Positions 1-64,000 of a DNA stretch of 64,000 bases are shown one piece after another; the stretch's first letter is position 1, and every line of letters starts with the position of its first letter. Source of the DNA: Methylotenera sp. Its GTDB lineage: Bacteria > Pseudomonadota > Gammaproteobacteria > Burkholderiales > Methylophilaceae. Where the stretch lies: NCBI RefSeq assembly GCF_030684185.1, contig NZ_JAUXOY010000027.1, forward strand, positions 186,001-250,000. The letters run 5' to 3'. The translations under genes and the position numbers were made by a program. Under the pieces are notes generated by a model. It searched no databases, had not been told where the DNA came from, and was given only the letters and a program-made list of their open reading frames with translations.

Positions 1-546
1 GCTGAATCCAGGTCGCAAGTAGAAAATATTCGTCAGATTGCCGCGCAAAATAATCAAACGCTAGTATTGAAGCCTTTATTTGGCTCCCAAGGGCTGGGTG
101 TTCGCAAGCTTTTAGCCAAAGAGTCCTTACCTGTGCCTATGCAACAGTTTGTAGATGGTGTTTATTATTTGCAGCAATTGATTGAAACGCCGATGATTGA
201 TGGAAATGTTGCACCGCATGATTACAGGGTATTTGTGATTGGTGGCAGAGTAGTTGCTGCCATGAAACGGGTCGGAAATACTTGGGTAAACAACATAGCC
301 GCAGGTGGTCGTTGTGAAAAAGTGGCTGAAAGTGAACAGTTATCGACGCTTGCGCTACAGGCAGCTTCAGCACTGGATATTGACTATTGTGGTGTTGATA
401 TTATTCAAGCGGCTGGTGGCCAATACTATGTGTTAGAAGTAAACAGTATTCCTGCTTGGAAAGGCTTGCAGAGCGTAGCTGAGATTAATATCGCGCAGTT
501 ATTGGTAGATGATTGCTTGAGAAAAATTGGAGAGATAACTAATTGA
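1..546 (+). CDS. RimK-like ATP-grasp ligase, C-terminal part (5' end outside window)
   Basis: The reading frame is open from base 1 without a start, so only the C-terminal ~181 residues are present. The visible part is the ATP-grasp core of the RimK/glutamate-ligase superfamily: a lysine and glycine-rich loop (LKPLFGSQGLGV), a DYRVFVIGG strand, the RVGNTW...NIAAGG loop, and the metal-binding end with GVDII and EVNSIPAWKG. Such enzymes join an amino acid to a carboxylate by way of an acyl phosphate. RimK-like proteins in H4MPT gene clusters resemble the glutamate ligases that add side-chain glutamates to methanopterin or methanofuran. The substrate here is inferred from the C1-cofactor genes nearby. 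The stop overlaps the next start as TTGA, indicating translational coupling. Confidence 0.8.
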   Translation, partial: AESRSQVENIRQIAAQNNQTLVLKPLFGSQGLGVRKLLAKESLPVPMQQFVDGVYYLQQLIETPMIDGNVAPHDYRVFVIGGRVVAAMKRVGNTWVNNIAAGGRCEKVAESEQLSTLALQAASALDIDYCGVDIIQAAGGQYYVLEVNSIPAWKGLQSVAEINIAQLLVDDCLRKIGEITN

Positions 547-1391
547 CTTCTGAACAACTGGTAATCGCGTACCAGAGCGCCTGCATGGCCGAGTTGCAAG
601 CCATCAAGCCAGGCAATGTACATGTTTTTGCAGATGGTCACGGCATGACGATATATGACTTTATCAAAAGTGCAGATATTTCTGCGGTTGAAATAACCAA
701 ACCAAACTTAAGTGTAGGCGAGCGGATATTCAGTGCGGTAGAAGCCACCCAAACAGCGGTAGGGTTGAATACCAATTTGGGCATTATTCTATTATGCGCA
801 CCGTTGATTCATGCCGCTTTATTGACTTCAGTTGATGGTAATCAAAGTTTACAGCAACGCTTGGTTCATACTTTAAACGAGCTTAGTGTTAATGACGGAT
901 TATTAACTGCTCGGGCGATTGTTCTGGCGAATCCGGCGGGTCTAGGCAGTTCGAGTGTGCATGATGTTCATAAGCAGCCCAATGTCACTTTGTTAGAGAT
1001 GATGGCTTCTGCGCAGCATAAGGACAGCATCGCCTGGCAATATGCCAATGCTTTTTCAGATGTTATAGGCTATGGTATGGCGCACTATAAAAAGGCCATG
1101 CACAAATGGCAAAATCAGGCTTGGGCGACTACAGCCCTATATTTAGGTTTTTTAACAAAGCAGTTAGATACGCATGTCATCCGAAAGCATGGCGAGGTAT
1201 TGGCTGTTGAACTTATGCATGAAGCGCATGAGGTTGAAGCCGCATATTGGGCAACTGACAACCCAAAATTAGCGCAAAAACAGTTACTGGCGTGGGATGC
1301 TTCACTTAAAGAGCGCAATATGAATCCTGGAACAAGTGCAGATTTGACTGTAGCCACTTTATTAGTCGATTATTTTGAGAGTCTTAGTTAG
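543..1391 (+). CDS. CitG/MdcB-like (triphosphoribosyl-dephospho-CoA synthase family) protein of the C1-cofactor gene set
   Basis: The 282-residue protein starts at a TTG overlapping the previous stop (TTGA). It shows CitG-family features: an N-terminal helix ending in AIKPGNVH, a central NLGIILLCAPL segment and a C-terminal NPGTSADLTVATLL motif. True CitG/MdcB make the 2'-(5''-triphosphoribosyl)-3'-dephospho-CoA prosthetic group of citrate or malonate lyase, but no lyase genes are visible. Homologues are known next to H4MPT-pathway genes in methylotrophs, where their role is unsettled. It may transfer or condense a nucleotide or phosphoribosyl unit during methanopterin or methylofuran synthesis; that role is inference. 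Family assignment is good, function open. Confidence 0.75.
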   Translation: MTSEQLVIAYQSACMAELQAIKPGNVHVFADGHGMTIYDFIKSADISAVEITKPNLSVGERIFSAVEATQTAVGLNTNLGIILLCAPLIHAALLTSVDGNQSLQQRLVHTLNELSVNDGLLTARAIVLANPAGLGSSSVHDVHKQPNVTLLEMMASAQHKDSIAWQYANAFSDVIGYGMAHYKKAMHKWQNQAWATTALYLGFLTKQLDTHVIRKHGEVLAVELMHEAHEVEAAYWATDNPKLAQKQLLAWDASLKERNMNPGTSADLTVATLLVDYFESLS

Positions 1392-1541
1392 AAATTCTGA
1401 GTAATGATTGGCTTTAGTTCAGCTTTTGGGTATATTGTGTCGATTGTAAATTAGTGTTACTTTTAGGCAATAAATAAATAATATCAATGGTTTGGATATT
1501 TTTTGGTATTAAAAAGATAATAAAAAATATGGAATCAGCAG

Positions 1542-2252
1542 ATGATGACAGATGTAAATAGAAAACAAAAAATAGCATTTTTAGAAGATGATTTGGCTTA
1601 TGCAGAAACAATCCAAGAATGGCTGAATGAAGCTAATTTTGAAGTTGACCACTTTGCCACAGGGTTGGATTTTTTACGTAAATTTCCTAATTCACAATAT
1701 GACCTCTGTATCTTCGATTGGACACTACCAGACATGGAGGGGCCAGATGTGATGGTGAGCATTAAGCTTCGATCAAATAAATTACCACCCATCATTTTCT
1801 TGACCGGTCGCAGTGAAGAAGATGACATTGTGCGGGTGATTGAATCTGGTGCTGATGATTACATTGTGAAGCCAGCCAGCCGCCAGATGCTAATGGTGCG
1901 CATTAACGCCTTACTTAGAAGAACCCAGCCTGAGTATACCAATGCCACAATATGTGATTTCGGTGGATTAAAGATTGATACCAAACAGCGCTTGGTATTG
2001 TTAGACGGTGAAGAGGTTAAGCTGACAGATAAAGAATTAGATTTAGCTTGGTATTTTTTAAGAAATGTAGGCGTTTTATTATCAAGAACTCACCTGATGC
2101 AGGTGGTGTGGGGCTCTACTGCAGATGTTGAAACGCGCAAGGTCGATGTGCATGTCAGTCACTTACGCACAAAACTTAAATTAACTCCCGAATTTGGCTG
2201 GAAACTATCTTCAATTTACCAGCAGGGATATCGTTTAGAGAGAGCTGAGTAA
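1542..2252 (+). CDS. OmpR/PhoB-type response regulator
   Basis: The 236-residue protein has an N-terminal receiver domain (about 10-125) and a C-terminal winged-helix DNA-binding domain (about 140-232). Receiver residues are intact: acidic pair D16/D17, phospho-acceptor D59 in IFDWTLPD, T88 in FLTGR and K110 in IVKPAS. The effector domain carries LTDKELDLAWYFLRN and the recognition-helix segment VDVHVSHLRTKL. It lies 6 bases before an exported LysM/FecR gene and upstream of a CHASE2 histidine kinase on the same strand, so these are the likely partners. An ATGATG doublet makes the start uncertain by one codon. Target genes cannot be read from the sequence. Confidence 0.9.
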   Translation: MMTDVNRKQKIAFLEDDLAYAETIQEWLNEANFEVDHFATGLDFLRKFPNSQYDLCIFDWTLPDMEGPDVMVSIKLRSNKLPPIIFLTGRSEEDDIVRVIESGADDYIVKPASRQMLMVRINALLRRTQPEYTNATICDFGGLKIDTKQRLVLLDGEEVKLTDKELDLAWYFLRNVGVLLSRTHLMQVVWGSTADVETRKVDVHVSHLRTKLKLTPEFGWKLSSIYQQGYRLERAE

Positions 2253-2258
2253 TTGCCA

Positions 2259-3599
2259 ATGAAATTTGCTACCTACTGTATTGGTATCTTGCTGATGGCT
2301 ATGAGTTTTTCCTCATTTGCCAATGTGACAAGGCCAGAAAATGTTAACCAGGAAGCCATTTGGTTATATACGGTTAACCAAAATGATTCTTTTGAAATTA
2401 TTTATAAAAAATATTTAAATAAACGTACAAATATTGCAGAATTAGCTAAATATAATCAGCATAAGCTGACTAAAAAATTGCAGCCTGGTCAAGTTATTAG
2501 CATTCCTGTTGAAATGTTAAAAAAAATACCTACTAGTGTACAAGTTTTGCTGGTGTATGGTGATGTGCTGGTTACAAGTGCGCTAGCCAACGAAAAGCGT
2601 AAAGCGAATAAGGGGGATTTTCTGACGCAAGGTGATGCATTGCAAACAGGTAAAAACAGCCTTGCAAAATTGTTGTTTGCAGATGGCTCGAATATGGATA
2701 TTCAACCAAATTCCAATTTAAGTATTCAGGCTAGTTATAAATATGTAGGTAAAGAAACTTATGTAACACATTTAAAACTAGTCAAAGGGCGCACAGAAGT
2801 TACTGCAAATCCAGAACATGTTGTGGGGAACACACTGCAAGTTGAAACTCCCTCAGCTATTGCCGCTGTGCGCGGTACGCAGTTTAGAGTAGGCGCTGAG
2901 GGTGACATTGCCTTGCAAGAAACTTTGGATGGCCAGGTAGCATTCAGTGCGGCAGAGAATGGCGTAGTACAGGAAGTTTTAATTGCCAAGGGTTATGGCA
3001 GTGTGGCAGAAAAAGGTAAAGCGCCTTCACCGCCTATTCAACTGCCCGATGCTCCTGATGTGAGTGCGTTATCGAAGCTAATTGAGAAAAATGTTGCCGA
3101 TTTTAATCTGCCTCAACAACAAGGTGTCGCGGTTTGGGTAAGCCAGTTAGCACTTGATGCAGAGTTTACACAAATTTTGAATGAGCAAATCACACCGTCA
3201 GGAAAATTATCATTTGCCGATTTAGCAGATGGTCAATACTACTTAAGAATACGAGCGCAAGATCAATATGGTTTGCAGGGGAGAGATGCTATACATGCTT
3301 TTAATGTTAAGGTGCGCCTGCCTGAGCCCGTGCTTGAGCTAATTGAACCGGCAGATGGCGCCGTGATTCCTCTTGCACCGACAGAGCTTAGTTGGACGCC
3401 AATTCCCGCTGCTAATAGTTATACCGTACAAATCGCGCGTGATACTCACTTTGTTGATATCGTTTTCGAACGACGTGTTTCTTTCGATAAGTTGACTATC
3501 AACCAATCGTTTGGCGCTGGGGAGTTTTATTGGCGTGTAGCCGTTTTATCTGACGGTAAGCCACAGAGATTTTCTGAAGTTAGAAAATTTTCGCGTTAA
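2259..3599 (+). CDS. Exported LysM-FecR domain protein, probable sensor partner
   Basis: I chose the ATG at 2259, which gives a clean signal peptide (about 1-21, MKFATYC to FSSFA); an in-frame TTG lies 6 bases upstream. After the signal comes a LysM-like domain (about 35-85, ending LQPGQVISIPVEM). A FecR-type beta domain follows (about 120-230, with GDFLTQGDALQTG, SNLSIQ and TPSAIAAVRGTQF). The C-terminal half has fibronectin-III-like strands (DGQYYLRIRAQDQYG; ADGAVIPLAPTELSW; GEFYWRVAVL). The protein should be periplasmic, LysM possibly binding peptidoglycan. FecR-domain proteins are often encoded with CHASE2 sensors, as here, so it probably presents or relays a periplasmic signal to the kinase. 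The ligand is unknown. Confidence 0.8.
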   Translation: MKFATYCIGILLMAMSFSSFANVTRPENVNQEAIWLYTVNQNDSFEIIYKKYLNKRTNIAELAKYNQHKLTKKLQPGQVISIPVEMLKKIPTSVQVLLVYGDVLVTSALANEKRKANKGDFLTQGDALQTGKNSLAKLLFADGSNMDIQPNSNLSIQASYKYVGKETYVTHLKLVKGRTEVTANPEHVVGNTLQVETPSAIAAVRGTQFRVGAEGDIALQETLDGQVAFSAAENGVVQEVLIAKGYGSVAEKGKAPSPPIQLPDAPDVSALSKLIEKNVADFNLPQQQGVAVWVSQLALDAEFTQILNEQITPSGKLSFADLADGQYYLRIRAQDQYGLQGRDAIHAFNVKVRLPEPVLELIEPADGAVIPLAPTELSWTPIPAANSYTVQIARDTHFVDIVFERRVSFDKLTINQSFGAGEFYWRVAVLSDGKPQRFSEVRKFSR

Positions 3600-3644
3600 C
3601 AATTCATTTAACATCGATTCTTTAATACCGTAGCAATTTTAAGT

Positions 3645-5600
3645 GTGTATTTCAAATTTCGTCAGCTAAGCGACCGTGTTTTTACAGCCATAATACTTGC
3701 GCTGATTGCAGTGTTATTGGCTTACAACGGCTTGCTTGTCAGGTTTGATAATCTTCATTACGATTTAGGTCGTTATCTAACTTTTAAGCCGGCTCCGGCA
3801 GATATTGTGATTGTTGCAATTGATGAGGCCAGCTTGCAGAGTATTGGCCGATGGCCATGGTCACGTATAGTGCATGCCGACTTGGTGAATAAGCTCAAGC
3901 AAGAGCAAGCCCGCGTCATAGGTTTGGATATTATTTTTTCTGAACCTGAACTGAGTAATGCTGAAGCCGACCTGGTATTAGCCAATGCGATTAAGCAGGC
4001 TGGAAATGTAGTCTTGCCAATTTTGTTTGAACAACCATACAAAGACTCTCCAGTTAAGCAGAGTGTACCAATTTCGGCCTATGCACAACATGCAGCTGCA
4101 ATGGGGAGTGTGCATGTGCCGCTGGATGCAGATGGTATTGCCCGTAGTATTTACTTGTGGGAGGGGCTGGGTGCGGCTCGACTGCCACATTTTTCGCAAG
4201 CGGTATTACAGGCAGCAAAAGAATTACCTAATAGTATTCATTTATTTCCAGCAAATACATCTAGCGAGAGTTCAACTACCTTAGTTTCACTGGATGAGCG
4301 TAAAGTTAAGTTTTTAGGCCCTCCCGGACACTTCCAGCGAATTTCGTATATCAATGCGTTAACAGGGGAATACCCCCTACATTTTTTTAAAGATAAAATC
4401 GTGCTGGTTGGTGCAACCGCAGTTGGGCTGGGAGATGTTTTGCCCACGCCGGTTTCAGCGCACATGCAACCTATGCCTGGCGTAGAGTTTCATGCTAATG
4501 CGATAGCGGCGATGCGAAATTCTGAATTAATTGTTAATGCGCCGTTTTGGCTAACCTGCTTATTAAGTATTATCTTGGCTGTAATACCGTTATTGTTTTT
4601 ACCAAAACTAAGCCCGTTAAAATCGTTACTTTCAATTGTTTTCTATTACTTTGTTGTCATGGGTATAGCGGTAGCAATGCCGCAATTCTTTAATATCTGG
4701 ATACCGCCAGCAGGCGCTTTAATTGCCATTTTGCTGGCATACCCAGTATGGAGTTGGCGTAAGCTTGAATCTGCACAGATTTATTTAGATAATGCCCTGC
4801 AAAATCTTCACGCGGATTTAGCTTTATTGGGTGTGAATAAAGAGGATTTGGAATATGCGGATGATCAAGACTTGATGCGGTCACGCATTTCAAATGTTCG
4901 GTTGGCATCGAAACATTTGCATGATTTGCATGGTGAAAGAAGAGATACTTTATCCTTTATTTCACATGACCTGCGTGCGCCATTAGGGGCTGCAATCATG
5001 CTGTTAAATGAAGGCGACAACAATAAAAACTTGCCACGCATCACTAATATGTTAAATGAATCGTTGGCGATGGCGGATAACTTTCTTCAATCATCTAGAG
5101 CTGAGATGGCAAATGCGGCGAAATTTCAGGATTTAGATTTAGTCAATTTGCTACAGCAAGCGTTGGATGATACGTATGCGGCTGCGCGTGCAAAAAAAGT
5201 GACCTTTAATACTAGTGTGCCAGAAGATAGTCTATGGCTTAAGGGTGATTTTGGCTTGTTACAACGTGCGGTGACGAATATTTTGATGAATGCTGTGAAG
5301 TATTCTCCAGAAGGTGCAGTTGTAACTGTGAGTTTAACTGAAAAAAATAATTTGGCTATATTGATTATTACTGATACTGGGCCAGGAATTTTGCCAGAAA
5401 AAATCACTAAATTATTTAAGCGATTTAGTCGCTTAGAAGGCGAGCAACAAGCCTCTGAGGGTACTGGATTGGGGTTATATTTTGTAGATGTGACCGTTAA
5501 AAAGCATGGAGGTAGCGTTACTGCAGCTAATGAATCGGGACTAGGCGCTGCTTTTACAATAATATTGCCGTTAGAAATATACTTAGGTGAAAAATACTAG
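3645..5600 (+). CDS. CHASE2-domain sensor histidine kinase
   Basis: The 651-residue kinase uses a GTG start 46 bases after the FecR gene. A transmembrane helix (about 15-35) is followed by a periplasmic CHASE2 domain (about 40-300; DIVIVAIDEASLQSIGRWPW is typical), then three closely spaced helices (about 305-375) and a short coiled-coil linker. The kinase core has an H-box SFISHDLRAPLGA with phospho-acceptor H441, an N-box NILMNAVKYSPEG and ATP-lid motifs DTGPGI and GTGLGLYFV. All catalytic boxes are intact. With the regulator at 1542 and the LysM/FecR protein it forms a complete three-gene signalling unit, probably one operon. Confidence 0.9.
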   Translation: MYFKFRQLSDRVFTAIILALIAVLLAYNGLLVRFDNLHYDLGRYLTFKPAPADIVIVAIDEASLQSIGRWPWSRIVHADLVNKLKQEQARVIGLDIIFSEPELSNAEADLVLANAIKQAGNVVLPILFEQPYKDSPVKQSVPISAYAQHAAAMGSVHVPLDADGIARSIYLWEGLGAARLPHFSQAVLQAAKELPNSIHLFPANTSSESSTTLVSLDERKVKFLGPPGHFQRISYINALTGEYPLHFFKDKIVLVGATAVGLGDVLPTPVSAHMQPMPGVEFHANAIAAMRNSELIVNAPFWLTCLLSIILAVIPLLFLPKLSPLKSLLSIVFYYFVVMGIAVAMPQFFNIWIPPAGALIAILLAYPVWSWRKLESAQIYLDNALQNLHADLALLGVNKEDLEYADDQDLMRSRISNVRLASKHLHDLHGERRDTLSFISHDLRAPLGAAIMLLNEGDNNKNLPRITNMLNESLAMADNFLQSSRAEMANAAKFQDLDLVNLLQQALDDTYAAARAKKVTFNTSVPEDSLWLKGDFGLLQRAVTNILMNAVKYSPEGAVVTVSLTEKNNLAILIITDTGPGILPEKITKLFKRFSRLEGEQQASEGTGLGLYFVDVTVKKHGGSVTAANESGLGAAFTIILPLEIYLGEKY

Positions 5601-5642
5601 AGAATAGCAAGGTTGCATAACGACAGCAGCTGAATTTTCAGA

Positions 5643-5648
5643 TATAAT
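5643..5648 (+). promoter_or_regulatory. Candidate -10 element upstream of tal
   Basis: A perfect TATAAT lies in the AT-rich gap between the kinase gene and tal. No good -35 hexamer sits 16-18 bases upstream (the position reads AACGAC). If used, tal would have a leader of about 150 bases. This is weak evidence for a promoter. Confidence 0.3.
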
Positions 5649-5798
5649 ATTGCACTAGATTTTGTATAAGACTTCAGTTGTTTCAAATATTTTCTCTGGA
5701 TAAATTTACCAAAAAAATTAATTTGAGAAGCTTAAGATACTTTTAAATAATTGATACTTTGAAGTAATTTTCAGAAAACAATTTTCAGGAGGCAGGCA

Positions 5799-6752
5799 AT
5801 GGCAAATTTATTAGACCAACTTAAAGCAATCACGACTATCGTGGCAGATACAGGTGATGTAGAAGCGATTAAAAGTGTTAAACCAGTAGATGCTACTACT
5901 AATCCATCATTAGTGTTAAAAGCAAGCCAATTGCCACAATACGCGCCATTGATTGAAACTGCTATTGCCTACGCAAAAGCTCAAGGCGGTACTAAAGCAC
6001 AACAAATTGATAATGCTGCAGACAAATTGGCTGTGCTGATTGGTACGGAAATTACCAAAGTAGTACCAGGCCGAATTTCTACTGAAGTTGATGCACGTTT
6101 ATCTTTCAACTTGGATGCTATGGTGGCTAAAGGCCGTAAATTGATTCAGTTATACCAGGATTCAGGTGTAAGTAAAGAGCGCGTGTTGATTAAGCTGGCT
6201 TCAACCTGGGAAGGTATCAAAGCGGGCGAAATCTTAGAAAAAGAAGGTATTCAGTGTAACCTGACATTGTTGTTCGGTTTTGGCCAAGCGCGTGCTTGTG
6301 CCGAAGCTGGCGTATTCTTGATTTCACCATTCGTTGGTCGTATTTTAGACTGGTACAAAGCTAAAAATCCAACAACAGAATACACGCAAGAAACAGATCC
6401 AGGCGTGGTTTCAGTACGTGCAATTTATGCATACTACAAAGAACATGGCTATAAAACTGTAGTGATGGGCGCTTCATTCCGTAACACTGGTGAATTGATT
6501 GCTTTAGCGGGTTGTGATCGCCTAACTGTTTCACCAAACTTGTTGCAAGATTTGGCTGCTACAGAAGGCACATTAGTTCAGGTATTGAAAGACACTGGCG
6601 CAACTAAAACAGCACCAGCGAAATTGACTGAAGAAGAGTTCCGTTTTGAATTAAACCAAGATGCAATGGCAACAGAAAAATTAGCAGAAGGAATTCGCGG
6701 CTTCGTCGCAGACCAAAACAAACTTGAAGCAGCTTTAAGCGAAAAACTATAA
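5799..6752 (+). CDS. tal: Transaldolase (TalB type)
   Basis: The 317-residue enzyme matches the length and sequence of the TalB class. It moves a dihydroxyacetone unit between sedoheptulose 7-phosphate and glyceraldehyde 3-phosphate. The Schiff-base lysine is K132 in [19 protein letters not shown] near the N-terminus and [12 protein letters not shown] are other family signatures. A strong ribosome site (AGGAGG) precedes the ATG. It stands just before the two formaldehyde-fixing RuMP genes, so its main job is probably regeneration of the ribulose 5-phosphate acceptor. A hairpin terminator follows, so it is probably mostly transcribed apart from hxlA. Confidence 0.97.
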
Positions 6753-6815
6753 ATCGTAAATTCTAATTTTGCAATTTGATTGTAATCTTGCAAGTTTAGA
6801 ATTGACATATATTTG

Positions 6816-6845
6816 CTGGACATTTACTATAAGTGTCCAGTTTTT
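6816..6845 (+). terminator. Rho-independent terminator after tal
   Basis: A 10-bp stem (CTGGACATTT with AAGTGTCCAG, one G-U pair) is followed by a T run. A TTGACA (6802-6807) and TACTAT (6825-6830) at 17-base spacing overlap this hairpin and could also be the hxlA promoter. Confidence 0.7.
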
Positions 6846-6972
6846 AGTGTAGTAAAAAATTGTAGTATTAAATTTCACATTTCAGTCTTTAACTGACTGT
6901 TTCGGAAGATTTATTACTAAATATAGCAATAACTTTGTAACATTCTAAAAAATTATTTAACGGAGAAACACC

Positions 6973-7605
6973 ATGGCATTAACCCAAATGGCTTTAGATT
7001 CATTAGATTTTGACGGTACAGTTGCTTTAGCAACTACAGTTGCACCACACGTTGATATTCTTGAAATTGGTACACCTTGCATTAAACACAACGGTATCAA
7101 ATTACTAGAAGTTTTACGTGCTAAATTCCCAAACAACAAAATCTTAGTAGACTTAAAAACAATGGATGCTGGTTTCTACGAAGCTGAGCCATTCTACAAA
7201 GCTGGTGCAGATATCTGTACAGTTTTAGGTTGTGCTGATATTGGTACAATCAAAGGCGTAATCGATGTTGCTAACAAATACGGCAAAAAAGCACAAGTTG
7301 ACTTGATCAACGTTGCTGATAAAGCTGCTAAAACTAAAGAAGTTGCTGCTGCTGGCGCTCACATCATTGGTGTTCACACTGGTTTAGATCAACAAGCTGC
7401 TGGTCAAACACCATTCACTGACTTAGCTTTGGTTGCTGCTTTGAACCTAGGCGTTGAAATCTCAGTTGCTGGTGGCGTTAAAGCTGCTACAACAGCTCAA
7501 GTACGTGATGCTGGCGCAACGATCATCGTTGCTGGTGCTGCTATCTACGGTGCTGCTGATCCAGCTGCTGCTGCTGCTGAAATCACAGCTATTGCTCACG
7601 CTTAA
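6973..7605 (+). CDS. hxlA: 3-hexulose-6-phosphate synthase
   Basis: The 210-residue TIM barrel belongs to the orotidine-5'-phosphate-decarboxylase superfamily. It condenses formaldehyde with ribulose 5-phosphate to D-arabino-3-hexulose 6-phosphate, the fixation step of the RuMP cycle. Signatures include LEIGTPCIKHNG, LVDLKTMDAG and phosphate-binding VAGGVK and IVAGAAIYG. A GGAGAA ribosome site lies 7 bases before the ATG. Codon choice is strongly restricted (GCT, GGT, AAA and GTT dominate), which fits very high expression. The gene has its own terminator and is separated from hxlB by a 143-base gap, so it can be expressed at a higher level than its partner. An alternative name is hps. Confidence 0.97.
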   Translation: MALTQMALDSLDFDGTVALATTVAPHVDILEIGTPCIKHNGIKLLEVLRAKFPNNKILVDLKTMDAGFYEAEPFYKAGADICTVLGCADIGTIKGVIDVANKYGKKAQVDLINVADKAAKTKEVAAAGAHIIGVHTGLDQQAAGQTPFTDLALVAALNLGVEISVAGGVKAATTAQVRDAGATIIVAGAAIYGAADPAAAAAEITAIAHA

Positions 7606-7662
7606 GTTAAGCTTGGTTTTAATTAACCAAACCCAATAAGAAATTATTGAGATGAGTAATTA

Positions 7663-7698
7663 AAAAATCCTGACTCAGCAATGGGTCGGGATTTTTTT
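7663..7698 (+). terminator. Terminator after hxlA
   Basis: A 15-bp stem with two G-U pairs (7663-7677 with 7682-7696) closes on a GCAA loop and runs into eight Ts. It should stop most hxlA transcripts before hxlB, giving differential expression of the two. Confidence 0.85.
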
Positions 7699-7748
7699 TA
7701 TAAAAAATTTCGAATTGAAATTACGGATAAACATTCAAGGAAAACATC

Positions 7749-8285
7749 ATGAGTCATCAAAAACTAATTTTAGATAGATTAACAACTATCCTGTCAGAAA
7801 CAGATAACAGCAACGCAGCTAAACTATTAAAGCTAGTTGACGAAGCGGGCCGTACATTTATTGGTGGTGCAGGTCGCTCTTTACTTGTATCACGCTTCTT
7901 TGCAATGCGTTTAGTTCACTCTGGCTACAATGTAAGTATGGTGGGTGAAGTAGTTACACCAGCCATTAAAGCGGGTGATTTGTTAATCTTGGTTTCAGGT
8001 TCAGGTGGTACAGAAACCTTGTTGCCGTTTGTGAAAAAAGCTAAATCAGTAGGTGCTAAATTAGCGGTAATTTCAATGAAAAAAACTTCACCTATGGCTG
8101 ATGTAGCTGACTTGACAATTCAAATTGGTAACGATAATAGCTTCCCATTAACAAAAGGTATGCCAATGGGTTCACAATTTGAACTTTCAACGCTAGTTTT
8201 CTTAGAAGCCGCGATTGCAGATTTAATTGAGGCGAAAGGTTTGACTGAAGAAGGTATGCGCGCTATACACGCTAACTTAGAGTAA
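7749..8285 (+). CDS. hxlB: 6-phospho-3-hexuloisomerase
   Basis: The 178-residue SIS-domain protein isomerises hexulose 6-phosphate to fructose 6-phosphate, the second RuMP step. Sugar-isomerase signatures are [17 protein letters not shown] near residue 40, ILVSGSGGTE and the C-terminal PMGSQFELSTLVFLEA. Length is normal for the family. An AAGGAAAAC ribosome site precedes the ATG. The gene lies directly downstream of hxlA in the same direction but beyond a terminator, so either it has its own promoter or it depends on read-through. Also named phi. Confidence 0.96.
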   Translation: MSHQKLILDRLTTILSETDNSNAAKLLKLVDEAGRTFIGGAGRSLLVSRFFAMRLVHSGYNVSMVGEVVTPAIKAGDLLILVSGSGGTETLLPFVKKAKSVGAKLAVISMKKTSPMADVADLTIQIGNDNSFPLTKGMPMGSQFELSTLVFLEAAIADLIEAKGLTEEGMRAIHANLE

Positions 8286-8307
8286 TTACAGTTTTAAACT
8301 TTGTCTG

Positions 8308-8334
8308 AATAAAGCCCGCTAGTCGGGCTTTATT
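8308..8334. terminator. Bidirectional terminator between hxlB and the HisA-like gene
   Basis: An AT-flanked GC stem (AATAAAGCCCG with CGGGCTTTATT around a TAGT centre) works in both directions between convergent genes. The stop codon of the minus-strand gene (8330-8332) lies inside its right arm. Confidence 0.8.
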
Positions 8335-9043
8335 TATTAGCCAGCGCCATTAACTGTTCAGACGATATTTGCTTGTGATGTAAAGAAGTGGCGATTAAAG
8401 CGCCATGTATACCCATTTCTTTGAGAGTCGTTAAATCATCCATATTCCTAACGCCCCCTGCAGCATACACATTAATACTTTTTGCGCGGCCAATAGTTTT
8501 TCTTAATAAATCTGCATTAATGCCCAAGTTTGTACCAACATTGCCTAGCGACATTACAATCACATCTTTTGGCCAGTATTCAATGTTAGCGAGTAATTCG
8601 GCTGGTCCTTGATAACCGAGCGGCATAAAGTCCAGTGATAATATAAAGTTTTCATCATGATGCCTGAGTGAGCAATAGTTGCCGATATGTGCAAAACTCT
8701 CGCTGCCTATCACTAGGCGAATATTAAGCTTTTGCCAAATACTCAAGTCGGTATTGTTGCTAATGCCAGCATCTAACCATAGTGTTAGTTGAGGGTAGCT
8801 TTGGACGATAGCTTCAATCACTTTAAAATTTGTATGATAACCATCTTCAGATTTTTGAATGGCATTCAAATCGGCAATATATAATTGGGTAAATGGATAA
8901 AGGGCTAGCAGTGCGGCTACTATAGCTAATGGTTCGCTCGATTCGGTAAGCTGGGATTGTATGGGCTTGTAAAGTTGCCGTTGCCCTTTTTTTGCATGTA
9001 CGACTTCACCATTTAATAAATCGATAACGGGTATAATTTTCAT
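8330..9043 (-). CDS. HisA-like TIM-barrel protein of the C1-cofactor cluster
   Basis: I place the start at the ATG at 9043, giving 237 residues beginning MKIIPVIDLLNGEVVHA, the HisA/HisF family start. Conserved parts are the first-strand aspartate (PVIDLL), DAGIS, VIGSES, LSLDF and AAGGVRNMDD. The protein is diverged from histidine-pathway HisA: the first phosphate loop GGGVR is reduced to DAGIS, and the C-terminal loop reads IATSLH instead of a VGxAL type. HisA-like proteins are known companions of H4MPT-pathway genes in methylotrophs and have no assigned reaction. No histidine genes are nearby. It is read divergently from the MfnD-like gene, the two ATG codons being one base apart. Confidence 0.75.
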   Translation of the reverse strand: MKIIPVIDLLNGEVVHAKKGQRQLYKPIQSQLTESSEPLAIVAALLALYPFTQLYIADLNAIQKSEDGYHTNFKVIEAIVQSYPQLTLWLDAGISNNTDLSIWQKLNIRLVIGSESFAHIGNYCSLRHHDENFILSLDFMPLGYQGPAELLANIEYWPKDVIVMSLGNVGTNLGINADLLRKTIGRAKSINVYAAGGVRNMDDLTTLKEMGIHGALIATSLHHKQISSEQLMALANK

Positions 9044-9044
9044 A

Positions 9045-10097
9045 ATGGCGACACCACTAAAACTGTTTGTATGCGAGTTTATCACTGGTGGCGGTTTAAG
9101 GGATGAGATAAGTGTTGCGCCATTGCCTGAATCGTTAGTGAAAGAAGGCACGCTAATGCGTGACGCTTTATTACGCGACTTAAGTGAGCTTGAGCAGTAT
9201 CGGCTGATTACCATGCACGATGCGCAACTGTCCCCATCAGCCTATGCCAGCAAAAGCTTCCCAGTCAATATCGGTAATTTCAAACAAGTGTTTAAGAAAG
9301 TGCTTAAGCAAGCGGATTTAGTTTGGCTTATTGCACCAGAAACTGATGGTATGCTGCTTGAGCTAACAGAACTTTGTTTGGCTGCCGAAGAAAAAGAAGA
9401 TGGCACTATTTTTTTGGGTTGTGGCTACGATTCAACCTTAGTTGGCACTAGTAAGTCTTTGAGTTTCGAAGCCTTGCAAGAAGCAAACATTCATACTTTG
9501 CCTGTATATTCTGGCGAAGATTTAATGCAACAAGACTATTTCAATGAGATGTTGCAATTAAATGTGAAGCAATGGCTTGCTAAACCTGAAGACGGTGCGG
9601 GCTGTGATGGTATACGATTGTTTGATTCTCTGCATGATTTAAGAAGCTGGCTGGAACAAGAAGATCATTACCTGCATTACTTTGCACAACCTTTTCAGCA
9701 GGGTACTTCGGCGAGTTTTTCGATGATTTGCCGTGATGGCAAAGGCTGGTTGTTGAGCTGTAATCAGCAACATATTGAATGTGATGGTAGTCAATTTAGG
9801 CTAACTGGCATCAGCGTAAGTGCTATGCATACTTATTGGCAGCGCTTTGATACACTCGCAAGAAAAATCGCTAAAATGATGCCAGATGCGTTAGGCTATG
9901 TAGGTGTGGATGTGATTATTGATACGGAGAATGACCAGATATTTGTGATAGATATCAACCCGCGCTTAACCAGTAGTTATGCAGGTTTGCGTGAGTCAAT
10001 AGGGCATAATCCTGCGCAAAGTATTCTGGAGTGCATATTAGAGCCACATTTTAAAATACCTGCTTTGCAAAGAAATATTGTCGAGATTAAATTTTGA
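9045..10097 (+). CDS. MfnD-like ATP-grasp ligase (methylofuran glutamate ligase candidate)
   Basis: The 350-residue protein opens with KLFVCEFITGGGL, the signature start of archaeal MfnD (tyramine-glutamate ligase) and its bacterial relatives. The ATP-grasp fold follows: AKPEDGAGCDGIRLF nucleotide loop, FAQPFQQGTSASFS and the metal-binding VGVDVIID...VIDINPRLTSSYAGL. Archaeal MfnD adds glutamate to tyramine during methanofuran synthesis, and bacterial methylofuran carries a polyglutamate side chain. The MfnF-like and MfnE-like neighbours support this route. The next gene overlaps its stop as TTGA. The ribosome site is weak. Family assignment is firm; the exact substrate in bacteria is inferred. 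Confidence 0.82.
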   Translation: MATPLKLFVCEFITGGGLRDEISVAPLPESLVKEGTLMRDALLRDLSELEQYRLITMHDAQLSPSAYASKSFPVNIGNFKQVFKKVLKQADLVWLIAPETDGMLLELTELCLAAEEKEDGTIFLGCGYDSTLVGTSKSLSFEALQEANIHTLPVYSGEDLMQQDYFNEMLQLNVKQWLAKPEDGAGCDGIRLFDSLHDLRSWLEQEDHYLHYFAQPFQQGTSASFSMICRDGKGWLLSCNQQHIECDGSQFRLTGISVSAMHTYWQRFDTLARKIAKMMPDALGYVGVDVIIDTENDQIFVIDINPRLTSSYAGLRESIGHNPAQSILECILEPHFKIPALQRNIVEIKF

Positions 10098-11143
10098 ATA
10101 AATCATCTATTATTGGCTGGGATATTGGCGGTGCACATCTAAAGGCTGTGCTGGTTGACGTTACAGGTAAGGTACTTGCAGCGAGCCAGGTATATTGTCC
10201 ATTGTGGCGTGGTTTGCATGAATTAGATTTGGCTGTAGATAAAGTGCTTAGTGATTTTAACGCCGATAAGCATGTTGTGACGATGACAGGGGAACTCGCT
10301 GATATTTTCCAAAATCGTCATGCGGGCGTGATGCAACTTGCACAGTTTTTACAAAAAAAACTAGCTGGGCAGGTTAAATATTATGCAGGTAAACAAGGTT
10401 TCGTTGCTCCTAATGAAGTCGAAATTAACACAGCTAACATTGCCTCAATGAACTGGCTGGCTAGCGTGCAATATCTTGCACAGAATGTGCAGCGTGCTTT
10501 GTTTTTGGATATTGGCAGCACCACTACTGATATTGCTTTAATTCATGATGGCAAGGCGCAAGTACTGGGGTTTAATGATGCGATACGTATGCAAAGTGAT
10601 GAATTGGTATACACGGGTGTTGTGCGTACACCCTTGATGGCTTTGGCACAAAAAATACCGTTCGCAGGGCAGCTTGTCAATGTGGCTGCAGAGCATTTTG
10701 CCACGACTGCTGATGTTTACATGCTGACAGGTGATTTACCCTTGGCTGATAATATAGCGGATACTGCTGATGGTGCAGAGAAGACTATAGAAGCCAGTGC
10801 GCGGCGTATAGCAAGGATGATAGGTTGTGATGCCAAAGGTGCGACAATCTCATCTTGGAAGAATTTAGCCTATGCGTTTAAATATGCGCAAATGAATCAG
10901 ATAAAACAAGCCATGTTACGTCAAATATCCTTGTTGGAAGATTGTCTTGACCTGAGCATTGTGGGTGCGGGGGCAGGAAGTTTCTTGGCGCATGAATTAG
11001 CGAATCAACTTGGCTTTCAGTACGAACCTGTTTCAAACTTTATTATTGCGGACAAGCTTAACGTCAATAATGATGAAACAATCAACATGGCAGCACTATG
11101 TTTTTCTTCCTATGCAGTAGCCAGTTTGGGAAATCAATGTTAA
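10094..11143 (+). CDS. MfnF-like / H4MPT-linked C1-pathway protein (hydantoinase-oxoprolinase fold)
   Basis: The 349-residue protein starts with TTG overlapping the previous stop. It has an actin-like ATPase fold with two phosphate loops, IIGWDIGGAHLKAVLVD at the N-terminus and LFLDIGSTTTDIALI near residue 140, plus SIVGAGAGSFLAHELA near the C-terminus. This matches the family described as H4MPT-linked C1-transfer proteins, whose archaeal member MfnF couples the aminomethylfuran diphosphate to gamma-glutamyltyramine in methanofuran synthesis. Its place between MfnD-like and, further on, MfnE-like genes fits the same pathway. The bacterial reaction is inferred. Confidence 0.82.
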   Translation: MNKSSIIGWDIGGAHLKAVLVDVTGKVLAASQVYCPLWRGLHELDLAVDKVLSDFNADKHVVTMTGELADIFQNRHAGVMQLAQFLQKKLAGQVKYYAGKQGFVAPNEVEINTANIASMNWLASVQYLAQNVQRALFLDIGSTTTDIALIHDGKAQVLGFNDAIRMQSDELVYTGVVRTPLMALAQKIPFAGQLVNVAAEHFATTADVYMLTGDLPLADNIADTADGAEKTIEASARRIARMIGCDAKGATISSWKNLAYAFKYAQMNQIKQAMLRQISLLEDCLDLSIVGAGAGSFLAHELANQLGFQYEPVSNFIIADKLNVNNDETINMAALCFSSYAVASLGNQC

Positions 11144-12534
11144 AGCACGAACTTAATTATCATCCAGACAGTTCGCGCTTGTTTGCTCAGATTGCGCATC
11201 AACCATGGGCAGTATTTTTGGACAGTGGTCGACCAGAAAGTGAATACGGTCGCTACGATATCATTGTGGTTGAGCCGTTCATTACGATCTGTACCACCGG
11301 GGAGGGTGCTAATACACAATCTGAAATTACTCAGAATGGGCAAGTCACCGTCAGCCTTGAAGACCCATTTGCAATTCTCAATAAGTTATTGGCACCCTAC
11401 AAAGCACCACAAAGCGTTTACCCGTTTTGTGGTGGTGCAGTGGGCTATTTTGCTTATGATTTAGGTCGCCAAATTGAGCATTTACCGGATATTTCTTTAA
11501 AAAATAATACGATACCGCACATGATGGTGGGTATTTATGATTGGGCAGTAGTGGTAGATCATCGTGAGAAAATCGCTTGTTTGGTATCTCATGGTTTTCA
11601 GCAATCCACCCATGATGACTGGGCTAATTTGTGTGCTATGTTTGATACGCCTAAAAATACACCTGAGTCTCAGTTTGAGTTAGCAAGTCCTATCTTAAGC
11701 AATATGAGTTTTAGCCAGTATACAAAAGCCTTTAATGCAATAAAGCGCTACATTACAGAAGGCGATTGTTATCAAGTCAATCTTGCGCAGCGTTTTTCGG
11801 CTCAAGTTCGTGGTAGTGGCTGGGTGGCTTACAACAAGCTTAGAGAAGTTAGCCCGGCACCTTTTATGGCATACATGAACTTTGGTACTTTGCAGGTGCT
11901 TTCTGGCTCACCAGAGAGATTTTTACAAATAGTCGGCAATCATGTCGAGACTCGCCCAATTAAGGGCACTAGGCCTAGATCAGATGACGTAGTCGTAGAT
12001 GAGCAGTTTGCAGAGGATTTGCAAGCGAGCCTGAAAGACAGATCTGAAAATTTGATGATAGTTGATTTACTACGTAACGATATTAGTAAAAACTGCGAAA
12101 TCGGTTCAGTAAAAGCGGATAAATTATTTATTTTGCAAAGCTTTGCCAATGTGCATCATTTGGTAAGCATCGTTACTGGGGTGTTGCAAAAGACTAAAAC
12201 TGCGATTGATTTATTACGTGGATGCTTTCCTGGAGGCTCAATTACTGGCGCGCCCAAGTTGAGAGCCATGCAAATTATTGAAGAACTTGAACCGCATAGG
12301 CGTGGTGTGTATTGTGGTGCCATTGGATATATTGGATTTGACGGCAACATGGATACCAATATAGCCATTCGTACAGCTGTTTTTGTTGCTAAGAATAAAA
12401 ATGAGGGTGAAATTAGTTTTTATGCTGGTGGCGGCATCGTTGCGGACTCAGTGCTGGAAAAAGAGTATGCTGAAACATTGGATAAAGCATCAAGTATGTT
12501 AAAAACCATGCAGTTTTTTACGCGTGCCGATTAA
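11137..12534 (+). CDS. pabB: Aminodeoxychorismate synthase component I
   Basis: I place the start at the ATG at 11137 (465 residues), preceded by TGGGA and overlapping the previous gene by 7 bases. The chorismate-binding domain fills the C-terminal two thirds. Markers are GDCYQVNLAQRF, the active-site segment RPIKGTRPRS, LLRNDISKNCEIGSV, PGGSITGAPK and the terminal AGGGIVADS. The PIKGTRPR lysine is typical of PabB rather than TrpE. With a glutamine amidotransferase subunit (not in view) it converts chorismate to 4-amino-4-deoxychorismate, the precursor of p-aminobenzoate. p-Aminobenzoate feeds both folate and the arylamine part of tetrahydromethanopterin, which explains its place in this cluster. 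No lyase domain is fused. Confidence 0.93.
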   Translation: MLKHELNYHPDSSRLFAQIAHQPWAVFLDSGRPESEYGRYDIIVVEPFITICTTGEGANTQSEITQNGQVTVSLEDPFAILNKLLAPYKAPQSVYPFCGGAVGYFAYDLGRQIEHLPDISLKNNTIPHMMVGIYDWAVVVDHREKIACLVSHGFQQSTHDDWANLCAMFDTPKNTPESQFELASPILSNMSFSQYTKAFNAIKRYITEGDCYQVNLAQRFSAQVRGSGWVAYNKLREVSPAPFMAYMNFGTLQVLSGSPERFLQIVGNHVETRPIKGTRPRSDDVVVDEQFAEDLQASLKDRSENLMIVDLLRNDISKNCEIGSVKADKLFILQSFANVHHLVSIVTGVLQKTKTAIDLLRGCFPGGSITGAPKLRAMQIIEELEPHRRGVYCGAIGYIGFDGNMDTNIAIRTAVFVAKNKNEGEISFYAGGGIVADSVLEKEYAETLDKASSMLKTMQFFTRAD

Positions 12535-12577
12535 GTTTTTTGTAAAAACGATAACAAAATCATGCTTAATCAATAAG

Positions 12578-12616
12578 TTTTATCAAAGTGTTTTATAAAA
12601 GTGTTTTATCAAAGTG
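12578..12616. repeat. Three tandem 13-base repeats
   Basis: The unit TTTTATCAAAGTG occurs at 12578-12590, 12591-12603 (one mismatch, C to A) and 12604-12616 without gaps. It lies in the gap between pabB and the MfnE-like gene, about 60 bases before the latter's start. It could be a protein-binding array or a slipped-strand repeat; a trinucleotide-like coding origin is excluded because the gap has no gene. Confidence 0.85.
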
Positions 12617-12678
12617 TAATTAATTTAGGTTTAACCTTAATCTGATACTTTGAAATATAGGTATCGGTGGATGACAAA

Positions 12679-13329
12679 ATGTGGATAGTAAAAATAGGTG
12701 GTAGTTTGCTTGGTTCACCTGAGCTGGTGAAGTGGTTGGAAATTTTAGTAAAATTCAGTGACGGTAAAATAATTATTGTGCCAGGTGGAGGTTTGTTTGC
12801 TAACTCAGTACGCGAGGCGCAGAAAGTTTCAAATGTAAGTGATGCTGTAGCCCATCAACTTGCTTTATTAGCAATGGACCAGTATGGAATAATGTTAGCA
12901 GGTATGAACTCTGCGCTAGTTACTGCGAGTAGTGAGCTTGAGATTGCCGAGCGTGGGTGGCAGCATCGCGGTATTGTCTGGCTGCCAAGTAAAATGGCTT
13001 TGGCAGACAGTAGCATTCCAAATAACTGGCATGTTACTTCTGATAGTTTAAGTGCTTGGCTGGCGAATAAGCTAGGAGCGGAACAACTGATATTAGTAAA
13101 GTCTAAGCCACTGATAACATATCAGACAGAAGCTCCAAGCAAGCTGCAAAATTTGGTTGATGATGAATTGATTGACAGACAATTCATCAATTTTATCCAA
13201 AGTGAAACATCGCAGAACAGCTATCAGGCTTGGGTATTGAACAAAGCGGATTATACTATTTTCGAGCAAGGATTTAGTTTGCAGAAACTTAAGGAAACTG
13301 GCTTGCTCATTAACTCTGCAGTTACATAA
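12679..13329 (+). CDS. MfnE-like amino-acid-kinase-family protein (methylofuran phosphokinase candidate)
   Basis: I chose the ATG at 12679, eight bases after a GGTGG ribosome site; a GTG lies four codons upstream. The 216-residue protein has the amino-acid-kinase core: MWIVKIGGSLLGS, IIIVPGGGLFANSVRE, and WHVTSDSLSAWLANKL for the substrate/ATP cleft. Its start and the SDAVAHQLALLAMDQYG stretch resemble archaeal MfnE, which phosphorylates aminomethylfuran phosphate to a diphosphate in methanofuran synthesis. Together with the MfnD-like and MfnF-like genes upstream this suggests the furan branch of methylofuran synthesis. Function in bacteria is inferred from the homology and clustering. Confidence 0.8.
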   Translation: MWIVKIGGSLLGSPELVKWLEILVKFSDGKIIIVPGGGLFANSVREAQKVSNVSDAVAHQLALLAMDQYGIMLAGMNSALVTASSELEIAERGWQHRGIVWLPSKMALADSSIPNNWHVTSDSLSAWLANKLGAEQLILVKSKPLITYQTEAPSKLQNLVDDELIDRQFINFIQSETSQNSYQAWVLNKADYTIFEQGFSLQKLKETGLLINSAVT

Positions 13330-13340
13330 AAGGCGAACTT

Positions 13341-13712
13341 ATGGCATCTAGTAGCGTTTATACCAACCAAGCTGTTGAAGATAAATTAAAGACTGAGTTA
13401 CCACATTGGTATTTAGAAAATGGCTGGATACGCCGTAAATATAAAACCAGCGGTTGGAAAGCCACACTTATGGTGGTGAATACAGTAGGGCATTTGGCCG
13501 AGGCGGCATGGCATCATCCAGATTTGACCGTGTCGTATGCGTTTGTGATTGTAAAGTTATGTACGCATGATGCAAAAAGTATTACAGATAAAGATTTTCA
13601 ATTGGCGGCTAAAATTGAGGCGGTTATTGGTTGGCAACCCGCGTTGGAAGGCGGCGCATTAACTGGAACTCCCAACGATGATGTGCGGTTTAAGTACATT
13701 AAATATGACTAG
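13341..13712 (+). CDS. Pterin-4a-carbinolamine dehydratase-like protein
   Basis: The 123-residue protein matches the PCD/DCoH fold: HLAEAAWHHPDLTVSYAFV aligns with the usual active-site HHPE region, and LCTHDAKSITDKDFQLA with the TLSTHDAGGLT segment. The N-terminal half (WYLENGWIRRKYKTSGW) corresponds to the W...I.R.F strand pair. Standard PCDs dehydrate 4a-hydroxytetrahydrobiopterin. Relatives in H4MPT clusters are thought to take part in methanopterin synthesis, but the step is not proven. The AAAGGCGAAC ribosome site and an 11-base gap after the MfnE-like gene indicate a shared transcript. Confidence 0.85.
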   Translation: MASSSVYTNQAVEDKLKTELPHWYLENGWIRRKYKTSGWKATLMVVNTVGHLAEAAWHHPDLTVSYAFVIVKLCTHDAKSITDKDFQLAAKIEAVIGWQPALEGGALTGTPNDDVRFKYIKYD

Positions 13713-13764
13713 CTACTGATTATTTTTAGCTTACTTTTTTAGTGGGTGCCGCTATCTTATAGCA

Positions 13765-16700
13765 TTAGTTTTGAATGTCTTTTTCAAACCGCCCGAAGTG
13801 CAACATAATCGTAGGCAGAATAAGCAGATTAAGTATGGTGGAAGTGATTAAACCACCCACAATGATGGTGGCCATTGGTCCTTCAATTTCACGCCCAGGC
13901 TGACCGCTAGCTATTGCGAGCGGCAATAAGCCAAGTGATGTGACTAAAGCTGTCATTAAAATGGATGGTAGTCGTTCAGAGGCGCCGCGAATACAAGTTT
14001 CTAAACCCCAAATGCAATTTTCTTCATCCACCAGATGTTGGTAATGCGACACCATCATAATGGAGTTGCGTAGGGTGATGCCAAATAACGTTACAAACCC
14101 GACCAGCGAGCCAATCGATATCCAGCCACCTGTTGCCATAATGGCGAGTACCCCACCAAATAACGCAAAAGGCAGGTTTGCAAATGTGAGCAATAAGTTA
14201 CGCAGGCGACCAAAAGCGATATAGAGCATCAGGAACACAGTGACACCTGCCAAAAGTGATTGTAAGATTAACGCCTCTCTTGATTTTGCATTGGCTTCCG
14301 CTGCACCAGTAAATTCTAAATATGCACCTTGCGATAATACAACGTCATTTTTTAATGTATTTTTAAGTTCGTCGGTAAATGATTCAATGTCTCGTCCACT
14401 TACATTTGCAGTGACGGTCTGAATGCGTTTTGCACCTGCATGGAGTATTTTAGAGCGTCCATTTTCCTGCGCAATATCAGCAACATCACGTAACCGCAGT
14501 AATTTTCCTTCAGGGTTAAACAATGGCAAACTGCCTGCCTCTTGCACATCATCGCGGGCTTCCAAATCAAGCAACACGCTGACACCAATCACGCGGTTTC
14601 CCTCATATACTTGCGTGATTGGTACGCCTTCGTGGGCTGCGCGAATGTTATCTAAAACGTCGGTTGGCTGTAAGCCTAATTGCGCCATTTTTTCTGGGCG
14701 TAGTCGTATCACCAGTTGAGGCGTTCCTGGCGGAGATTGAACTAATACATCTTTAGCGCCTTTGATACCTTTTACTACACTTGCGATTGCGTTGGCATCG
14801 CGGTCTAGCGCGTCTAAATCCTGACCGTAGATATTAATGACAGTTGATGCGGCGTAGCCGGAAATGGTTTCTTCTATACGTTCGGTTAAAAAGGTATTGA
14901 TGGCAAAATTTACCCCAATAAATCCAGCCTCAGCTATACCATCACCATCATCATCAATTTCTTCACCAGCTAACTCTTCTCGAATTCTGTTGAGGATGCG
15001 GCGTTGTTCTTCGCCTGAAACTGCACCTACTTCGATTTCAAATTCACTATAATGGGTACCAAATGAGTCTGCGCCATTGGGCGCGCGCCCAACCCATTGC
15101 ACTACCGATTTAACCCCTTTAATGTTACGAATGAGAGCAGAAACTCTTTTACCAATCCGCAATGACTCTTGCTCAGAAGTCCCTGGCACAGCGGTCATGT
15201 GCATGATGTAATGACCTTCATATAAAGCTGGGATGAACTGGCTTTTGAATAGGGGCAGGGTGCCCAGGCCGATAGCAATCACCAGAAAACTGGCCGCAAT
15301 AATAAATTTATATTGTTTTTCAATACGGTGTAGCACTTTAATGTACCATTTTTTGATGATACGAATCATCGGTGGATCTTCTGATTCCAGTTTAGCGTTA
15401 CCTAAAAGCAGATAACAAAGGGCCGGGGTGAGGGTGAGCGCAACCACTAATGAGGCGAGGATAGCGGCAATATAAGCAAAGCCTAGTGGCGCAAATAATT
15501 TACCGGCTACGCCACCTAGCGTGAGTAGTGGCAGAAATACCAATGCCACAATAATGGTGGCATAGACTACTGAGCTACGTACTTCCATTGATGCATTAAA
15601 CACTACACGATGCGTAGGTATGGGTTGCGATAACAAACGATTTTCACGTAGCCGTCTGAAAATATTTTCAGTATCAATAATGGCATCATCAACTACTTCA
15701 CCGAGAGCAATCGCTAAACCTCCCAGCACCATGATGTTAAGTCCGATATTGAAATAACTCATCACCACGATGGCTGTGAGTAATGAAAGCGGAATTGCCG
15801 TTGCGGAAATAAATGCAGTACGTACGTTGAATAAGAACAAAAACAGGATGGCGATGACTAACACGGAGCCAATTAAGATGTCTGTACGTACCCCTTGAAT
15901 GGCGACTTCGATAAAATTTGCAGGTCTAAACAGGCCTTCATGCAAGGTCACATTTTCTGCAGTTAAGCTAGGTTTTAGTTCTTGCAGTGCGCGCTCAATT
16001 GCAAGTGTCACGCCATGTGTATTGGCACCTAATTGACCTTGTACAGAAAGGTAAACCCCGGTTTCTTCGTTAATCGCAGCTGCGCTGATAGATGGTGCGG
16101 CACCTTCAACGACTTTACCTATGTCACCTAGCCGTATCGTTTGCCCGTTTTTGTGCAGCAATGTGACTTGCGCTAGTTTTTCAGGTGAAGTGGCTTGACC
16201 TTCAGTATTGATGACAATGCGCTGATTTTTATTTTCAATGTAGCCATTGCCGCGTACCCCGGTCGCTTTTTTTACTGCATCTTCAATTTGGATAAGTGAG
16301 ATGCCGTATCGAATCATTTTTTCAGGGTCGGCCTGTACCTGAAACTGCCGTACTTTTCCGCCGAACACATTTACGTCTGCCACACCTGGAATCGCCAATA
16401 AATGCGGCACAATGACCCAATCTACTAGCGTACGAACTTCCGTCAAGCTGCGTGTTTTTGAGGTTAAACCAACCCCGAGCACTGTGCTGGCAGAAGAAGT
16501 TAGCGGCGTAATATTGGGTGTGATGCCTTGTGGCAGCTTATTATTAAGCGTTGCCAAGCGCTCTGCTATGACTTGCCGATTACGATAAATGTCGGTACTT
16601 TCATCAAAAATGATAGTAACGATAGATAAACCAGGGATTGATTGCGAACGCATGCTTTCAATCCCCACCGTACCTGCAATACTAGTTTCTATAGATTGTG

Positions 16701-16896
16701 TGACGATACTCTCTACTAGTTCAGCAGAAAGCCCTGGAGACTCTGTTTGAATAATAATTTGTGTGGGGGAAAATTCAGGGAATACGTCTAAATTACTGCG
16801 GTTAAGCGTATATAAACCATATAACACCATAATCATGGCTAAGCCTATGATGACGCCACTAAAGCGAATAGAAAAACGGACTAAAGCCGATATCAT
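13765..16896 (-). CDS. Heavy-metal RND efflux pump, inner-membrane transporter (CzcA/CusA family)
   Basis: The 1043-residue protein has the RND layout: helix 1 (about 10-32), a large periplasmic loop, six helices (about 335-530), a second loop, and helices 8-12 (about 860-1035). It pumps metal cations or other substrates from periplasm and cytoplasm outward, driven by protons. The helix-4 region reads ALGEVVDDAIIDTEN, keeping the two aspartates and the glutamate of heavy-metal RND proteins but differing from the copper/silver CusA form (DAAIVMIEN) and the zinc/cobalt CzcA form (VDGAVVIVEN). This variant resembles HME groups without an assigned metal. It follows the membrane fusion gene by 6 bases. 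Confidence 0.93.
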   Translation of the reverse strand: MISALVRFSIRFSGVIIGLAMIMVLYGLYTLNRSNLDVFPEFSPTQIIIQTESPGLSAELVESIVTQSIETSIAGTVGIESMRSQSIPGLSIVTIIFDESTDIYRNRQVIAERLATLNNKLPQGITPNITPLTSSASTVLGVGLTSKTRSLTEVRTLVDWVIVPHLLAIPGVADVNVFGGKVRQFQVQADPEKMIRYGISLIQIEDAVKKATGVRGNGYIENKNQRIVINTEGQATSPEKLAQVTLLHKNGQTIRLGDIGKVVEGAAPSISAAAINEETGVYLSVQGQLGANTHGVTLAIERALQELKPSLTAENVTLHEGLFRPANFIEVAIQGVRTDILIGSVLVIAILFLFLFNVRTAFISATAIPLSLLTAIVVMSYFNIGLNIMVLGGLAIALGEVVDDAIIDTENIFRRLRENRLLSQPIPTHRVVFNASMEVRSSVVYATIIVALVFLPLLTLGGVAGKLFAPLGFAYIAAILASLVVALTLTPALCYLLLGNAKLESEDPPMIRIIKKWYIKVLHRIEKQYKFIIAASFLVIAIGLGTLPLFKSQFIPALYEGHYIMHMTAVPGTSEQESLRIGKRVSALIRNIKGVKSVVQWVGRAPNGADSFGTHYSEFEIEVGAVSGEEQRRILNRIREELAGEEIDDDGDGIAEAGFIGVNFAINTFLTERIEETISGYAASTVINIYGQDLDALDRDANAIASVVKGIKGAKDVLVQSPPGTPQLVIRLRPEKMAQLGLQPTDVLDNIRAAHEGVPITQVYEGNRVIGVSVLLDLEARDDVQEAGSLPLFNPEGKLLRLRDVADIAQENGRSKILHAGAKRIQTVTANVSGRDIESFTDELKNTLKNDVVLSQGAYLEFTGAAEANAKSREALILQSLLAGVTVFLMLYIAFGRLRNLLLTFANLPFALFGGVLAIMATGGWISIGSLVGFVTLFGITLRNSIMMVSHYQHLVDEENCIWGLETCIRGASERLPSILMTALVTSLGLLPLAIASGQPGREIEGPMATIIVGGLITSTILNLLILPTIMLHFGRFEKDIQN

Positions 16897-16902
16897 GGCA
16901 AT

Positions 16903-17967
16903 TTAATCCTCGTTCTCGTTAGTAATCTGTGATTTAAACTCTTCTGATAATAATAATTGAGCGCCGCTGGTTACAACTTCATCATTCTCTTTTAAATTAC
17001 CTTGATAAAACCAGCCGGTCTCAACTTCAATATCGGTTTTAATGGGTAGTCTGCTAAATTGTTCTTCGCCAGTTTTGCGATAAACCCAAGGTTTTCCTGC
17101 ATACCAGATAATTGCATCATTCGGCACGATCACTCCTGCCAAGCTTTTATTGGAGGTTGCGTTAATTGCGTTGATTTGCATACCAGCGCGTAATTCAGTT
17201 GAATTGGCACGGTAAAAATAAGTTTTACCTTGAATCGTGGCGTTGCTAAAAGGGGCGCGTGAAATGTAATAAGCACGAATCGTGTGTGATGGAGCCGCTG
17301 TTGGTGCAATCATAATGCTGCTCTTCTCAAGCGGTTCTGTTGCGTCAAAAGGCAGTGTAGTTTGTATCAACACTTCTTTACTGGTAATTAGGTTTTGCAA
17401 TAATCCGCTGGTGGTTAGCTGGGTCGCCTGCTTTGTTAGCGATTCTCCCCATAGTTGACGCATGCTGTCAGCAAGATTTTTAGCGCTTGATTCAGCTGCT
17501 GCTATTTTGGCTTCATCTGCTCTGATGGTGCTTGCGGCTGCCGCAACAACTTTGTCCGATACATTTTTGTCATCTTGGTTGAGTGCTTGTAAGCGCGTAT
17601 ATTCATTTTTATTTTGCGCTAACGACGTACGTAAAATATCAATTTCAGATTTTGCAGCTAAATAACGCGTCCTGAGGTCGATTAAGCTATCTATGCTCAT
17701 CACACTACCATAGGTGCTGATGTTGGCTTGGTGAGTGCTAGCTTTAAGTGGACTTGTTTGAATCTCGCTTTGAAGTTGCGTGGCTATGTTAACAGTAATT
17801 AGGGTAACGCCGTCCTTGTTGCTAACCCGATTTGGCGTTTCTATTTCTTCTTCTTGTGACTGATTTAAGACTTCAAACTCATCTTTGCCATAAAACACCA
17901 ATAGCCAAAAAAGCATCACTATTAAAAATGCTTGTATGCCGATGATAATAGCGATTTTACGATTCAT
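16903..17967 (-). CDS. RND periplasmic adaptor (membrane fusion protein)
   Basis: The start is set at the ATG at 17967 because AGGA lies 9 bases upstream; an in-frame GTG is seven codons earlier. The 354-residue protein has an N-terminal membrane anchor (about 5-24, IAIIIGIQAFLIVMLFWLLVF), an alpha-hairpin coiled coil (about 95-185, rich in A, E, K and L) and C-terminal beta domains with AGMQINAI and GVIVPNDAIIW. It bridges the RND pump and the outer-membrane channel. The lipoyl half-motifs are poorly conserved. No His/Met-rich metal-binding N-terminus is present, so it gives no hint of the metal. Confidence 0.88.
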   Translation of the reverse strand: MNRKIAIIIGIQAFLIVMLFWLLVFYGKDEFEVLNQSQEEEIETPNRVSNKDGVTLITVNIATQLQSEIQTSPLKASTHQANISTYGSVMSIDSLIDLRTRYLAAKSEIDILRTSLAQNKNEYTRLQALNQDDKNVSDKVVAAAASTIRADEAKIAAAESSAKNLADSMRQLWGESLTKQATQLTTSGLLQNLITSKEVLIQTTLPFDATEPLEKSSIMIAPTAAPSHTIRAYYISRAPFSNATIQGKTYFYRANSTELRAGMQINAINATSNKSLAGVIVPNDAIIWYAGKPWVYRKTGEEQFSRLPIKTDIEVETGWFYQGNLKENDEVVTSGAQLLLSEEFKSQITNENED

Positions 17968-18002
17968 TTTATTTTTCCTGTCACGCACTTCTGGCGAAAA
18001 GC

Positions 18003-19490
18003 TTACTGTCTTAAAGACGCACTTTCTAGTTTTTCGTTAGTTAACTTTTCACTAGTTAAACTTTTACCAGTTAAATTCCCACTAGTTATTAAGGTGCTTA
18101 TTGGCTGTTGCAAGGCGTTTTCCAATTGGTTGATTGCAGTATTAAGTTGAAACTCTGCTAGTGCTACATTCTTTTCAGCCGCAATATTCTCTAATTTAAC
18201 AAATGCCGATTCAAGCCTATCAATCTCTCCAGCCACAAATTTTCGTTCGGTACGTTTAGTGTAGGTTTGTTGCTGGTTGAGTAAAGCTTGCTGATTTAGT
18301 AAAGCTTGCTGGGTTTGTGCTACCAAGCTGTTAGCAATATGAATGTCTGAGATTACTTTCATTTGCAATGCTTCAAATTGTGTAGCTTCTACTTCACGTA
18401 GTTGAGTTGCCTCCGTAATGGCTAGTTTATTTTTATTGAGTAGCGTCAGTAAGCTGGATATTCCTAATGACCACAGATTATCGCCGAATTCATAAGTGTA
18501 ACCGGGGCTAATTACAAGATTCGGATATTGTTTAGCAATCTCTAATTTCAATTTGGTTTCAGCTGCAGCGTACCGTTCTAATGCGATACGAATATCAATC
18601 CTGTTAAGCAGGGCAGCAGTTTGCAGTTGTTGGTCTTGATTGTTTGGATGCATCATTTGTTTACCGTCACCGCTCGCCAATTGCATCGTCTCAACTTTCG
18701 CCAGAGGTAAACCTAAGTTTTTGGCTAGTGTTGATAGCAGCACTAATTTATTTTTCTGCTTGTTATTTTGTTCAGAAAGAATAGATTGCAATTGTAATTT
18801 CGCGGTACTTAATTCAACATTTGAAACCGCGCCCAAGCTCAAACGCTTTTCATAAATAGCCACTATTTCTTGGCGGCGTGCGACTTCGGACGCTAATAAG
18901 GTTAATTGTTTTTGATTAAATTGATATTCGGTCAGTGTTTGCGCAATATTCTGGCGTAATTTCCATGCGGTTTGAGCAATTTCAAGTTTCGCAGTTTGCG
19001 ACAAATGCTGCGCATTTTCTATACGGATGTTGCGTTTGTTTGCTGTTTCAATTGGAATATCAATGCTCAACCCAAATGCAAATGGTTTTTTAGTTGGGTC
19101 AGAGTCATTGCTGTGCGCAATACTGCCATTTAAAGTCGGTAGAGTCTTTGCGGCAGCAGCAACTTCTGCTGACTGCACTGCGCGCCATTGTGCGCGGGCA
19201 ACATCTAAACTTGGGTGAAAGAAAAGTGCGCAATAAGTCAGCTCATCCAAACCCCATTCTTTTATAGGTAAACGATCAGTCTTGTAGCCATTATTGACTA
19301 AAAATTGTTGAAATTGATCGCTGGAGGTGTCTTTGCTTTCAAACTTGACGGCATTCGCTATAGCGTTTATTGGCTGAGGGTTGTATTTTTGAAAGCTACA
19401 AGCTGTCAGGAATGAGGGCAAACAAACGGCTAAGGTGCTAATTGTAATTAGCTTTGAAATGGAACTTAATATCGATGGACAAGTGCGCAT
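18003..19490 (-). CDS. TolC-family outer-membrane efflux protein (lipoprotein)
   Basis: The ATG at 19490 gives 495 residues; a TTG lies two codons upstream. The signal peptide ends at LTAC, a lipobox, so the protein is probably lipid-anchored like CusC and OprM. Two TolC-like repeats with long coiled coils follow (about 130-260 and 330-465), containing DIRIALERYAAAETKLKLE and QQALLNQQALLNQQQ; the second contains a short internal duplication (LLNQQA twice). It forms the exit duct for the pump encoded downstream (adaptor start 35 bases after its stop). Confidence 0.9.
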   Translation of the reverse strand: MRTCPSILSSISKLITISTLAVCLPSFLTACSFQKYNPQPINAIANAVKFESKDTSSDQFQQFLVNNGYKTDRLPIKEWGLDELTYCALFFHPSLDVARAQWRAVQSAEVAAAAKTLPTLNGSIAHSNDSDPTKKPFAFGLSIDIPIETANKRNIRIENAQHLSQTAKLEIAQTAWKLRQNIAQTLTEYQFNQKQLTLLASEVARRQEIVAIYEKRLSLGAVSNVELSTAKLQLQSILSEQNNKQKNKLVLLSTLAKNLGLPLAKVETMQLASGDGKQMMHPNNQDQQLQTAALLNRIDIRIALERYAAAETKLKLEIAKQYPNLVISPGYTYEFGDNLWSLGISSLLTLLNKNKLAITEATQLREVEATQFEALQMKVISDIHIANSLVAQTQQALLNQQALLNQQQTYTKRTERKFVAGEIDRLESAFVKLENIAAEKNVALAEFQLNTAINQLENALQQPISTLITSGNLTGKSLTSEKLTNEKLESASLRQ

Positions 19491-19545
19491 AATCAAAGCT
19501 GAAGAGTGAAGTTAAATTTTAATCTTGAAAATATAAAAAATGATT

Positions 19546-19794
19546 TTAATCAACAATTTCAGCGTGTACAGCAATTAATGCATCCTGTAATGTCTCCTCG
19601 TTTAACCCATTGATAGAAGTCGCTAATAAATCAGCGGCTTCTACGGTTGAAATAGGCAGGTCATGGCTATCCATCTCGGCGATTAGCCCTGCAGCTGCAC
19701 CAGTGACCTTTAGTAAGGATTGACGCTCGCGCATTAAAAGTTCTAATTCAGCGCGTAGCATACTGATTTCGTTTTGATTGATATTGGTTTGCAT
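19546..19794 (-). CDS. Small hypothetical protein leading the efflux operon
   Basis: The 82-residue protein is not recognised. It has a short amphipathic, coiled-coil-like start (NEISMLRAELELLMRERQSLL), an alanine/glycine patch and an acidic C-terminal half with repeated leucine/alanine helices. It has no signal peptide, membrane helix or cysteine/histidine cluster. It lies 55 bases upstream of the efflux gene set in the same direction and could be its leader gene, perhaps a cytoplasmic regulator; that is inference. A 10-base inverted repeat sits just upstream. Codon use looks like its neighbours, so I regard it as a real gene. Confidence 0.6.
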   Translation of the reverse strand: MQTNINQNEISMLRAELELLMRERQSLLKVTGAAAGLIAEMDSHDLPISTVEAADLLATSINGLNEETLQDALIAVHAEIVD

Positions 19795-19806
19795 GATGTT
19801 TTGATT

Positions 19807-19846
19807 TACCTAAATTTGTAAAAAAGATGGTTAGTTAATTTAGGTA
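19807..19846. repeat. Inverted repeat upstream of the efflux operon (operator candidate)
   Basis: TACCTAAATT (19807-19816) is repeated in inverted form as AATTTAGGTA (19837-19846), with 20 bases between. It lies 13-52 bases upstream of the first minus-strand start, where a regulator could act. It could also be a hairpin in the leader RNA. Confidence 0.45.
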
Positions 19847-20021
19847 TCATTCTCGCACAATCACGGGCTTTTCTGCTAGAAAATCAGGCACAACTCCAGC
19901 TGTATATAGCTATTCAATAAAATATTCATATAATTTCTATTTTATATCTATTCTCAAAGGCGTTAGTTGATATACAATGTCGCCTTGTTTCGAGCGGCGT
20001 TGATTTTAGCCGTATCTACCT

Positions 20022-20106
20022 GCGAGAGTGGCGGAATTGGTAGACGCACTGGATTTAGGTTCCAGCGCTGTAAGGCGTGAGAGTTCGAGTCTCTCCTTTC
20101 GCACCA
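20022..20106 (+). tRNA. tRNA-Leu (anticodon UAG)
   Basis: The 85-base cloverleaf has a GCGAGAG/CTTTCGC acceptor, a D arm with GGCGGAATTGGTAGACGC, the anticodon stem CTGGA around loop TTTAGGT (anticodon TAG), a long class-II variable arm, TTCGAGT in the T loop and an encoded CCA end. A terminator follows 6 bases later. Confidence 0.97.
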
Positions 20107-20112
20107 GAATAT

Positions 20113-20144
20113 AAAAAAGGCTTCTCTTTCGGGAAGCCTTTTTT
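20113..20144 (+). terminator. Terminator after tRNA-Leu
   Basis: A6-GGCTTC pairs with GAAGCC-T6 around the loop TCTTTCGG, a classical intrinsic terminator. Confidence 0.9.
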
Positions 20145-20216
20145 ATTGCTAATCATCTATTTACGTTTACTCATTTCCAATTTAAATATCCGGCAATATG
20201 CTTAGTATTCAAAATA

Positions 20217-20233
20217 TGCACGACCTAGGTGCA
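20217..20233. promoter_or_regulatory. NtrC-like palindrome upstream of the porin gene
   Basis: TGCAC-N7-GTGCA matches the dyad of enterobacterial NtrC sites (as at glnA). It is 169 bases before the porin start, a normal enhancer distance. No convincing sigma-54 -24/-12 pair was found downstream: the nearest GG spacing reads TGGG...TCGT. The gap from 20145 to 20401 shows nothing else I can support. Confidence 0.4.
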
Positions 20234-20401
20234 AAATTTACTTAAACGCCCCATTTTTAGGCGCTATTTTTTGTTGTATTTATAATGAATTGTTGCATAT
20301 ATGTTAATAATGGGTTGCGCCTCGTTGTCAATTCATTCAATATAATTCTCAAGGAATTAATCATTATTTAAATATTTTTTAACTTACATCAAGGGAATTA
20401 T

Positions 20402-21232
20402 ATGAACTCTTTAGTTTGGATTAAAAATCGTCATGTGGTTAGCGCATTATGTGCTGCACCAATTTTATTTAGCTGTGCTTATGCTTCTGCAGAAGCTGCT
20501 GCGCCAGCGGCTGTTGAGGCTGTAGCTGCTGCTCCAGCTGAACCGGCGCCACCATATACACTTAGTTTCAACCTTGGCCTTTATAGTAATTATATGTTCC
20601 GTGGTGTTGCTTTAAGCGATGGTCCAGCGTTACAAGGCGGTATTGATTGGGTGCATAGCAGTGGTTTTTATTTGGGCACATGGTTTTCAACTATTGACCC
20701 AGACTACGCTGTTGGCAATCATCAAGAAGTTGATCTTTACGGTGGTTATGCCTATACCTTTGAAAATGGACTTGGTGTAAATTTTATGGGTAATTACTAT
20801 TGGTATCCAGAAAATAGAAAGGCAGATGGAAAATCAATCGACTCATTTGAAGTTTCTGCGGCCATCTCTTATAAATTACTTACCTATACTTACTATAATG
20901 TGCTGACTGATTATTATGGTGCTCGTGATAGTAAAAATGCGGATTATCATGAATTGAAAGTGAATCAAAAACTTCCTATTGGTGATTTGAATTTTATGGC
21001 AAAAGTTGGTTATCAAAATACGCGTAATCTGGCAGGTGATCAGGGTGACTATGCGATTGGTTTGAACCGTGACTTCTCTTTACCTGGAGCGGGTAAGCCA
21101 ATAGAAGGTTTCAATGCTGGTGTTATTTTTACAGATACGTTTAATGTGGAAGATCAGGAATTTTACATATCATCAAGTGATAGGGATGTAAATGATAAAA
21201 AATTGACTTTTTACGTTAAACGCACTTGGTAA
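20402..21232 (+). CDS. TorF-family putative porin
   Basis: The 276-residue protein has a signal peptide (about 1-31), a short Ala/Pro/Glu-rich linker (about 31-52) and a beta-barrel. Alternating aromatic strands begin with TLSFNLGLYSNYMFRG, the hallmark of this family, and the chain ends in an aromatic residue (KRTW), as outer-membrane proteins do. The channel substrate is unknown. Relatives often lie next to glnK/amtB genes, which makes the NtrC-like palindrome upstream noteworthy; no such genes are here. An AAGGGAATT ribosome site precedes the ATG. The gene is alone between two terminators. Confidence 0.85.
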   Translation: MNSLVWIKNRHVVSALCAAPILFSCAYASAEAAAPAAVEAVAAAPAEPAPPYTLSFNLGLYSNYMFRGVALSDGPALQGGIDWVHSSGFYLGTWFSTIDPDYAVGNHQEVDLYGGYAYTFENGLGVNFMGNYYWYPENRKADGKSIDSFEVSAAISYKLLTYTYYNVLTDYYGARDSKNADYHELKVNQKLPIGDLNFMAKVGYQNTRNLAGDQGDYAIGLNRDFSLPGAGKPIEGFNAGVIFTDTFNVEDQEFYISSSDRDVNDKKLTFYVKRTW

Positions 21233-21258
21233 TAGCATAAGAATCATTTTAAATTGTG

Positions 21259-21285
21259 AAAAAGGGCGCTTAGGCGCCCTTTTTT
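21259..21285 (+). terminator. Terminator after the porin gene
   Basis: AAAAAGGGCGC pairs with GCGCCCTTTTT around a short loop (TTAG), followed by Ts. Confidence 0.9.
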
Positions 21286-21395
21286 GCATATCAATCGGTG
21301 AAGTGTATGGATAGTTGTAAAGTGCTTGAAAAAACTCAAGTTTGGAATCGGAGAATTAACCATTATTGTCAGAAATAAAAAACTATCCGTGTCGT

Positions 21396-21424
21396 TTGTG
21401 AACAAAAGCCTAATATGCTATAGT
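21396..21424 (+). promoter_or_regulatory. Candidate sigma-70 promoter for tig-clpP
   Basis: TTGTGA and TATAGT are separated by 17 bases (4/6 and 5/6 matches). The tig start is 228 bases downstream of the -10, implying a long leader. The rest of the gap (21286-21652) holds no gene or RNA I recognise. Confidence 0.45.
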
Positions 21425-21652
21425 TTCCCGCTTAAATAAAGCGAAGTAGTGAGCCTATAAAACCAGCGTTTTTGTGGCGAACAAAAAATTGCGCGAGTAT
21501 TATTAAATCCTCGCTGTAACTGCCGTCAAATCATGGTTTTTGATGCTCTCTTTTTCGTACCAACTTACTTATTAAACGTAGTTTTGTAGCGCATGTTTGC
21601 ATTTAACTGGCCGCTTACAATATTGCATTTAGAACTTTAGGAATAAAACAGC

Positions 21653-22957
21653 ATGGCATTGAATGTTGAAACACTCAGTAAATTAGAACGTCGCATCACG
21701 ATTTCTGTTCCACTCCAGCCGCTTGAGGCGCAAATTAAACAGCGTTTAACTCAAGTGTCACGCACTGCAAAAGTTGCGGGTTTTAGGCCGGGTAAAGCAC
21801 CATTAGGCTTGGTGAATCAGCATTATGGTGATCAAGTGCGTGATGAGGTTTATTCAGGCGCAGTTGAGAAAAGCTTTGGCGACGCGGTTGACGAAGCTAA
21901 ATTGCGTGTAGCCGGCTTTCCTAATATTGAGCACAAACCCTTCGGTGCGGCTTCTGAGGCTTTAGAGTACACAGCAACGTTTGAAGTGTTTCCTGATGTT
22001 GTTTTTGGTGATTTATCAAAAATTAAAATCGAGCGTCCAGTGATTGAAGTGGCTGATGCTGACGTTAAGAAAACTTTAGACGTTTTAGTTAAGCAACGTG
22101 TGAGTTACGTTCCTGTTAAACGCGCGGCAAAAAAAGGTGATCGCATTAACGTGACGCTTAAAGCCTCTATTGATGGTAAAGAAGTTGAATCAACCGGTGA
22201 CAAAGGTATTGATCTGGTTTTAGGTGAAGCAGGTCGTATCGAGTCATTTGATGAGCAATTGACTGGCGGCAAAGCTGGTAGCTCAAAACAATTCGAAATA
22301 ACTTATCCTGCAGATCATAGCCCAGAGCAGCTTGCAGGCAAGACTGTGACTTATGATGTTACGTATGTAAGCGTATCAGAGCCGAAATTACCTGAATTGG
22401 ATGCTGATTTTGCAAAAAGCCTCGGTATTGAAGATGGTGATGTAGAAAAAATGAAGGCCGAAATTACCGAGAGCTTAAAGCAAGAAGTAGCTAAGCGCGT
22501 TGCTGCAAAATTAAAAGAGCAGGTATTTCAGGCATTGGTAGAAAGTGCCGACTTTGAAATTCCACGCGTGTTGCTAGGCTCTGAAATCAACCGCATGATG
22601 GAAACTACAGCGCAAAACCTGAAGCAACGTGGTGCTGATTTAAGCACAATCAAGCTTGAACCGACCATGTTTGAAGATCAGGCCAAGCGCAGTACAAAGT
22701 TACGTTTGATTTTAGGTGAGCTTATTAATACCAATGGCTTGCATGCAAACGCTGACCAGATTCGCGCAATGGTTGATGTGTTCTCTCAGAGTTTCGAGCG
22801 CCCGGCGGATGTAGTGACTTGGTACTATGCTGATCATAAGCGTTTGGATGAGCCTTCAGCTTTAGCGACGGAAGAGAACGCAGTTGCTTGGGTGCTGTCT
22901 AAAGCTAGAGTAACTGATAAAAAAGTTAAATTTGATGATTTAATGGGAAATGCGTAA
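21653..22957 (+). CDS. tig: Trigger factor, ribosome-bound chaperone and prolyl isomerase
   Basis: The 434-residue length is typical. The N-terminal ribosome-binding domain carries the signature loop GFRPGKAP (about residues 44-51), followed by an FKBP-type isomerase domain (about 155-240; KGDRINVTLKASIDGKE, LVLGEAG) and the helical chaperone domain. It binds nascent chains at the ribosome exit. The clpP start follows its stop directly, so the two genes are translationally linked, a common arrangement tying folding to proteolysis. Confidence 0.97.
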   Translation: MALNVETLSKLERRITISVPLQPLEAQIKQRLTQVSRTAKVAGFRPGKAPLGLVNQHYGDQVRDEVYSGAVEKSFGDAVDEAKLRVAGFPNIEHKPFGAASEALEYTATFEVFPDVVFGDLSKIKIERPVIEVADADVKKTLDVLVKQRVSYVPVKRAAKKGDRINVTLKASIDGKEVESTGDKGIDLVLGEAGRIESFDEQLTGGKAGSSKQFEITYPADHSPEQLAGKTVTYDVTYVSVSEPKLPELDADFAKSLGIEDGDVEKMKAEITESLKQEVAKRVAAKLKEQVFQALVESADFEIPRVLLGSEINRMMETTAQNLKQRGADLSTIKLEPTMFEDQAKRSTKLRLILGELINTNGLHANADQIRAMVDVFSQSFERPADVVTWYYADHKRLDEPSALATEENAVAWVLSKARVTDKKVKFDDLMGNA

Positions 22958-23617
22958 ATGAATAATATGCAGCAACTGCAAGTGGACAATAATCCAGGTG
23001 TGCAAAATATGGCTCCGCAAGGTTTAGGCTACATCCCAATGGTAGTTGAGCAGAGTGGCCGTGGCGAACGTTCTTATGATATTTACTCACGTCTGCTAAA
23101 AGAGCGTGTGATATTTTTAGTAGGTCCTGTGAATGATATGTCGGCAAACTTAGTGGTTGCTCAGCTTCTTTTTTTAGAGGCTGAAAATCCAGATAAGGAT
23201 ATATCACTTTATATCAACTCTCCAGGCGGTTCCGTTACTGCAGGTATGTCGATTTATGACACTATGCAGTTTATTAAAGCGGATGTCAGCACCTTGTGTA
23301 TTGGTCAAGCAGCCAGTATGGGTGCATTTTTGCTTGCAGCAGGCGCTAAGGGTAAACGGTTTAGTTTGCCTAATTCTCGAGTGATGATTCATCAGCCTTC
23401 TGGCGGCTTTCAAGGTCAATCATCAGATATTGAAATTCATGCGAAAGAAATCTTATATTTGCGTGGAAAATTAAATTCTATTCTGGCGCACCACACTGGT
23501 AAAACGGCTGAGGAAATTGACCGCGATACTGAGCGTGACAATTTCATGAGTGCTGAGCAGTCAGTTGAGTATGGAATGATAGATAAGGTCATTGCAAGTC
23601 GCACCGAAGCGGCATAA
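22958..23617 (+). CDS. clpP: ATP-dependent Clp protease proteolytic subunit
   Basis: The 219-residue serine protease has catalytic S120 (GQAASMGAF), H145 (MIHQPSGG) and an aspartate in the [12 protein letters not shown] region. It assembles into a 14-mer chamber fed by ClpX. The N-terminal ~20 residues before GYIPMVVEQ are probably a processed propeptide. The ATG is immediately after the tig stop; clpX follows after 115 bases. Confidence 0.98.
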
Positions 23618-23732
23618 GATTGCTCTCAAGTTAGACTTTTTAAAGTCGTTATTAAGGTAGTAATGCTTCAAAAGCTTAACTATTGATGCAAGTTAAGACA
23701 AGTTAAGCTAATTTTTAAATAGGACATGATCA

Positions 23733-25013
23733 ATGGCGACTAAAGCCGACGGCGACAAATTACTTTATTGCTCATTTTGTGGCAAAAGCCAACATGAAGT
23801 AAAAAAACTCATTGCAGGGCCATCCGTGTTCGTCTGCAATGAGTGTGTTGATTTATGCAATGACATCATCAGAGAAGAAGTTAAGAATACAGATGGCTTG
23901 AAGTCAACTGATGAGAGTTTGCCTACACCTCAAGAGATTTGTAAGATTCTCGATCAATATGTCATTGGGCAAACCCACGCTAAGAAGAATTTAGCGGTAG
24001 CTGTGTACAATCATTATAAGCGTTTAGGCCACAATAACTTAGCCGACGGCGGTCAAAAAGACGAAGTTGAAATTTCAAAAAGTAACATTTTGCTGATAGG
24101 GCCAACTGGTTCAGGCAAAACCTTGTTAGCACAGACCTTGGCAAGGTTGCTGGATGTGCCTTTTGTGATGGCTGATGCCACTACACTCACAGAAGCTGGT
24201 TATGTCGGTGAAGATGTTGAAAACATCATGCAAAAACTATTGCAAAAATGTGATTATGATGTAGAGAAGGCAAAGCGCGGCATTGTCTACATTGATGAAG
24301 TCGATAAAATCTCTCGTAAATCAGAAAACGCTTCTATTACCCGAGATGTGTCAGGTGAGGGAGTTCAACAGGCATTGCTTAAGTTGATTGAAGGCACCGT
24401 GGCTTCGATTCCACCACAAGGCGGCCGCAAGCATCCCAACCAAGAATTTGTTCAGCTTGATACCACTAATATTTTATTTATCTGTGGTGGTGCATTTGAT
24501 GGTTTAGAAAAAGTGATCCGCCTGCGCTCTGAAAAAGGTGGTATCGGTTTTGGTGCTGAGGTAAAGGGCAAGAATGATATCCGTCAAGTAGGTGCCGTTC
24601 TGCGTGACGTAGAACCTGAAGATCTTATTAAGTTTGGATTGATTCCAGAATTTATTGGTCGTTTGCCTGTAGTAGCGACTCTTGAGTCTTTAGATGAAGC
24701 CGCACTAATGACTATTCTAACCGAACCAAAAAATGCGCTGACCAAGCAATACATCAAGTTATTCAAGATGGAAGGCGTGGAATTGGAATTTAGAGAGTCC
24801 GCACTGCTATTGATTGCTAAAAAAGCACTTGAGCGTAAAACGGGTGCGCGTGGTTTGCGCTCTATTTTAGAGCATTCTCTGTTGGATATTATGTACGAGT
24901 TACCTTCACTGAAAAATTTAAGTAAAGTGGTCGTGGATGAAGGTGTTATTCGTGGCGATACTCCCGCCTTATTGATTTATGAAGACAAGGCTACTGAAGA
25001 AGCCGTTGGCTAG
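23733..25013 (+). CDS. clpX: Clp protease ATP-binding subunit ClpX
   Basis: The 426-residue AAA+ unfoldase begins with a zinc-binding domain (CSFCGKSQ...CNECVDLC, about 13-38). The AAA+ core has Walker A GPTGSGKT, Walker [11 protein letters not shown], the pore loop GYVGEDV and sensor-2 KTGARGLRS. The IGF loop that docks on ClpP is [10 protein letters not shown]. It unfolds substrates and feeds them to ClpP. An AGGAC ribosome site precedes the ATG. Confidence 0.98.
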
Positions 25014-25149
25014 AATGTAGCCAACATTCACTTTAAGTTTTTAATTGAGCGATTTCTATAATTTTAGACTTGAAGTGCATGGTTTCAGCCCCATAAATGG
25101 TTCTGTAAGCATTAATAGCTTAATACTTTAGCTTAAATTGGAAATCTCC

Positions 25150-27609
25150 ATGACAAAATCATTACCTTTATACTCGGCAGATGACGGCTTGTTGCCGGTG
25201 TTACCTTTGCGCGATGTTGTCGTTTACCCACATTTGGTGATTCCTTTATTCGTAGGGCGGACTAAGTCAGTCAAGGCGCTAGAAATCGCATCAGAAGGTA
25301 ACAAGCAAATTTTATTAGTTGCGCAAAAATCAGCTAATAAAGATGAACCTGATGCCGATGATTTGTATGAAGTAGGTACTATTGCTACAGTGCTACAAAT
25401 GCTGAAGTTGCCTGACGGCACTGTTAAAGTCCTTGTTGAGGGTGTGCAGCGCGCTAAGGTCACTGGCTTTATTGAAACTGAAGAGTGTTTTGCTGCTCAT
25501 GCAGAGTTGATTGCTGAATCTGTCAATGATGTTGAGATTCAGGCCTTAATGCGCACTGTATTTGCTCAGTTTGATCAATATGTAAAACTGAATAAAAAAA
25601 TTCCTCCTGAAATACTCACATCGCTCGCCAACATTGATGAAGCAGGGCGTTTGGCTGATACCATTGCCGCACATTTAACCCTGAAGCTAGATGAAAAACA
25701 AAAGATTCTAGAAATGTTTAGTGTTGCTGAACGTCTGGAGCACTTGCTACGCTTGATGGAAGGCGAGATTGATATTCTGCAAGTAGAAAAGCGTATCCGC
25801 GGTCGTGTAAAACGCCAAATGGAGAAAACCCAGCGCGAATATTATTTAAATGAACAAGTAAAAGCGATTCAAAAAGAGCTTGGCGAGCAAGATGAAAATG
25901 CCGAAATGGATGATCTTGAGAAGCGCATAGAAGCTGCTCGTATGCCTAAGGATGCGCTGGCAAAAGTTGCTGGTGAGCTTAAAAAATTAAAGTTGATGTC
26001 GCCTATGTCTGCTGAAGCTTCAGTGGTACGTAACTATATTGATATTCTGATTAATTTGCCGTGGAAGAAAAAGACAAAAATCAGTAAAGATTTACTGGCG
26101 GCTGAGAGGATTCTGGATGATGATCACTATGGTCTTGAAAAAGTCAAAGAGCGTATTGTTGAATATCTCGCTGTGCAGCAGCGGGTAGATAAAATTAAAG
26201 CACCAATACTCTGTTTGGTTGGTCCGCCAGGTGTGGGTAAAACTTCGCTCGGACAAAGTATCGCCAAAGCGGTGAATCGTAAATTTGTGCGTATGGCATT
26301 AGGCGGTGTGCGTGATGAGTCTGAAATCCGTGGACATAGACGCACTTATATAGGCTCAATGCCAGGTAAGATTTTGCAAAGCATGAGCAAAGTAGGCGTT
26401 AAAAATCCATTATTTTTACTCGACGAAGTAGATAAAATGGGGCAAGATATGCGCGGTGATCCATCATCTGCCTTATTGGAAGTGCTAGATCCTGAACAAA
26501 ATCATACCTTTGCTGATCATTATGTTGAAGTCGAATATGATTTGTCCGATGTGATGTTTGTAGCAACGGCTAACTCAATGAATATTCCTGCGGCGCTATT
26601 GGACCGTATGGAAATTATTCATCTTTCTGGTTATACCGAAGATGAAAAAGTAAATATCGCAATGCGCTATTTGTTGCCTAAGCAACTTAAATCTCATGGT
26701 CTAAAAGAGCAAGAGGTAAGTGTTTCTGAAGCCGCTGTACGGGATATTGTTCGTTATTACACACGCGAAGCTGGTGTACGTAAGTTGGAGCAGGAAATTG
26801 CAAAAGTTTGCCGAAAAGTAGTTAAAGAGTTACTGACGACTAAAGCCAAAGAGGGAGTAAAAGCACCTAAAAAAATTACCGTTACGCCTAAAACATTAGA
26901 TAAATACCTTGGTGTGCAGCGCTACGATTACGGCGTTGCCGCAAAACAAAACCAAGTTGGACAAGTTACAGGTTTAGCTTGGACTTCTGTTGGAGGGGAG
27001 CTGCTGACAATTGAAGCTGTATTGTTACCAGGTAAGGGTAAAACTACCACTACTGGTAAACTGGGTGAAGTGATGAAAGAATCGACTCAGGCAGCGATGA
27101 GCGTCGTGCGAAGCCGTTCTAAGCGCCTTGGTATAGCAGATGATTTCTATGAAAAAAATGATATTCACATTCACTTTCCTGAAGGTGCTACACCCAAAGA
27201 TGGTCCTAGTGCAGGTATTGCAATTACAACTGCGCTGGTTTCTATTTTGACAGGAATTCCTGTGCGTGCAGATGTTGCTATGACAGGGGAGATTACCTTA
27301 AGAGGTGAAGTGTTGCCAATTGGTGGTCTGAAAGAGAAATTGTTAGCCGCGCATCGTGGGGGAATTAAAACGGTTTTAATTCCACATCAAAATGTTAAAG
27401 ATTTAGCCGACATACCAGAAAACATTAAAAATTATCTTGATATTCATCCTGTTCAATGGATAGATGAGGTATTGGCGCTAGCGCTGGCTTCACAACCTGT
27501 GCCTTTGCCTGATTTACCTATAGTTAATGAGGTTGTTACAAAAGATGCGCAACCTACTGATAAGTCAGTGGAAAATAAAACTTCTGTTGCAGAAGGTATT
27601 AAGCATTAA
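25150..27609 (+). CDS. lon: ATP-dependent Lon protease
   Basis: I chose the ATG at 25150, after GGAAAT, giving 819 residues. Order: LAN substrate-binding domain (about 15-210, [13 protein letters not shown]), coiled-coil linker, AAA+ module with Walker [10 protein letters not shown] and Walker [10 protein letters not shown], and the Ser-Lys protease domain with catalytic S687 in KDGPSAGIA and the lysine of [10 protein letters not shown]. It degrades misfolded and regulatory proteins. It follows clpX by 136 bases in the common order clpP-clpX-lon-hupB. The C-terminal ~40 residues are a variable tail. Confidence 0.98.
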
Positions 27610-27640
27610 TAAAATAAGTGTAAATCATAGGTGTAAACGC

Positions 27641-27670
27641 TTGACATAGTCTTTACGTGCTTGATATAAA
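27641..27670 (+). promoter_or_regulatory. Sigma-70 promoter of hupB
   Basis: A perfect TTGACA and a TATAAA are 18 bases apart, about 70 bases before the hupB GTG. This is the best promoter match in the window and fits an abundant DNA-binding protein. Confidence 0.75.
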
Positions 27671-27739
27671 GCTGAATGGGTATTTGATACCCAAATGATA
27701 TTTGACCTTTGTTTAATCAAACTTAAGAGAGGATTACTC

Positions 27740-28012
27740 GTGAATAAATCAGAACTGATTGATAATATTGCAAGTGTAGCAGGCATATCTAAAGCAGCTG
27801 CAGGCCGCGCCTTAGACGCAACAACAGCTTCAATTACAACAGCGTTGAAAAAAGGCGATTTAGTTACTTTAATTGGGTTCGGTACCTTTTACGTTGGTAA
27901 ACGTGAAGCACGTAATGGCCGTAATCCACGTACAGGTGCAACAATTAAGATTAATGCTGCAAATTCTCCTAAATTTAGGGCTGGTAAATCACTTAAAGAT
28001 GCTGTAAACTAG
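27740..28012 (+). CDS. hupB: DNA-binding protein HU, beta-type
   Basis: The 90-residue HU starts at a GTG (27740) with GAGAGGA upstream; an in-frame ATG 45 bases earlier would add residues not found in HU. The protein begins [12 protein letters not shown], has the [13 protein letters not shown] core and the DNA-binding arm with [12 protein letters not shown]. It bends DNA and organises the nucleoid. It lies between lon and tRNA-Val, 19 bases before the tRNA, so the two may share a transcript. Confidence 0.97.
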
Positions 28013-28031
28013 CGTTTTTGTTGGTTAAGCA

Positions 28032-28107
28032 GGGTGCTTAGCTCAGTTGGTAGAGCGTCGCCCTTACAAGGCGAATGTCAGCGGTTCGACCCCGTTAGCA
28101 CCCACCA
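28032..28107 (+). tRNA. tRNA-Val (anticodon UAC)
   Basis: The 76-base cloverleaf has acceptor GGGTGCT/AGCACCC, D arm GCTCAGTTGGTAGAGC, anticodon loop CTTACAA (TAC), T loop TTCGACC and an encoded CCA. Confidence 0.97.
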
Positions 28108-28156
28108 AATAACCTGACAAAAGTGTGACTAAGTCGTTCCTTATTTTTTAAATTTG

Positions 28157-28190
28157 AGAGTGCTGGTAATTTAAGCACTCTTTTATTTTG
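28157..28190 (+). terminator. Terminator between tRNA-Val and tRNA-Asp
   Basis: An 8-bp stem (AGAGTGCT with AGCACTCT) is followed by TTTATTTT. It ends the hupB/tRNA-Val transcript, so tRNA-Asp needs its own promoter or read-through. Confidence 0.7.
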
Positions 28191-28252
28191 CAAAAAAATA
28201 GGAGTGTGCTAATTAAGACGTATTGGTTTAATAATAATGCGTTTAGTTTTAT

Positions 28253-28329
28253 GGAGTGGTAGTTCAGTTGGTTAGAATACCTGCCTGTCACGCAGGGGGT
28301 CGCGGGTTCGAGTCCCGTCCGCTCCGCCA
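28253..28329 (+). tRNA. tRNA-Asp (anticodon GUC)
   Basis: The 77-base cloverleaf has acceptor GGAGTGG/CCGCTCC (with a wobble), D arm GTTCAGTTGGTTAGAAT, anticodon stem CCTGC around CTGTCAC (GTC), T loop TTCGAGT and an encoded CCA. Confidence 0.96.
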
Positions 28330-28368
28330 AATAAAAATAGCGAGTCCTAGGACTCGCTATTTTTATTT
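28329..28368. terminator. Perfect 40-base palindromic terminator after tRNA-Asp
   Basis: Two 20-base arms are exactly complementary with no unpaired loop in DNA. The stem core AGCGAGTCCT and the flanking A and T runs allow termination in both directions. It begins at the last base of the CCA end. Confidence 0.85.
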
Positions 28369-28554
28369 GTATTTTTGATTTTTATGCGGCTAAAGATTAA
28401 TATAAAACATGTATTGTGTAAGTGAATCAATTACACAACTTTCTTATGCTATATTAGTCACGTTTGTAATTTTTATTGTCATTAGTCATATTGCATCAAT
28501 AGTTTTAAGCTTTAAGCTTAGTGTCTAGTACATATTTTTGGGTAGAAAATTTTT

Positions 28555-30456
28555 ATGTTAGATGAAATTCGCAATGTAGCAAAAGGGTGGGTTGGAAAGG
28601 TTTTGTTGGCTTTGATAGCAATTCCTTTTGCATTATTTGGTATCGACTCTTATTTGAGTAGTGCAGGAAGTAATGTTACTGTCGCTAAAGTGGGTGGCAA
28701 TGATATCTCTATGCAAGAGTACGACAATGCGCTGAAAAACATGCGTAATCGCTTACAGTCTGAAGGTAAATTTGAACAGTCGCAGCTAGAGAGTCCTGAA
28801 GTTAAATCTTTAGTGCTTAATCAGCTTATCAACAGGCAGCTTTTAAGTGACGAATTAAAGCGTGCTAAGTATGCAATCAGTGACGAGCAGTTAGCTACTT
28901 ATGTAGTTGGTATGCCTGAATTCCAGAAGGACGGTAAGTTTTCACAAGAGATATATGATCAAACTTTAGCACAAAATCAACTTACGCCAACTAAGTTTGA
29001 AGCTGGAATGCGCGCTGACTTGCTTGCACAGCAAGCGCAAGATGGTATTGCAAAACTTGGCTTTATTTCTAATGCGCGTGCAGATGATATTTTTAAACTG
29101 ACTAACCAAAAACGTGTTGTTACTGTAGCAGAAATAAAAACTAAAGATTTTATGAGTCAAGTGAATATAGATGCCGCCCAGGTTAAAGCTTACTATGATA
29201 AGCACAAAGATAAATTGATCGAACCAGAAAAAGTGAAAGTTGAGTACGTCACACTGGCTCCAGTTGACTTCATGCGAAGCATCCAAGTTGATGATGCAGA
29301 AGTGCAGAAGTTTTATGATGATAATGCTGATAAATTTCATGGTAGCGAGCAAAGACGCGCAAGTCATATTTTGATTGGCTTTGGTGTTAACGCCACGTCA
29401 GAGCAAAAACAACAAGCCAAACAAAAAGCGGAGACTATTTTGGCGGAAATCAAGAGGAATCCAAAGTCATTTGAAGCTCTCGCTATTAAGGAATCTCAGG
29501 ATCCAGGGTCAGCTGTTAAAGGTGGTGATTTAGGCAGTTTTGCCCGTGGTGCAATGGTGAAACCGTTTGAAGATGCTGCTTTTAGTTTGAAAGTTAATGA
29601 AGTCAGCAATTTAGTAGAATCGGAGTTCGGATACCATGTTATCAAAGTGACTGAAATTACTGGACAGAATTCTGACTTTAATAGTTTGAAACCACAAATC
29701 AAAGGTGATTTGATGTTTCAAAAAGCTCAGGAAGAGTTTGCCAAGCAGGTAGAAACTTTTAGCAATTTGGTATATGAGCAATCTGGCAGCTTGCAACCAG
29801 CGGCCAAAGCATTTGGTGGTGAGGTGCAAAAATCTGATTGGTTGAGCCGTGATACAGGTGCCAAGTTCTTTAAAAACAATGAAAAAATCATGAACCTGAT
29901 TTTTTCAAGTGAAGTGCTTAAAGACCGTCGAAATACTGAAGCCGTTGAAGTTTCCCCTAATAATTTAATCTCTGCACGTGTAGTTGAATACAAACCAGCC
30001 GCGCCTAAAAACTTTGATGAAGTGAAAGCTGGTATCGAAGCATTGCTGAAATTAGAAGCTGCATCTAAATTAGCTTTAGATAAAGGTGAGGCGGCATTGA
30101 AAAATCTGCGTGAAGGTAAAGAAGCCTCTGGAATTGAATGGATTCCGGAAGTAACGGTAGACCGTAGAAATGCACAAGGTTTAACAGATTTAGCGATGAG
30201 TCAGGTTTTTAAAACTAATGCAGCTAACTTACCTGCTTATTCTGGATTGGCCGATAATAAACAAGGTTATCTGCTCGTTAAAGTGATTAAAGTTGATGCG
30301 GCTACACCTGCTGATGATGAAGCAAAAAAAGTGGCTAAAGCAGCGTTAAATGTAGCCCTGGCAAGTGAGTATCTTGCAGCATACAAGCAATCTCTGCGCG
30401 AAAAAGCTAAAGTAACCGTGAATGAAAAGCTTTTGCTAAGTGAAGCTGTTAAATAG
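28555..30456 (+). CDS. ppiD: Periplasmic folding chaperone PpiD, membrane-anchored parvulin
   Basis: The 633-residue protein has an N-terminal anchor (about 12-33, VGKVLLALIAIPFALFGI), a SurA-like helical domain (SMQEYDNALKNMRNRLQ), a central parvulin-type isomerase domain (about 265-365; RRASHILIGF, GGDLGSFARG, ESEFGYHVIKV) and a C-terminal SurA-like region. It sits on the periplasmic face of the inner membrane near the Sec translocon and assists secreted proteins. The position after hupB and tRNAs is conserved in betaproteobacteria. A terminator follows. Confidence 0.94.
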   Translation: MLDEIRNVAKGWVGKVLLALIAIPFALFGIDSYLSSAGSNVTVAKVGGNDISMQEYDNALKNMRNRLQSEGKFEQSQLESPEVKSLVLNQLINRQLLSDELKRAKYAISDEQLATYVVGMPEFQKDGKFSQEIYDQTLAQNQLTPTKFEAGMRADLLAQQAQDGIAKLGFISNARADDIFKLTNQKRVVTVAEIKTKDFMSQVNIDAAQVKAYYDKHKDKLIEPEKVKVEYVTLAPVDFMRSIQVDDAEVQKFYDDNADKFHGSEQRRASHILIGFGVNATSEQKQQAKQKAETILAEIKRNPKSFEALAIKESQDPGSAVKGGDLGSFARGAMVKPFEDAAFSLKVNEVSNLVESEFGYHVIKVTEITGQNSDFNSLKPQIKGDLMFQKAQEEFAKQVETFSNLVYEQSGSLQPAAKAFGGEVQKSDWLSRDTGAKFFKNNEKIMNLIFSSEVLKDRRNTEAVEVSPNNLISARVVEYKPAAPKNFDEVKAGIEALLKLEAASKLALDKGEAALKNLREGKEASGIEWIPEVTVDRRNAQGLTDLAMSQVFKTNAANLPAYSGLADNKQGYLLVKVIKVDAATPADDEAKKVAKAALNVALASEYLAAYKQSLREKAKVTVNEKLLLSEAVK

Positions 30457-30504
30457 CTGAAACTGTGAAATAGTTACAGTTATTATTTGGTAGTCATAGA
30501 CAAT

Positions 30505-30530
30505 AAAAAAGGCACCAAGGTGCCTTTTTT
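30505..30530. terminator. Bidirectional terminator between ppiD and fabI
   Basis: AAAAAAGGCACC pairs with GGTGCCTTTTTT around AA. The symmetric A and T runs suit both convergent genes. Confidence 0.9.
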
Positions 30531-30586
30531 AATTATAGCCAAAAGTTATTAACTAGGTTGTAATTAACATCATAAATTATGATTCT

Positions 30587-31372
30587 TTATTCAATGACAC
30601 CAGCTGCTGTAATGTTCATGCCGCCATCTACATAGGTTATTTCCCCAGTAATGCCTGAAGCTAAATCACTACATAAAAATGCTGCTGCATTACCGACTTC
30701 TTCAATTGTCACATTGCGTCGTAAGGCAGCATGTTTTTCGTTGAAGCCTATCATTTTGTCAAAGTCAGCAATGCCGGACGCGGCCAGTGTTTTAATTGGG
30801 CCGGCAGACACTGCGTTAACGCGAATGCCTTTTGGACCTAAGCTTTGTGCCATATAGCGCACGTTAGCTTCAAGGCTGGCTTTGGCTAGACCCATGACGT
30901 TGTAATTAGGCATAGTGCGTTCAGCACCTAAGTAACTAAGTGTGAGTAAGCTACCATTTCTTCCTAGCATCATTGGTAATGCTGCCTTAGCAAGTGCGGC
31001 AAAACTGTATGAGCTGATATCATGTGCAATGCGGAAGTTTTCCCGGGTTACTTTTTCTAGATAATCGCCATCAAGTGCATCTTTTGGTACGAATGCTATT
31101 GAATGTACAATGGAGTCAATACCATCCCAATGTTTTGCAATCGCAGGGAATAGGGCTTCAATCAGGCTATCCTCTGCAACATCGCAATGAAAAACCAGTT
31201 TAGAATCAAAATCAGCAGCTAATCCAGCAACACGGTCTTTGTGTTTTTCTACTTGATAGGTGAAGGCCAGCTCTGCACCTTCACGTTTCATTGCTGCAGC
31301 AATGCCGTAGGCGATTGAGCGGTTGCTTAGTAAACCAGTAATTAATATTTTTTTACCTGCTAAAAATCCCAT
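30587..31372 (-). CDS. fabI: Enoyl-[acyl-carrier-protein] reductase (NADH)
   Basis: The 261-residue short-chain dehydrogenase reduces trans-2-enoyl-ACP in the last step of each fatty-acid elongation cycle. FabI features are [13 protein letters not shown] for NADH binding, the [10 protein letters not shown] strand, catalytic Y-x6-K as YNVMGLAK and the [11 protein letters not shown] substrate loop. This is the triclosan-sensitive FabI type. It is transcribed leftward, 36 bases after the ABC permease genes that lie upstream of it on the same strand. Confidence 0.97.
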
Positions 31373-31408
31373 GACATTAATCCTATCTTTAATTCTTGAA
31401 TATACGTT

Positions 31409-32230
31409 CTAATGTTGACTGCTTCTCGGGTTGTACGCATCGCGCAAACCGTCACCCAGCAGATTATACCCTAACACGGTTATCAATATAGCAAGCCCTG
31501 GAAATAGTGACAGCCACCATGCAAATTGGATATATTCTTTACCATCAGTCAAGATGTTTCCCCATGATGCTTGAGGTGCTTGTACACCCAGTCCTAAAAA
31601 GCTTAATCCTGATTCCACCAGCACTGCGCTGGCAATGCCTAGAATCGAACTGACAATAATTGGCGTTAAGCTGTTTGGTAGTAAATGCGTAAATATTAAC
31701 CTGGTATCTTTTGCGCCTAAGGTTTGGGCGGCCAATACAAATTCTCTATTGCGTAAGCTTAAAAACTCTGCTCTTACCAGCCTTGTTACACCCATCCAGG
31801 ATGTTAATCCAATCACAATCATAATATTCCAGATGGATGGCGTTAAAAATGCAATGACCGCTAAAATTAAAAAGAAAGTGGGGATAGAGAGCATGACATC
31901 AACAATACGCATGATAAGGGTGTCGACCCAGCCACGATAAAAGCCTGCTATGGCACCTAGAACGATGCCAATCGCTGTGGATATACCTACAGCCACAAAA
32001 CCAACCATTAACGATATACGGGAGCCGTATAGCATGCGAGAGAATACGTCGCGTCCTAATCCATCGGTCCCCATTAAATGATGGGTTGAAGGCGATAGCA
32101 AAATTGCTTTTACATCGATTGCATCTGGATCATAAGGGGCTATAAAAGGTGCAATTAAAGCGAGTATTAAGATGCTTGTAATAATTATGAAGCCCAATAA
32201 AACCAGTGGGTTAGCTAGCAGTTTTTTCAT
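31409..32230 (-). CDS. Dipeptide/oligopeptide/nickel-type ABC permease (DppC/OppC family)
   Basis: The 273-residue protein has six membrane helices and the OppC/DppC N-terminal signature (LIAPFIAPYDPDAID...HLMGTDGLGRDVFSRMLYG). The EAA coupling loop is EFVLAAQTLGAKDTRLIFTH. It forms the import channel with the DppB-like partner, whose stop overlaps its start (ATGA). No ATPase gene (DppD/DppF) lies in this block, so the energy-coupling subunits must be encoded elsewhere. Confidence 0.92.
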   Translation of the reverse strand: MKKLLANPLVLLGFIIITSILILALIAPFIAPYDPDAIDVKAILLSPSTHHLMGTDGLGRDVFSRMLYGSRISLMVGFVAVGISTAIGIVLGAIAGFYRGWVDTLIMRIVDVMLSIPTFFLILAVIAFLTPSIWNIMIVIGLTSWMGVTRLVRAEFLSLRNREFVLAAQTLGAKDTRLIFTHLLPNSLTPIIVSSILGIASAVLVESGLSFLGLGVQAPQASWGNILTDGKEYIQFAWWLSLFPGLAILITVLGYNLLGDGLRDAYNPRSSQH

Positions 32231-33246
32231 TGCATGACACCTCGTCTAACACGAGGGTCTGCCCAGGCATAAGCGACATCGGCTAACAGATTGCCAATCA
32301 AAGTAAGTACTGCACCAATGGTCAGAATGCCCATAATTACAGGAAAGTCGCGCATTAGTACTGCATCATAAAATAACTTACCCATACCTGGGATGGCAAA
32401 GATGCTTTCAGCAATTACTGAGCCACCTATCAAACCTGGAATGGATAACCCAAAAATTGTAATGAGAGGGAGTAGTGCATTACGAAGTGCGTGACCGTAT
32501 ATCACGCGATTTTCGCTTAAGCCCTTTGATCTGGCCGTAGTGATGTAGTCTTGATGCAGTACTTCTAACATGCCATTACGCGCAAATAACGATATGCCGG
32601 CAAGGCCAGTGAGCCCGGAAATAAATACAGGTAAAACCAGGTGTTTGAGTGTGTCTAATGTTTGTGCTATCCAGCCCATATTTTCATGACCGATGCTTTG
32701 TAACCCTGAAATAGGTAGCCAGGCATGTTGTACGCCTGTCCAATACATCAGCATAAGTGCCAGCCAGAAACCAGGAATAGCAAAACCTATGAATACAAAT
32801 AAGGTAATGCCACGGTCTGCCAACTGATTTTGCTTAAGCGCCGAAATAACGCCTAGCGGCAGTGCGATGCCTATAATTAAAATAAGGCTGAGTACGTTGA
32901 TTAGCAGAGTAATCGGCAGCGCTTCTTGAATCATGCCTAGGGTGATGTTGCCATCTTTATCTTTGGTTTGCCAAAACACAGGACGCTGATGCGATGCAAA
33001 TGAGGTGCCAAAGTCTAAGGTTGCGATACGTTTTAACCATAAACCATATTGCACAATAATAGGCTTGTCCAGACTATATAATTCACGTAGCTTTTGTCGT
33101 GATTCCTCGCTTGCTTTTGGGTTGAAACTAGCTTCACTGGTCGTAATGTCGCCTGGCGCTAAGTGCATGATGAAAAATGAAATAAGGCTGATGCCAATTA
33201 ACAACGGAATCATCCAAAGGAATCTTTTTAGCAAGTACTTAAGCAT
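32227..33246 (-). CDS. Dipeptide/oligopeptide/nickel-type ABC permease (DppB/OppB family)
   Basis: The 339-residue permease begins MLKYLLKRFLWMIPLLIGI, the DppB/OppB start, followed by SFFIMHLAPGD. The coupling loop DYITTARSKGLSENRVIYGHALRNALLP and GSVIAESIFAIPGMGKLFYDAV are conserved. A longer first periplasmic loop (about 75-110) is like that of oligopeptide-type members. It sits between the binding protein and the DppC-like gene. Confidence 0.92.
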   Translation of the reverse strand: MLKYLLKRFLWMIPLLIGISLISFFIMHLAPGDITTSEASFNPKASEESRQKLRELYSLDKPIIVQYGLWLKRIATLDFGTSFASHQRPVFWQTKDKDGNITLGMIQEALPITLLINVLSLILIIGIALPLGVISALKQNQLADRGITLFVFIGFAIPGFWLALMLMYWTGVQHAWLPISGLQSIGHENMGWIAQTLDTLKHLVLPVFISGLTGLAGISLFARNGMLEVLHQDYITTARSKGLSENRVIYGHALRNALLPLITIFGLSIPGLIGGSVIAESIFAIPGMGKLFYDAVLMRDFPVIMGILTIGAVLTLIGNLLADVAYAWADPRVRRGVMQ

Positions 33247-33281
33247 GGTTTATGGTTCGATTTAAAGTGGCTCGATTCATA

Positions 33282-34952
33282 CTAGTTCTCGCTCATTTCA
33301 GTACGCACATAAGCTTTGGGGATGTACCATTCATAGGTGTTATGGCCTATTCCAGCTGGTGGTGCAGGGTTGCTTATGCCTTTAACGCGTTTGTGAATGG
33401 CGGTTAGTCCATAACCAGCTGAGAGATATACGATAGGGCTGTCTTCAAGCAATATTTTTGAAAATTCATGATAAATTTTCATGCGTTTGTCAGGGTCAAG
33501 TTCTAATCTGCCAGCTTCAAGCAGTTTATCCACCTGTGAATTACTATAGCTAATGAAATTAAACTGACCCGCTGCCTGTTGGCTGGAATGCCAGATGCTG
33601 TATTGGTCTGGGTCTAGCGATAAGCTCCAGCCTAATACAACCACATCAAATTCTTTTGGTTTAATAAAACGCCCTAGAAAACTGGCCCACTCTAATACGC
33701 GAATATTGGCATCAATGCCAATTTCTTTTAGACGACGCTGAATCAAGACCCCAGTCATTTCGCGCTCTTTATTTTGATTGGTCAAAATCTCGAAACTAAA
33801 AGGTTTTCCATCTTTATCTAAAATGCCATCACCGTCATGGTCTTCATATCCAGCTTCTTTTAATAATGCTTTAGCTTTAGCGGGGTCGTAAGCGTAGGGT
33901 TTAAGTTCAGGATTGCTCCAGCGCGTGCCAGGTTTGTAGGGTGATGCAACTGGCTCGCCAAGACCTAGTAAAACGCCGTCAATGATTTCTTGCTTATTGA
34001 TGGCGTAGTTAATGGCTTGGCGGACACGAATATCATCAAACGGTTTACGTTTGAGGTTAAATCCCATGTAGGTATAGCTGTTGCCAAGCTCCTTATACAA
34101 TGCAATATTTTTATTAAGGTCAGGTCGGGCTGGAAAAATTCTAGCGTATTGAATAGGGTTCAAGCCCATAGAATCGATATTATCTGCACTGAGTTCTAAA
34201 AATTGTGCGGCTTTATCCGGGATGATGCGTGACATTAAGTGATCAATCTTGGCTTGGCCTTGCGTCGCATTTATGTTACGCGTGAGTTTTAAATACTGAC
34301 CATTCTTCCATTTCTCTAATTTATAGTAGTGGCTGCCAATAGGATTGCGTGCAAATGCCGTAGTGTTAATGTCCTGATCTTTTAGTAAGTGTTTTGGCAG
34401 GATATGTAAACTCGCCCACGTTTCCAATGCAGGGGCATAGGGGGCAGCATAAGTTACCCGAAATGTATTTATATCTGGCGTTTCAGCTTTAATGACCAGT
34501 TTATAATCTGAGCCATAAGGCGTGCGGGTATTCTCATCGGTAACTTTTTGCCAGGTAAATAATACATCTTCACTAGTTAAAGGCTGGTTGTCAGCCCATT
34601 TAAGATCAGGTTTTAGATGGAAAGTAATGGTTTTATGGTCATCGGATATGTCCCAGGATTGGGCTAATTCTCCTGATAACTCTAAGTTTTTATCGTATTT
34701 TAAAAGACTGTTAAAAATGTTGCCGGCAATCGCAGATGCTGCAGATTCGCCAGCAATCATGGCAATTAATCCACTAGGCTCACCCATCATTGCGTTTATC
34801 AGCGTGCCACCGTTACTTGCAGGGTAAGTTTTGGTGTAATCAATCGCGTTAGCTTTATTGCTGGTGGAATCTCCACAAGCTGAAGTCAGTATTACGCATA
34901 GTGTTATTAGCGCTAAGGTAGTACTTCTATGTTGATGGTGATTGATTAACAT
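33282..34952 (-). CDS. Peptide/nickel-type ABC substrate-binding lipoprotein (SBP family 5)
   Basis: The 556-residue protein has a signal peptide ending LTSAC, a plausible though not ideal lipobox, so it is probably anchored in the inner membrane. Family-5 markers are LAQSWDISDDHKTITFHLKPDLKWADNQPLTSEDV, IRVLEWASFLGRF and AINYAINKQEII. These proteins bind peptides, or in some cases nickel complexes, opines or murein peptides. It delivers ligand to the two permeases downstream. The next gene upstream is a lytic transglycosylase, so a murein-peptide substrate is conceivable but unproven. Confidence 0.9.
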   Translation of the reverse strand: MLINHHQHRSTTLALITLCVILTSACGDSTSNKANAIDYTKTYPASNGGTLINAMMGEPSGLIAMIAGESAASAIAGNIFNSLLKYDKNLELSGELAQSWDISDDHKTITFHLKPDLKWADNQPLTSEDVLFTWQKVTDENTRTPYGSDYKLVIKAETPDINTFRVTYAAPYAPALETWASLHILPKHLLKDQDINTTAFARNPIGSHYYKLEKWKNGQYLKLTRNINATQGQAKIDHLMSRIIPDKAAQFLELSADNIDSMGLNPIQYARIFPARPDLNKNIALYKELGNSYTYMGFNLKRKPFDDIRVRQAINYAINKQEIIDGVLLGLGEPVASPYKPGTRWSNPELKPYAYDPAKAKALLKEAGYEDHDGDGILDKDGKPFSFEILTNQNKEREMTGVLIQRRLKEIGIDANIRVLEWASFLGRFIKPKEFDVVVLGWSLSLDPDQYSIWHSSQQAAGQFNFISYSNSQVDKLLEAGRLELDPDKRMKIYHEFSKILLEDSPIVYLSAGYGLTAIHKRVKGISNPAPPAGIGHNTYEWYIPKAYVRTEMSEN

Positions 34953-34984
34953 GCTTTCAAAAAGAACATTAAATTTAATAATAA

Positions 34985-36844
34985 TTAATTATGACGTTTT
35001 GGCTTAGAGGGGGTTGCCTTAACCTTAGACTTGCTAGCGCTGGATTTGCTTTGGCTAGATTTCGTACCGACTCTCGCTTTTTCATTACTGTTTTTTGCAT
35101 TATTTTTTTTGCCAGACATATTTTTTTCAGCAGTATTTTCTTTTATTTGTTTTTTAGTATTTGACGTATCAGTTGCATCACGAAGTATGGTGAGTAGTTG
35201 TCCAGCTTTTACATGATTATTTTTTAGCGAGTTTGATGCAATGATTTGCTTAATGCTCACGTCATATCGCTTTGCAATCACTTGCATAGTTTCACCTTTT
35301 TTTACTTTGTGTGTGACGCTGTTTTGTTTCACAGGTTCATTTTTATTACCTTCTGGATCGTCAGACGTTGAGCTTGCGGTCAGTTTTTCGGTATCCGCCA
35401 TGTCAATATTGGCTGAGCTTTGCTTGGTATTTAAGTCATTGGCCGATTCAAGAGTTTGTGTTGACGATATTTCATTTGAGGCTGTGGTTTTTGATGCATT
35501 GAAATTAGTGCGGTTGCCGTTGGGCACTAAAATTGTGGATGAATTTTTAAATTTATCACGGGCGGGTAAGTTGTTGGCATTGCGCAGTTGTTCAACCTGG
35601 ATTCCAAATTTCGATGCGATATTATCCATTCGTTCGCCACGTTTAGCGTAGTAGGTTTGCCAGCTGACCAGTGGTTTATCGTAAGTAGCCAGGTTATTTC
35701 TAAAGGTTTGTGCCGACAATATTGGCAGTAGCAATTCATGTTTGTCGCCACTACCTGTAATTACCGGTCGATTATAACTAGGGTTAAGTGCAAGAAACTC
35801 ACTGTCAGTGATTTCTGCAAACTTTGCCGCCAAGTGCGAATCTATTTGTGCGGGGGCGCTCACTTTGGTGAAATAGGGTGTATTGGCAATGGTTTGTATT
35901 TTCAGGCCATAATCACCCGGGTTCGTCATTAAGTTTTTAATGGCCTGAAGCTTCGGCACATAATTTTTAGTTTCTGTGGGTAGGCTTAAACTCTCGTAAT
36001 TTGTAGGTAAACCAAGTTTACGATTACGTTCAATAGCACGTCCAACAGTGCCTTCACCAGCGTTGTATGCGGCTAGTGCTAAATCCCATGAGCCAAACAT
36101 GCCATATAGTTTTTGTAAATACTCAAGTGCAGCGTCGGTAGCAAAAGTGACATTTCGTCTATTATCAACCCACCAGTTTTGCTTAAGTCCAAAATGCTTG
36201 CCAGTGGACGGTATAAACTGCCAGATGCCAGATGCGCTGCTGGTTGAATAAGCTTGAGGGTTGAATGCGCTTTCTATCATGGGCAATAATGCGATTTCAG
36301 TAGGCATGCCACGTTTTTCGACTTCTTCTACAATATGGAATAAGTATCTTTGACTACGCTCTACCATGCGTTTGATGTAATCAGGACGGGAGCTGTACCA
36401 TTCTTCATGTCGTGTGACCAGGCTTGAAGTGGAGTCTGGCATTGCGTAACCATTTTTAATGCGTTGCCAGAGATCGTCGCTGCTGACAGTTATAGTCTCT
36501 GGCTCATCGTTTGCATCAACACGAAGTTCTCTATCGAATGAATCACCTAAACGATTTTCAGCAGGTTTTTTTATGTCTAATGGGTTGTAATTTCCTAAGT
36601 CTCTGGGTGCGGGCTTAAAGGTGTCGTCAGCATAAATAATGATTTCTTCACCTGCCACATTGGTTTCAGCGAGGGCAACGTTACAAGTGACTCCAATTAT
36701 AGCCAGTAATCCTGACAATATGAGCTTGGTTACAGGCTTGGTAGCTACAAGTTTGGTAGTTAAGAGTTTAATAGTTGTTTTCTTGAAGTTGCGGTGTATG
36801 ACACTTACAAATTGATGGGCGTGTGAAAAATTTAGCAGAAACAT
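34985..36844 (-). CDS. mltD: Membrane-bound lytic murein transglycosylase D with LysM domains
   Basis: I use the ATG at 36844 (619 residues), though a TTG upstream and later starts are possible; the long N-terminus precedes a signal-like segment (LILSGLLAIIGVTCNVALAE). The SLT domain (about 170-290) has the catalytic glutamate in LLPMIESAFNPQA, then SASGIWQFIPSTG and ALAAYNAGEGTVGRA. Two LysM modules follow (YAKRGERMDNIASKFG; HKVKKGETMQVIAKRY), ending in a Lys/Ser-rich tail. It cleaves peptidoglycan glycan strands to 1,6-anhydro products. mltD next to gloB also occurs in E. coli. Confidence 0.9.
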   Translation of the reverse strand: MFLLNFSHAHQFVSVIHRNFKKTTIKLLTTKLVATKPVTKLILSGLLAIIGVTCNVALAETNVAGEEIIIYADDTFKPAPRDLGNYNPLDIKKPAENRLGDSFDRELRVDANDEPETITVSSDDLWQRIKNGYAMPDSTSSLVTRHEEWYSSRPDYIKRMVERSQRYLFHIVEEVEKRGMPTEIALLPMIESAFNPQAYSTSSASGIWQFIPSTGKHFGLKQNWWVDNRRNVTFATDAALEYLQKLYGMFGSWDLALAAYNAGEGTVGRAIERNRKLGLPTNYESLSLPTETKNYVPKLQAIKNLMTNPGDYGLKIQTIANTPYFTKVSAPAQIDSHLAAKFAEITDSEFLALNPSYNRPVITGSGDKHELLLPILSAQTFRNNLATYDKPLVSWQTYYAKRGERMDNIASKFGIQVEQLRNANNLPARDKFKNSSTILVPNGNRTNFNASKTTASNEISSTQTLESANDLNTKQSSANIDMADTEKLTASSTSDDPEGNKNEPVKQNSVTHKVKKGETMQVIAKRYDVSIKQIIASNSLKNNHVKAGQLLTILRDATDTSNTKKQIKENTAEKNMSGKKNNAKNSNEKARVGTKSSQSKSSASKSKVKATPSKPKRHN

Positions 36845-36951
36845 GAAAACGCTCAAAATCAAAATATATGCCGATATTAACAAAAAATAAAGACTAAGGT
36901 CAAGTTAAAGTTAATTAACAATCACTTTAAAAATAATCAGTATCTTAATGA

Positions 36952-37722
36952 TTAATAATGATTTCTTTTTTCTCTTACGGTGCTGAATACTTCTAAATCA
37001 CACGCATCGGTTAATTGGATGGAAGATTGAATTTCACTGCTCGAACTACGTAAAAATGGATTTGTAGCAAGCTCTAAACCGATAGTGGAGGGTAGGCTAG
37101 GCGTATTTATATCTCGTAATTTTTGTGTATGCTTAAAGCGTTGAATAAGGGCTTGGTTATTAGGCTCAATCGTTAGTGCAAATTTGATATTGTGCAAGGT
37201 ATACTCATGCGTGCAATAAACTTTTGCTGTAGCTGGTAATGCTGCCAGTTTTTGTAAAGAGTCATACATTTGTGCGGCAGTACCTTCAAATAATCGGCCA
37301 CATCCTGCACCAAATAAGGTGTCGCCACAGAACAATAGATGATGATTATTTGAATAATAGGCAACATGGCCTAATGTGTGGCCCGGTAGTTCTATCACCT
37401 TAAATTCAAGATTCAGCGCTTTTAGGGTAAGCGTATCGGCTTCCCCTACGGGTATATGTTCAAATGCATACTGCTCAAGCCTAGGAGCATAGACCTTAGT
37501 TTTAGGATATTTTTCAAGTAATTCTGCTACACCGCCAATATGGTCATGATGATGATGAGTGATTAAAATAGCGCTAAGGTTGAGGTTTAAGCGCTGCAGT
37601 GTATCATTTACTGGTGCAGCATCACCTGGGTCGACGATGACAGCTTGGATGCCATTATGTATCAGCCAGATATAATTATCCTTAAAGGCAGGAATTGGTA
37701 TAATTTGCTGATTATGATTCAT
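36952..37722 (-). CDS. gloB: Hydroxyacylglutathione hydrolase (glyoxalase II)
   Basis: The start is set at the ATG at 37722, giving MNHNQQIIPIPAFKDNYIW and 256 residues, the normal length. The binuclear metal site is THHHHDH, with further ligands in LPGHTLGHVAY, FCGDTLFGAGCGR and CTHEYTL. It hydrolyses S-lactoylglutathione to lactate and glutathione, completing methylglyoxal detoxification. It is divergent from the methyltransferase gene with only 29 bases between the two ATGs, so the promoters overlap. Confidence 0.95.
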   Translation of the reverse strand: MNHNQQIIPIPAFKDNYIWLIHNGIQAVIVDPGDAAPVNDTLQRLNLNLSAILITHHHHDHIGGVAELLEKYPKTKVYAPRLEQYAFEHIPVGEADTLTLKALNLEFKVIELPGHTLGHVAYYSNNHHLLFCGDTLFGAGCGRLFEGTAAQMYDSLQKLAALPATAKVYCTHEYTLHNIKFALTIEPNNQALIQRFKHTQKLRDINTPSLPSTIGLELATNPFLRSSSSEIQSSIQLTDACDLEVFSTVREKRNHY

Positions 37723-37751
37723 ACTATCTATCATTTGGCCTGCGTACTTAA

Positions 37752-38549
37752 ATGTCAATAGCGACAAGCTTAAATCAAAATCAGCAGCAAGCTTGGTTTA
37801 CTTCCAATGCTGGCCAATATTTGCAGGTTAAAGAGCAAGCCTTATATGATCAGGCAGTATTTGATTTATTTGGATTTAATGCGCTGCAAATGGGGTGTGC
37901 GCAAATGGATTTGTTGCGTAATTCCCGTATTCCAAACCGATTTGTCGCATCTGAATTTGCCACGAGTACAGCGCAGAATCATTTAAGCTGTAGTGATGAC
38001 TTTTTGCCTTTTTCTGAAATGAGCCTTGATTTATTGTTATTACCGCATCGCTTAGAATTCAGCGAACGTCCGCATCAAACGCTACGTGAAGCGGCAAGGG
38101 TGATGATGCCGGAAGGGCATCTGCTGATTTCAGGTTTTAATCAGCTAAGTCTTTGGGGCGCTGCCGCAGGTTTTAAAAAAGCATTTTCAAACAAGGCAAT
38201 ATATCCGTGGAATGGCAAATTTATTGGGTTGGCACGTTTGAAAGATTGGCTTGCACTGCTTGGTTTTGAAGTGTTGTCTGTTGAAATGTGTTGTCATGTT
38301 CCTCCATTTGAACAGTCATCCTGGCACCAGCGATTTTCATTTATGGATAAAGTGAGTGGCCGGCGCTGTGCTATGCTTGGCGGGGTATACTTTATTGTGG
38401 CTAAAAAGCGCATAGTGGGTATGACGCCAATCAAACCTCATTGGAAGCTTGCTCCCTTGAAGACGCCATTGATTGTGAGTCCAACCAGATCAAAACCAAG
38501 TCAAAACAGCTTGTTAGAACAACAAAATATTAAAATTCAACATAAATAA
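37752..38549 (+). CDS. YafS-like SAM-dependent methyltransferase
   Basis: The 265-residue protein resembles the class-I methyltransferase encoded between gloB and rnhA in many proteobacteria (yafS in E. coli). It keeps the post-motif region (LLLLPHRLEFSERPHQTLREA, RVMMPEGHLLISGFNQ), but the glycine-rich SAM motif I is weak, reading LQMGCAQMDLL. Its substrate is unknown. Synteny with gloB, rnhA and dnaQ is the strongest support. The C-terminal ~40 residues are basic and probably disordered. Confidence 0.8.
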   Translation: MSIATSLNQNQQQAWFTSNAGQYLQVKEQALYDQAVFDLFGFNALQMGCAQMDLLRNSRIPNRFVASEFATSTAQNHLSCSDDFLPFSEMSLDLLLLPHRLEFSERPHQTLREAARVMMPEGHLLISGFNQLSLWGAAAGFKKAFSNKAIYPWNGKFIGLARLKDWLALLGFEVLSVEMCCHVPPFEQSSWHQRFSFMDKVSGRRCAMLGGVYFIVAKKRIVGMTPIKPHWKLAPLKTPLIVSPTRSKPSQNSLLEQQNIKIQHK

Positions 38550-38571
38550 TAAATTAATTTAAAAAAAGATT

Positions 38572-39060
38572 GTGTTTTTAGGCGTGACAGAAAAAATTAT
38601 AAGTAAAATTAGTGAAGTTGAAATTTATGCAGATGGTGCCTGTAAAGGCAATCCTGGTCCTGGTGGGTGGGGAGCATGGATTAGTTATGCGGGCCGTGAA
38701 AAAGAATTATTTGGCGGGGAACTGTTAACCACAAATAATCGCATGGAGCTTACAGCTGTGATTCGTGCTTTAGAAGCGCTTAATCGGTCATGTCATGCCA
38801 AGGTATTTACTGATTCAGTGTATGTGCAAAAAGGTATTTCTGAGTGGATTATTGGCTGGAAAGCACGTAACTGGCGTACTGCAGATAAAAAACCTGTTAA
38901 AAATGATGACTTATGGCGCGTTTTGGATGTGTTGGCGCAACAACATACAGTACAGTGGATTTGGGTGAAAGGTCATGCCGGCAATGCAGGCAATGAGCGG
39001 GCTGATATGCTGGCTAATAAGGGTGTGGAACAAGTTTTGCAGGGAGAGGTTAGTACATAA
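38572..39060 (+). CDS. rnhA: Ribonuclease HI
   Basis: The protein of up to 162 residues degrades the RNA strand of RNA-DNA hybrids. The four acidic catalytic residues are present in [31 protein letters not shown] and NERADMLAN; the [11 protein letters not shown] handle is normal. The start is uncertain: GTG at 38572 gives a short N-terminal extension and GTG at 38584 is an alternative; neither has a good ribosome site. Its TAA overlaps the dnaQ ATG (TAATG), indicating coupled translation. Confidence 0.96.
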
Positions 39061-39779
39061 TGCGCCAAATATTTTTAGATACTGAAACCACGGGTTTGTA
39101 TCATGCGCAGGGCCATCGTGTGATTGAAGTTGCGGCGGTGGAGGTGGTGAATCGCAGACTGACAAAACATCATTTTCACTATTACCTGAATCCAGATCGT
39201 GAGATAGATCAGGGTGCACAAGAGGTACACGGTATTTCATTAGAGTTTTTGCAAGATAAACCACGTTTTGCTGATATTGCCAATGAATTAATTGCATTTA
39301 TTGCTGACGCCGAGCTGATTATGCATAACGCGCCATTTGATGTGGGTTTCCTGAATTGCGAATTTGGGTTAATCGAACAGAAGCCAGTTGAAAGTATCGT
39401 TGCTAAAGTTACTGATACGCTTAAAATTGCAAAAGAAATGCGTCCTGGGCAGCGAAATAGTCTGGATGCGCTTTGCAGGCACTATGGCATTGATAACTCC
39501 AGGCGCACATTGCATGGCGCGTTGCTGGATGCTGAGTTATTAGCCGACGTGTATATGGCAATGACGCGTGGCCAGGATAGTTTAATGATCGAACTTGATA
39601 AGCCAAACAAAAAACATCATGACATTGCTGCACAAAATGCACTGCCATTGCAGATTAAACTAGCCAGTCAAACAGAAGTATCTGCACATCATGAGTATTT
39701 AGCCACGTTGGCAAAGTCTGGCGGTTGTTTATGGAACACGCTTGAATTACAAACCACTATAGAAAAGTTAGAAAGTTAA
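39060..39779 (+). CDS. dnaQ: DNA polymerase III epsilon subunit (proofreading exonuclease)
   Basis: The 239-residue DEDDh exonuclease has motif [10 protein letters not shown], motif [13 protein letters not shown] and motif III with [14 protein letters not shown]. It removes misincorporated nucleotides within the polymerase III core. The C-terminal ~50 residues, which bind the alpha subunit, are present. Overlap with rnhA is conserved, though in E. coli the two are divergent rather than co-directional. Confidence 0.95.
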
Positions 39780-39783
39780 TTTT

Positions 39784-40869
39784 ATGAATAATACGATTAT
39801 TGTGACTGGTGGCGCTGGTTTTATCGGTGCTAATTTTGTGTTAGCTTGGGTAAAACAAGGTTTAGGCACAGTGGTAAACCTTGATAAGCTTACTTATGCA
39901 GGTAATTTAGAAAATCTTGTTGAGATACAACATAATCCACATCATGTTTTCGTACATGGCGATATTGGAGACAGGACACTTTTAGACAAACTTTTGTCAG
40001 AGCATCGACCTTGTGCTGTGGTGAATTTTGCAGCAGAAAGTCATGTGGATCGTTCTATTCACGGCCCCGAAGATTTTATTCAAACCAATGTGGTGGGTAC
40101 ATTTCATTTGTTAGAGGCGGTGCGTGCCTATTGGGGTAGTTTAAGTCATGAAAACCGCCAGAACTTTCGATTTTTACATGTTTCTACCGATGAAGTGTAT
40201 GGATCGCTTGGTAAAACCGATGCTGCGTTTACAGAATCGCATACTTATGCGCCTAATAGCCCATATTCTGCCTCTAAAGCAGCTTCAGATCATTTGGTAC
40301 GTGCTTACCATCACACGTACGGCTTGCCGACGCTCACCACTAATTGCTCCAACAATTACGGGCCACATCATTTCCCTGAAAAGTTAATACCTTTAGTAAT
40401 TCATAATGCGCTTGCAGGTCTGCCATTGCCAATCTATGGTACTGGACAGCAGATTCGTGATTGGTTGTATGTAGAGGATCATTGTGCTGCGATTAGACGA
40501 GTTTTAGAAGCAGGAAAGGTAGGTGATGTTTACAATGTAGGTGGCTGGAATGAAAAGCCAAATATCGAAGTAGTGAAAACTCTATGCAGAATGCTGGATA
40601 TAAAAAAACCGCGCGCCGATGGTAAATCTTATGTTGATCAAATCACTTTTGTTGAGGACAGGTTAGGACATGACCAGCGCTACGCGATTGATGCGACGAA
40701 AATTGCCAGTCAATTAGGCTGGAAACCAAAAGAGACTTTTGAGTCTGGTATTGAAAAAACCGTGAACTGGTATCTGGAGCACCAGGAATGGGTTGCAAAT
40801 GTTACCAGTGGTGATTATCGCCACTGGGTAGCAAAGCATTATGCAGAGCGGGGTGAAGAACTTGCCTAA
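39784..40869 (+). CDS. rfbB: dTDP-glucose 4,6-dehydratase
   Basis: The 361-residue extended short-chain dehydrogenase has the NAD loop [11 protein letters not shown], the substrate segment [12 protein letters not shown] and the catalytic [10 protein letters not shown]. It makes dTDP-4-keto-6-deoxyglucose, the entry to dTDP-rhamnose and other deoxysugars. The usual partners rmlA, rmlC and rmlD are not beside it, so it is an isolated copy 4 bases after dnaQ. The gene order suggests co-transcription with dnaQ. Confidence 0.93.
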
Positions 40870-40916
40870 TAACCAGACGCTTTGGTATGCTTGTTAACTA
40901 TTTTAGTTGTAAGTAA

Positions 40917-41357
40917 TTAACCCAGTGCATCTGCCCAGTTATTAGGCGTCTCATATAAACGTACTTTTTCCAGCTTCAAATGGTTGCCGTAGGTGTCTTG
41001 ATACTGGGTTTTTAGTATTTTAAATGCTTCGGCAGCCATATTTTCTGCTGTAGGAACGGTCGGAAATATAACAGTTTTATGATTTGTTAGTGTATTTAGA
41101 AAATTCAATATTTCTAAGTCGTGTTGATACACTAAAAATGCATGGTCCCAGACATCAACGACAGAGGTTTTAGCGATTTTTTTAACATCTGAAAAGTCCA
41201 TGACCATGCCATTTTCTGAAGTGCCTTCTTGCGAAATGATGTCGCCAGACAAAGTAATTTCAATGGCATAGCGATGCCCATGTAAATTTTTACACTGGCT
41301 TTTATGGCTTGGGATACGATGCCCGGCATCAAACTCTAGGCGGGTGGTAATTTGCAT
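40917..41357 (-). CDS. queD: 6-carboxytetrahydropterin synthase (QueD/PTPS family)
   Basis: The 146-residue T-fold enzyme has zinc ligands in FDAGHRI and NLHGHRY, with the catalytic cysteine just before (CKNLHGH), and WDHAFLVY and PTAENMA segments. The cysteine and the glutamate near the C-terminus (RLYETPNN) fit QueD, which acts on dihydroneopterin triphosphate in queuosine synthesis. In a methanopterin-making bacterium a wider pterin role is possible, but nothing here shows one. It stands alone, convergent with rfbB. Confidence 0.92.
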   Translation of the reverse strand: MQITTRLEFDAGHRIPSHKSQCKNLHGHRYAIEITLSGDIISQEGTSENGMVMDFSDVKKIAKTSVVDVWDHAFLVYQHDLEILNFLNTLTNHKTVIFPTVPTAENMAAEAFKILKTQYQDTYGNHLKLEKVRLYETPNNWADALG

Positions 41358-41454
41358 GATAGTGACTTAAATTGAAGGTTGATGGCAATTATACGCTGAC
41401 TTGTTTGTAATTTTGACAGATTGAAATTTTAGCTGATCTAATTCAAATGGTTGC

Positions 41455-43278
41455 TTAAACTCGTCGTACAGTTTCAAATGTATTTAGCCATAAGAGAAAC
41501 TGATCAAATTGCATTGGTTTTCCGTAATAGTAACCTTGTATTTTTTCACATTTCAATTCTTTTAGTATAGTTAGGCAAGCTAAGTTTTCTACCCCCTCTG
41601 CGACCACTTCTTTACCCAGGCTATGCGCTAGTTTCACTACTGATTGAACGATTTCTTTATCCTGATTAGATGTTGCAATGTTACGCACAAATGATTGGTC
41701 GATTTTAACGATATCAATCGGCATGTTGCGTAAACGCGCCATAGATGAATAACCTGTACCAAAATCATCCAGGGCAAGTTTACAACCTAATAGTTTAATT
41801 TTATCAATGACTTGAGAGACTTTTAATTCATCAACTAAAATGTCGCTTTCGGTAATTTCAATAATCAGGTTTTCAGCAGGTATTTGCCAAAGTGCAATGG
41901 ACTGTGCGAGTAATGCTGGTAAGTCTGCATCTAATAAGTCAATGCTGCTTAAATTGATAGTGAGTGCAATATTATATTGATGCGCTGACATGAGTTCAGC
42001 ACAACGCTGGCAAGCATTGTTGATGAGCCACCGAATAAATACCTTGCCAAAACCTTTTTTGTAAATGACATCAATGAGTCTGGCTGGAGACAAAGATTGC
42101 CATTCTTGATTCGGCCAGCGCAATAATACTTCAGCACTCATGCATATTTCATTTGTGCCTACTTTATGATGAATACTGACGATGGGTTGCAGAAACACAG
42201 CCAACTCATTTTGTTGCAAAGCTTCAATAATGGCCTCATCAAGCAAGTGAGTATTCATGAAGGATGAAGATATATGCTGATCGTAGATCTTAATTTGTTC
42301 GTTTTTAATAATGGCGTGGTGCAATGCTAATCTTGCATATTCATAGATTGAAATGGCATTTGTTTGAATATTGAATGTACTAATAGCACCAAAGAAGGGT
42401 TTCAAAATCAAGGTGATATTTTCTAGCGGTAACTCAGTTTCAAATGCATGTATTAGCCTTGTAGCAATTAGACTAAGTTGAGTTGGTGATTTTAATGGAT
42501 GGATTAGGATTGCAAGCTCGATTGGGCCAACATAGAATAAAGTCGCATGCTCATTTAAATGTTGTTGAATGGTGTTTATTGCCGCTTGCATTAAGCTGGT
42601 AGCTGACGAATTTAATTGACTATCTTCATCAAAATTGATGTTTAGGTTCACCAGGATTAAACCCAGATGGTTTGGTTCAGACTTTTTGCCACTAGTCTCA
42701 TTTGAACTTAAAAGCAATTTATGGCTATTAGTATTTAAATGTTGTTTAAGCAGGCTGGCTAATAAATGCTGGTTTGGCAGGCTCGTATCCAAATCAAAAT
42801 TCTGGACGTAACTAAATTTATATTGCTCAAGTTGATTGGTTACTCGTGCAATCAGACGCATTAACAGACTTTGAAACTGCGAATTTTTTGCAGACTTTAA
42901 TTCTAAGCCACGAGCGAGTAGAAAAGCAGCATCTAGATTTTCGCCGAATTTGTAATCGTTAAGCCATGCTAGCAATAACTGGTTTATTTGATGGTTAAAT
43001 TGCGCCCAATTTAATTGTTGTGGCCATCGGCTAATTAAATGTGATGTATTTTCCAGAACACTACTTCTCACATTAAATGGAGCAGGTGATTTGATAAACT
43101 GGTTAAATATTTGCGGATTAAAATAAAAATCACCTGTGACATCTGAGGCTTTTAATTGGTAACTATTCATGATTTGCAGCAATAAATTTGAATCTAATTC
43201 AATTGCAAAATCTTGGTATAGCGATGATGAACCTGGCTGATTAGCGGCTGTTAATGTATCGTTGGATAGCTTAGCCAT
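41455..43278 (-). CDS. EAL-domain protein with degenerate GGDEF domain (c-di-GMP phosphodiesterase)
   Basis: The 607-residue protein has an uncharacterised N-terminal region (about 1-165), a GGDEF-like domain (about 170-330) whose active site is lost (YVGPIELAIL in place of RYGGDEFAVL), and an EAL domain (about 345-600). The EAL motif reads E383-V-L. Other catalytic parts are kept: EITESDILVDE, LALDDFGTGYSS, IVKIDQSFV, VVAEGVEN and QGYYYGKPM. It should hydrolyse cyclic-di-GMP to pGpG. It overlaps the HD-GYP gene upstream by 8 bases, so the two are made together. No membrane helix is evident. Confidence 0.9.
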   Translation of the reverse strand: MAKLSNDTLTAANQPGSSSLYQDFAIELDSNLLLQIMNSYQLKASDVTGDFYFNPQIFNQFIKSPAPFNVRSSVLENTSHLISRWPQQLNWAQFNHQINQLLLAWLNDYKFGENLDAAFLLARGLELKSAKNSQFQSLLMRLIARVTNQLEQYKFSYVQNFDLDTSLPNQHLLASLLKQHLNTNSHKLLLSSNETSGKKSEPNHLGLILVNLNINFDEDSQLNSSATSLMQAAINTIQQHLNEHATLFYVGPIELAILIHPLKSPTQLSLIATRLIHAFETELPLENITLILKPFFGAISTFNIQTNAISIYEYARLALHHAIIKNEQIKIYDQHISSSFMNTHLLDEAIIEALQQNELAVFLQPIVSIHHKVGTNEICMSAEVLLRWPNQEWQSLSPARLIDVIYKKGFGKVFIRWLINNACQRCAELMSAHQYNIALTINLSSIDLLDADLPALLAQSIALWQIPAENLIIEITESDILVDELKVSQVIDKIKLLGCKLALDDFGTGYSSMARLRNMPIDIVKIDQSFVRNIATSNQDKEIVQSVVKLAHSLGKEVVAEGVENLACLTILKELKCEKIQGYYYGKPMQFDQFLLWLNTFETVRRV

Positions 43279-44884
43279 AGTAATTATTTGAGCTCAATCC
43301 ATAACTATCGGGAGGCAACCCTCTTAATATTTTATAAGGCTCTCCTGTAGGCGTAAGCGGTGCGTTGATTAAGTTGATAATCGCAGGATATTCATTTTTG
43401 GTTTTATCCGGATTCAGTAATATCATGACTCTTGGCAGTAAACGGCGCACGCTGTTTTGCTGGATGACCACGCCCACTTCACCAGAGTTTAGCTCAACAA
43501 GAGAACTTACCGGGTACATGCCTAAAAACTGCACTAATTGATCGATTAAAACACCATTAAACTTGAAGCCGCGTAAAGAATGAATTTCTTCCAAGGCCAG
43601 TTGGTTATAAACGCCTTTCGCATACACTTTATTTGTTGTGAGGGCACAGTATGTGTCTATCAGACCAGCCATTTGACCCGTTAAGCTAATTTGATTTCCT
43701 GAGAGTTTGTATGGATAGCCGCTGCCATCAATACGTTCGTGATGCTGTGAAACAGTTAAAATCACCGTGCCTGAAATGTTATCCGTCACTTCGAGTAAAC
43801 CTAAGGCAAAGTCAACGTGTTTCTTCAGGATTTCGAACTCTTGATGAGTAATTTTATCTTGCTTGTGTAAAAGTTCTGTCGGGATTTTTGCTTTACCAAT
43901 ATCTTGTAATAAGCCCGCTAAGCCTAAATCTTTCACTTGTTTTTTAGGCAGTGACATGAAGTTTGCCAAGGCCATTAGTGTAATTGATACGCTAAGCGCG
44001 TGGTTGTAGGCATAGTCGTCTGTTTGTTTAAGTTTAGCCAACCAAATCAGCGCATCCGGATTGCGCTCTATACTTTCAACCATGCCATCCAAAGCTTCAT
44101 GGATGTTGGTTAAATCAATTTCTTGGTCTAAGGCGAGCGCTTCAAACATTTGTCGCGTGGCGAGTTGTGATTTCTCATATACAGGGTAAATTACGGCTAT
44201 TTCATCTTCAACGGGTGGTGCTTCATCAAAAATAGTGATTTTGTAACCATCAATGGTATTTTGATTTTTTGCAAGTTCGGCCTTTAATGCCGCTTTATCA
44301 ACAACAGCCTGGAGTTTTTTTTGTTTTCCTCCCCAGCTGGTTAATCCGGAAATAAAGTTTGAGAAATCCGTTTTAATTTGACTTGTGAGTGTTGGGTTTT
44401 TAGTAACCTCACTTTTCGCTAAACTTGCCACATTAGTATTTGTATATTGCATATTAAATATTGCATCAGCAGTATTTTTGTTTGTCGATGAAGATTGCGC
44501 ACTTTGATTGCTTGTATGAAGTTCTTTCAGGGCATCAAAAAATGAAAACTTCCCAGTTTGCGTATTTGTTTCAGTTGATTTAGCTGAACTATCCGTAGAT
44601 TTTTTTGGTAAATCAGCGTTTACAATGACGCGATTTATAGCGCCATCACGCTTGATTGCAACTTGCTCTTTGGGAGTGGCACTAAAGTGCCTGCCAGCAG
44701 ATAAGGTTCTATCAATATACACAAATTCACATATGCCTGTAATTGTCTCGATTTGCTCATTATCTTCAATGAGCAGACCTTCAAGCATAAATGGCGTATC
44801 TAGCCATGGCCTATCAAGCTCAGAGACATACATGCCAACGTCTAGTTGGGATACCGGGGTTTTTTCTCGACGAATGTCACTCAC
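43271..44884 (-). CDS. DUF3391/HD-GYP protein with altered HD dyad
   Basis: The 537-residue protein starts at a GTG. A DUF3391 domain (about 1-130) with VSQLDVGMYVSELDRPW is followed by a low-complexity Ser/Thr/Asn/Lys-rich linker and an HD-GYP domain (about 230-430). HD-GYP enzymes hydrolyse cyclic-di-GMP using a di- or tri-iron site. Here the HD dyad is Q327-D328 (LLQDIGK), while H356, H381-H382 and the G389-Y390-P391 motif remain. Loss of that histidine would remove a metal ligand. The protein may be a weaker enzyme or a sensor. It overlaps the EAL gene by 8 bases. Confidence 0.88.
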   Translation of the reverse strand: MSDIRREKTPVSQLDVGMYVSELDRPWLDTPFMLEGLLIEDNEQIETITGICEFVYIDRTLSAGRHFSATPKEQVAIKRDGAINRVIVNADLPKKSTDSSAKSTETNTQTGKFSFFDALKELHTSNQSAQSSSTNKNTADAIFNMQYTNTNVASLAKSEVTKNPTLTSQIKTDFSNFISGLTSWGGKQKKLQAVVDKAALKAELAKNQNTIDGYKITIFDEAPPVEDEIAVIYPVYEKSQLATRQMFEALALDQEIDLTNIHEALDGMVESIERNPDALIWLAKLKQTDDYAYNHALSVSITLMALANFMSLPKKQVKDLGLAGLLQDIGKAKIPTELLHKQDKITHQEFEILKKHVDFALGLLEVTDNISGTVILTVSQHHERIDGSGYPYKLSGNQISLTGQMAGLIDTYCALTTNKVYAKGVYNQLALEEIHSLRGFKFNGVLIDQLVQFLGMYPVSSLVELNSGEVGVVIQQNSVRRLLPRVMILLNPDKTKNEYPAIINLINAPLTPTGEPYKILRGLPPDSYGLSSNNYYG

Positions 44885-45074
44885 TCAACATGACCCTTGA
44901 ACGATTTTATTAAAATGATTACTTTCATACGCATGATTATATTGTAGGGCAATACTTTTTTTAAAGCATTTACACTTGTTTACCTAGGAGCTTTTAAGTT
45001 TACTTGGGAGTTGATTTTTTAAAGCATTGATTAAGACTATGATTACAGCAGTTTTTTAGGTTTACTGATAAGCT

Positions 45075-45980
45075 TTAATGCTTTATTTCCAAACGTAACA
45101 TTTTATAAATAGCCAATCTTTCAGCTGTTATTTTGTTGGCTGCTACGGCCTCAGTGATTGCGCAATCTGGCTCTTGTAAATGTTTACAGTTGTTAAATCT
45201 GCATTTACCTAAAAACGGCCTGAATTCTACAAATGCATGTTCAAGTTCATCTGTACTGAGATGATGTAAGCCAAACTCTTGTAATCCTGGCGAGTCTATC
45301 AGTTGGCTATATTCATCAAGGTGATATAAATGCGCCGCAGTAGTCGTGTGTTTGCCGCTGTCCAGCACATGGCTTACTTCTCGCGTCCGTACAGCTTCAT
45401 TCGGCAGCAGTGCATTGATGATGGTGGATTTACCCATGCCAGACTGACCCACCAAAATACTTGCCTCATCTTGCAGATAAGGCCTAAGTGAGGAAATGTC
45501 CTCTTTAGCTGAGAGTGATATTACCTGATAACCTAGTGCGGTATATAGCGCAAGCTTCTGTTTAGCATCATCATTATCGGCTAGGTCACACTTATTCAGT
45601 ACAATAAGTGCCTTGATATTCGCGGCTTCTGCGGCTATTAAGCAGCGATTGAGCAGGGCTTCATAAAAGCTAGGCTGCGTGGCAAGTACGATGATGATTT
45701 GCGTCACATTAGCCGCCAGCATTTTGCTTTTAAATGCATTGCTACGGTACAGTAAGGTTTTACGTGGCAGGGTGGTTTCTACTACACCTTCGTGCTTGTC
45801 TGTGAGTTTGATGGTGACAATATCGCCACAGGCTAAATCAGTTTTTTTCCCACGCGTGACACAGCTGATACGTTTTTTGCCATCAGTTAACTCAACCTGA
45901 AAACGCTTGCCATAAGCTGCAACAACGGTGCCTTGCAAAGGAGGTATAAAACTTGATGTTACAGCAGTTTGAGTAGTCAA
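45075..45980 (-). CDS. rsgA: Small ribosomal subunit biogenesis GTPase RsgA
   Basis: The protein has an N-terminal OB fold (LQGTVVAAYGKRFQVEL), a circularly permuted GTPase domain with G4 NKCD, G1 GQSGMGKST and G3 DSPGLQEF, and a C-terminal zinc site (CRFNNCKHLQEPDC). It matures the 30S subunit. The start is unsure: I chose the TTG at 45980, one base after the cytochrome stop; a TTG at 46046 inside that gene would add 22 residues. Neither has a good ribosome site, so coupling to the upstream gene is likely. Confidence 0.93.
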   Translation of the reverse strand: MTTQTAVTSSFIPPLQGTVVAAYGKRFQVELTDGKKRISCVTRGKKTDLACGDIVTIKLTDKHEGVVETTLPRKTLLYRSNAFKSKMLAANVTQIIIVLATQPSFYEALLNRCLIAAEAANIKALIVLNKCDLADNDDAKQKLALYTALGYQVISLSAKEDISSLRPYLQDEASILVGQSGMGKSTIINALLPNEAVRTREVSHVLDSGKHTTTAAHLYHLDEYSQLIDSPGLQEFGLHHLSTDELEHAFVEFRPFLGKCRFNNCKHLQEPDCAITEAVAANKITAERLAIYKMLRLEIKH

Positions 45981-45981
45981 A

Positions 45982-46290
45982 TTATTCTGTGAATTTGTAA
46001 TAAGTTTGGTTGAGATATTTGGCCACGTTAAGCTCTTCGTCTTCAAACCATTTTAAGCCTAAGTTAGTATTGCAATTACGTACTTGTGCAACTAAGCCTT
46101 TTGAAGTTTTTACCTTGCGATCTTTACGCATGTATATCTCAGAGCCGTCTCCACCAAAACTTTGGGCATGACAGCTGATGCAGTTCTTAGATACGAGCGC
46201 TTTGCCTGCGGTTGCATCAGCTCCAGTATAAGGCTCAGCAAATGTAAGGTTGCTTAACATTAATAAGCATGCTAAAAGTACGGATTTCAT
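45982..46290 (-). CDS. Small periplasmic c-type cytochrome
   Basis: The 102-residue protein has a signal peptide (about 1-18) and one haem-binding CISCH motif. A methionine in IYMRKDRK is a possible distal ligand. Mature size is about 9 kDa. The electron partner is unknown; similar small cytochromes are common in methylotrophs. It lies between an M48 protease gene and rsgA on the same strand, a place where a pterin dehydratase gene is found in some other betaproteobacteria (from memory). Confidence 0.88.
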   Translation of the reverse strand: MKSVLLACLLMLSNLTFAEPYTGADATAGKALVSKNCISCHAQSFGGDGSEIYMRKDRKVKTSKGLVAQVRNCNTNLGLKWFEDEELNVAKYLNQTYYKFTE

Positions 46291-46312
46291 CGTGATAGCT
46301 CCGCTTGAGTTT

Positions 46313-47563
46313 TCAGCTAGTATACGCTGCTAATTTAGAAATCCTAATGCTCGCAGGCGGATGAGAGTCATAAAATGCCGAATGTAAGGGGTCTGGCGTC
46401 AGCGTGGATGCATTATCACGGTATAGTTTAACCAGCGCCTTAACCAGTTCTTTAGCGCTTGCGTGATTGGCCGCATAGTCATCTGCCTCAAATTCATTTT
46501 TACGTGAATAACTGGCCATGATAGGGCGAAGCAAAAATAAGAACACAGGTGACACCATTAAAAACAAGACCAAAGCCATATAGTCGCTTTTTTGTGTAAC
46601 GCCTAGTCCTGTGTAAAACCAAGGTTGATTGATTAGCCATCCGAGCAATGCCAAACCTAAAAAGCTTACCAAGAACATCAGTACGATGCGTTTAATGACA
46701 TGGTGATGTTTAAAATGTCCTAGTTCGTGTGCTAAAACTGCTTCTATCTCATCTACGTTTAATCTTTCAAGCAAAGTGTCAAAGAACACAACACGTTTCG
46801 ATGACCCAAATCCAGTGAAATAGGCATTGCCGTGGCTGCTTCGAGCAGAACCGTCCATCACAAAAAGACCTTGTGATTTAAAACCACATTTTGTCAATAA
46901 TGTTTCAATGCGCTGCTTTAGATTCTCATCTTTTAGCGGAGAGAATTTATTAAATAAAGGTGCAATAAATGTCGGATATACAGCTAACATGATGAGATTG
47001 AAAACACTCCACACTAGCCATAAATACAGCCACCAGTATTGCCCAGCACCTTGCATGAGCCATAAGGCGGCAAACAAAATAGGCGCACCTAAGGCAAGCC
47101 CTACCAAGCTATGTTTTACAAGGTCACTCAAGAACATTGCAGGGGTCATTTTGTTAAAGCCGAATTTTTCGTCAATGACAAAGGTTTTGTAATATTCGAA
47201 TGGTAAGTCAATGAAACTGCTGACTAATAATGCACTGCAAATAACTAGGGCTCCACGAATAATCTCTTGAGTTGGCAGTAAGTTACGCCAAATATCGTCA
47301 ATTAGCTGCAATCCACCGCCGAGCGTTAATGCGGCAAGCAATAAGGCCGCCACTACAGCTTCAATGATGACTAATCTTGTTTTAGCTGATGCATAATCTG
47401 CGGCTTTCTGGTGCGCATCTAACGTAATGTTATTTTCAAAAGCTGCTGGCACTTGCTTGCGATGTGTTTGCACATAAGAAATGTGCCTGCGACCCAGCCA
47501 CAAGCGTATCAAAGTAGTAGTGATAAGCAAAAAAATGAAGGTAAAGGTGAGTACAGAAGACAT
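46313..47563 (-). CDS. M48-family membrane zinc metalloprotease (Ste24/HtpX-like)
   Basis: The 416-residue protein has several membrane helices (about 1-20, 60-85, 100-125, 150-200, 290-350) and the zinc site HELGH in AVLAHELGHFKHHH, with the third ligand in NEFEADDYAA. The N-terminal Ste24-type domain (DLPFEYYKTFVIDEKFGFNKMTP) marks the CAAX-protease-like branch. It probably degrades or processes membrane proteins. It is divergent from orn. Confidence 0.92.
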   Translation of the reverse strand: MSSVLTFTFIFLLITTTLIRLWLGRRHISYVQTHRKQVPAAFENNITLDAHQKAADYASAKTRLVIIEAVVAALLLAALTLGGGLQLIDDIWRNLLPTQEIIRGALVICSALLVSSFIDLPFEYYKTFVIDEKFGFNKMTPAMFLSDLVKHSLVGLALGAPILFAALWLMQGAGQYWWLYLWLVWSVFNLIMLAVYPTFIAPLFNKFSPLKDENLKQRIETLLTKCGFKSQGLFVMDGSARSSHGNAYFTGFGSSKRVVFFDTLLERLNVDEIEAVLAHELGHFKHHHVIKRIVLMFLVSFLGLALLGWLINQPWFYTGLGVTQKSDYMALVLFLMVSPVFLFLLRPIMASYSRKNEFEADDYAANHASAKELVKALVKLYRDNASTLTPDPLHSAFYDSHPPASIRISKLAAYTS

Positions 47564-47684
47564 GTTTTTATAGCTCTACTTTATGGTTCAATATGTTAAT
47601 TAAGTTAATATAGTATTGTGAAGCATTTTGTTGGTGATAGTTCATCAAGTTTGCTTATAACTCAATATTTTAATGGAAATCATG

Positions 47685-48257
47685 ATGGTAACTACAAGCA
47701 CTGATAGCAATAACAGTACAAATCAAAATAATTTAATCTGGTTGGATATGGAAATGAGCGGCTTGTTGCCAGACTCTGACCGTATTCTTGAGCTTGCTGC
47801 AGTGGTCACCGATGCTGAATTGAATGTGCTGGGTGAATCACCAGTGTTGGTGATTCATCAGAGTGATGCGGTATTAGATGCTATGGATGCATGGAATAAA
47901 GGCGCACATGGCCGTTCTGGCTTAATTGAGAAAGTAAAAGCGTCAACATTGGATGAAGCTGAAGCAACAGCGCAAATGATTGCCTTTTTAAAACAATATG
48001 TACCTGCAGGTAAATCACCCATGTGCGGAAATTCAATCTGTCAGGACAGACGATTTATGGCACGCTATATGCCAGATTTAGAAAGTTATTTTCACTACCG
48101 CAATTTAGATGTCAGTGTATTCAAAGAGCTTGCAAGACGCTGGAAGCCGGAAATTTACTCTGGTTTCAAGAAAGCCAGTAAACACGAGGCTTTGGCAGAC
48201 ATTTATGAGTCTATCGATGAGCTTAAATATTATCGCGAGCACTTTATTGTTAAGTAA
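47685..48257 (+). CDS. orn: Oligoribonuclease
   Basis: The DEDDh exonuclease of about 190 residues degrades 2-5-base RNAs, including pGpG left by cyclic-di-GMP breakdown. Motifs are [26 protein letters not shown] and [12 protein letters not shown]. Three in-frame ATGs are present (47673, 47682, 47685); I chose 47685 because GGAAA lies five bases upstream. The M48 gene is divergent. In this genome orn would complete the route served by the EAL protein at 41455. Confidence 0.95.
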
Positions 48258-48291
48258 GCTATTGCTAATCAAAGTTCTGGTGTAGTTTAGG

Positions 48292-48320
48292 AAAAAAAGT
48301 GGGCGTCTAACAAGACGCCC
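48292..48320 (-). terminator. Terminator reading leftward, downstream of glgA
   Basis: The stem GGGCGTCT/AGACGCCC around AACA is followed, on the minus strand, by ACTTTTTTTC. The T run is only on that strand, so it serves glgA, not orn. Confidence 0.75.
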
Positions 48321-48407
48321 TAGAGGGAGGAGAAACTAGCTTTGGAGAAGCTTAGTATTTATAAAGCATTTCCTGTGCCAACTTTTCTGCTACATCTAAT
48401 TTATCAC

Positions 48408-49862
48408 TTATTGCATCAGTTTTTTATATTCAGCTAGATATTCCAACGCGCTTTTATCCCAGCTTAAATTCTGCAACATGCCATTTTTTTGGATTTGGCG
48501 CCATGCACTTTCATCGTTATTAAATACATTTAATGCCTGCTTAATGCAGCTTAGCAAGCTTGCCGGGCTAGCCTCGCTCATGACAAAGCCGTTTGCAGTT
48601 TTGTTTTTAAAGGTAACGATGTTGGTATCAACTACTGAGTCAGCAAGCCCGCCAGTGGCGTTGACTATGGGGGGGGTGCCATAGGCTAGGCCGTATAATT
48701 GATTCAGGCCACAAGGTTCAAAACGTGAAGGCATGATGAACATGTCACACCCCGCCATGATTTGGTGAGATAGCGGTTCGTTGTAACCAATAGTGACGCT
48801 GACTTTATTGGGGCTGCTATTGGCAAGTTGTCTAAAGGCATTTTCTAATGTACTTTCACCGCTTCCCAGCAGTGCTAATTGGCAGCCTGAGTCAACTAAC
48901 TCTTGCGTGATAGGCACTAGCATATCCAAGCCTTTTTGATGCGTCAGGCGACTCACTACGCCTAATAATGGTGCGCTTGCATCAATTTGAAGCCCTAATC
49001 TTTCCTGTAAAGCGCTTTTAACCAGTTTTTTTCCTGCTAATTTATTCGCGCTATAGGTTTTAATAAGATGGGGATCAAACTCCGGATTCCATTCATCGGT
49101 TTCAATCCCGTTCAGAATACCTTTTAATTCATTGCCGCGTTTACTTAGCAAGCCTTCTAAGCCAAAGCCAAATTCTGCAGTTTGAATTTCTTTCGCATAG
49201 CTTGGGCTTACCGTGGTGATGGCATCTGCATAAAAAATGCCAGCTTTCAGAAAAGATAATTGACCGTGATATTCAAAGCCTTCTACTGCAAAGTTTGTGT
49301 GTGGTAAGGCTAAAGTCGATAGCCACCCTGGTGCATAACAACCTTGAAACGCCATATTATGTAAGCTAATGACGGATTTAGCCTGAGTATGTTCTACCAG
49401 TTTCATGTAGGCAGGTGCTAATCCAGTTTGCCAGTCGTTGCAATGTACAATATCCGGTTGCCAGTTAGGAATAGGTGAGTTTGGTCCACTTATAATTGCA
49501 GCAACTTTTGAAAGTATACCAAAGCGCACCGGATTATCTAACCATTCCTGTCCGTTTACGTCAACATAAGGTCCGCCATCTCGCTCATAGAGCCCTGCAG
49601 CTTTGATGACTAAAACATTGACTTTAGTTTCTGAAATCATACCTATCATGAGTTCGGCATGTTCAATAACAGGTAAGTTGCTCAGTGAGGCGACATGCCG
49701 AAGGTTAACGAGTTGCTTTAACACAGATGGATAACCAGGTACCAGGATGCGGATATCAACTCCTAAATTCTGCAAAGCAGTAGGTAGCGATCCGCTTACA
49801 TCGGCCAACCCGCCAGTTTTAATGAGTGGAAAAACTTCAGACGTAGCAAATAGAACGCGCAA
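48408..49862 (-). CDS. glgA: Glycogen synthase (ADP-glucose)
   Basis: The 484-residue GT5 enzyme adds glucose from ADP-glucose to glycogen chains. Markers are the ADP-glucose loop KTGGLADVSGSLP near the N-terminus, HCNDWQTGLAPAY, SLHNMAFQG, and the C-terminal PSRFEPCGLNQLYGLAYGT with NATGGLADSV. The start is a TTG (49862) preceded by GAAGAAAG; no ATG fits. It lies about 8 kb from the glgB/glgC block. A leftward terminator follows. Confidence 0.96.
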   Translation of the reverse strand: MRVLFATSEVFPLIKTGGLADVSGSLPTALQNLGVDIRILVPGYPSVLKQLVNLRHVASLSNLPVIEHAELMIGMISETKVNVLVIKAAGLYERDGGPYVDVNGQEWLDNPVRFGILSKVAAIISGPNSPIPNWQPDIVHCNDWQTGLAPAYMKLVEHTQAKSVISLHNMAFQGCYAPGWLSTLALPHTNFAVEGFEYHGQLSFLKAGIFYADAITTVSPSYAKEIQTAEFGFGLEGLLSKRGNELKGILNGIETDEWNPEFDPHLIKTYSANKLAGKKLVKSALQERLGLQIDASAPLLGVVSRLTHQKGLDMLVPITQELVDSGCQLALLGSGESTLENAFRQLANSSPNKVSVTIGYNEPLSHQIMAGCDMFIMPSRFEPCGLNQLYGLAYGTPPIVNATGGLADSVVDTNIVTFKNKTANGFVMSEASPASLLSCIKQALNVFNNDESAWRQIQKNGMLQNLSWDKSALEYLAEYKKLMQ

Positions 49863-49944
49863 AATATACTTTCTTCATAATGACGTTGATGCATTATTAT
49901 ATTGTATAAATTAGTTTGCTATAACATTGTTTTCGGGAGTGGGC

Positions 49945-50328
49945 ATGGGATTTAACGGGTTTTTAGCCGTTGGCGCTGGCGCCGTAATAGGCGCCTGGAT
50001 GCGTTGGGGATTAGGCTTGGCACTAAATGCCACCTTACCGGCACTGCCATTGGGCACGCTTGTGGCTAATTTGGTGGGTGGCTATTTTATAGGCTTGTTC
50101 ATGGGTTTTTTTGCACTAACTACTACGGTTGCTCCAGAAATTAGGCTTTTCGCAGTCACTGGATTACTCGGCGGATTGACTACATTTTCTACATTTTCTG
50201 CTGAAGCTGTGAATTTATTCACAAGAGGGCAGTATGGTTGGGCCGCAACGCATATATTGGTTCATGTATTGGGATCATTGGCGATGACAGGCATGGGCTT
50301 ACTTACTGTACATTTAATACGAGGTTAA
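49945..50328 (+). CDS. crcB: Fluoride ion exporter CrcB (Fluc)
   Basis: The ATG at 49945 follows GGGAG at a good distance and gives 127 residues, the usual length. Four membrane helices carry the Fluc signatures GAWMRWGLG, GTLVANLVGGYFIG and the TGLLGGLTTFSTFS motif lining the fluoride pore. As a dual-topology dimer it exports fluoride. I found no fluoride riboswitch sequence upstream. The next gene starts one base after its stop. Confidence 0.95.
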   Translation: MGFNGFLAVGAGAVIGAWMRWGLGLALNATLPALPLGTLVANLVGGYFIGLFMGFFALTTTVAPEIRLFAVTGLLGGLTTFSTFSAEAVNLFTRGQYGWAATHILVHVLGSLAMTGMGLLTVHLIRG

Positions 50329-50329
50329 T

Positions 50330-50653
50330 ATGACACAAGGTATTTACCTGAAGCTGTTTGTTCCTGAGCAATTACGCCTGCATGGTAATCTGCTATATGA
50401 GTGGGTATTAAAACAAGCCGAGGCCATTGGGATTCCTGGCGGATCAGCAGTGCGTGCCTTGGCTAGCTTCGGCCGTGATGGACGCCTGCATGAACAACAT
50501 TTTTTTGAGTTGGCAGGTGAGTTGCCTATCGTACTTGAGTTTTTTGCTAGTGATGAAACCATCAATCAGTTGTTAGCGTTGCTGGCGGCAGAAAACCAAT
50601 CATTGTTTTATATAAAGTTTAATGCTGAAGCAGGGCAGATTAAACCAAAGTAA
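50330..50653 (+). CDS. DUF190-family protein, fluoride-exporter companion
   Basis: The 107-residue protein matches DUF190, a PII-like ferredoxin-fold family (LKLFVPEQLRLHGNLLYEWVLKQAEAIGIPGGSAVRALASFG). DUF190 genes often sit beside crcB, as here with a one-base gap, but the role is not established; it may regulate the exporter. No membrane helix is present. Confidence 0.85.
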   Translation: MTQGIYLKLFVPEQLRLHGNLLYEWVLKQAEAIGIPGGSAVRALASFGRDGRLHEQHFFELAGELPIVLEFFASDETINQLLALLAAENQSLFYIKFNAEAGQIKPK

Positions 50654-50705
50654 AAGTTAATTTCAATCTCGCGAGAAGTGTTTTTTTGCTGGGTAAAATG
50701 GCAAT

Positions 50706-50741
50706 AAAAAAGCCCCGAGTAATTCCTACACGGGGCTTTTT
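50706..50741. terminator. Bidirectional terminator between DUF190 and rne
   Basis: AAAAAGCCCCG pairs with CGGGGCTTTTT around a 14-base loop; A and T runs on both sides suit both convergent genes. Confidence 0.88.
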
Positions 50742-50780
50742 ATCACTAAATTTCTAGCAATTCTACACTGTCATATAGTG

Positions 50781-53453
50781 CTATTTATTTTGTGTTTCTA
50801 CCATGACTAAAGGTTCTGCATTGGTATCTTCAATAGCATTTTTCTTCCAGGCTGCTGCTTTGCGAGGTGCCTTGGGTTTCTCTGCCTCAGCGAGTACAAC
50901 AGCTTTTGGTGCGTCTGCTTTTGTTTCAACCAGTTGTAACCCTGCTGCCGCTAAATCAACGGGTTTAGCTTCTACTTTTGGCTTACGTGGACGGGCAGGA
51001 CGCTTATTGCTAGCTTTTGCAGAGGCATCTTCAGCCGTAATAGCAGGTGCTTGTGTCGCAGTATCATTTGTAGCTACGCCCTCAGCTTCAGCGACAGGCA
51101 CTTTAGCTGCTTTAGGTTTTCTGTTATCTGCTTTAGCCTTAGGCTTTTCGCTAGGCTGAGTATCAACTATGTTTGGTTGATTTTCAGCTATTGCAGTTAC
51201 TTCTTGCACAGTTGGTATTGGAAGTTCAGTCACATTGCCAGAAGAAATGATAGCTGCATCGGCTGTCGTGTTTGGTTGTGTTGCAATGATTTCATCATTT
51301 GGAACAAACGGACGATTTGCATCGCGAACAGCTGAATCATCACGATCACGACGACCACGACGGTTGTTACGATTGCGACGGCTTCCGCTGCGTTCTGCAG
51401 TTTTCTCGGTACCTGCTTCAATTACTGCAACTTCAGCACCAGTATTTAACGGCGCTGCATTTGCTTGTTGACGTGGTTGCTCGTTTCGCGGTTTTTCGCC
51501 CCGAGCTTGTTGTTGATGTTTTGGTTGACGTGGCTCTAGAGCTTTTGCATCAGCAGGACGTGTTTCTTGCCCCTTAACTTCATTGTTGCGATTAGGGCGG
51601 TTCTGCTGATTTATGTCTTTATCCGTACGTTCACTACCGCTGCGATTACGCTCGTTACGATTGCGATTATTGCGGTTACGATTATTACGGTTATTTTCAC
51701 GACGCGTTTCGTCCGCTTTTTCAGCTTCAGTTTTGGGTGTTTCTACAGTTGAAGGTGAAGCACCAAAGAAACGTTTAATGCGTGCAAAGAAGGATACTTT
51801 AGGCGCTGCAAAAGCTTCAGTCTCTGTTTTCTCAGCTACAATCGGCGCAGGTGCTGCTGGCGTAATACCTTTAACTGCAGCAACTGGCCTTACTGCTTTT
51901 GCTACTTCTTCTGCATTTGGAATGTAAGAGGTTTCAGTTGGCATTTCTACTAATTTGTAGCTTGCACGGCTGGTTTCTTCAGTCACATCATCGTGTTTAA
52001 CGCGCACAATATTGTAGTTTGGTGTTTCAAGGTGAATATTTGGAATCAATACAACCTCTACGCCCATGCGTTGTTCAATTTTATGAATGTCAGCACGTTT
52101 TTCATTAAGCAAGAATGTAGCCACTTCAACTGGTAACTGCACTTGAATAATTGCGCTGTTTTCTTTCATTGCATCTTCTTGTGTGATGCGCAAAATGTGT
52201 AGTGCAGTTGATTCAATGCCGCGAATATGGCCTGTACCGCTACAGCGCGGGCATGGAATATGATTGGTTTCGCCTAAGCTTGGGCGCAGGCGTTGACGTG
52301 ATAATTCCAGTAAGCCAAAACGTGAAATCTTGCCAGTTTGAACGCGCGCGCGGTCTAGATGTAATGCGTCACGTAAAGCATTTTCCACTTCACGTTGGTT
52401 GCGCTGGCTTTCCATGTCAATGAAGTCGATGACAACCAATCCGCCTAAGTCGCGCAGGCGTAATTGGCGTGCGACTTCTTCAGCCGCTTCTATGTTGGTG
52501 TTGAATGCTGTATGTTCAATGTCACTACCACGTGTTGCACGGCCCGAGTTAACGTCAACTGAAACCAAAGCTTCAGTGTGGTCAATGACAATCGCACCGC
52601 CGGAAGGCAAGCGCACTTCACGCGCAAAGGCAGACTCAATTTGATGCTCGATTTGAAAGCGTGTAAAAAGTGGGATTTCATCTTGATATAGCTTAACGCG
52701 TGACACATTGCCTGGCATCACGTGATTCATAAACTGTACTGCTTGTTCGTGAATATCAGGGGTATCAATTAAAATCTCGCCGATATCAGAGCTAAAGTAA
52801 TCGCGAATTGCGCGAATGACTAAGCTGCCTTCTTGATAGATTAAATACGCGCCAGCCTGCATTGCTGAAGCGCCATCAATAGCTGTCCACAACTGTGTGA
52901 GGTAATTTAAGTCCCACTGTAATTCTTCAGCATTGCGGCCAATCCCTGCGGTACGAGCGATTATGCTCATGCCTTTTGGTACTTCAAGTTGTGCTAATAC
53001 ATCACGTAATTCGTCGCGATCCTCACCTTCAATACGACGTGAAACACCGCCGCCGCGTGGGTTGTTTGGCATTAAAACTAAATAACGACCAGCGAGTGAG
53101 ATAAAGGTTGTCAACGCAGCACCTTTGTTGCCGCGCTCGTCTTTATCTACCTGCACAATCAATTCCTGACCTTCTTTTAAGGCATCCTGAATACGGGATT
53201 TGCCGTCTGCACCTTCTTTGTAGTAGCTACGCGCGACTTCTTTAAATGGCAAGAAACCGTGTCTATCCATGCCGTAGTCGACAAAAGCTGCTTCTAGTGA
53301 GGGTTCTATACGGGTGATGACACCCTTGTAAATATTGCTTTTACGTTGTTCTTTACCAGCGTGTTCAATATCTAAATCGATGAGTTTTTGACCATCTACA
53401 ATCGCAACGCGTAACTCTTCAGATTGCGTTGCATTAAATAACATGCGTTTCAT
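50781..53453 (-). CDS. rne: Ribonuclease E
   Basis: The 890-residue endonuclease has the S1 RNA-binding domain (about 36-120), the 5'-sensor and RNase H-like regions, the DNase I-like catalytic part ([25 protein letters not shown]) and the zinc link [12 protein letters not shown] (about residues 403-414). The C-terminal ~350 residues are disordered: an Arg/Asn-rich stretch (about 580-700) for RNA or membrane binding, then Ala/Lys/Pro-rich segments. It starts mRNA decay and processes rRNA and tRNA. AGGAG precedes the ATG. A 666-base gap upstream suggests a long, perhaps autoregulatory leader. Confidence 0.96.
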
Positions 53454-54119
53454 TGTTTGCTCCTGTTAGGCTCAGGTGGCAGACTCAATGCTTGATAAGT
53501 AAGCAATTGATATTGAAGGCGTATTAAGGTGAAAGTGCCAAATATTTAGGCTAAGATACTGAAGGCGCGAAGTGCGCGCACGTGTGAAATCTAACGACTC
53601 TTTCAATTAAGAACATGTAACGAAGGTCGCTTTGTTCTTAAAAACTCTCTTAAAGAACGATTAAGTGTGCATGTTTACAATGGCAAACCAGCAGAGTTAA
53701 TCTTGTCTTTTAATTAATTGTTTCAATTGAAAACTTCAATTTGAAACTTGTTTATTGTGCGTTAAATTAAACTAATTATTAAATTTACGCCAGTTGTGGC
53801 TTAAATTCGTTAAAATTCTATCTTCAGTAAATGCTAATTCAGCAATATGCTAAATTTTACTTTTCCCTTAAGTCGCGCTTTATGTTTATTTGTCTGCGGC
53901 GGCTTGAGCGCTAATTTTACTTGCTGCTACTTTTATAATATGGTGAGCGGCGTTAACCAAGTATCTGTTTTTACTTTAATTACAGCTTAAATTACATAGA
54001 TAGTTGCGTATTTATAAAGCGCAATTGTAGATATTTAAGTGTATTCTCGAGTATCAATTAATTCTTAAGTTAATTGATACTCGCGCTAGTATAGGCTACT
54101 ACAAACATTTAAGCAAAGT
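53454..54119. other. Divergent intergenic region between rne and rluC
   Basis: This is the longest gene-free stretch in the window and is AT-rich. It contains an inverted repeat TTAAGAACA/TGTTCTTAA (53607-53615 and 53633-53641), which would form a hairpin in the rne leader. Repeated TTTCAATT/AATTGAAA-like segments lie at about 53720-53750, and a strong hairpin sits before rluC. A TATAAT at 53934 lacks a spaced -35. RNase E genes commonly have long leaders used for feedback control. Confidence 0.5.
54048..54083. repeat. 14-bp inverted repeat just upstream of rluC
   Basis: CGAGTATCAATTAA pairs exactly with TTAATTGATACTCG around an 8-base loop. It ends 36 bases before the rluC ATG and has no T run after it, so it is not a plain terminator; an operator or leader hairpin is possible. 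Confidence 0.7.
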
Positions 54120-55139
54120 ATGAACAATATAACCACACAAGATCAGCATCATAGCGCAACAAAGGTAAGTGAATTGGCAGCTGCATTTTTAACTGTTGAT
54201 GAGGCAAGTGAAGGGCAACGTGTCGATAATTTTCTGACAAAAACCCTAAAAGGCGTGCCTAAAAGTCATGTTTACAGAATATTACGCAGTGGTGAAGTGC
54301 GCGTTAATAAAAAACGCATCGATGCAGATTTTCGCTTAAGTCTGGGTGATGTAGTTAGAATTCCGCCAACACGATCTACCATTGCAGATAAACCTGAGCA
54401 AAAAATACCTGTAGCCCCCAGATTTGAAAATACTATTATTTTTGAAGATGATGCAGTGCTGGTGATTGATAAGCCAGCAGGTTTTGCCGTGCATGGGGGC
54501 AGTGGCATTAGTCGAGGCGTGATAGAACAGATGCGCTTGGAGCGCCCCAAGGCCAAGTTCTTAGAGCTGGTACATCGTCTTGATCGGGAAACTTCAGGCG
54601 TATTGATGTTGGCTAAAAAACGTAGCGCTTTAGTAGCTTTGCATGAAGCTATTCGGAATAATCAAACAGATAAGCGCTATGTGATGTTAGTGCAGGGTGA
54701 ATGGCTGGAACAAAAAAAACGGGTGGTGTTGGATCTACAAAAATACCTTTTACCAAATGGTGAGAGAAGAGTGAATGTAGTCACGGACGTTTCAAAAGAT
54801 AAATATAATGAGCGCCAGACATCTGAAACCATGTTCAGACTGATGAAAAATTTTAATCACCCGGTATTAGGCAAATTTAGTTTGTTGGAGGCGCAACTTG
54901 TGACAGGGCGTACACATCAATTACGTGTGCAGTTGGCACATTTGGGTTTTGCGATAGTCGGTGATGATAAATATGGTGATTTTGCGTTGAATAAAGCTTT
55001 AATAAAAAGTGGATTGAAGCGCATGTTTTTGCATTCATCCATCACAAAAATTCGTCATCCATTGACGAATGACAAGCTTGAGTTAATTGCCCCTATGCCA
55101 GTAGAATTAAGTAAATTTTTAGTTAAATTAGAGTCCTAA
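54120..55139 (+). CDS. rluC: 23S rRNA pseudouridine synthase RluC
   Basis: The 339-residue RluA-family enzyme has an N-terminal S4 domain (about 28-85; QRVDNFLTKTLKGVPKSHVYRILRSGEVRVN) and a catalytic domain with HRLDRETSGVLMLAK, containing the essential aspartate. RluC makes pseudouridines at 955, 2504 and 2580 of 23S rRNA (E. coli numbering). The divergent placement beside rne, as in E. coli, supports RluC over RluD. Confidence 0.93.
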   Translation: MNNITTQDQHHSATKVSELAAAFLTVDEASEGQRVDNFLTKTLKGVPKSHVYRILRSGEVRVNKKRIDADFRLSLGDVVRIPPTRSTIADKPEQKIPVAPRFENTIIFEDDAVLVIDKPAGFAVHGGSGISRGVIEQMRLERPKAKFLELVHRLDRETSGVLMLAKKRSALVALHEAIRNNQTDKRYVMLVQGEWLEQKKRVVLDLQKYLLPNGERRVNVVTDVSKDKYNERQTSETMFRLMKNFNHPVLGKFSLLEAQLVTGRTHQLRVQLAHLGFAIVGDDKYGDFALNKALIKSGLKRMFLHSSITKIRHPLTNDKLELIAPMPVELSKFLVKLES

Positions 55140-55165
55140 AGATCTAAGAGAAAGAGTAAGAAAGA

Positions 55166-55822
55166 ATGCGTAAGCAGTTTGATTTAATCGTGTGGGATTG
55201 GGATGGTACGCTAGCAGATTCTACTGGCATGATTACCAATGCAATCCTTAAAGCAGCTGAACAAGTAGGCTTGCCAGTATTAACTCCACAAGCTGCAAGT
55301 AACATCATTGGGCTTGGTTTGCGTGAGTCTATTGAGGCTTTGTACGGCGAAATACCTGTTGAACAAGCGCAAGCGCTTGCTACTCAATATACAGCCAATT
55401 ATTATGCTGGTGAGCGTGAAATACCTTTATTTGAGGGCGTGGCTGATACGATGGCCACATTAAATAAGCGTGGCTTCAAGTTGGCTGTGGCTACTGGCAA
55501 AGGCCGTCGTGGGCTTAATTTGGCACTGGAACACAGTGGCTTAGGTAAATATTTTCATTCAACGCGAACTGTAGATGAGTGTTTCTCAAAACCGCATCCC
55601 CAAATGCTGGATGAGCTAATGGAATATTTAGTGGTGTTGCCTGAACGCACATTAATGATAGGTGACACCAGTTATGATTTACATATGGCACAAAATGCTG
55701 GTGTTAGTGCAGTGGGTGTAACCTTTGGTGCACAACAGGCTGAGCAATGGCAGCATCTTAATCCGATTCAGCAGTTTGACGACTTTACTAGTTTAAGCCA
55801 ATGGCTGCTTGAGCACGCTTAA
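55166..55822 (+). CDS. HAD-family hydrolase, phosphoglycolate-phosphatase-like
   Basis: The 218-residue HAD protein has motif I VWDWDGTLADST, motif II VATGKGRRG, a lysine in FSKPHPQ and motif IV MIGDTSYDLHMA. The cap type fits the Gph/PpaX subfamily. The substrate cannot be read: phosphoglycolate or another small phosphoester is possible. It sits between rluC and the Rieske gene, an arrangement seen in other betaproteobacteria. Confidence 0.88.
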   Translation: MRKQFDLIVWDWDGTLADSTGMITNAILKAAEQVGLPVLTPQAASNIIGLGLRESIEALYGEIPVEQAQALATQYTANYYAGEREIPLFEGVADTMATLNKRGFKLAVATGKGRRGLNLALEHSGLGKYFHSTRTVDECFSKPHPQMLDELMEYLVVLPERTLMIGDTSYDLHMAQNAGVSAVGVTFGAQQAEQWQHLNPIQQFDDFTSLSQWLLEHA

Positions 55823-55832
55823 GAGAATTAAT

Positions 55833-56219
55833 ATGAGTAATAATACGATTGTTTTTAAAAGTGAAGAACTTCAAGACGGAGCTAAGGGTTTGCGCTTTGC
55901 ATTACCCGCTTTGGGTGAGTTTGTGACCGGATTTGTGGTGCGTTTTCATGGCAAACCTTACGCTTATGTTAACCAGTGCGCGCATGTACCAGTAGAGCTG
56001 GATTGGAACGAAGGTGATTTTTTCACAGTACAAAAAGATTATTTAATTTGCTCAACTCATGGAGCACATTACCGTCCTGATAATGGTTTTTGTGTAATGG
56101 GGCCATGTAAAGGTAAAAGTCTAAAACCTATTAGCGTGACTGAACAAAATCAAGAAATTATAATCAATACTAACTTAACAAATAATATTCCAATAAATAA
56201 TCAAGGAAAGCTCAAATAA
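55833..56219 (+). CDS. Rieske [2Fe-2S] ferredoxin-like protein
   Basis: The ATG at 55833, after AAGAGAA, gives 128 residues. The cluster ligands are C-A-H (NQCAHVPVEL) and C-x2-H (LICSTHGAHYRPDNG), spaced as in Rieske ferredoxins of the NirD/dioxygenase type. No signal peptide is seen, so it is cytoplasmic. The electron partner is unknown. sppA starts right after its stop. Confidence 0.9.
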   Translation: MSNNTIVFKSEELQDGAKGLRFALPALGEFVTGFVVRFHGKPYAYVNQCAHVPVELDWNEGDFFTVQKDYLICSTHGAHYRPDNGFCVMGPCKGKSLKPISVTEQNQEIIINTNLTNNIPINNQGKLK

Positions 56220-57215
56220 ATGTCAGAAGATACTCAACAACCTTCAATCCCAAGCACACAGTCGCAAGATACAAAATGGCAGCGTGATGCGATTGAAAAG
56301 CTAGCCAGCTCTGCACTCACTGAGCAAAAAACCTCGCGTCGCTGGAGCGTTTTTTTTAAAGGACTCACCTTTGCATATCTTTTTATCATTTTATTCTTTG
56401 CGCTAGGTTGGCTAGGGGGTGGAGCTAAAAATATAGGAGCTCATACCGCACTCATTGAAGTGTCTGGCGTTATTCAGGCTGGCGGTGATGTGAATGCTGA
56501 TTCATTTATGGAAAGTCTTCACGATGCTTACAAAGACAAAGGCACCAAAGGTATTATTTTACGTATTAATAGTCCAGGTGGCAGCCCGGTGCAAGCTGGC
56601 ATTATTAACGATGAAATTAAACGTCAAAAGAAACTGCACCCTAAAATACCTGTATATGCAGTAGTTGAAGATATTTGTGCCTCTGGCGGCTATTACATCG
56701 CAGTAGCAGCAGATAAAATCTACGTAGATAAAGCCAGTATAGTTGGCTCAATTGGCGTGTTGATGGATGGCTATGGTTTTACTGAAGTCATGAAAAAGGT
56801 CGGTGTCGAACGACGCTTGATGACGGCTGGTGAAAACAAAGCGATGCTGGATCCATTTTCACCAGTGAACCCTAAGCATCAAGCTTTGGCACAAACCATG
56901 CTTAATGAAATCCATGAGCAATTCAAAACAGTCGTACGCCAAGGCCGTACTACGCGCCTAAAAGAAACGCCTGAGACTTTTAGCGGCTTATTCTGGAGTG
57001 GAGAGCAAAGTATTAAAATGGGGCTAGCTGATGCTATTGGAAGTGCGGATTATGTAGCGCGTGAAGTCATTAAACAGGAAAAAATTGTTGATTTTACAAC
57101 GCAAGAAGATTTTGCCAGTCGCCTAGCTAAACGTATTGGCGCAAGTGCCAGTGCCAGCTTTGGTGAAATGTTAGCCAAGCAAATAGTTAAGGCGGGTGAG
57201 GTGAAGCTGCATTAG
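56220..57215 (+). CDS. sppA: Signal peptide peptidase SppA (S49, 36 kDa type)
   Basis: The 331-residue protein has one membrane anchor (about 45-65, GLTFAYLFIILFFALGWLG) and a periplasmic S49 domain. The catalytic serine is in EDICASGGYYIA and the lysine in the GSIGVLMDGYG/VERRLMTAGENK region; INSPGGSP is the oxyanion segment. It degrades leftover signal peptides. The ATG follows the Rieske stop directly. The gene converges with ppk2, 3 bases apart, with no terminator seen. Confidence 0.93.
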   Translation: MSEDTQQPSIPSTQSQDTKWQRDAIEKLASSALTEQKTSRRWSVFFKGLTFAYLFIILFFALGWLGGGAKNIGAHTALIEVSGVIQAGGDVNADSFMESLHDAYKDKGTKGIILRINSPGGSPVQAGIINDEIKRQKKLHPKIPVYAVVEDICASGGYYIAVAADKIYVDKASIVGSIGVLMDGYGFTEVMKKVGVERRLMTAGENKAMLDPFSPVNPKHQALAQTMLNEIHEQFKTVVRQGRTTRLKETPETFSGLFWSGEQSIKMGLADAIGSADYVAREVIKQEKIVDFTTQEDFASRLAKRIGASASASFGEMLAKQIVKAGEVKLH

Positions 57216-57218
57216 CAG

Positions 57219-58031
57219 CTAATCTGCGATTATTATTGACTTGTAGTCGGTTGGAACTGGTGGATATTTCAACTTAAGGCTTTTAAGTGTGTCTAGTAAA
57301 AGTCTGGAAATTAGAAGATTTCGATTGGTTTTAGAGTCCGCTGGTACAACATACCAAGGTGCGTGTTCAGTTGATGTGGCCTGAATCGCCTGTTCGTAGG
57401 CTTGTATATATTGCGGCCAAAGTGCACGCTCTTTCAAGTCATTCGAATTAAATTTCCAGGATTTGGTCGGGTCGTCTAATCGCTCCTGCATACGCACTTT
57501 TTGCTCTTCTTTGGAAATATGCAAAAAACACTTAATAATAGTTGTGCCTGTTTCTGTAAGTAAACGCTCAAAATCATTGATTTGGGCATAACGGCGCTGA
57601 CATTCAGCATCGTCAATCCAATCGTGTACTTTGACGATTAACACATCTTCATAGTGGCTACGATTGAAGATTACCAATTCACCTGCCTTAGGCACTTGTT
57701 GATGAACACGCCATAAATAATCGTGTGCGAGTTCTTCGCTAGTAGGTGCTTTAAAGCTTGCCAAACGTATGCCAAGCGGGTCACATTCACTAAAAACATG
57801 ACGCACTGTACCATCTTTGCCGCTGGCATCCATGCCCTGTAGGACGAGTAGTAACTTGCGCTTACCTTCGGCATGCAAAATATCTTGCAGTGTATTAATT
57901 TCAGCAGCAAGTTTTGTTAACTCAATTGAGTCTTGCTCTTTACTATCAGTTCGCTCACTTTTATCGTTAGATTTAAATTCTTTGAGCGAGAATTTTTTAT
58001 CATCAACACGATATTTATTAAGGTTTGTCAT
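57219..58031 (-). CDS. ppk2: Polyphosphate kinase 2 family protein
   Basis: The 270-residue P-loop kinase has Walker A GMDASGKDGT, Walker B-like ELVIFNRSHYEDVL and a lid region with RMQERLDDPTKSWKFN. PPK2 enzymes transfer phosphate between polyphosphate and nucleoside mono- or diphosphates. The single-domain form here cannot be placed in class I, II or III by eye. It is 10 bases downstream of pgi on the same strand, linking polyphosphate with the sugar-storage genes. Confidence 0.9.
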   Translation of the reverse strand: MTNLNKYRVDDKKFSLKEFKSNDKSERTDSKEQDSIELTKLAAEINTLQDILHAEGKRKLLLVLQGMDASGKDGTVRHVFSECDPLGIRLASFKAPTSEELAHDYLWRVHQQVPKAGELVIFNRSHYEDVLIVKVHDWIDDAECQRRYAQINDFERLLTETGTTIIKCFLHISKEEQKVRMQERLDDPTKSWKFNSNDLKERALWPQYIQAYEQAIQATSTEHAPWYVVPADSKTNRNLLISRLLLDTLKSLKLKYPPVPTDYKSIIIAD

Positions 58032-58041
58032 GGTTGGCAGC

Positions 58042-59694
58042 TTATTTGTGTGCTTTTGTATAATTCATTAAGCCATTTGTAGAGCTGTCAAAGTCTTTAA
58101 TCACTTCATCATTGGTTAATAGCGGTAGAATTTGCTGGGCAATCTGCTTGCCATATTCAACGCCCCATTGATCGTAGCTGTTGATGTCCCAAATGATGCC
58201 TTGTACGAAAATTTTATGTTCATACAGTGCGATAAGTTTTCCTAATGTATTTGGTGTTAGTTTGTCGAACAAAATCGACGTGGTAGGGCGGTTACCTTCA
58301 AATACTTTGTGTGGAAGCAGTTTTTCTAGTGCTTCACCATTCATGCCTTGGCTTTCTAATTCAATACGGGCTTGTTCTTTAGTTTTACCAAGCATTAAGG
58401 ATTGCGTTTGTGCAAAAAAATTAGCCAGCAAAATTTTGTGATGGGCATAGCCATGTTTACCAATGGCATAATGACTGTGCACGGGCATTAAAAAGTCAGC
58501 CGGCACAATTTGTGTGCCTTGATGAATCAGTTGGTAAAAAGCATGTTGACCATTAGTACCAGCTTCACCCCAAATCACAGGGCCCGTTTTGTATTGAATA
58601 CGTTTACCGTCACGGCAAATAAATTTACCATTACTTTCCATATCTGCTTGTTGCAGATAAGCAGGGAAGCGTGCCATGCCTTGGTCGTAAGGTAGAATTG
58701 CACTGGTGTCGACATGAAAAAAATTGTTATACCAAATACCAATTAGCGCCATGATGACGGGTATATTTTTCTCTAACGGAGCTGTCCTGAAATGATTGTC
58801 CATCTCATGGGCACCTGTGAGCAGCGCTTCGAAATTATCCATACCTACATATAATGCAATAGATAAACCGATGGCAGACCAGAGTGAATAGCGACCACCT
58901 ACCCAGTCCCAGAAGGCAAACATATTTTCTGTATCTATGCCAAAGTCCTGCACGGCTTTAGCGTTGGTAGAAAGGGCAACAAAGTGTTTAGCAACATGCG
59001 CATTATCTTGTGCGGCAGCCAGAAACCAGGTGCGCGCAGACATGGCATTAGTCATGGTTTCTTGAGTAGTAAATGTTTTTGAAGCTACAATAAACAGCGT
59101 AGTTTCAGGGTTACATTTTTCTAGGGCACGCATCAAATGGGCGCCATCAATATTAGACACAAAGTGTACTTGTAAATTGGGGCTGGCATACGGCTTTAGT
59201 GCATCACACACCATTACTGGACCAAGATCTGAGCCGCCAATCCCAATATTAACCACATCGGTAATACGTTTGCCTGTGTAACCTAGCCATGAGCCGCTGC
59301 GCACTTTTTCCGAAAATTGGCGCATTTGTGCAAGCACTGCGTTAACTTCTGGCATCACATCATGGTCATCTACTATCACTGGCGTATTAGAGCGATTGCG
59401 AAGCGCGGTATGCAACACCGCGCGATTTTCAGTGATATTGATTTTTTCACCCGCAAACATGCGGTCGCGCCAATCTTCAACATTAGCTTCACGCGCTAAT
59501 TGCATCAGTAAAGGTAGCGTTTCGTCGTTAATACGATGTTTGGAGTAATCAAACAATATGTCGGTAAATTTAAGGCTGTATTTATCAAAACGATTCGGGT
59601 CGTTTGCAAATAAATCTCGCATATGTGTTGATACAATTGCTTGCTGATGTTGGCAAAGTTTTTGCCATACTGGTAGTGTTGTTAGAGCAGCCAT
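58042..59694 (-). CDS. pgi: Glucose-6-phosphate isomerase
   Basis: The 550-residue length is normal. Signatures are [40 protein letters not shown] and the C-terminal [11 protein letters not shown] with the active-site lysine. It interconverts fructose 6-phosphate, the RuMP product, and glucose 6-phosphate. Placed between ppk2 and glgB, it probably steers RuMP carbon toward glycogen and the oxidative pentose route. Confidence 0.97.
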
Positions 59695-59739
59695 TTGAGT
59701 AGGAGTACTTTACTTTAGGTTGATGTGTAAGTGATTAAA

Positions 59740-61998
59740 TTATTTTAATTGTAAAACGATGCCAGCCAAAGGCGGCAGTGTTATTACAAGCGATTGGTTA
59801 TGATTCATCCAAGCAATATTTTCCGTGTGCAGTCCAGAACCGTTACCTTGGTTGCTACCACCGTAGCAGCCAGCATCGCTGTTAAACACTTCTTGATAAC
59901 TGCCCGCCTGCGGAACACCAATGCGATATTCCTTACGTAACACAGGCGTGAAATTCAACACTATTATAACAAAACTATTGTCCAACCCGCGTCGAACGTA
60001 GCTAATAATAGATTGATCGGAGTCATGACAATCAACCCACTCAAAGCCATGAACGTCAAAATCCAGCGCGTAGAGTGCATTAAGTTCTTTATATAGCTTG
60101 TTTAAGTCGGCAGTGGCCAGTTTAATGCCCTGATGCCATTGATGACCTTCATATTCATTGCCTAGTAAATGCCAATCAAGACTGCTGTTCACGTTCCACT
60201 CACGCCCTTGGCCAAACTCATTGCCCATGAAATTAAGTTTTTTGCCAGGTGCAGTCATTTGATAAGTCAAAAGAAGGCGCAAATTTGCAAATTTTTGCCA
60301 TGCATCACCAGGCATTTTGTCGAGTAGTGAATGTTTGCCATGTACGACTTCATCATGCGAAAACGGCAATACAAAGTTTTCAGAATAGGCATAAAGCTGA
60401 CCAAAAGTCAGCATGTCATGGTAATAACGTCTATGAACAGGGTTGTGCTCAATGTAGGCTAGGGTGTCGTTCATCCAGCCCATGTTCCATTTCATGCTAA
60501 AGCCTAAGCCGCCTAAATAAACTGGGCGTGACACCATAGGCCATGCAGTAGATTCCTCAGCAATCGTCAATACGCCTGGAAAGTCCTCACCCACCATCAC
60601 GTTGAGTTGTTTTAAGAAATCGATAACTTCTAGATTTTCTCGCCCACCAAATTTGTTTGGTAGCCATTCTCCAGCTTTACGGGAATAATCCAGATAAATC
60701 ATCGAAGCCACGGCATCTACACGCAATCCGTCGATATGAAACTCTTGTAGCCAGAAATTGGCATTTGCAATTAGGAAATTACGAACCTCATTGCGACCAT
60801 AATTGAAAATATACGTGCCCCAGTCTTGGTGCTCACCCAGTCTAGGGTCTTCATGTTCATACAGGGCCGTACCGTCAAAACGTGCTAGCGCCCAGTCATC
60901 TTTTGGAAAGTGCCCCGGAACCCAATCTAGAATTACGCCGATATTGGCTTGGTGAAATGCATCAATTAAAAAGCGTAAATCGTCTGGCGGACCAAATCTA
61001 TTCGTGACGCCAAAATAACCAGTTGTTTGGTAACCCCAGGATTCTGCGAGTGGATGCTCGGAAATAGGCATAAATTCAACGTGTGTATAGCCCATCTCTG
61101 CTACATAAGGCACTAGCGTTTTTGCCAACTCGCGATAGGTTAAAAAGTGGCCTTGATCATTACGTTGCCATGAGCCTAAATGTACTTCATAGCAGTTAAA
61201 TGGCGCGTGCAGCCAATCACGTTTTTTACGTGATTCTAGCCATTGTTTATCTTCCCATTGATGATGAGAGGTGCTGATTTTAGCGGCTGTGCCTGGGCGT
61301 TGTTCAAACTCAAAGCCATAGGGGTCTGTTTTGACTAAAATGCCGCCTGTGTGGCGATTACGAATTTCAAATTTATAAGTGTCATGCGTGGTTAAGTTAG
61401 GAATAAAAATATCCCAAACACCACTTGAGCCATGTGCGCGCATCGGATGAACGCGCCCATCCCAATTGTTAAAGCTACCAGTCACACTTACGCGCTCTGC
61501 GTTAGGAGCCCATACTGCAAAGCGAACGCCTGCAATGTCATCTTGTGTGATGCATTGTGCGCCTAAGGTTTTGTAGGCTTGCTTTAAGCGGCCTTCGCCA
61601 AATAAATAAAGCTCATCTTGTGTGATGCTGGAAGAGAAGGTGTAAGCGTCATAAGCTTCATAAGTATTTTCACCTAACTCAATTTTAAGTAAGCACGGTG
61701 TTTTAAGGGCGGTTTTGTTTGTGACTTCAAACAATCCGTCAGCATGTGTTTTATCAAGTTTCGTCCAAGTTTTAGCAGTCTTCACCCACACGGTAGAAGC
61801 GTTAGGCAAAAATGTGCGATAAACATAACTGTCATCTACTTTATGTTGACCTAAAAAGCTAAAAGGGTCGTGGTGCCTGGCTTTCAAAATCAGTTTTAAT
61901 GAGTCTGCCGTTCCATTGGATGCTGACTTCGTTTTTACACTGGGTTTTCCAACTGTTTCGGCTTTCGTTTTTGCAGTAGTCGCTTTAGATTTGTCCAA
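59740..61998 (-). CDS. glgB: 1,4-alpha-glucan branching enzyme
   Basis: The 752-residue GH13 enzyme has an N-terminal extension rich in Lys/Thr/Ala, an N1/CBM48 region (VRFAVWAPNAERVSVTGSFNNWDG) and the catalytic barrel with nucleophile in DGLRVDAVASM, acid/base in LTIAEESTAWP and FSHDEVVHGK. It forms alpha-1,6 branches in glycogen. The start appears to be TTG, about 10 bases after GAGGGGG; the nearby ATG is out of frame. It is divergent from glgC with 193 bases between. Confidence 0.96.
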   Translation of the reverse strand: MDKSKATTAKTKAETVGKPSVKTKSASNGTADSLKLILKARHHDPFSFLGQHKVDDSYVYRTFLPNASTVWVKTAKTWTKLDKTHADGLFEVTNKTALKTPCLLKIELGENTYEAYDAYTFSSSITQDELYLFGEGRLKQAYKTLGAQCITQDDIAGVRFAVWAPNAERVSVTGSFNNWDGRVHPMRAHGSSGVWDIFIPNLTTHDTYKFEIRNRHTGGILVKTDPYGFEFEQRPGTAAKISTSHHQWEDKQWLESRKKRDWLHAPFNCYEVHLGSWQRNDQGHFLTYRELAKTLVPYVAEMGYTHVEFMPISEHPLAESWGYQTTGYFGVTNRFGPPDDLRFLIDAFHQANIGVILDWVPGHFPKDDWALARFDGTALYEHEDPRLGEHQDWGTYIFNYGRNEVRNFLIANANFWLQEFHIDGLRVDAVASMIYLDYSRKAGEWLPNKFGGRENLEVIDFLKQLNVMVGEDFPGVLTIAEESTAWPMVSRPVYLGGLGFSMKWNMGWMNDTLAYIEHNPVHRRYYHDMLTFGQLYAYSENFVLPFSHDEVVHGKHSLLDKMPGDAWQKFANLRLLLTYQMTAPGKKLNFMGNEFGQGREWNVNSSLDWHLLGNEYEGHQWHQGIKLATADLNKLYKELNALYALDFDVHGFEWVDCHDSDQSIISYVRRGLDNSFVIIVLNFTPVLRKEYRIGVPQAGSYQEVFNSDAGCYGGSNQGNGSGLHTENIAWMNHNQSLVITLPPLAGIVLQLK

Positions 61999-62191
61999 GA
62001 TACATTCCCCCTCAATTTCCTAAGAAATATTTTTTAACTTTTTTAGCATTATTTGCTAGTTTAGTGGTGTTTTAACTAGATTATAGTGCTTTAAGCTGAT
62101 TATAATGTAAACAGATACAGTGAAAATATAAAATTAAGCTAGTTAGCCCAGCTAGTTCTAAAAATGATTAATTAAACTTCAGGAGGGCATC
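61999..62191. promoter_or_regulatory. Divergent glgB/glgC promoter region
   Basis: The 193-base gap must drive both glycogen genes. A TATAAT at 62101-62106 faces glgC but has no well-spaced -35. An AGGAGGG ribosome site precedes glgC. Nothing else stands out. Confidence 0.35.
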
Positions 62192-63484
62192 ATGCCGAAG
62201 AGCCAACAAATGGATCAGCATTCAGACCGTTTTATTAGTACATTAACCAAAAACACCGCTGCTATTATTCTTGCAGGCGGTCGGGGAAGCCGCTTAAAGA
62301 ACCTGACTGATTGGCGTGCCAAGCCCGCTGTTCAGTTTGGCGGTAAATTCCGTATCATTGATTTTCCACTGTCAAATTGCATTAACTCTGGCATACGCCG
62401 TATCAACGTCGCTACTCAATACAAAGCACAAAGTTTGATTCAGCATCTTCAGCGCGGCTGGGGATTTTTACGTGGCGAGTTTAATGAATACGTCAATATC
62501 ATTCCTGCACAGCAACGCATTTCAGAAGATTGGTACAAAGGTACCGCAGATGCGGTATATCAAAACCTGGATTTACTGCGTGAGGGCGGTGGCGAGTATA
62601 TTTTAATATTGGCCGGTGATCATATTTACAAAATGGATTACGGCAAGATGTTGGCGACACATGTGAGAAGTAATGCCGATATGACGGTTGCTTGTATCAA
62701 TGTGCCTTTGGAAGATGCTAAAGGGTTTGGTGTGCTTGCGGTAGATAACACAGACAGAGTCATAGAGTTTGCTGAAAAACCAGAAAAGCCTAAACACATG
62801 CCTGGCGATACCAGTAAGGCTTTTGCCAGCATGGGAATCTATGTATTCAACGCTAAGTTTTTATATGAGCAATTAATTCGCGATGCTGGCGACCCAAAAT
62901 CAACTCATGACTTTGGTGGCGATATCATTCCGTACATTATTAAAAAATATAAAATACAAGCACACCGCTTTACTGAAAGCTGCGTAGGCGCAAAAAATGG
63001 CAATTACTACTGGCGTGACGTCGGTACGATTGATGCTTATTGGGAGGCGAATATGGAGCTAACCAGAGTGATTCCTGAACTTAATTTGTATGATAGGGAA
63101 TGGCCGATCTGGACATCGCAGGAGCAATTGCCTCCAGCTAAGTTTGTATTTAATGATGAGGGTAGAACAGGTCAAGCAACTGATTCTTTGGTATCTGGTG
63201 GATGCTTAATCAGCGGTTCAAGTGTCACGAGCTCTGTTCTATTTTCAGATGTACGTGTGCATAGCTATTGTGATATTGAAGGGGCTGTTATTTTGCCTAA
63301 AGTCACGGTCAATCGTAATGTTGTGCTTAAAAACGTGGTATTAGACCGCGGTTGCAGTATCCCGGAAGGGATGCAAATTGGTGTGGATTTAGCTTTGGAT
63401 GCGAAGCGTTTTTATGTGTCCGAGAAAGGCATCACGCTGGTGACTCCCGATATGCTGGGGCAAGACCTGTATAGAGTGATTTAA
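62192..63484 (+). CDS. glgC: Glucose-1-phosphate adenylyltransferase
   Basis: The 430-residue enzyme makes ADP-glucose, the committed step of glycogen synthesis. The nucleotidyltransferase domain has [39 protein letters not shown] and [10 protein letters not shown]; the C-terminal left-handed beta-helix has GCLISGSSV repeats. It is normally allosteric; fructose 6-phosphate, the RuMP product, is a plausible activator but cannot be read here. AGGAGGG precedes the ATG. Confidence 0.97.
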
Positions 63485-63556
63485 TATAAATATTTTTATA
63501 TTAAATCAAAAGTTGAACCGTTTAGTTTATGTTAATTATTAAGGTTGTAAATTCAA

Positions 63557-64000
63557 GTGAAGTCTAATCGTCCAAAGCTATATTTAAATCTCTATTGGCA
63601 TATGCATCAGCCTGATTATCGTGACATTGTGACGAACGAGTATGTGTTGCCGTGGACATATTTGCACGCCATCAAAGATTACAGTGATATGGCGTTTCAT
63701 CTTGAAGAGAACCCCAAAGCGCGTGTTACATTTAACTTTGTACCGATTTTGTTGGAACAGCTTGAAGATTACACGGTTCAATTTAAGCAGAATCGCATTC
63801 GTGATCCGTTATTGGGTTTACTTGTTGAGCCTGACTTAGATAACATCAACTGTGAGCAATGCCATTTGATTGTGACTAGTTGCTTCAAGAGTCATCATGA
63901 GAAAATGCTTAGCCCGTTTCCACATTATCAGCGTTTATTACACCTTTATCAGCTTGTTGAGCCAATTGAGTGTAATGATGAATTTCACTACTTGTCAGCG
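63557..64000 (+). CDS. GH57-family glycosidase, N-terminal part (truncated by window end)
   Basis: A frame open from the GTG at 63557 to the window end gives 148 residues. It begins with KLYLNLYWHMHQPDYRD, conserved region 1 of GH57 (HxHQP), then VLPWTYLHAIKDYSDMA and FNFVPILLEQLEDY. GH57 enzymes are alpha-amylases, 4-alpha-glucanotransferases or branching enzymes. Co-direction with glgC (72 bases apart) points to glycogen metabolism. No good ribosome site precedes the GTG. The catalytic residues lie outside the window, so the activity is open. Confidence 0.85.
   Translation, partial: MKSNRPKLYLNLYWHMHQPDYRDIVTNEYVLPWTYLHAIKDYSDMAFHLEENPKARVTFNFVPILLEQLEDYTVQFKQNRIRDPLLGLLVEPDLDNINCEQCHLIVTSCFKSHHEKMLSPFPHYQRLLHLYQLVEPIECNDEFHYLSA

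Follow-up and report, generated by a model that had tools for sequence, protein, structure and literature searches.

The locus considered here raises the question of which cofactor a block of six genes at positions 8330-13712 serves. The window, i.e., the whole stretch of 64,000 nucleotides that was analysed, corresponds to positions 186001-250000 of contig C18 in a Methylotenera sp. genome of 2.72 Mb (30 contigs, 99.98% complete). A preliminary description of this DNA took the block for a candidate bacterial methylofuran cluster mixed with H4MPT-precursor genes and suggested that it may encode much of a route that is less well defined than the archaeal one. As set out below, we have high confidence that these six genes make up the downstream half of an H4MPT/methylofuran island of the 'archaeal-like' type in a Methylotenera-like methylotroph, with the steps proposed in the closing paragraphs.

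All six open reading frames claimed earlier are present, and their assignment to MfnD-, MfnF- and MfnE-like, PabB, PCD-like and HisA-like families was borne out by profile matches. The gene for Orf17, a HisA-like (beta/alpha)8 barrel protein needed for methylofuran, occupies 8330..9043 on the minus strand (its extent is corrected here), and its ATG lies 1 base from that of orf1 at 9045. The other five genes are on the plus strand. These are orf1, an mfnD paralogue predicted to encode an ATP-grasp glutamate ligase (9045..10097); orf9, overlapping orf1 by 4 bases and encoding a putative MfnF-like condensing enzyme of the actin fold (10094..11143); pabB, encoding aminodeoxychorismate synthase I (11140..12534); orf21, encoding a putative MfnE-like kinase of the amino-acid-kinase fold (12667..13329); and pcd, encoding a pterin-4a-carbinolamine-dehydratase-like protein (13341..13712). 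The pabB start at 11140, which gives a 4-base overlap with orf9, is more likely than one at 11098, and orf21 may start at 12667 or at 12679. Directly 5' of the block (5799-8285) lie genes for transaldolase, hexulose-phosphate synthase and isomerase, the latter two assigned by family; the same linkage is known from Methylophilaceae (PMC4109929). A promoter scan of 8200-13800 returned 9 promoter-like sites against a shuffle mean of 15.6, i.e., fewer than in the shuffles.

The activities of the archaeal Mfn enzymes are established, and the archaeal MfnD, MfnE and MfnF of methanofuran biosynthesis are the best or second-best profile matches of the window proteins. When the three proteins were scored against these families, the best NCBIfam match was in each case the named family or a bacterial sister model, with unrelated families far lower. 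Orf1 matches Pfam ATP-grasp_3 (PF02655) with 91.9 bits (cut-off 23.2), and its best NCBIfam model is MfnD (NF040722, 85.2 bits, E 5e-24, runner-up 28.3), at a score below the curated equivalog cut-off of 400 bits. Orf9 reaches the cut-off of the H4MPT-linked C1 protein model TIGR03123 (328 bits against 244.1) and falls below that of archaeal MfnF (NF040623, 154.5 against 520), to which it is homologous nonetheless; its structural relative in the PDB is 3c0b/3cet (E 3.2e-30). Among the matches listed, from which records very near the window may be missing, its closest relatives come from Methylotenera MAGs (69 and 68% identity). Orf21 scores 96.7 bits with MfnE (NF040622) against an equivalog cut-off of 300, the runner-up being argB with 23.5, and 49.2 bits with Pfam AA_kinase (PF00696). 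Since all three proteins score well under the archaeal equivalog cut-offs, we rate Orf1, Orf9 and Orf21, on their profile scores, as homologues of MfnD, MfnF and MfnE and not as proven equivalogs. PMC8141765 names Orf9, Orf21 and Orf22 as homologues of MfnF, MfnE and MfnB; according to the same source the bacterial product differs from archaeal methanofuran in having a long branched polyglutamate chain, made by MyfA and MyfB.

Part of the route lies beyond the block. The window opens with the 3' part of orf5/myfB (1..546, plus strand, RimK-like polyglutamate ligase, PF08443 82.9 bits), whose start is upstream of the window, followed by orf7 for a CitG-like protein of the H4MPT island (543..1391, plus strand, PF01874 215.6 bits). 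Upstream of the window (L004), the genes run in the order mptG (TIGR00144, 193.2 bits, above its cut-off), mtdB-like, a second ATP-grasp gene (L004:17055-18146) that we label orfY by its position, mch (TIGR03120, 402.1 bits, likewise above) and orf5/myfB, of which this stretch has the beginning (NF040720, 149.7 bits for that part, below cut-off). The profile scan gave no specific family for the mtdB-like protein, which we take to be MtdB from its position. In addition to orf17, orf1, orf9 and pabB standing with mptG, mtdB, orfY, mch, orf5 and orf7, the genome encodes MfnB (C16:51396-52055, 227.2 bits) and FhcD (C16:110061-110942, 453 bits) on another contig, which also carries genes for DUF447 and dihydropteroate-synthase-like proteins. 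For Methylophilaceae, PMC4109929 lists fhcABCD, mptG, mtdB, orfY, mch, orf5, 7, 17, 1 and 9, pabB, orf22, 19 and 20, and afp; orf21 and pcd are absent from this list. With a nearly identical gene list already in print, the cluster does not stand as unexplored. The idea of a bacterial methylofuran cluster holds for the gene families and agrees with published genetics, but the block by itself does not make up the route, with MyfA and MyfB encoded upstream and MfnB on another contig.

The gene arrangement was compared across loci obtained with one collection scan, using an alignment of 11 Orf9 proteins, from which the best 80 of 579 relatives were kept; many of these loci stop at contig ends, and the counts refer to the sequence that each locus covers. 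Among these best 80 of 579, orf17 is present in 66, orf1 in 73, pabB in 52, orf21 in 52, pcd in 25 and orf7 in 47. Within the same 80 loci, orf17 is divergent from an adjoining orf1 in 63, orf1 is followed by orf9 in 73 and orf9 by pabB in 51, pabB leads to orf21 in 45, and orf21 leads directly to pcd in 23. Because this order recurs across the best 80 of 579 loci, the arrangement is not due to chance. In 51 of the 63 divergent pairs (best 80 of 579, measured with a rough script), the starts of orf17 and orf1 are at most 60 bases apart, overlap included, so that each promoter must lie inside the coding sequence of the other gene. Three of the 80 (L056, L088 from Methylorubrum and L089 from Aurantimonas) have orf17 divergent beside orf9 with no orf1 there. 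The set includes Methylorubrum rhodinum (L088) and Methylobacillus flagellatus L1B (L049); the latter island has the same order and orientation of orf7, tal, hps, hpi, divergent orf17, orf1, orf9, pabB, orf21 and pcd, and most of its genes are also in the Methylophilaceae list of PMC4109929. It differs from the window in that the sequences have diverged and in that L1B has a PF00282 gene. A profile search of the window genome found no such gene; PF00282 is the Pfam family of MfnA but includes other decarboxylases, and E. coli also matches it. Unassigned families of the best 80 of 579 loci were clustered and judged by eye, one heterogeneous cluster (174 ORFs, including 66 copies of orf17) being left whole; no linked aminotransferase that could be a candidate MfnC was seen among the representatives of clusters with at least five loci.

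The block might instead serve H4MPT, or another C1 cofactor, only, with the likeness to Mfn proteins being superficial. PabB (TIGR00553, 363.8 bits, cut-off 328.4) is the only protein of the genome over that cut-off, the second match reaching 285.1 bits on C10, and therefore probably supplies both the H4MPT precursor and folate. The PCD-like protein (PF01329, 90.9 bits, cut-off 26) is probably a pterin-side enzyme. These two genes, mptG and orf7 adjoin the Mfn-like genes, and an older annotation treats orf5 and orf9 as H4MPT biosynthesis genes (PMC5023235). The distribution is of a kind with both readings: among 249 Pseudomonadota genomes, those with Orf9, with Orf17, with FhcD and with Mch are one and the same set of 12, from 8 genera, and since Mch shows this pattern as well it fits either methylofuran or H4MPT. 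MfnB occurs in those 12 genomes and one more (G191). In this sample Orf17 was scored as a match to TIGR00734 at E 1e-19, a limit chosen after the gap in the scores of 25 genomes (see below) was known and one that a divergent Orf17 of the type found in two Paraburkholderia genomes would escape. At the same limit three control genomes outside the pathway match (Thermus composti, Deinobacterium chartae and Lactococcus lactis), probably via HisA, so that beyond this sample the limit is not a clean one. Genome G187 has mch, orf5, orf7 and orf17 grouped, with orf9 and fhcD distant on the same contig, so close linkage alone cannot account for the common distribution. Against a role in H4MPT alone, Haloferax volcanii, a single genome and one of 14 controls, has Mch with no match for Orf9, FhcD, MfnB, or TIGR00734 at 1e-19, and the best profile matches are MfnD, MfnE and MfnF or the sister model TIGR03123. 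Published genetics also bears on this point: deletion of orf17 abolishes methylofuran and leaves methenyl-dH4MPT, no MYFR-Glu intermediate is seen, and complementation works (PMC8141765). In the same source, LC-MS of deletion strains shows that methylofuran is lost without orfY/myfA or orf5/myfB as well. This loss of methylofuran backs the methylofuran reading, and it also alters the place of the HisA-like barrel, which is indeed present but is no mere neighbour, its gene being required for methylofuran in M. extorquens (PMC8141765). We consider a block for H4MPT only very unlikely.

The ligase at 9045-10097 was described as MfnD-like, which is correct for its family, and its identity can be refined. 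It could be MyfA (OrfY) itself, as Orf1 and the protein at the OrfY place are both ATP-grasp_3 proteins with similarity to MfnD. However, the OrfY place, which in Methyloversatilis is between mtdB and mch (PMC5023235), is already taken by the second ATP-grasp gene, whose product scores 32.6 bits with MfnD compared to 85.2 for Orf1. From this position and the lower score we read the second ATP-grasp protein as MyfA and the window ligase as the accessory paralogue Orf1, a paralogue described in PMC8141765 as 'even more similar to MfnD'. Methylorubrum (L088) has the copy between mtdB and mch and lacks the one between orf17 and orf9, which matches the published case of orf1/mfnD in PMC5020050, where mfnD is 'also known as orf1'. 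We give very little credence to MyfA at this position and retain Orf1.

Orf1 was followed through 25 Orf9-positive genomes, i.e., the 12 from the 249-genome sample and 13 of named loci. It exceeds 250 bits in 14 of them (the copy of G254 contains a stop codon) and 11 are without it. PF00282 is missing in four of the 14 (G000, G258, G260 and G261) and found in three of the 11 (G123, G167 and G187). As the two are not strictly paired, the form of methylofuran here (with tyramine or tyrosine) cannot be called from the genes; the Betaproteobacteria examined in PMC8141765 all had tyramine.

Orf17 is present in all 25 of these genomes, two copies being divergent. In 23 of them it scores at least 81.9 bits, and the next rows, which we took as HisA, start at 63.7. 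The remaining two genomes, both Paraburkholderia, carry divergent Orf17 as pieces in one frame: in G253 it belongs to an additional island (L134) beside second copies of orf1, orf9, orf21 and orf22, with 197.4 bits against the Orf17 profile and the whole signature described below, and in G257 only pieces are found, beside a second orf1. The Orf17 of the window, scanned as 8330-9040 with the first codon left off, matches PF00977 with 92.8 bits (cut-off 23.6). Its score with TIGR00734 (hisAF_rel), of which we take MJ0703 to be a member, is 113.2 bits against a cut-off of 179.85, which is reached in none of the 25 genomes.

Orf17 shares with the HisA/PriA phosphoribosyl isomerases the fold, the C-terminal GG site and two of the three catalytic Asp, D8 and D138; we take these HisA residues as the catalytic ones with help from the titles of mutant structures. 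The third, the Asp of the RDG motif, is replaced by Val (66) or Ile (5) in every one of the 71 rows, which comprise 62 distinct sequences. Across the 62 distinct sequences D91 and E115 are invariant, within the segments aligned to the HisA motifs GGGIR and GTA of the first phosphate pocket, a placement based on sequence alignment and the DSSP strands of a structural model. That Orf17 is merely a second HisA (ProFAR isomerase) is barely credible, as contig C27 encodes two further full PF00977 proteins (281.6 and 272.4 bits) that we read as HisF and HisA, the RDG Asp is lost in every row, and an invariant Asp and Glu stand at the first phosphate pocket. Orf17 also differs from HisA in being needed for methylofuran (PMC8141765).

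Because the Asp pair is kept, the third Asp lost and D91/E115 found at the first phosphate pocket, the signature suggests that the substrate belongs to the furan branch and bears a single phosphate, perhaps also an amine. Tentatively, Orf17 may be a new HisA-fold enzyme of the furan branch in which D8 and D138 act on a substrate bound through a single phosphate site and D91/E115, replacing the other phosphate pocket, bind an amine or polar end, e.g., of aminomethylfuranmethanol phosphate or a precursor. It would then catalyse an unrecognised step between MfnB and MfnE, perhaps common to bacteria and archaea; we regard this as a possibility with the odds against it. In the literature on methylofuran and Orf17, no title or abstract covered assigns Orf17, most subscription papers being outside the scope of that search.

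For the block as a whole, we infer each enzyme's substrate in Methylotenera sp. and propose the following steps. Orf1 would couple glutamate to tyramine (or tyrosine), and Orf21, as MfnE, would put a second phosphate on aminomethylfuranmethanol phosphate. The resulting diphosphate and glutamyl-tyramine would be condensed by Orf9, as MfnF, to MYFR-Glu1, whose glutamate chain would be lengthened by the MyfA and MyfB encoded upstream. PabB would provide p-aminobenzoate for H4MPT, and Orf17 would act at an early stage, for which the furan branch is the most likely place.

The cluster is real and conserved, and is a further copy of an already published island. To this the present analysis adds the identity of the window ligase as Orf1 and not MyfA, the common distribution in 12 genomes, and the fold and signature of Orf17. 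The island frames the questions of which step Orf17 carries out, of the identity of MfnC, and of the source of tyramine in strains that lack MfnA. Its interest rests on Orf17, whose conserved signature makes the role of this protein concretely testable.

The divergent genes orf17, which encodes the HisA-like barrel protein, and orf1, which encodes an MfnD paralogue, have only 1 base between their start codons (window 9041-9047). Among the 63 related loci in which orf17 adjoins orf1 divergently, a rough script placed the two start codons at most 60 bases apart in 51. A search of the whole genome found no decarboxylase of the MfnA family (PF00282), yet Orf1 is present.

Three genes, named by eye from their translations, separate the two halves of the island (window 1542-5600). 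The first (1542-2252) looks like a response regulator, the second (2253-3599) like a FecR/LysM-like protein, and the third (3645-5600) like a sensor histidine kinase of CHASE2-like type. Orf7 (window 543-1391) belongs to the CitG family (PF01874, 215.6 bits) and its score is far below the CitG/MdcB equivalog cut-offs. By analogy, its part in making H4MPT might be the transfer of a phosphoribosyl group.

One Paraburkholderia genome (G253) carries two methylofuran islands, L080 and a divergent second one, L134. The latter (contig C180, 2609-7975 of the locus) contains duf447, orf22, orf21, orf9, orf1 and a divergently oriented orf17; orf17 was not seen in the stretch of L080 examined.

In 1 genome among the 249 Pseudomonadota sampled (G191, contig C12), an MfnB-like domain (PF04476, 190.2 bits) is fused to FolB (PF02152, 75.9 bits) at positions 7129-8238 of locus L133. 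In the same survey, Orf9, Orf17 (limit 1e-19), FhcD and Mch were all without a match in this genome. The MfnB-like domain may be a relic or an MfnB that serves outside methylofuran synthesis.
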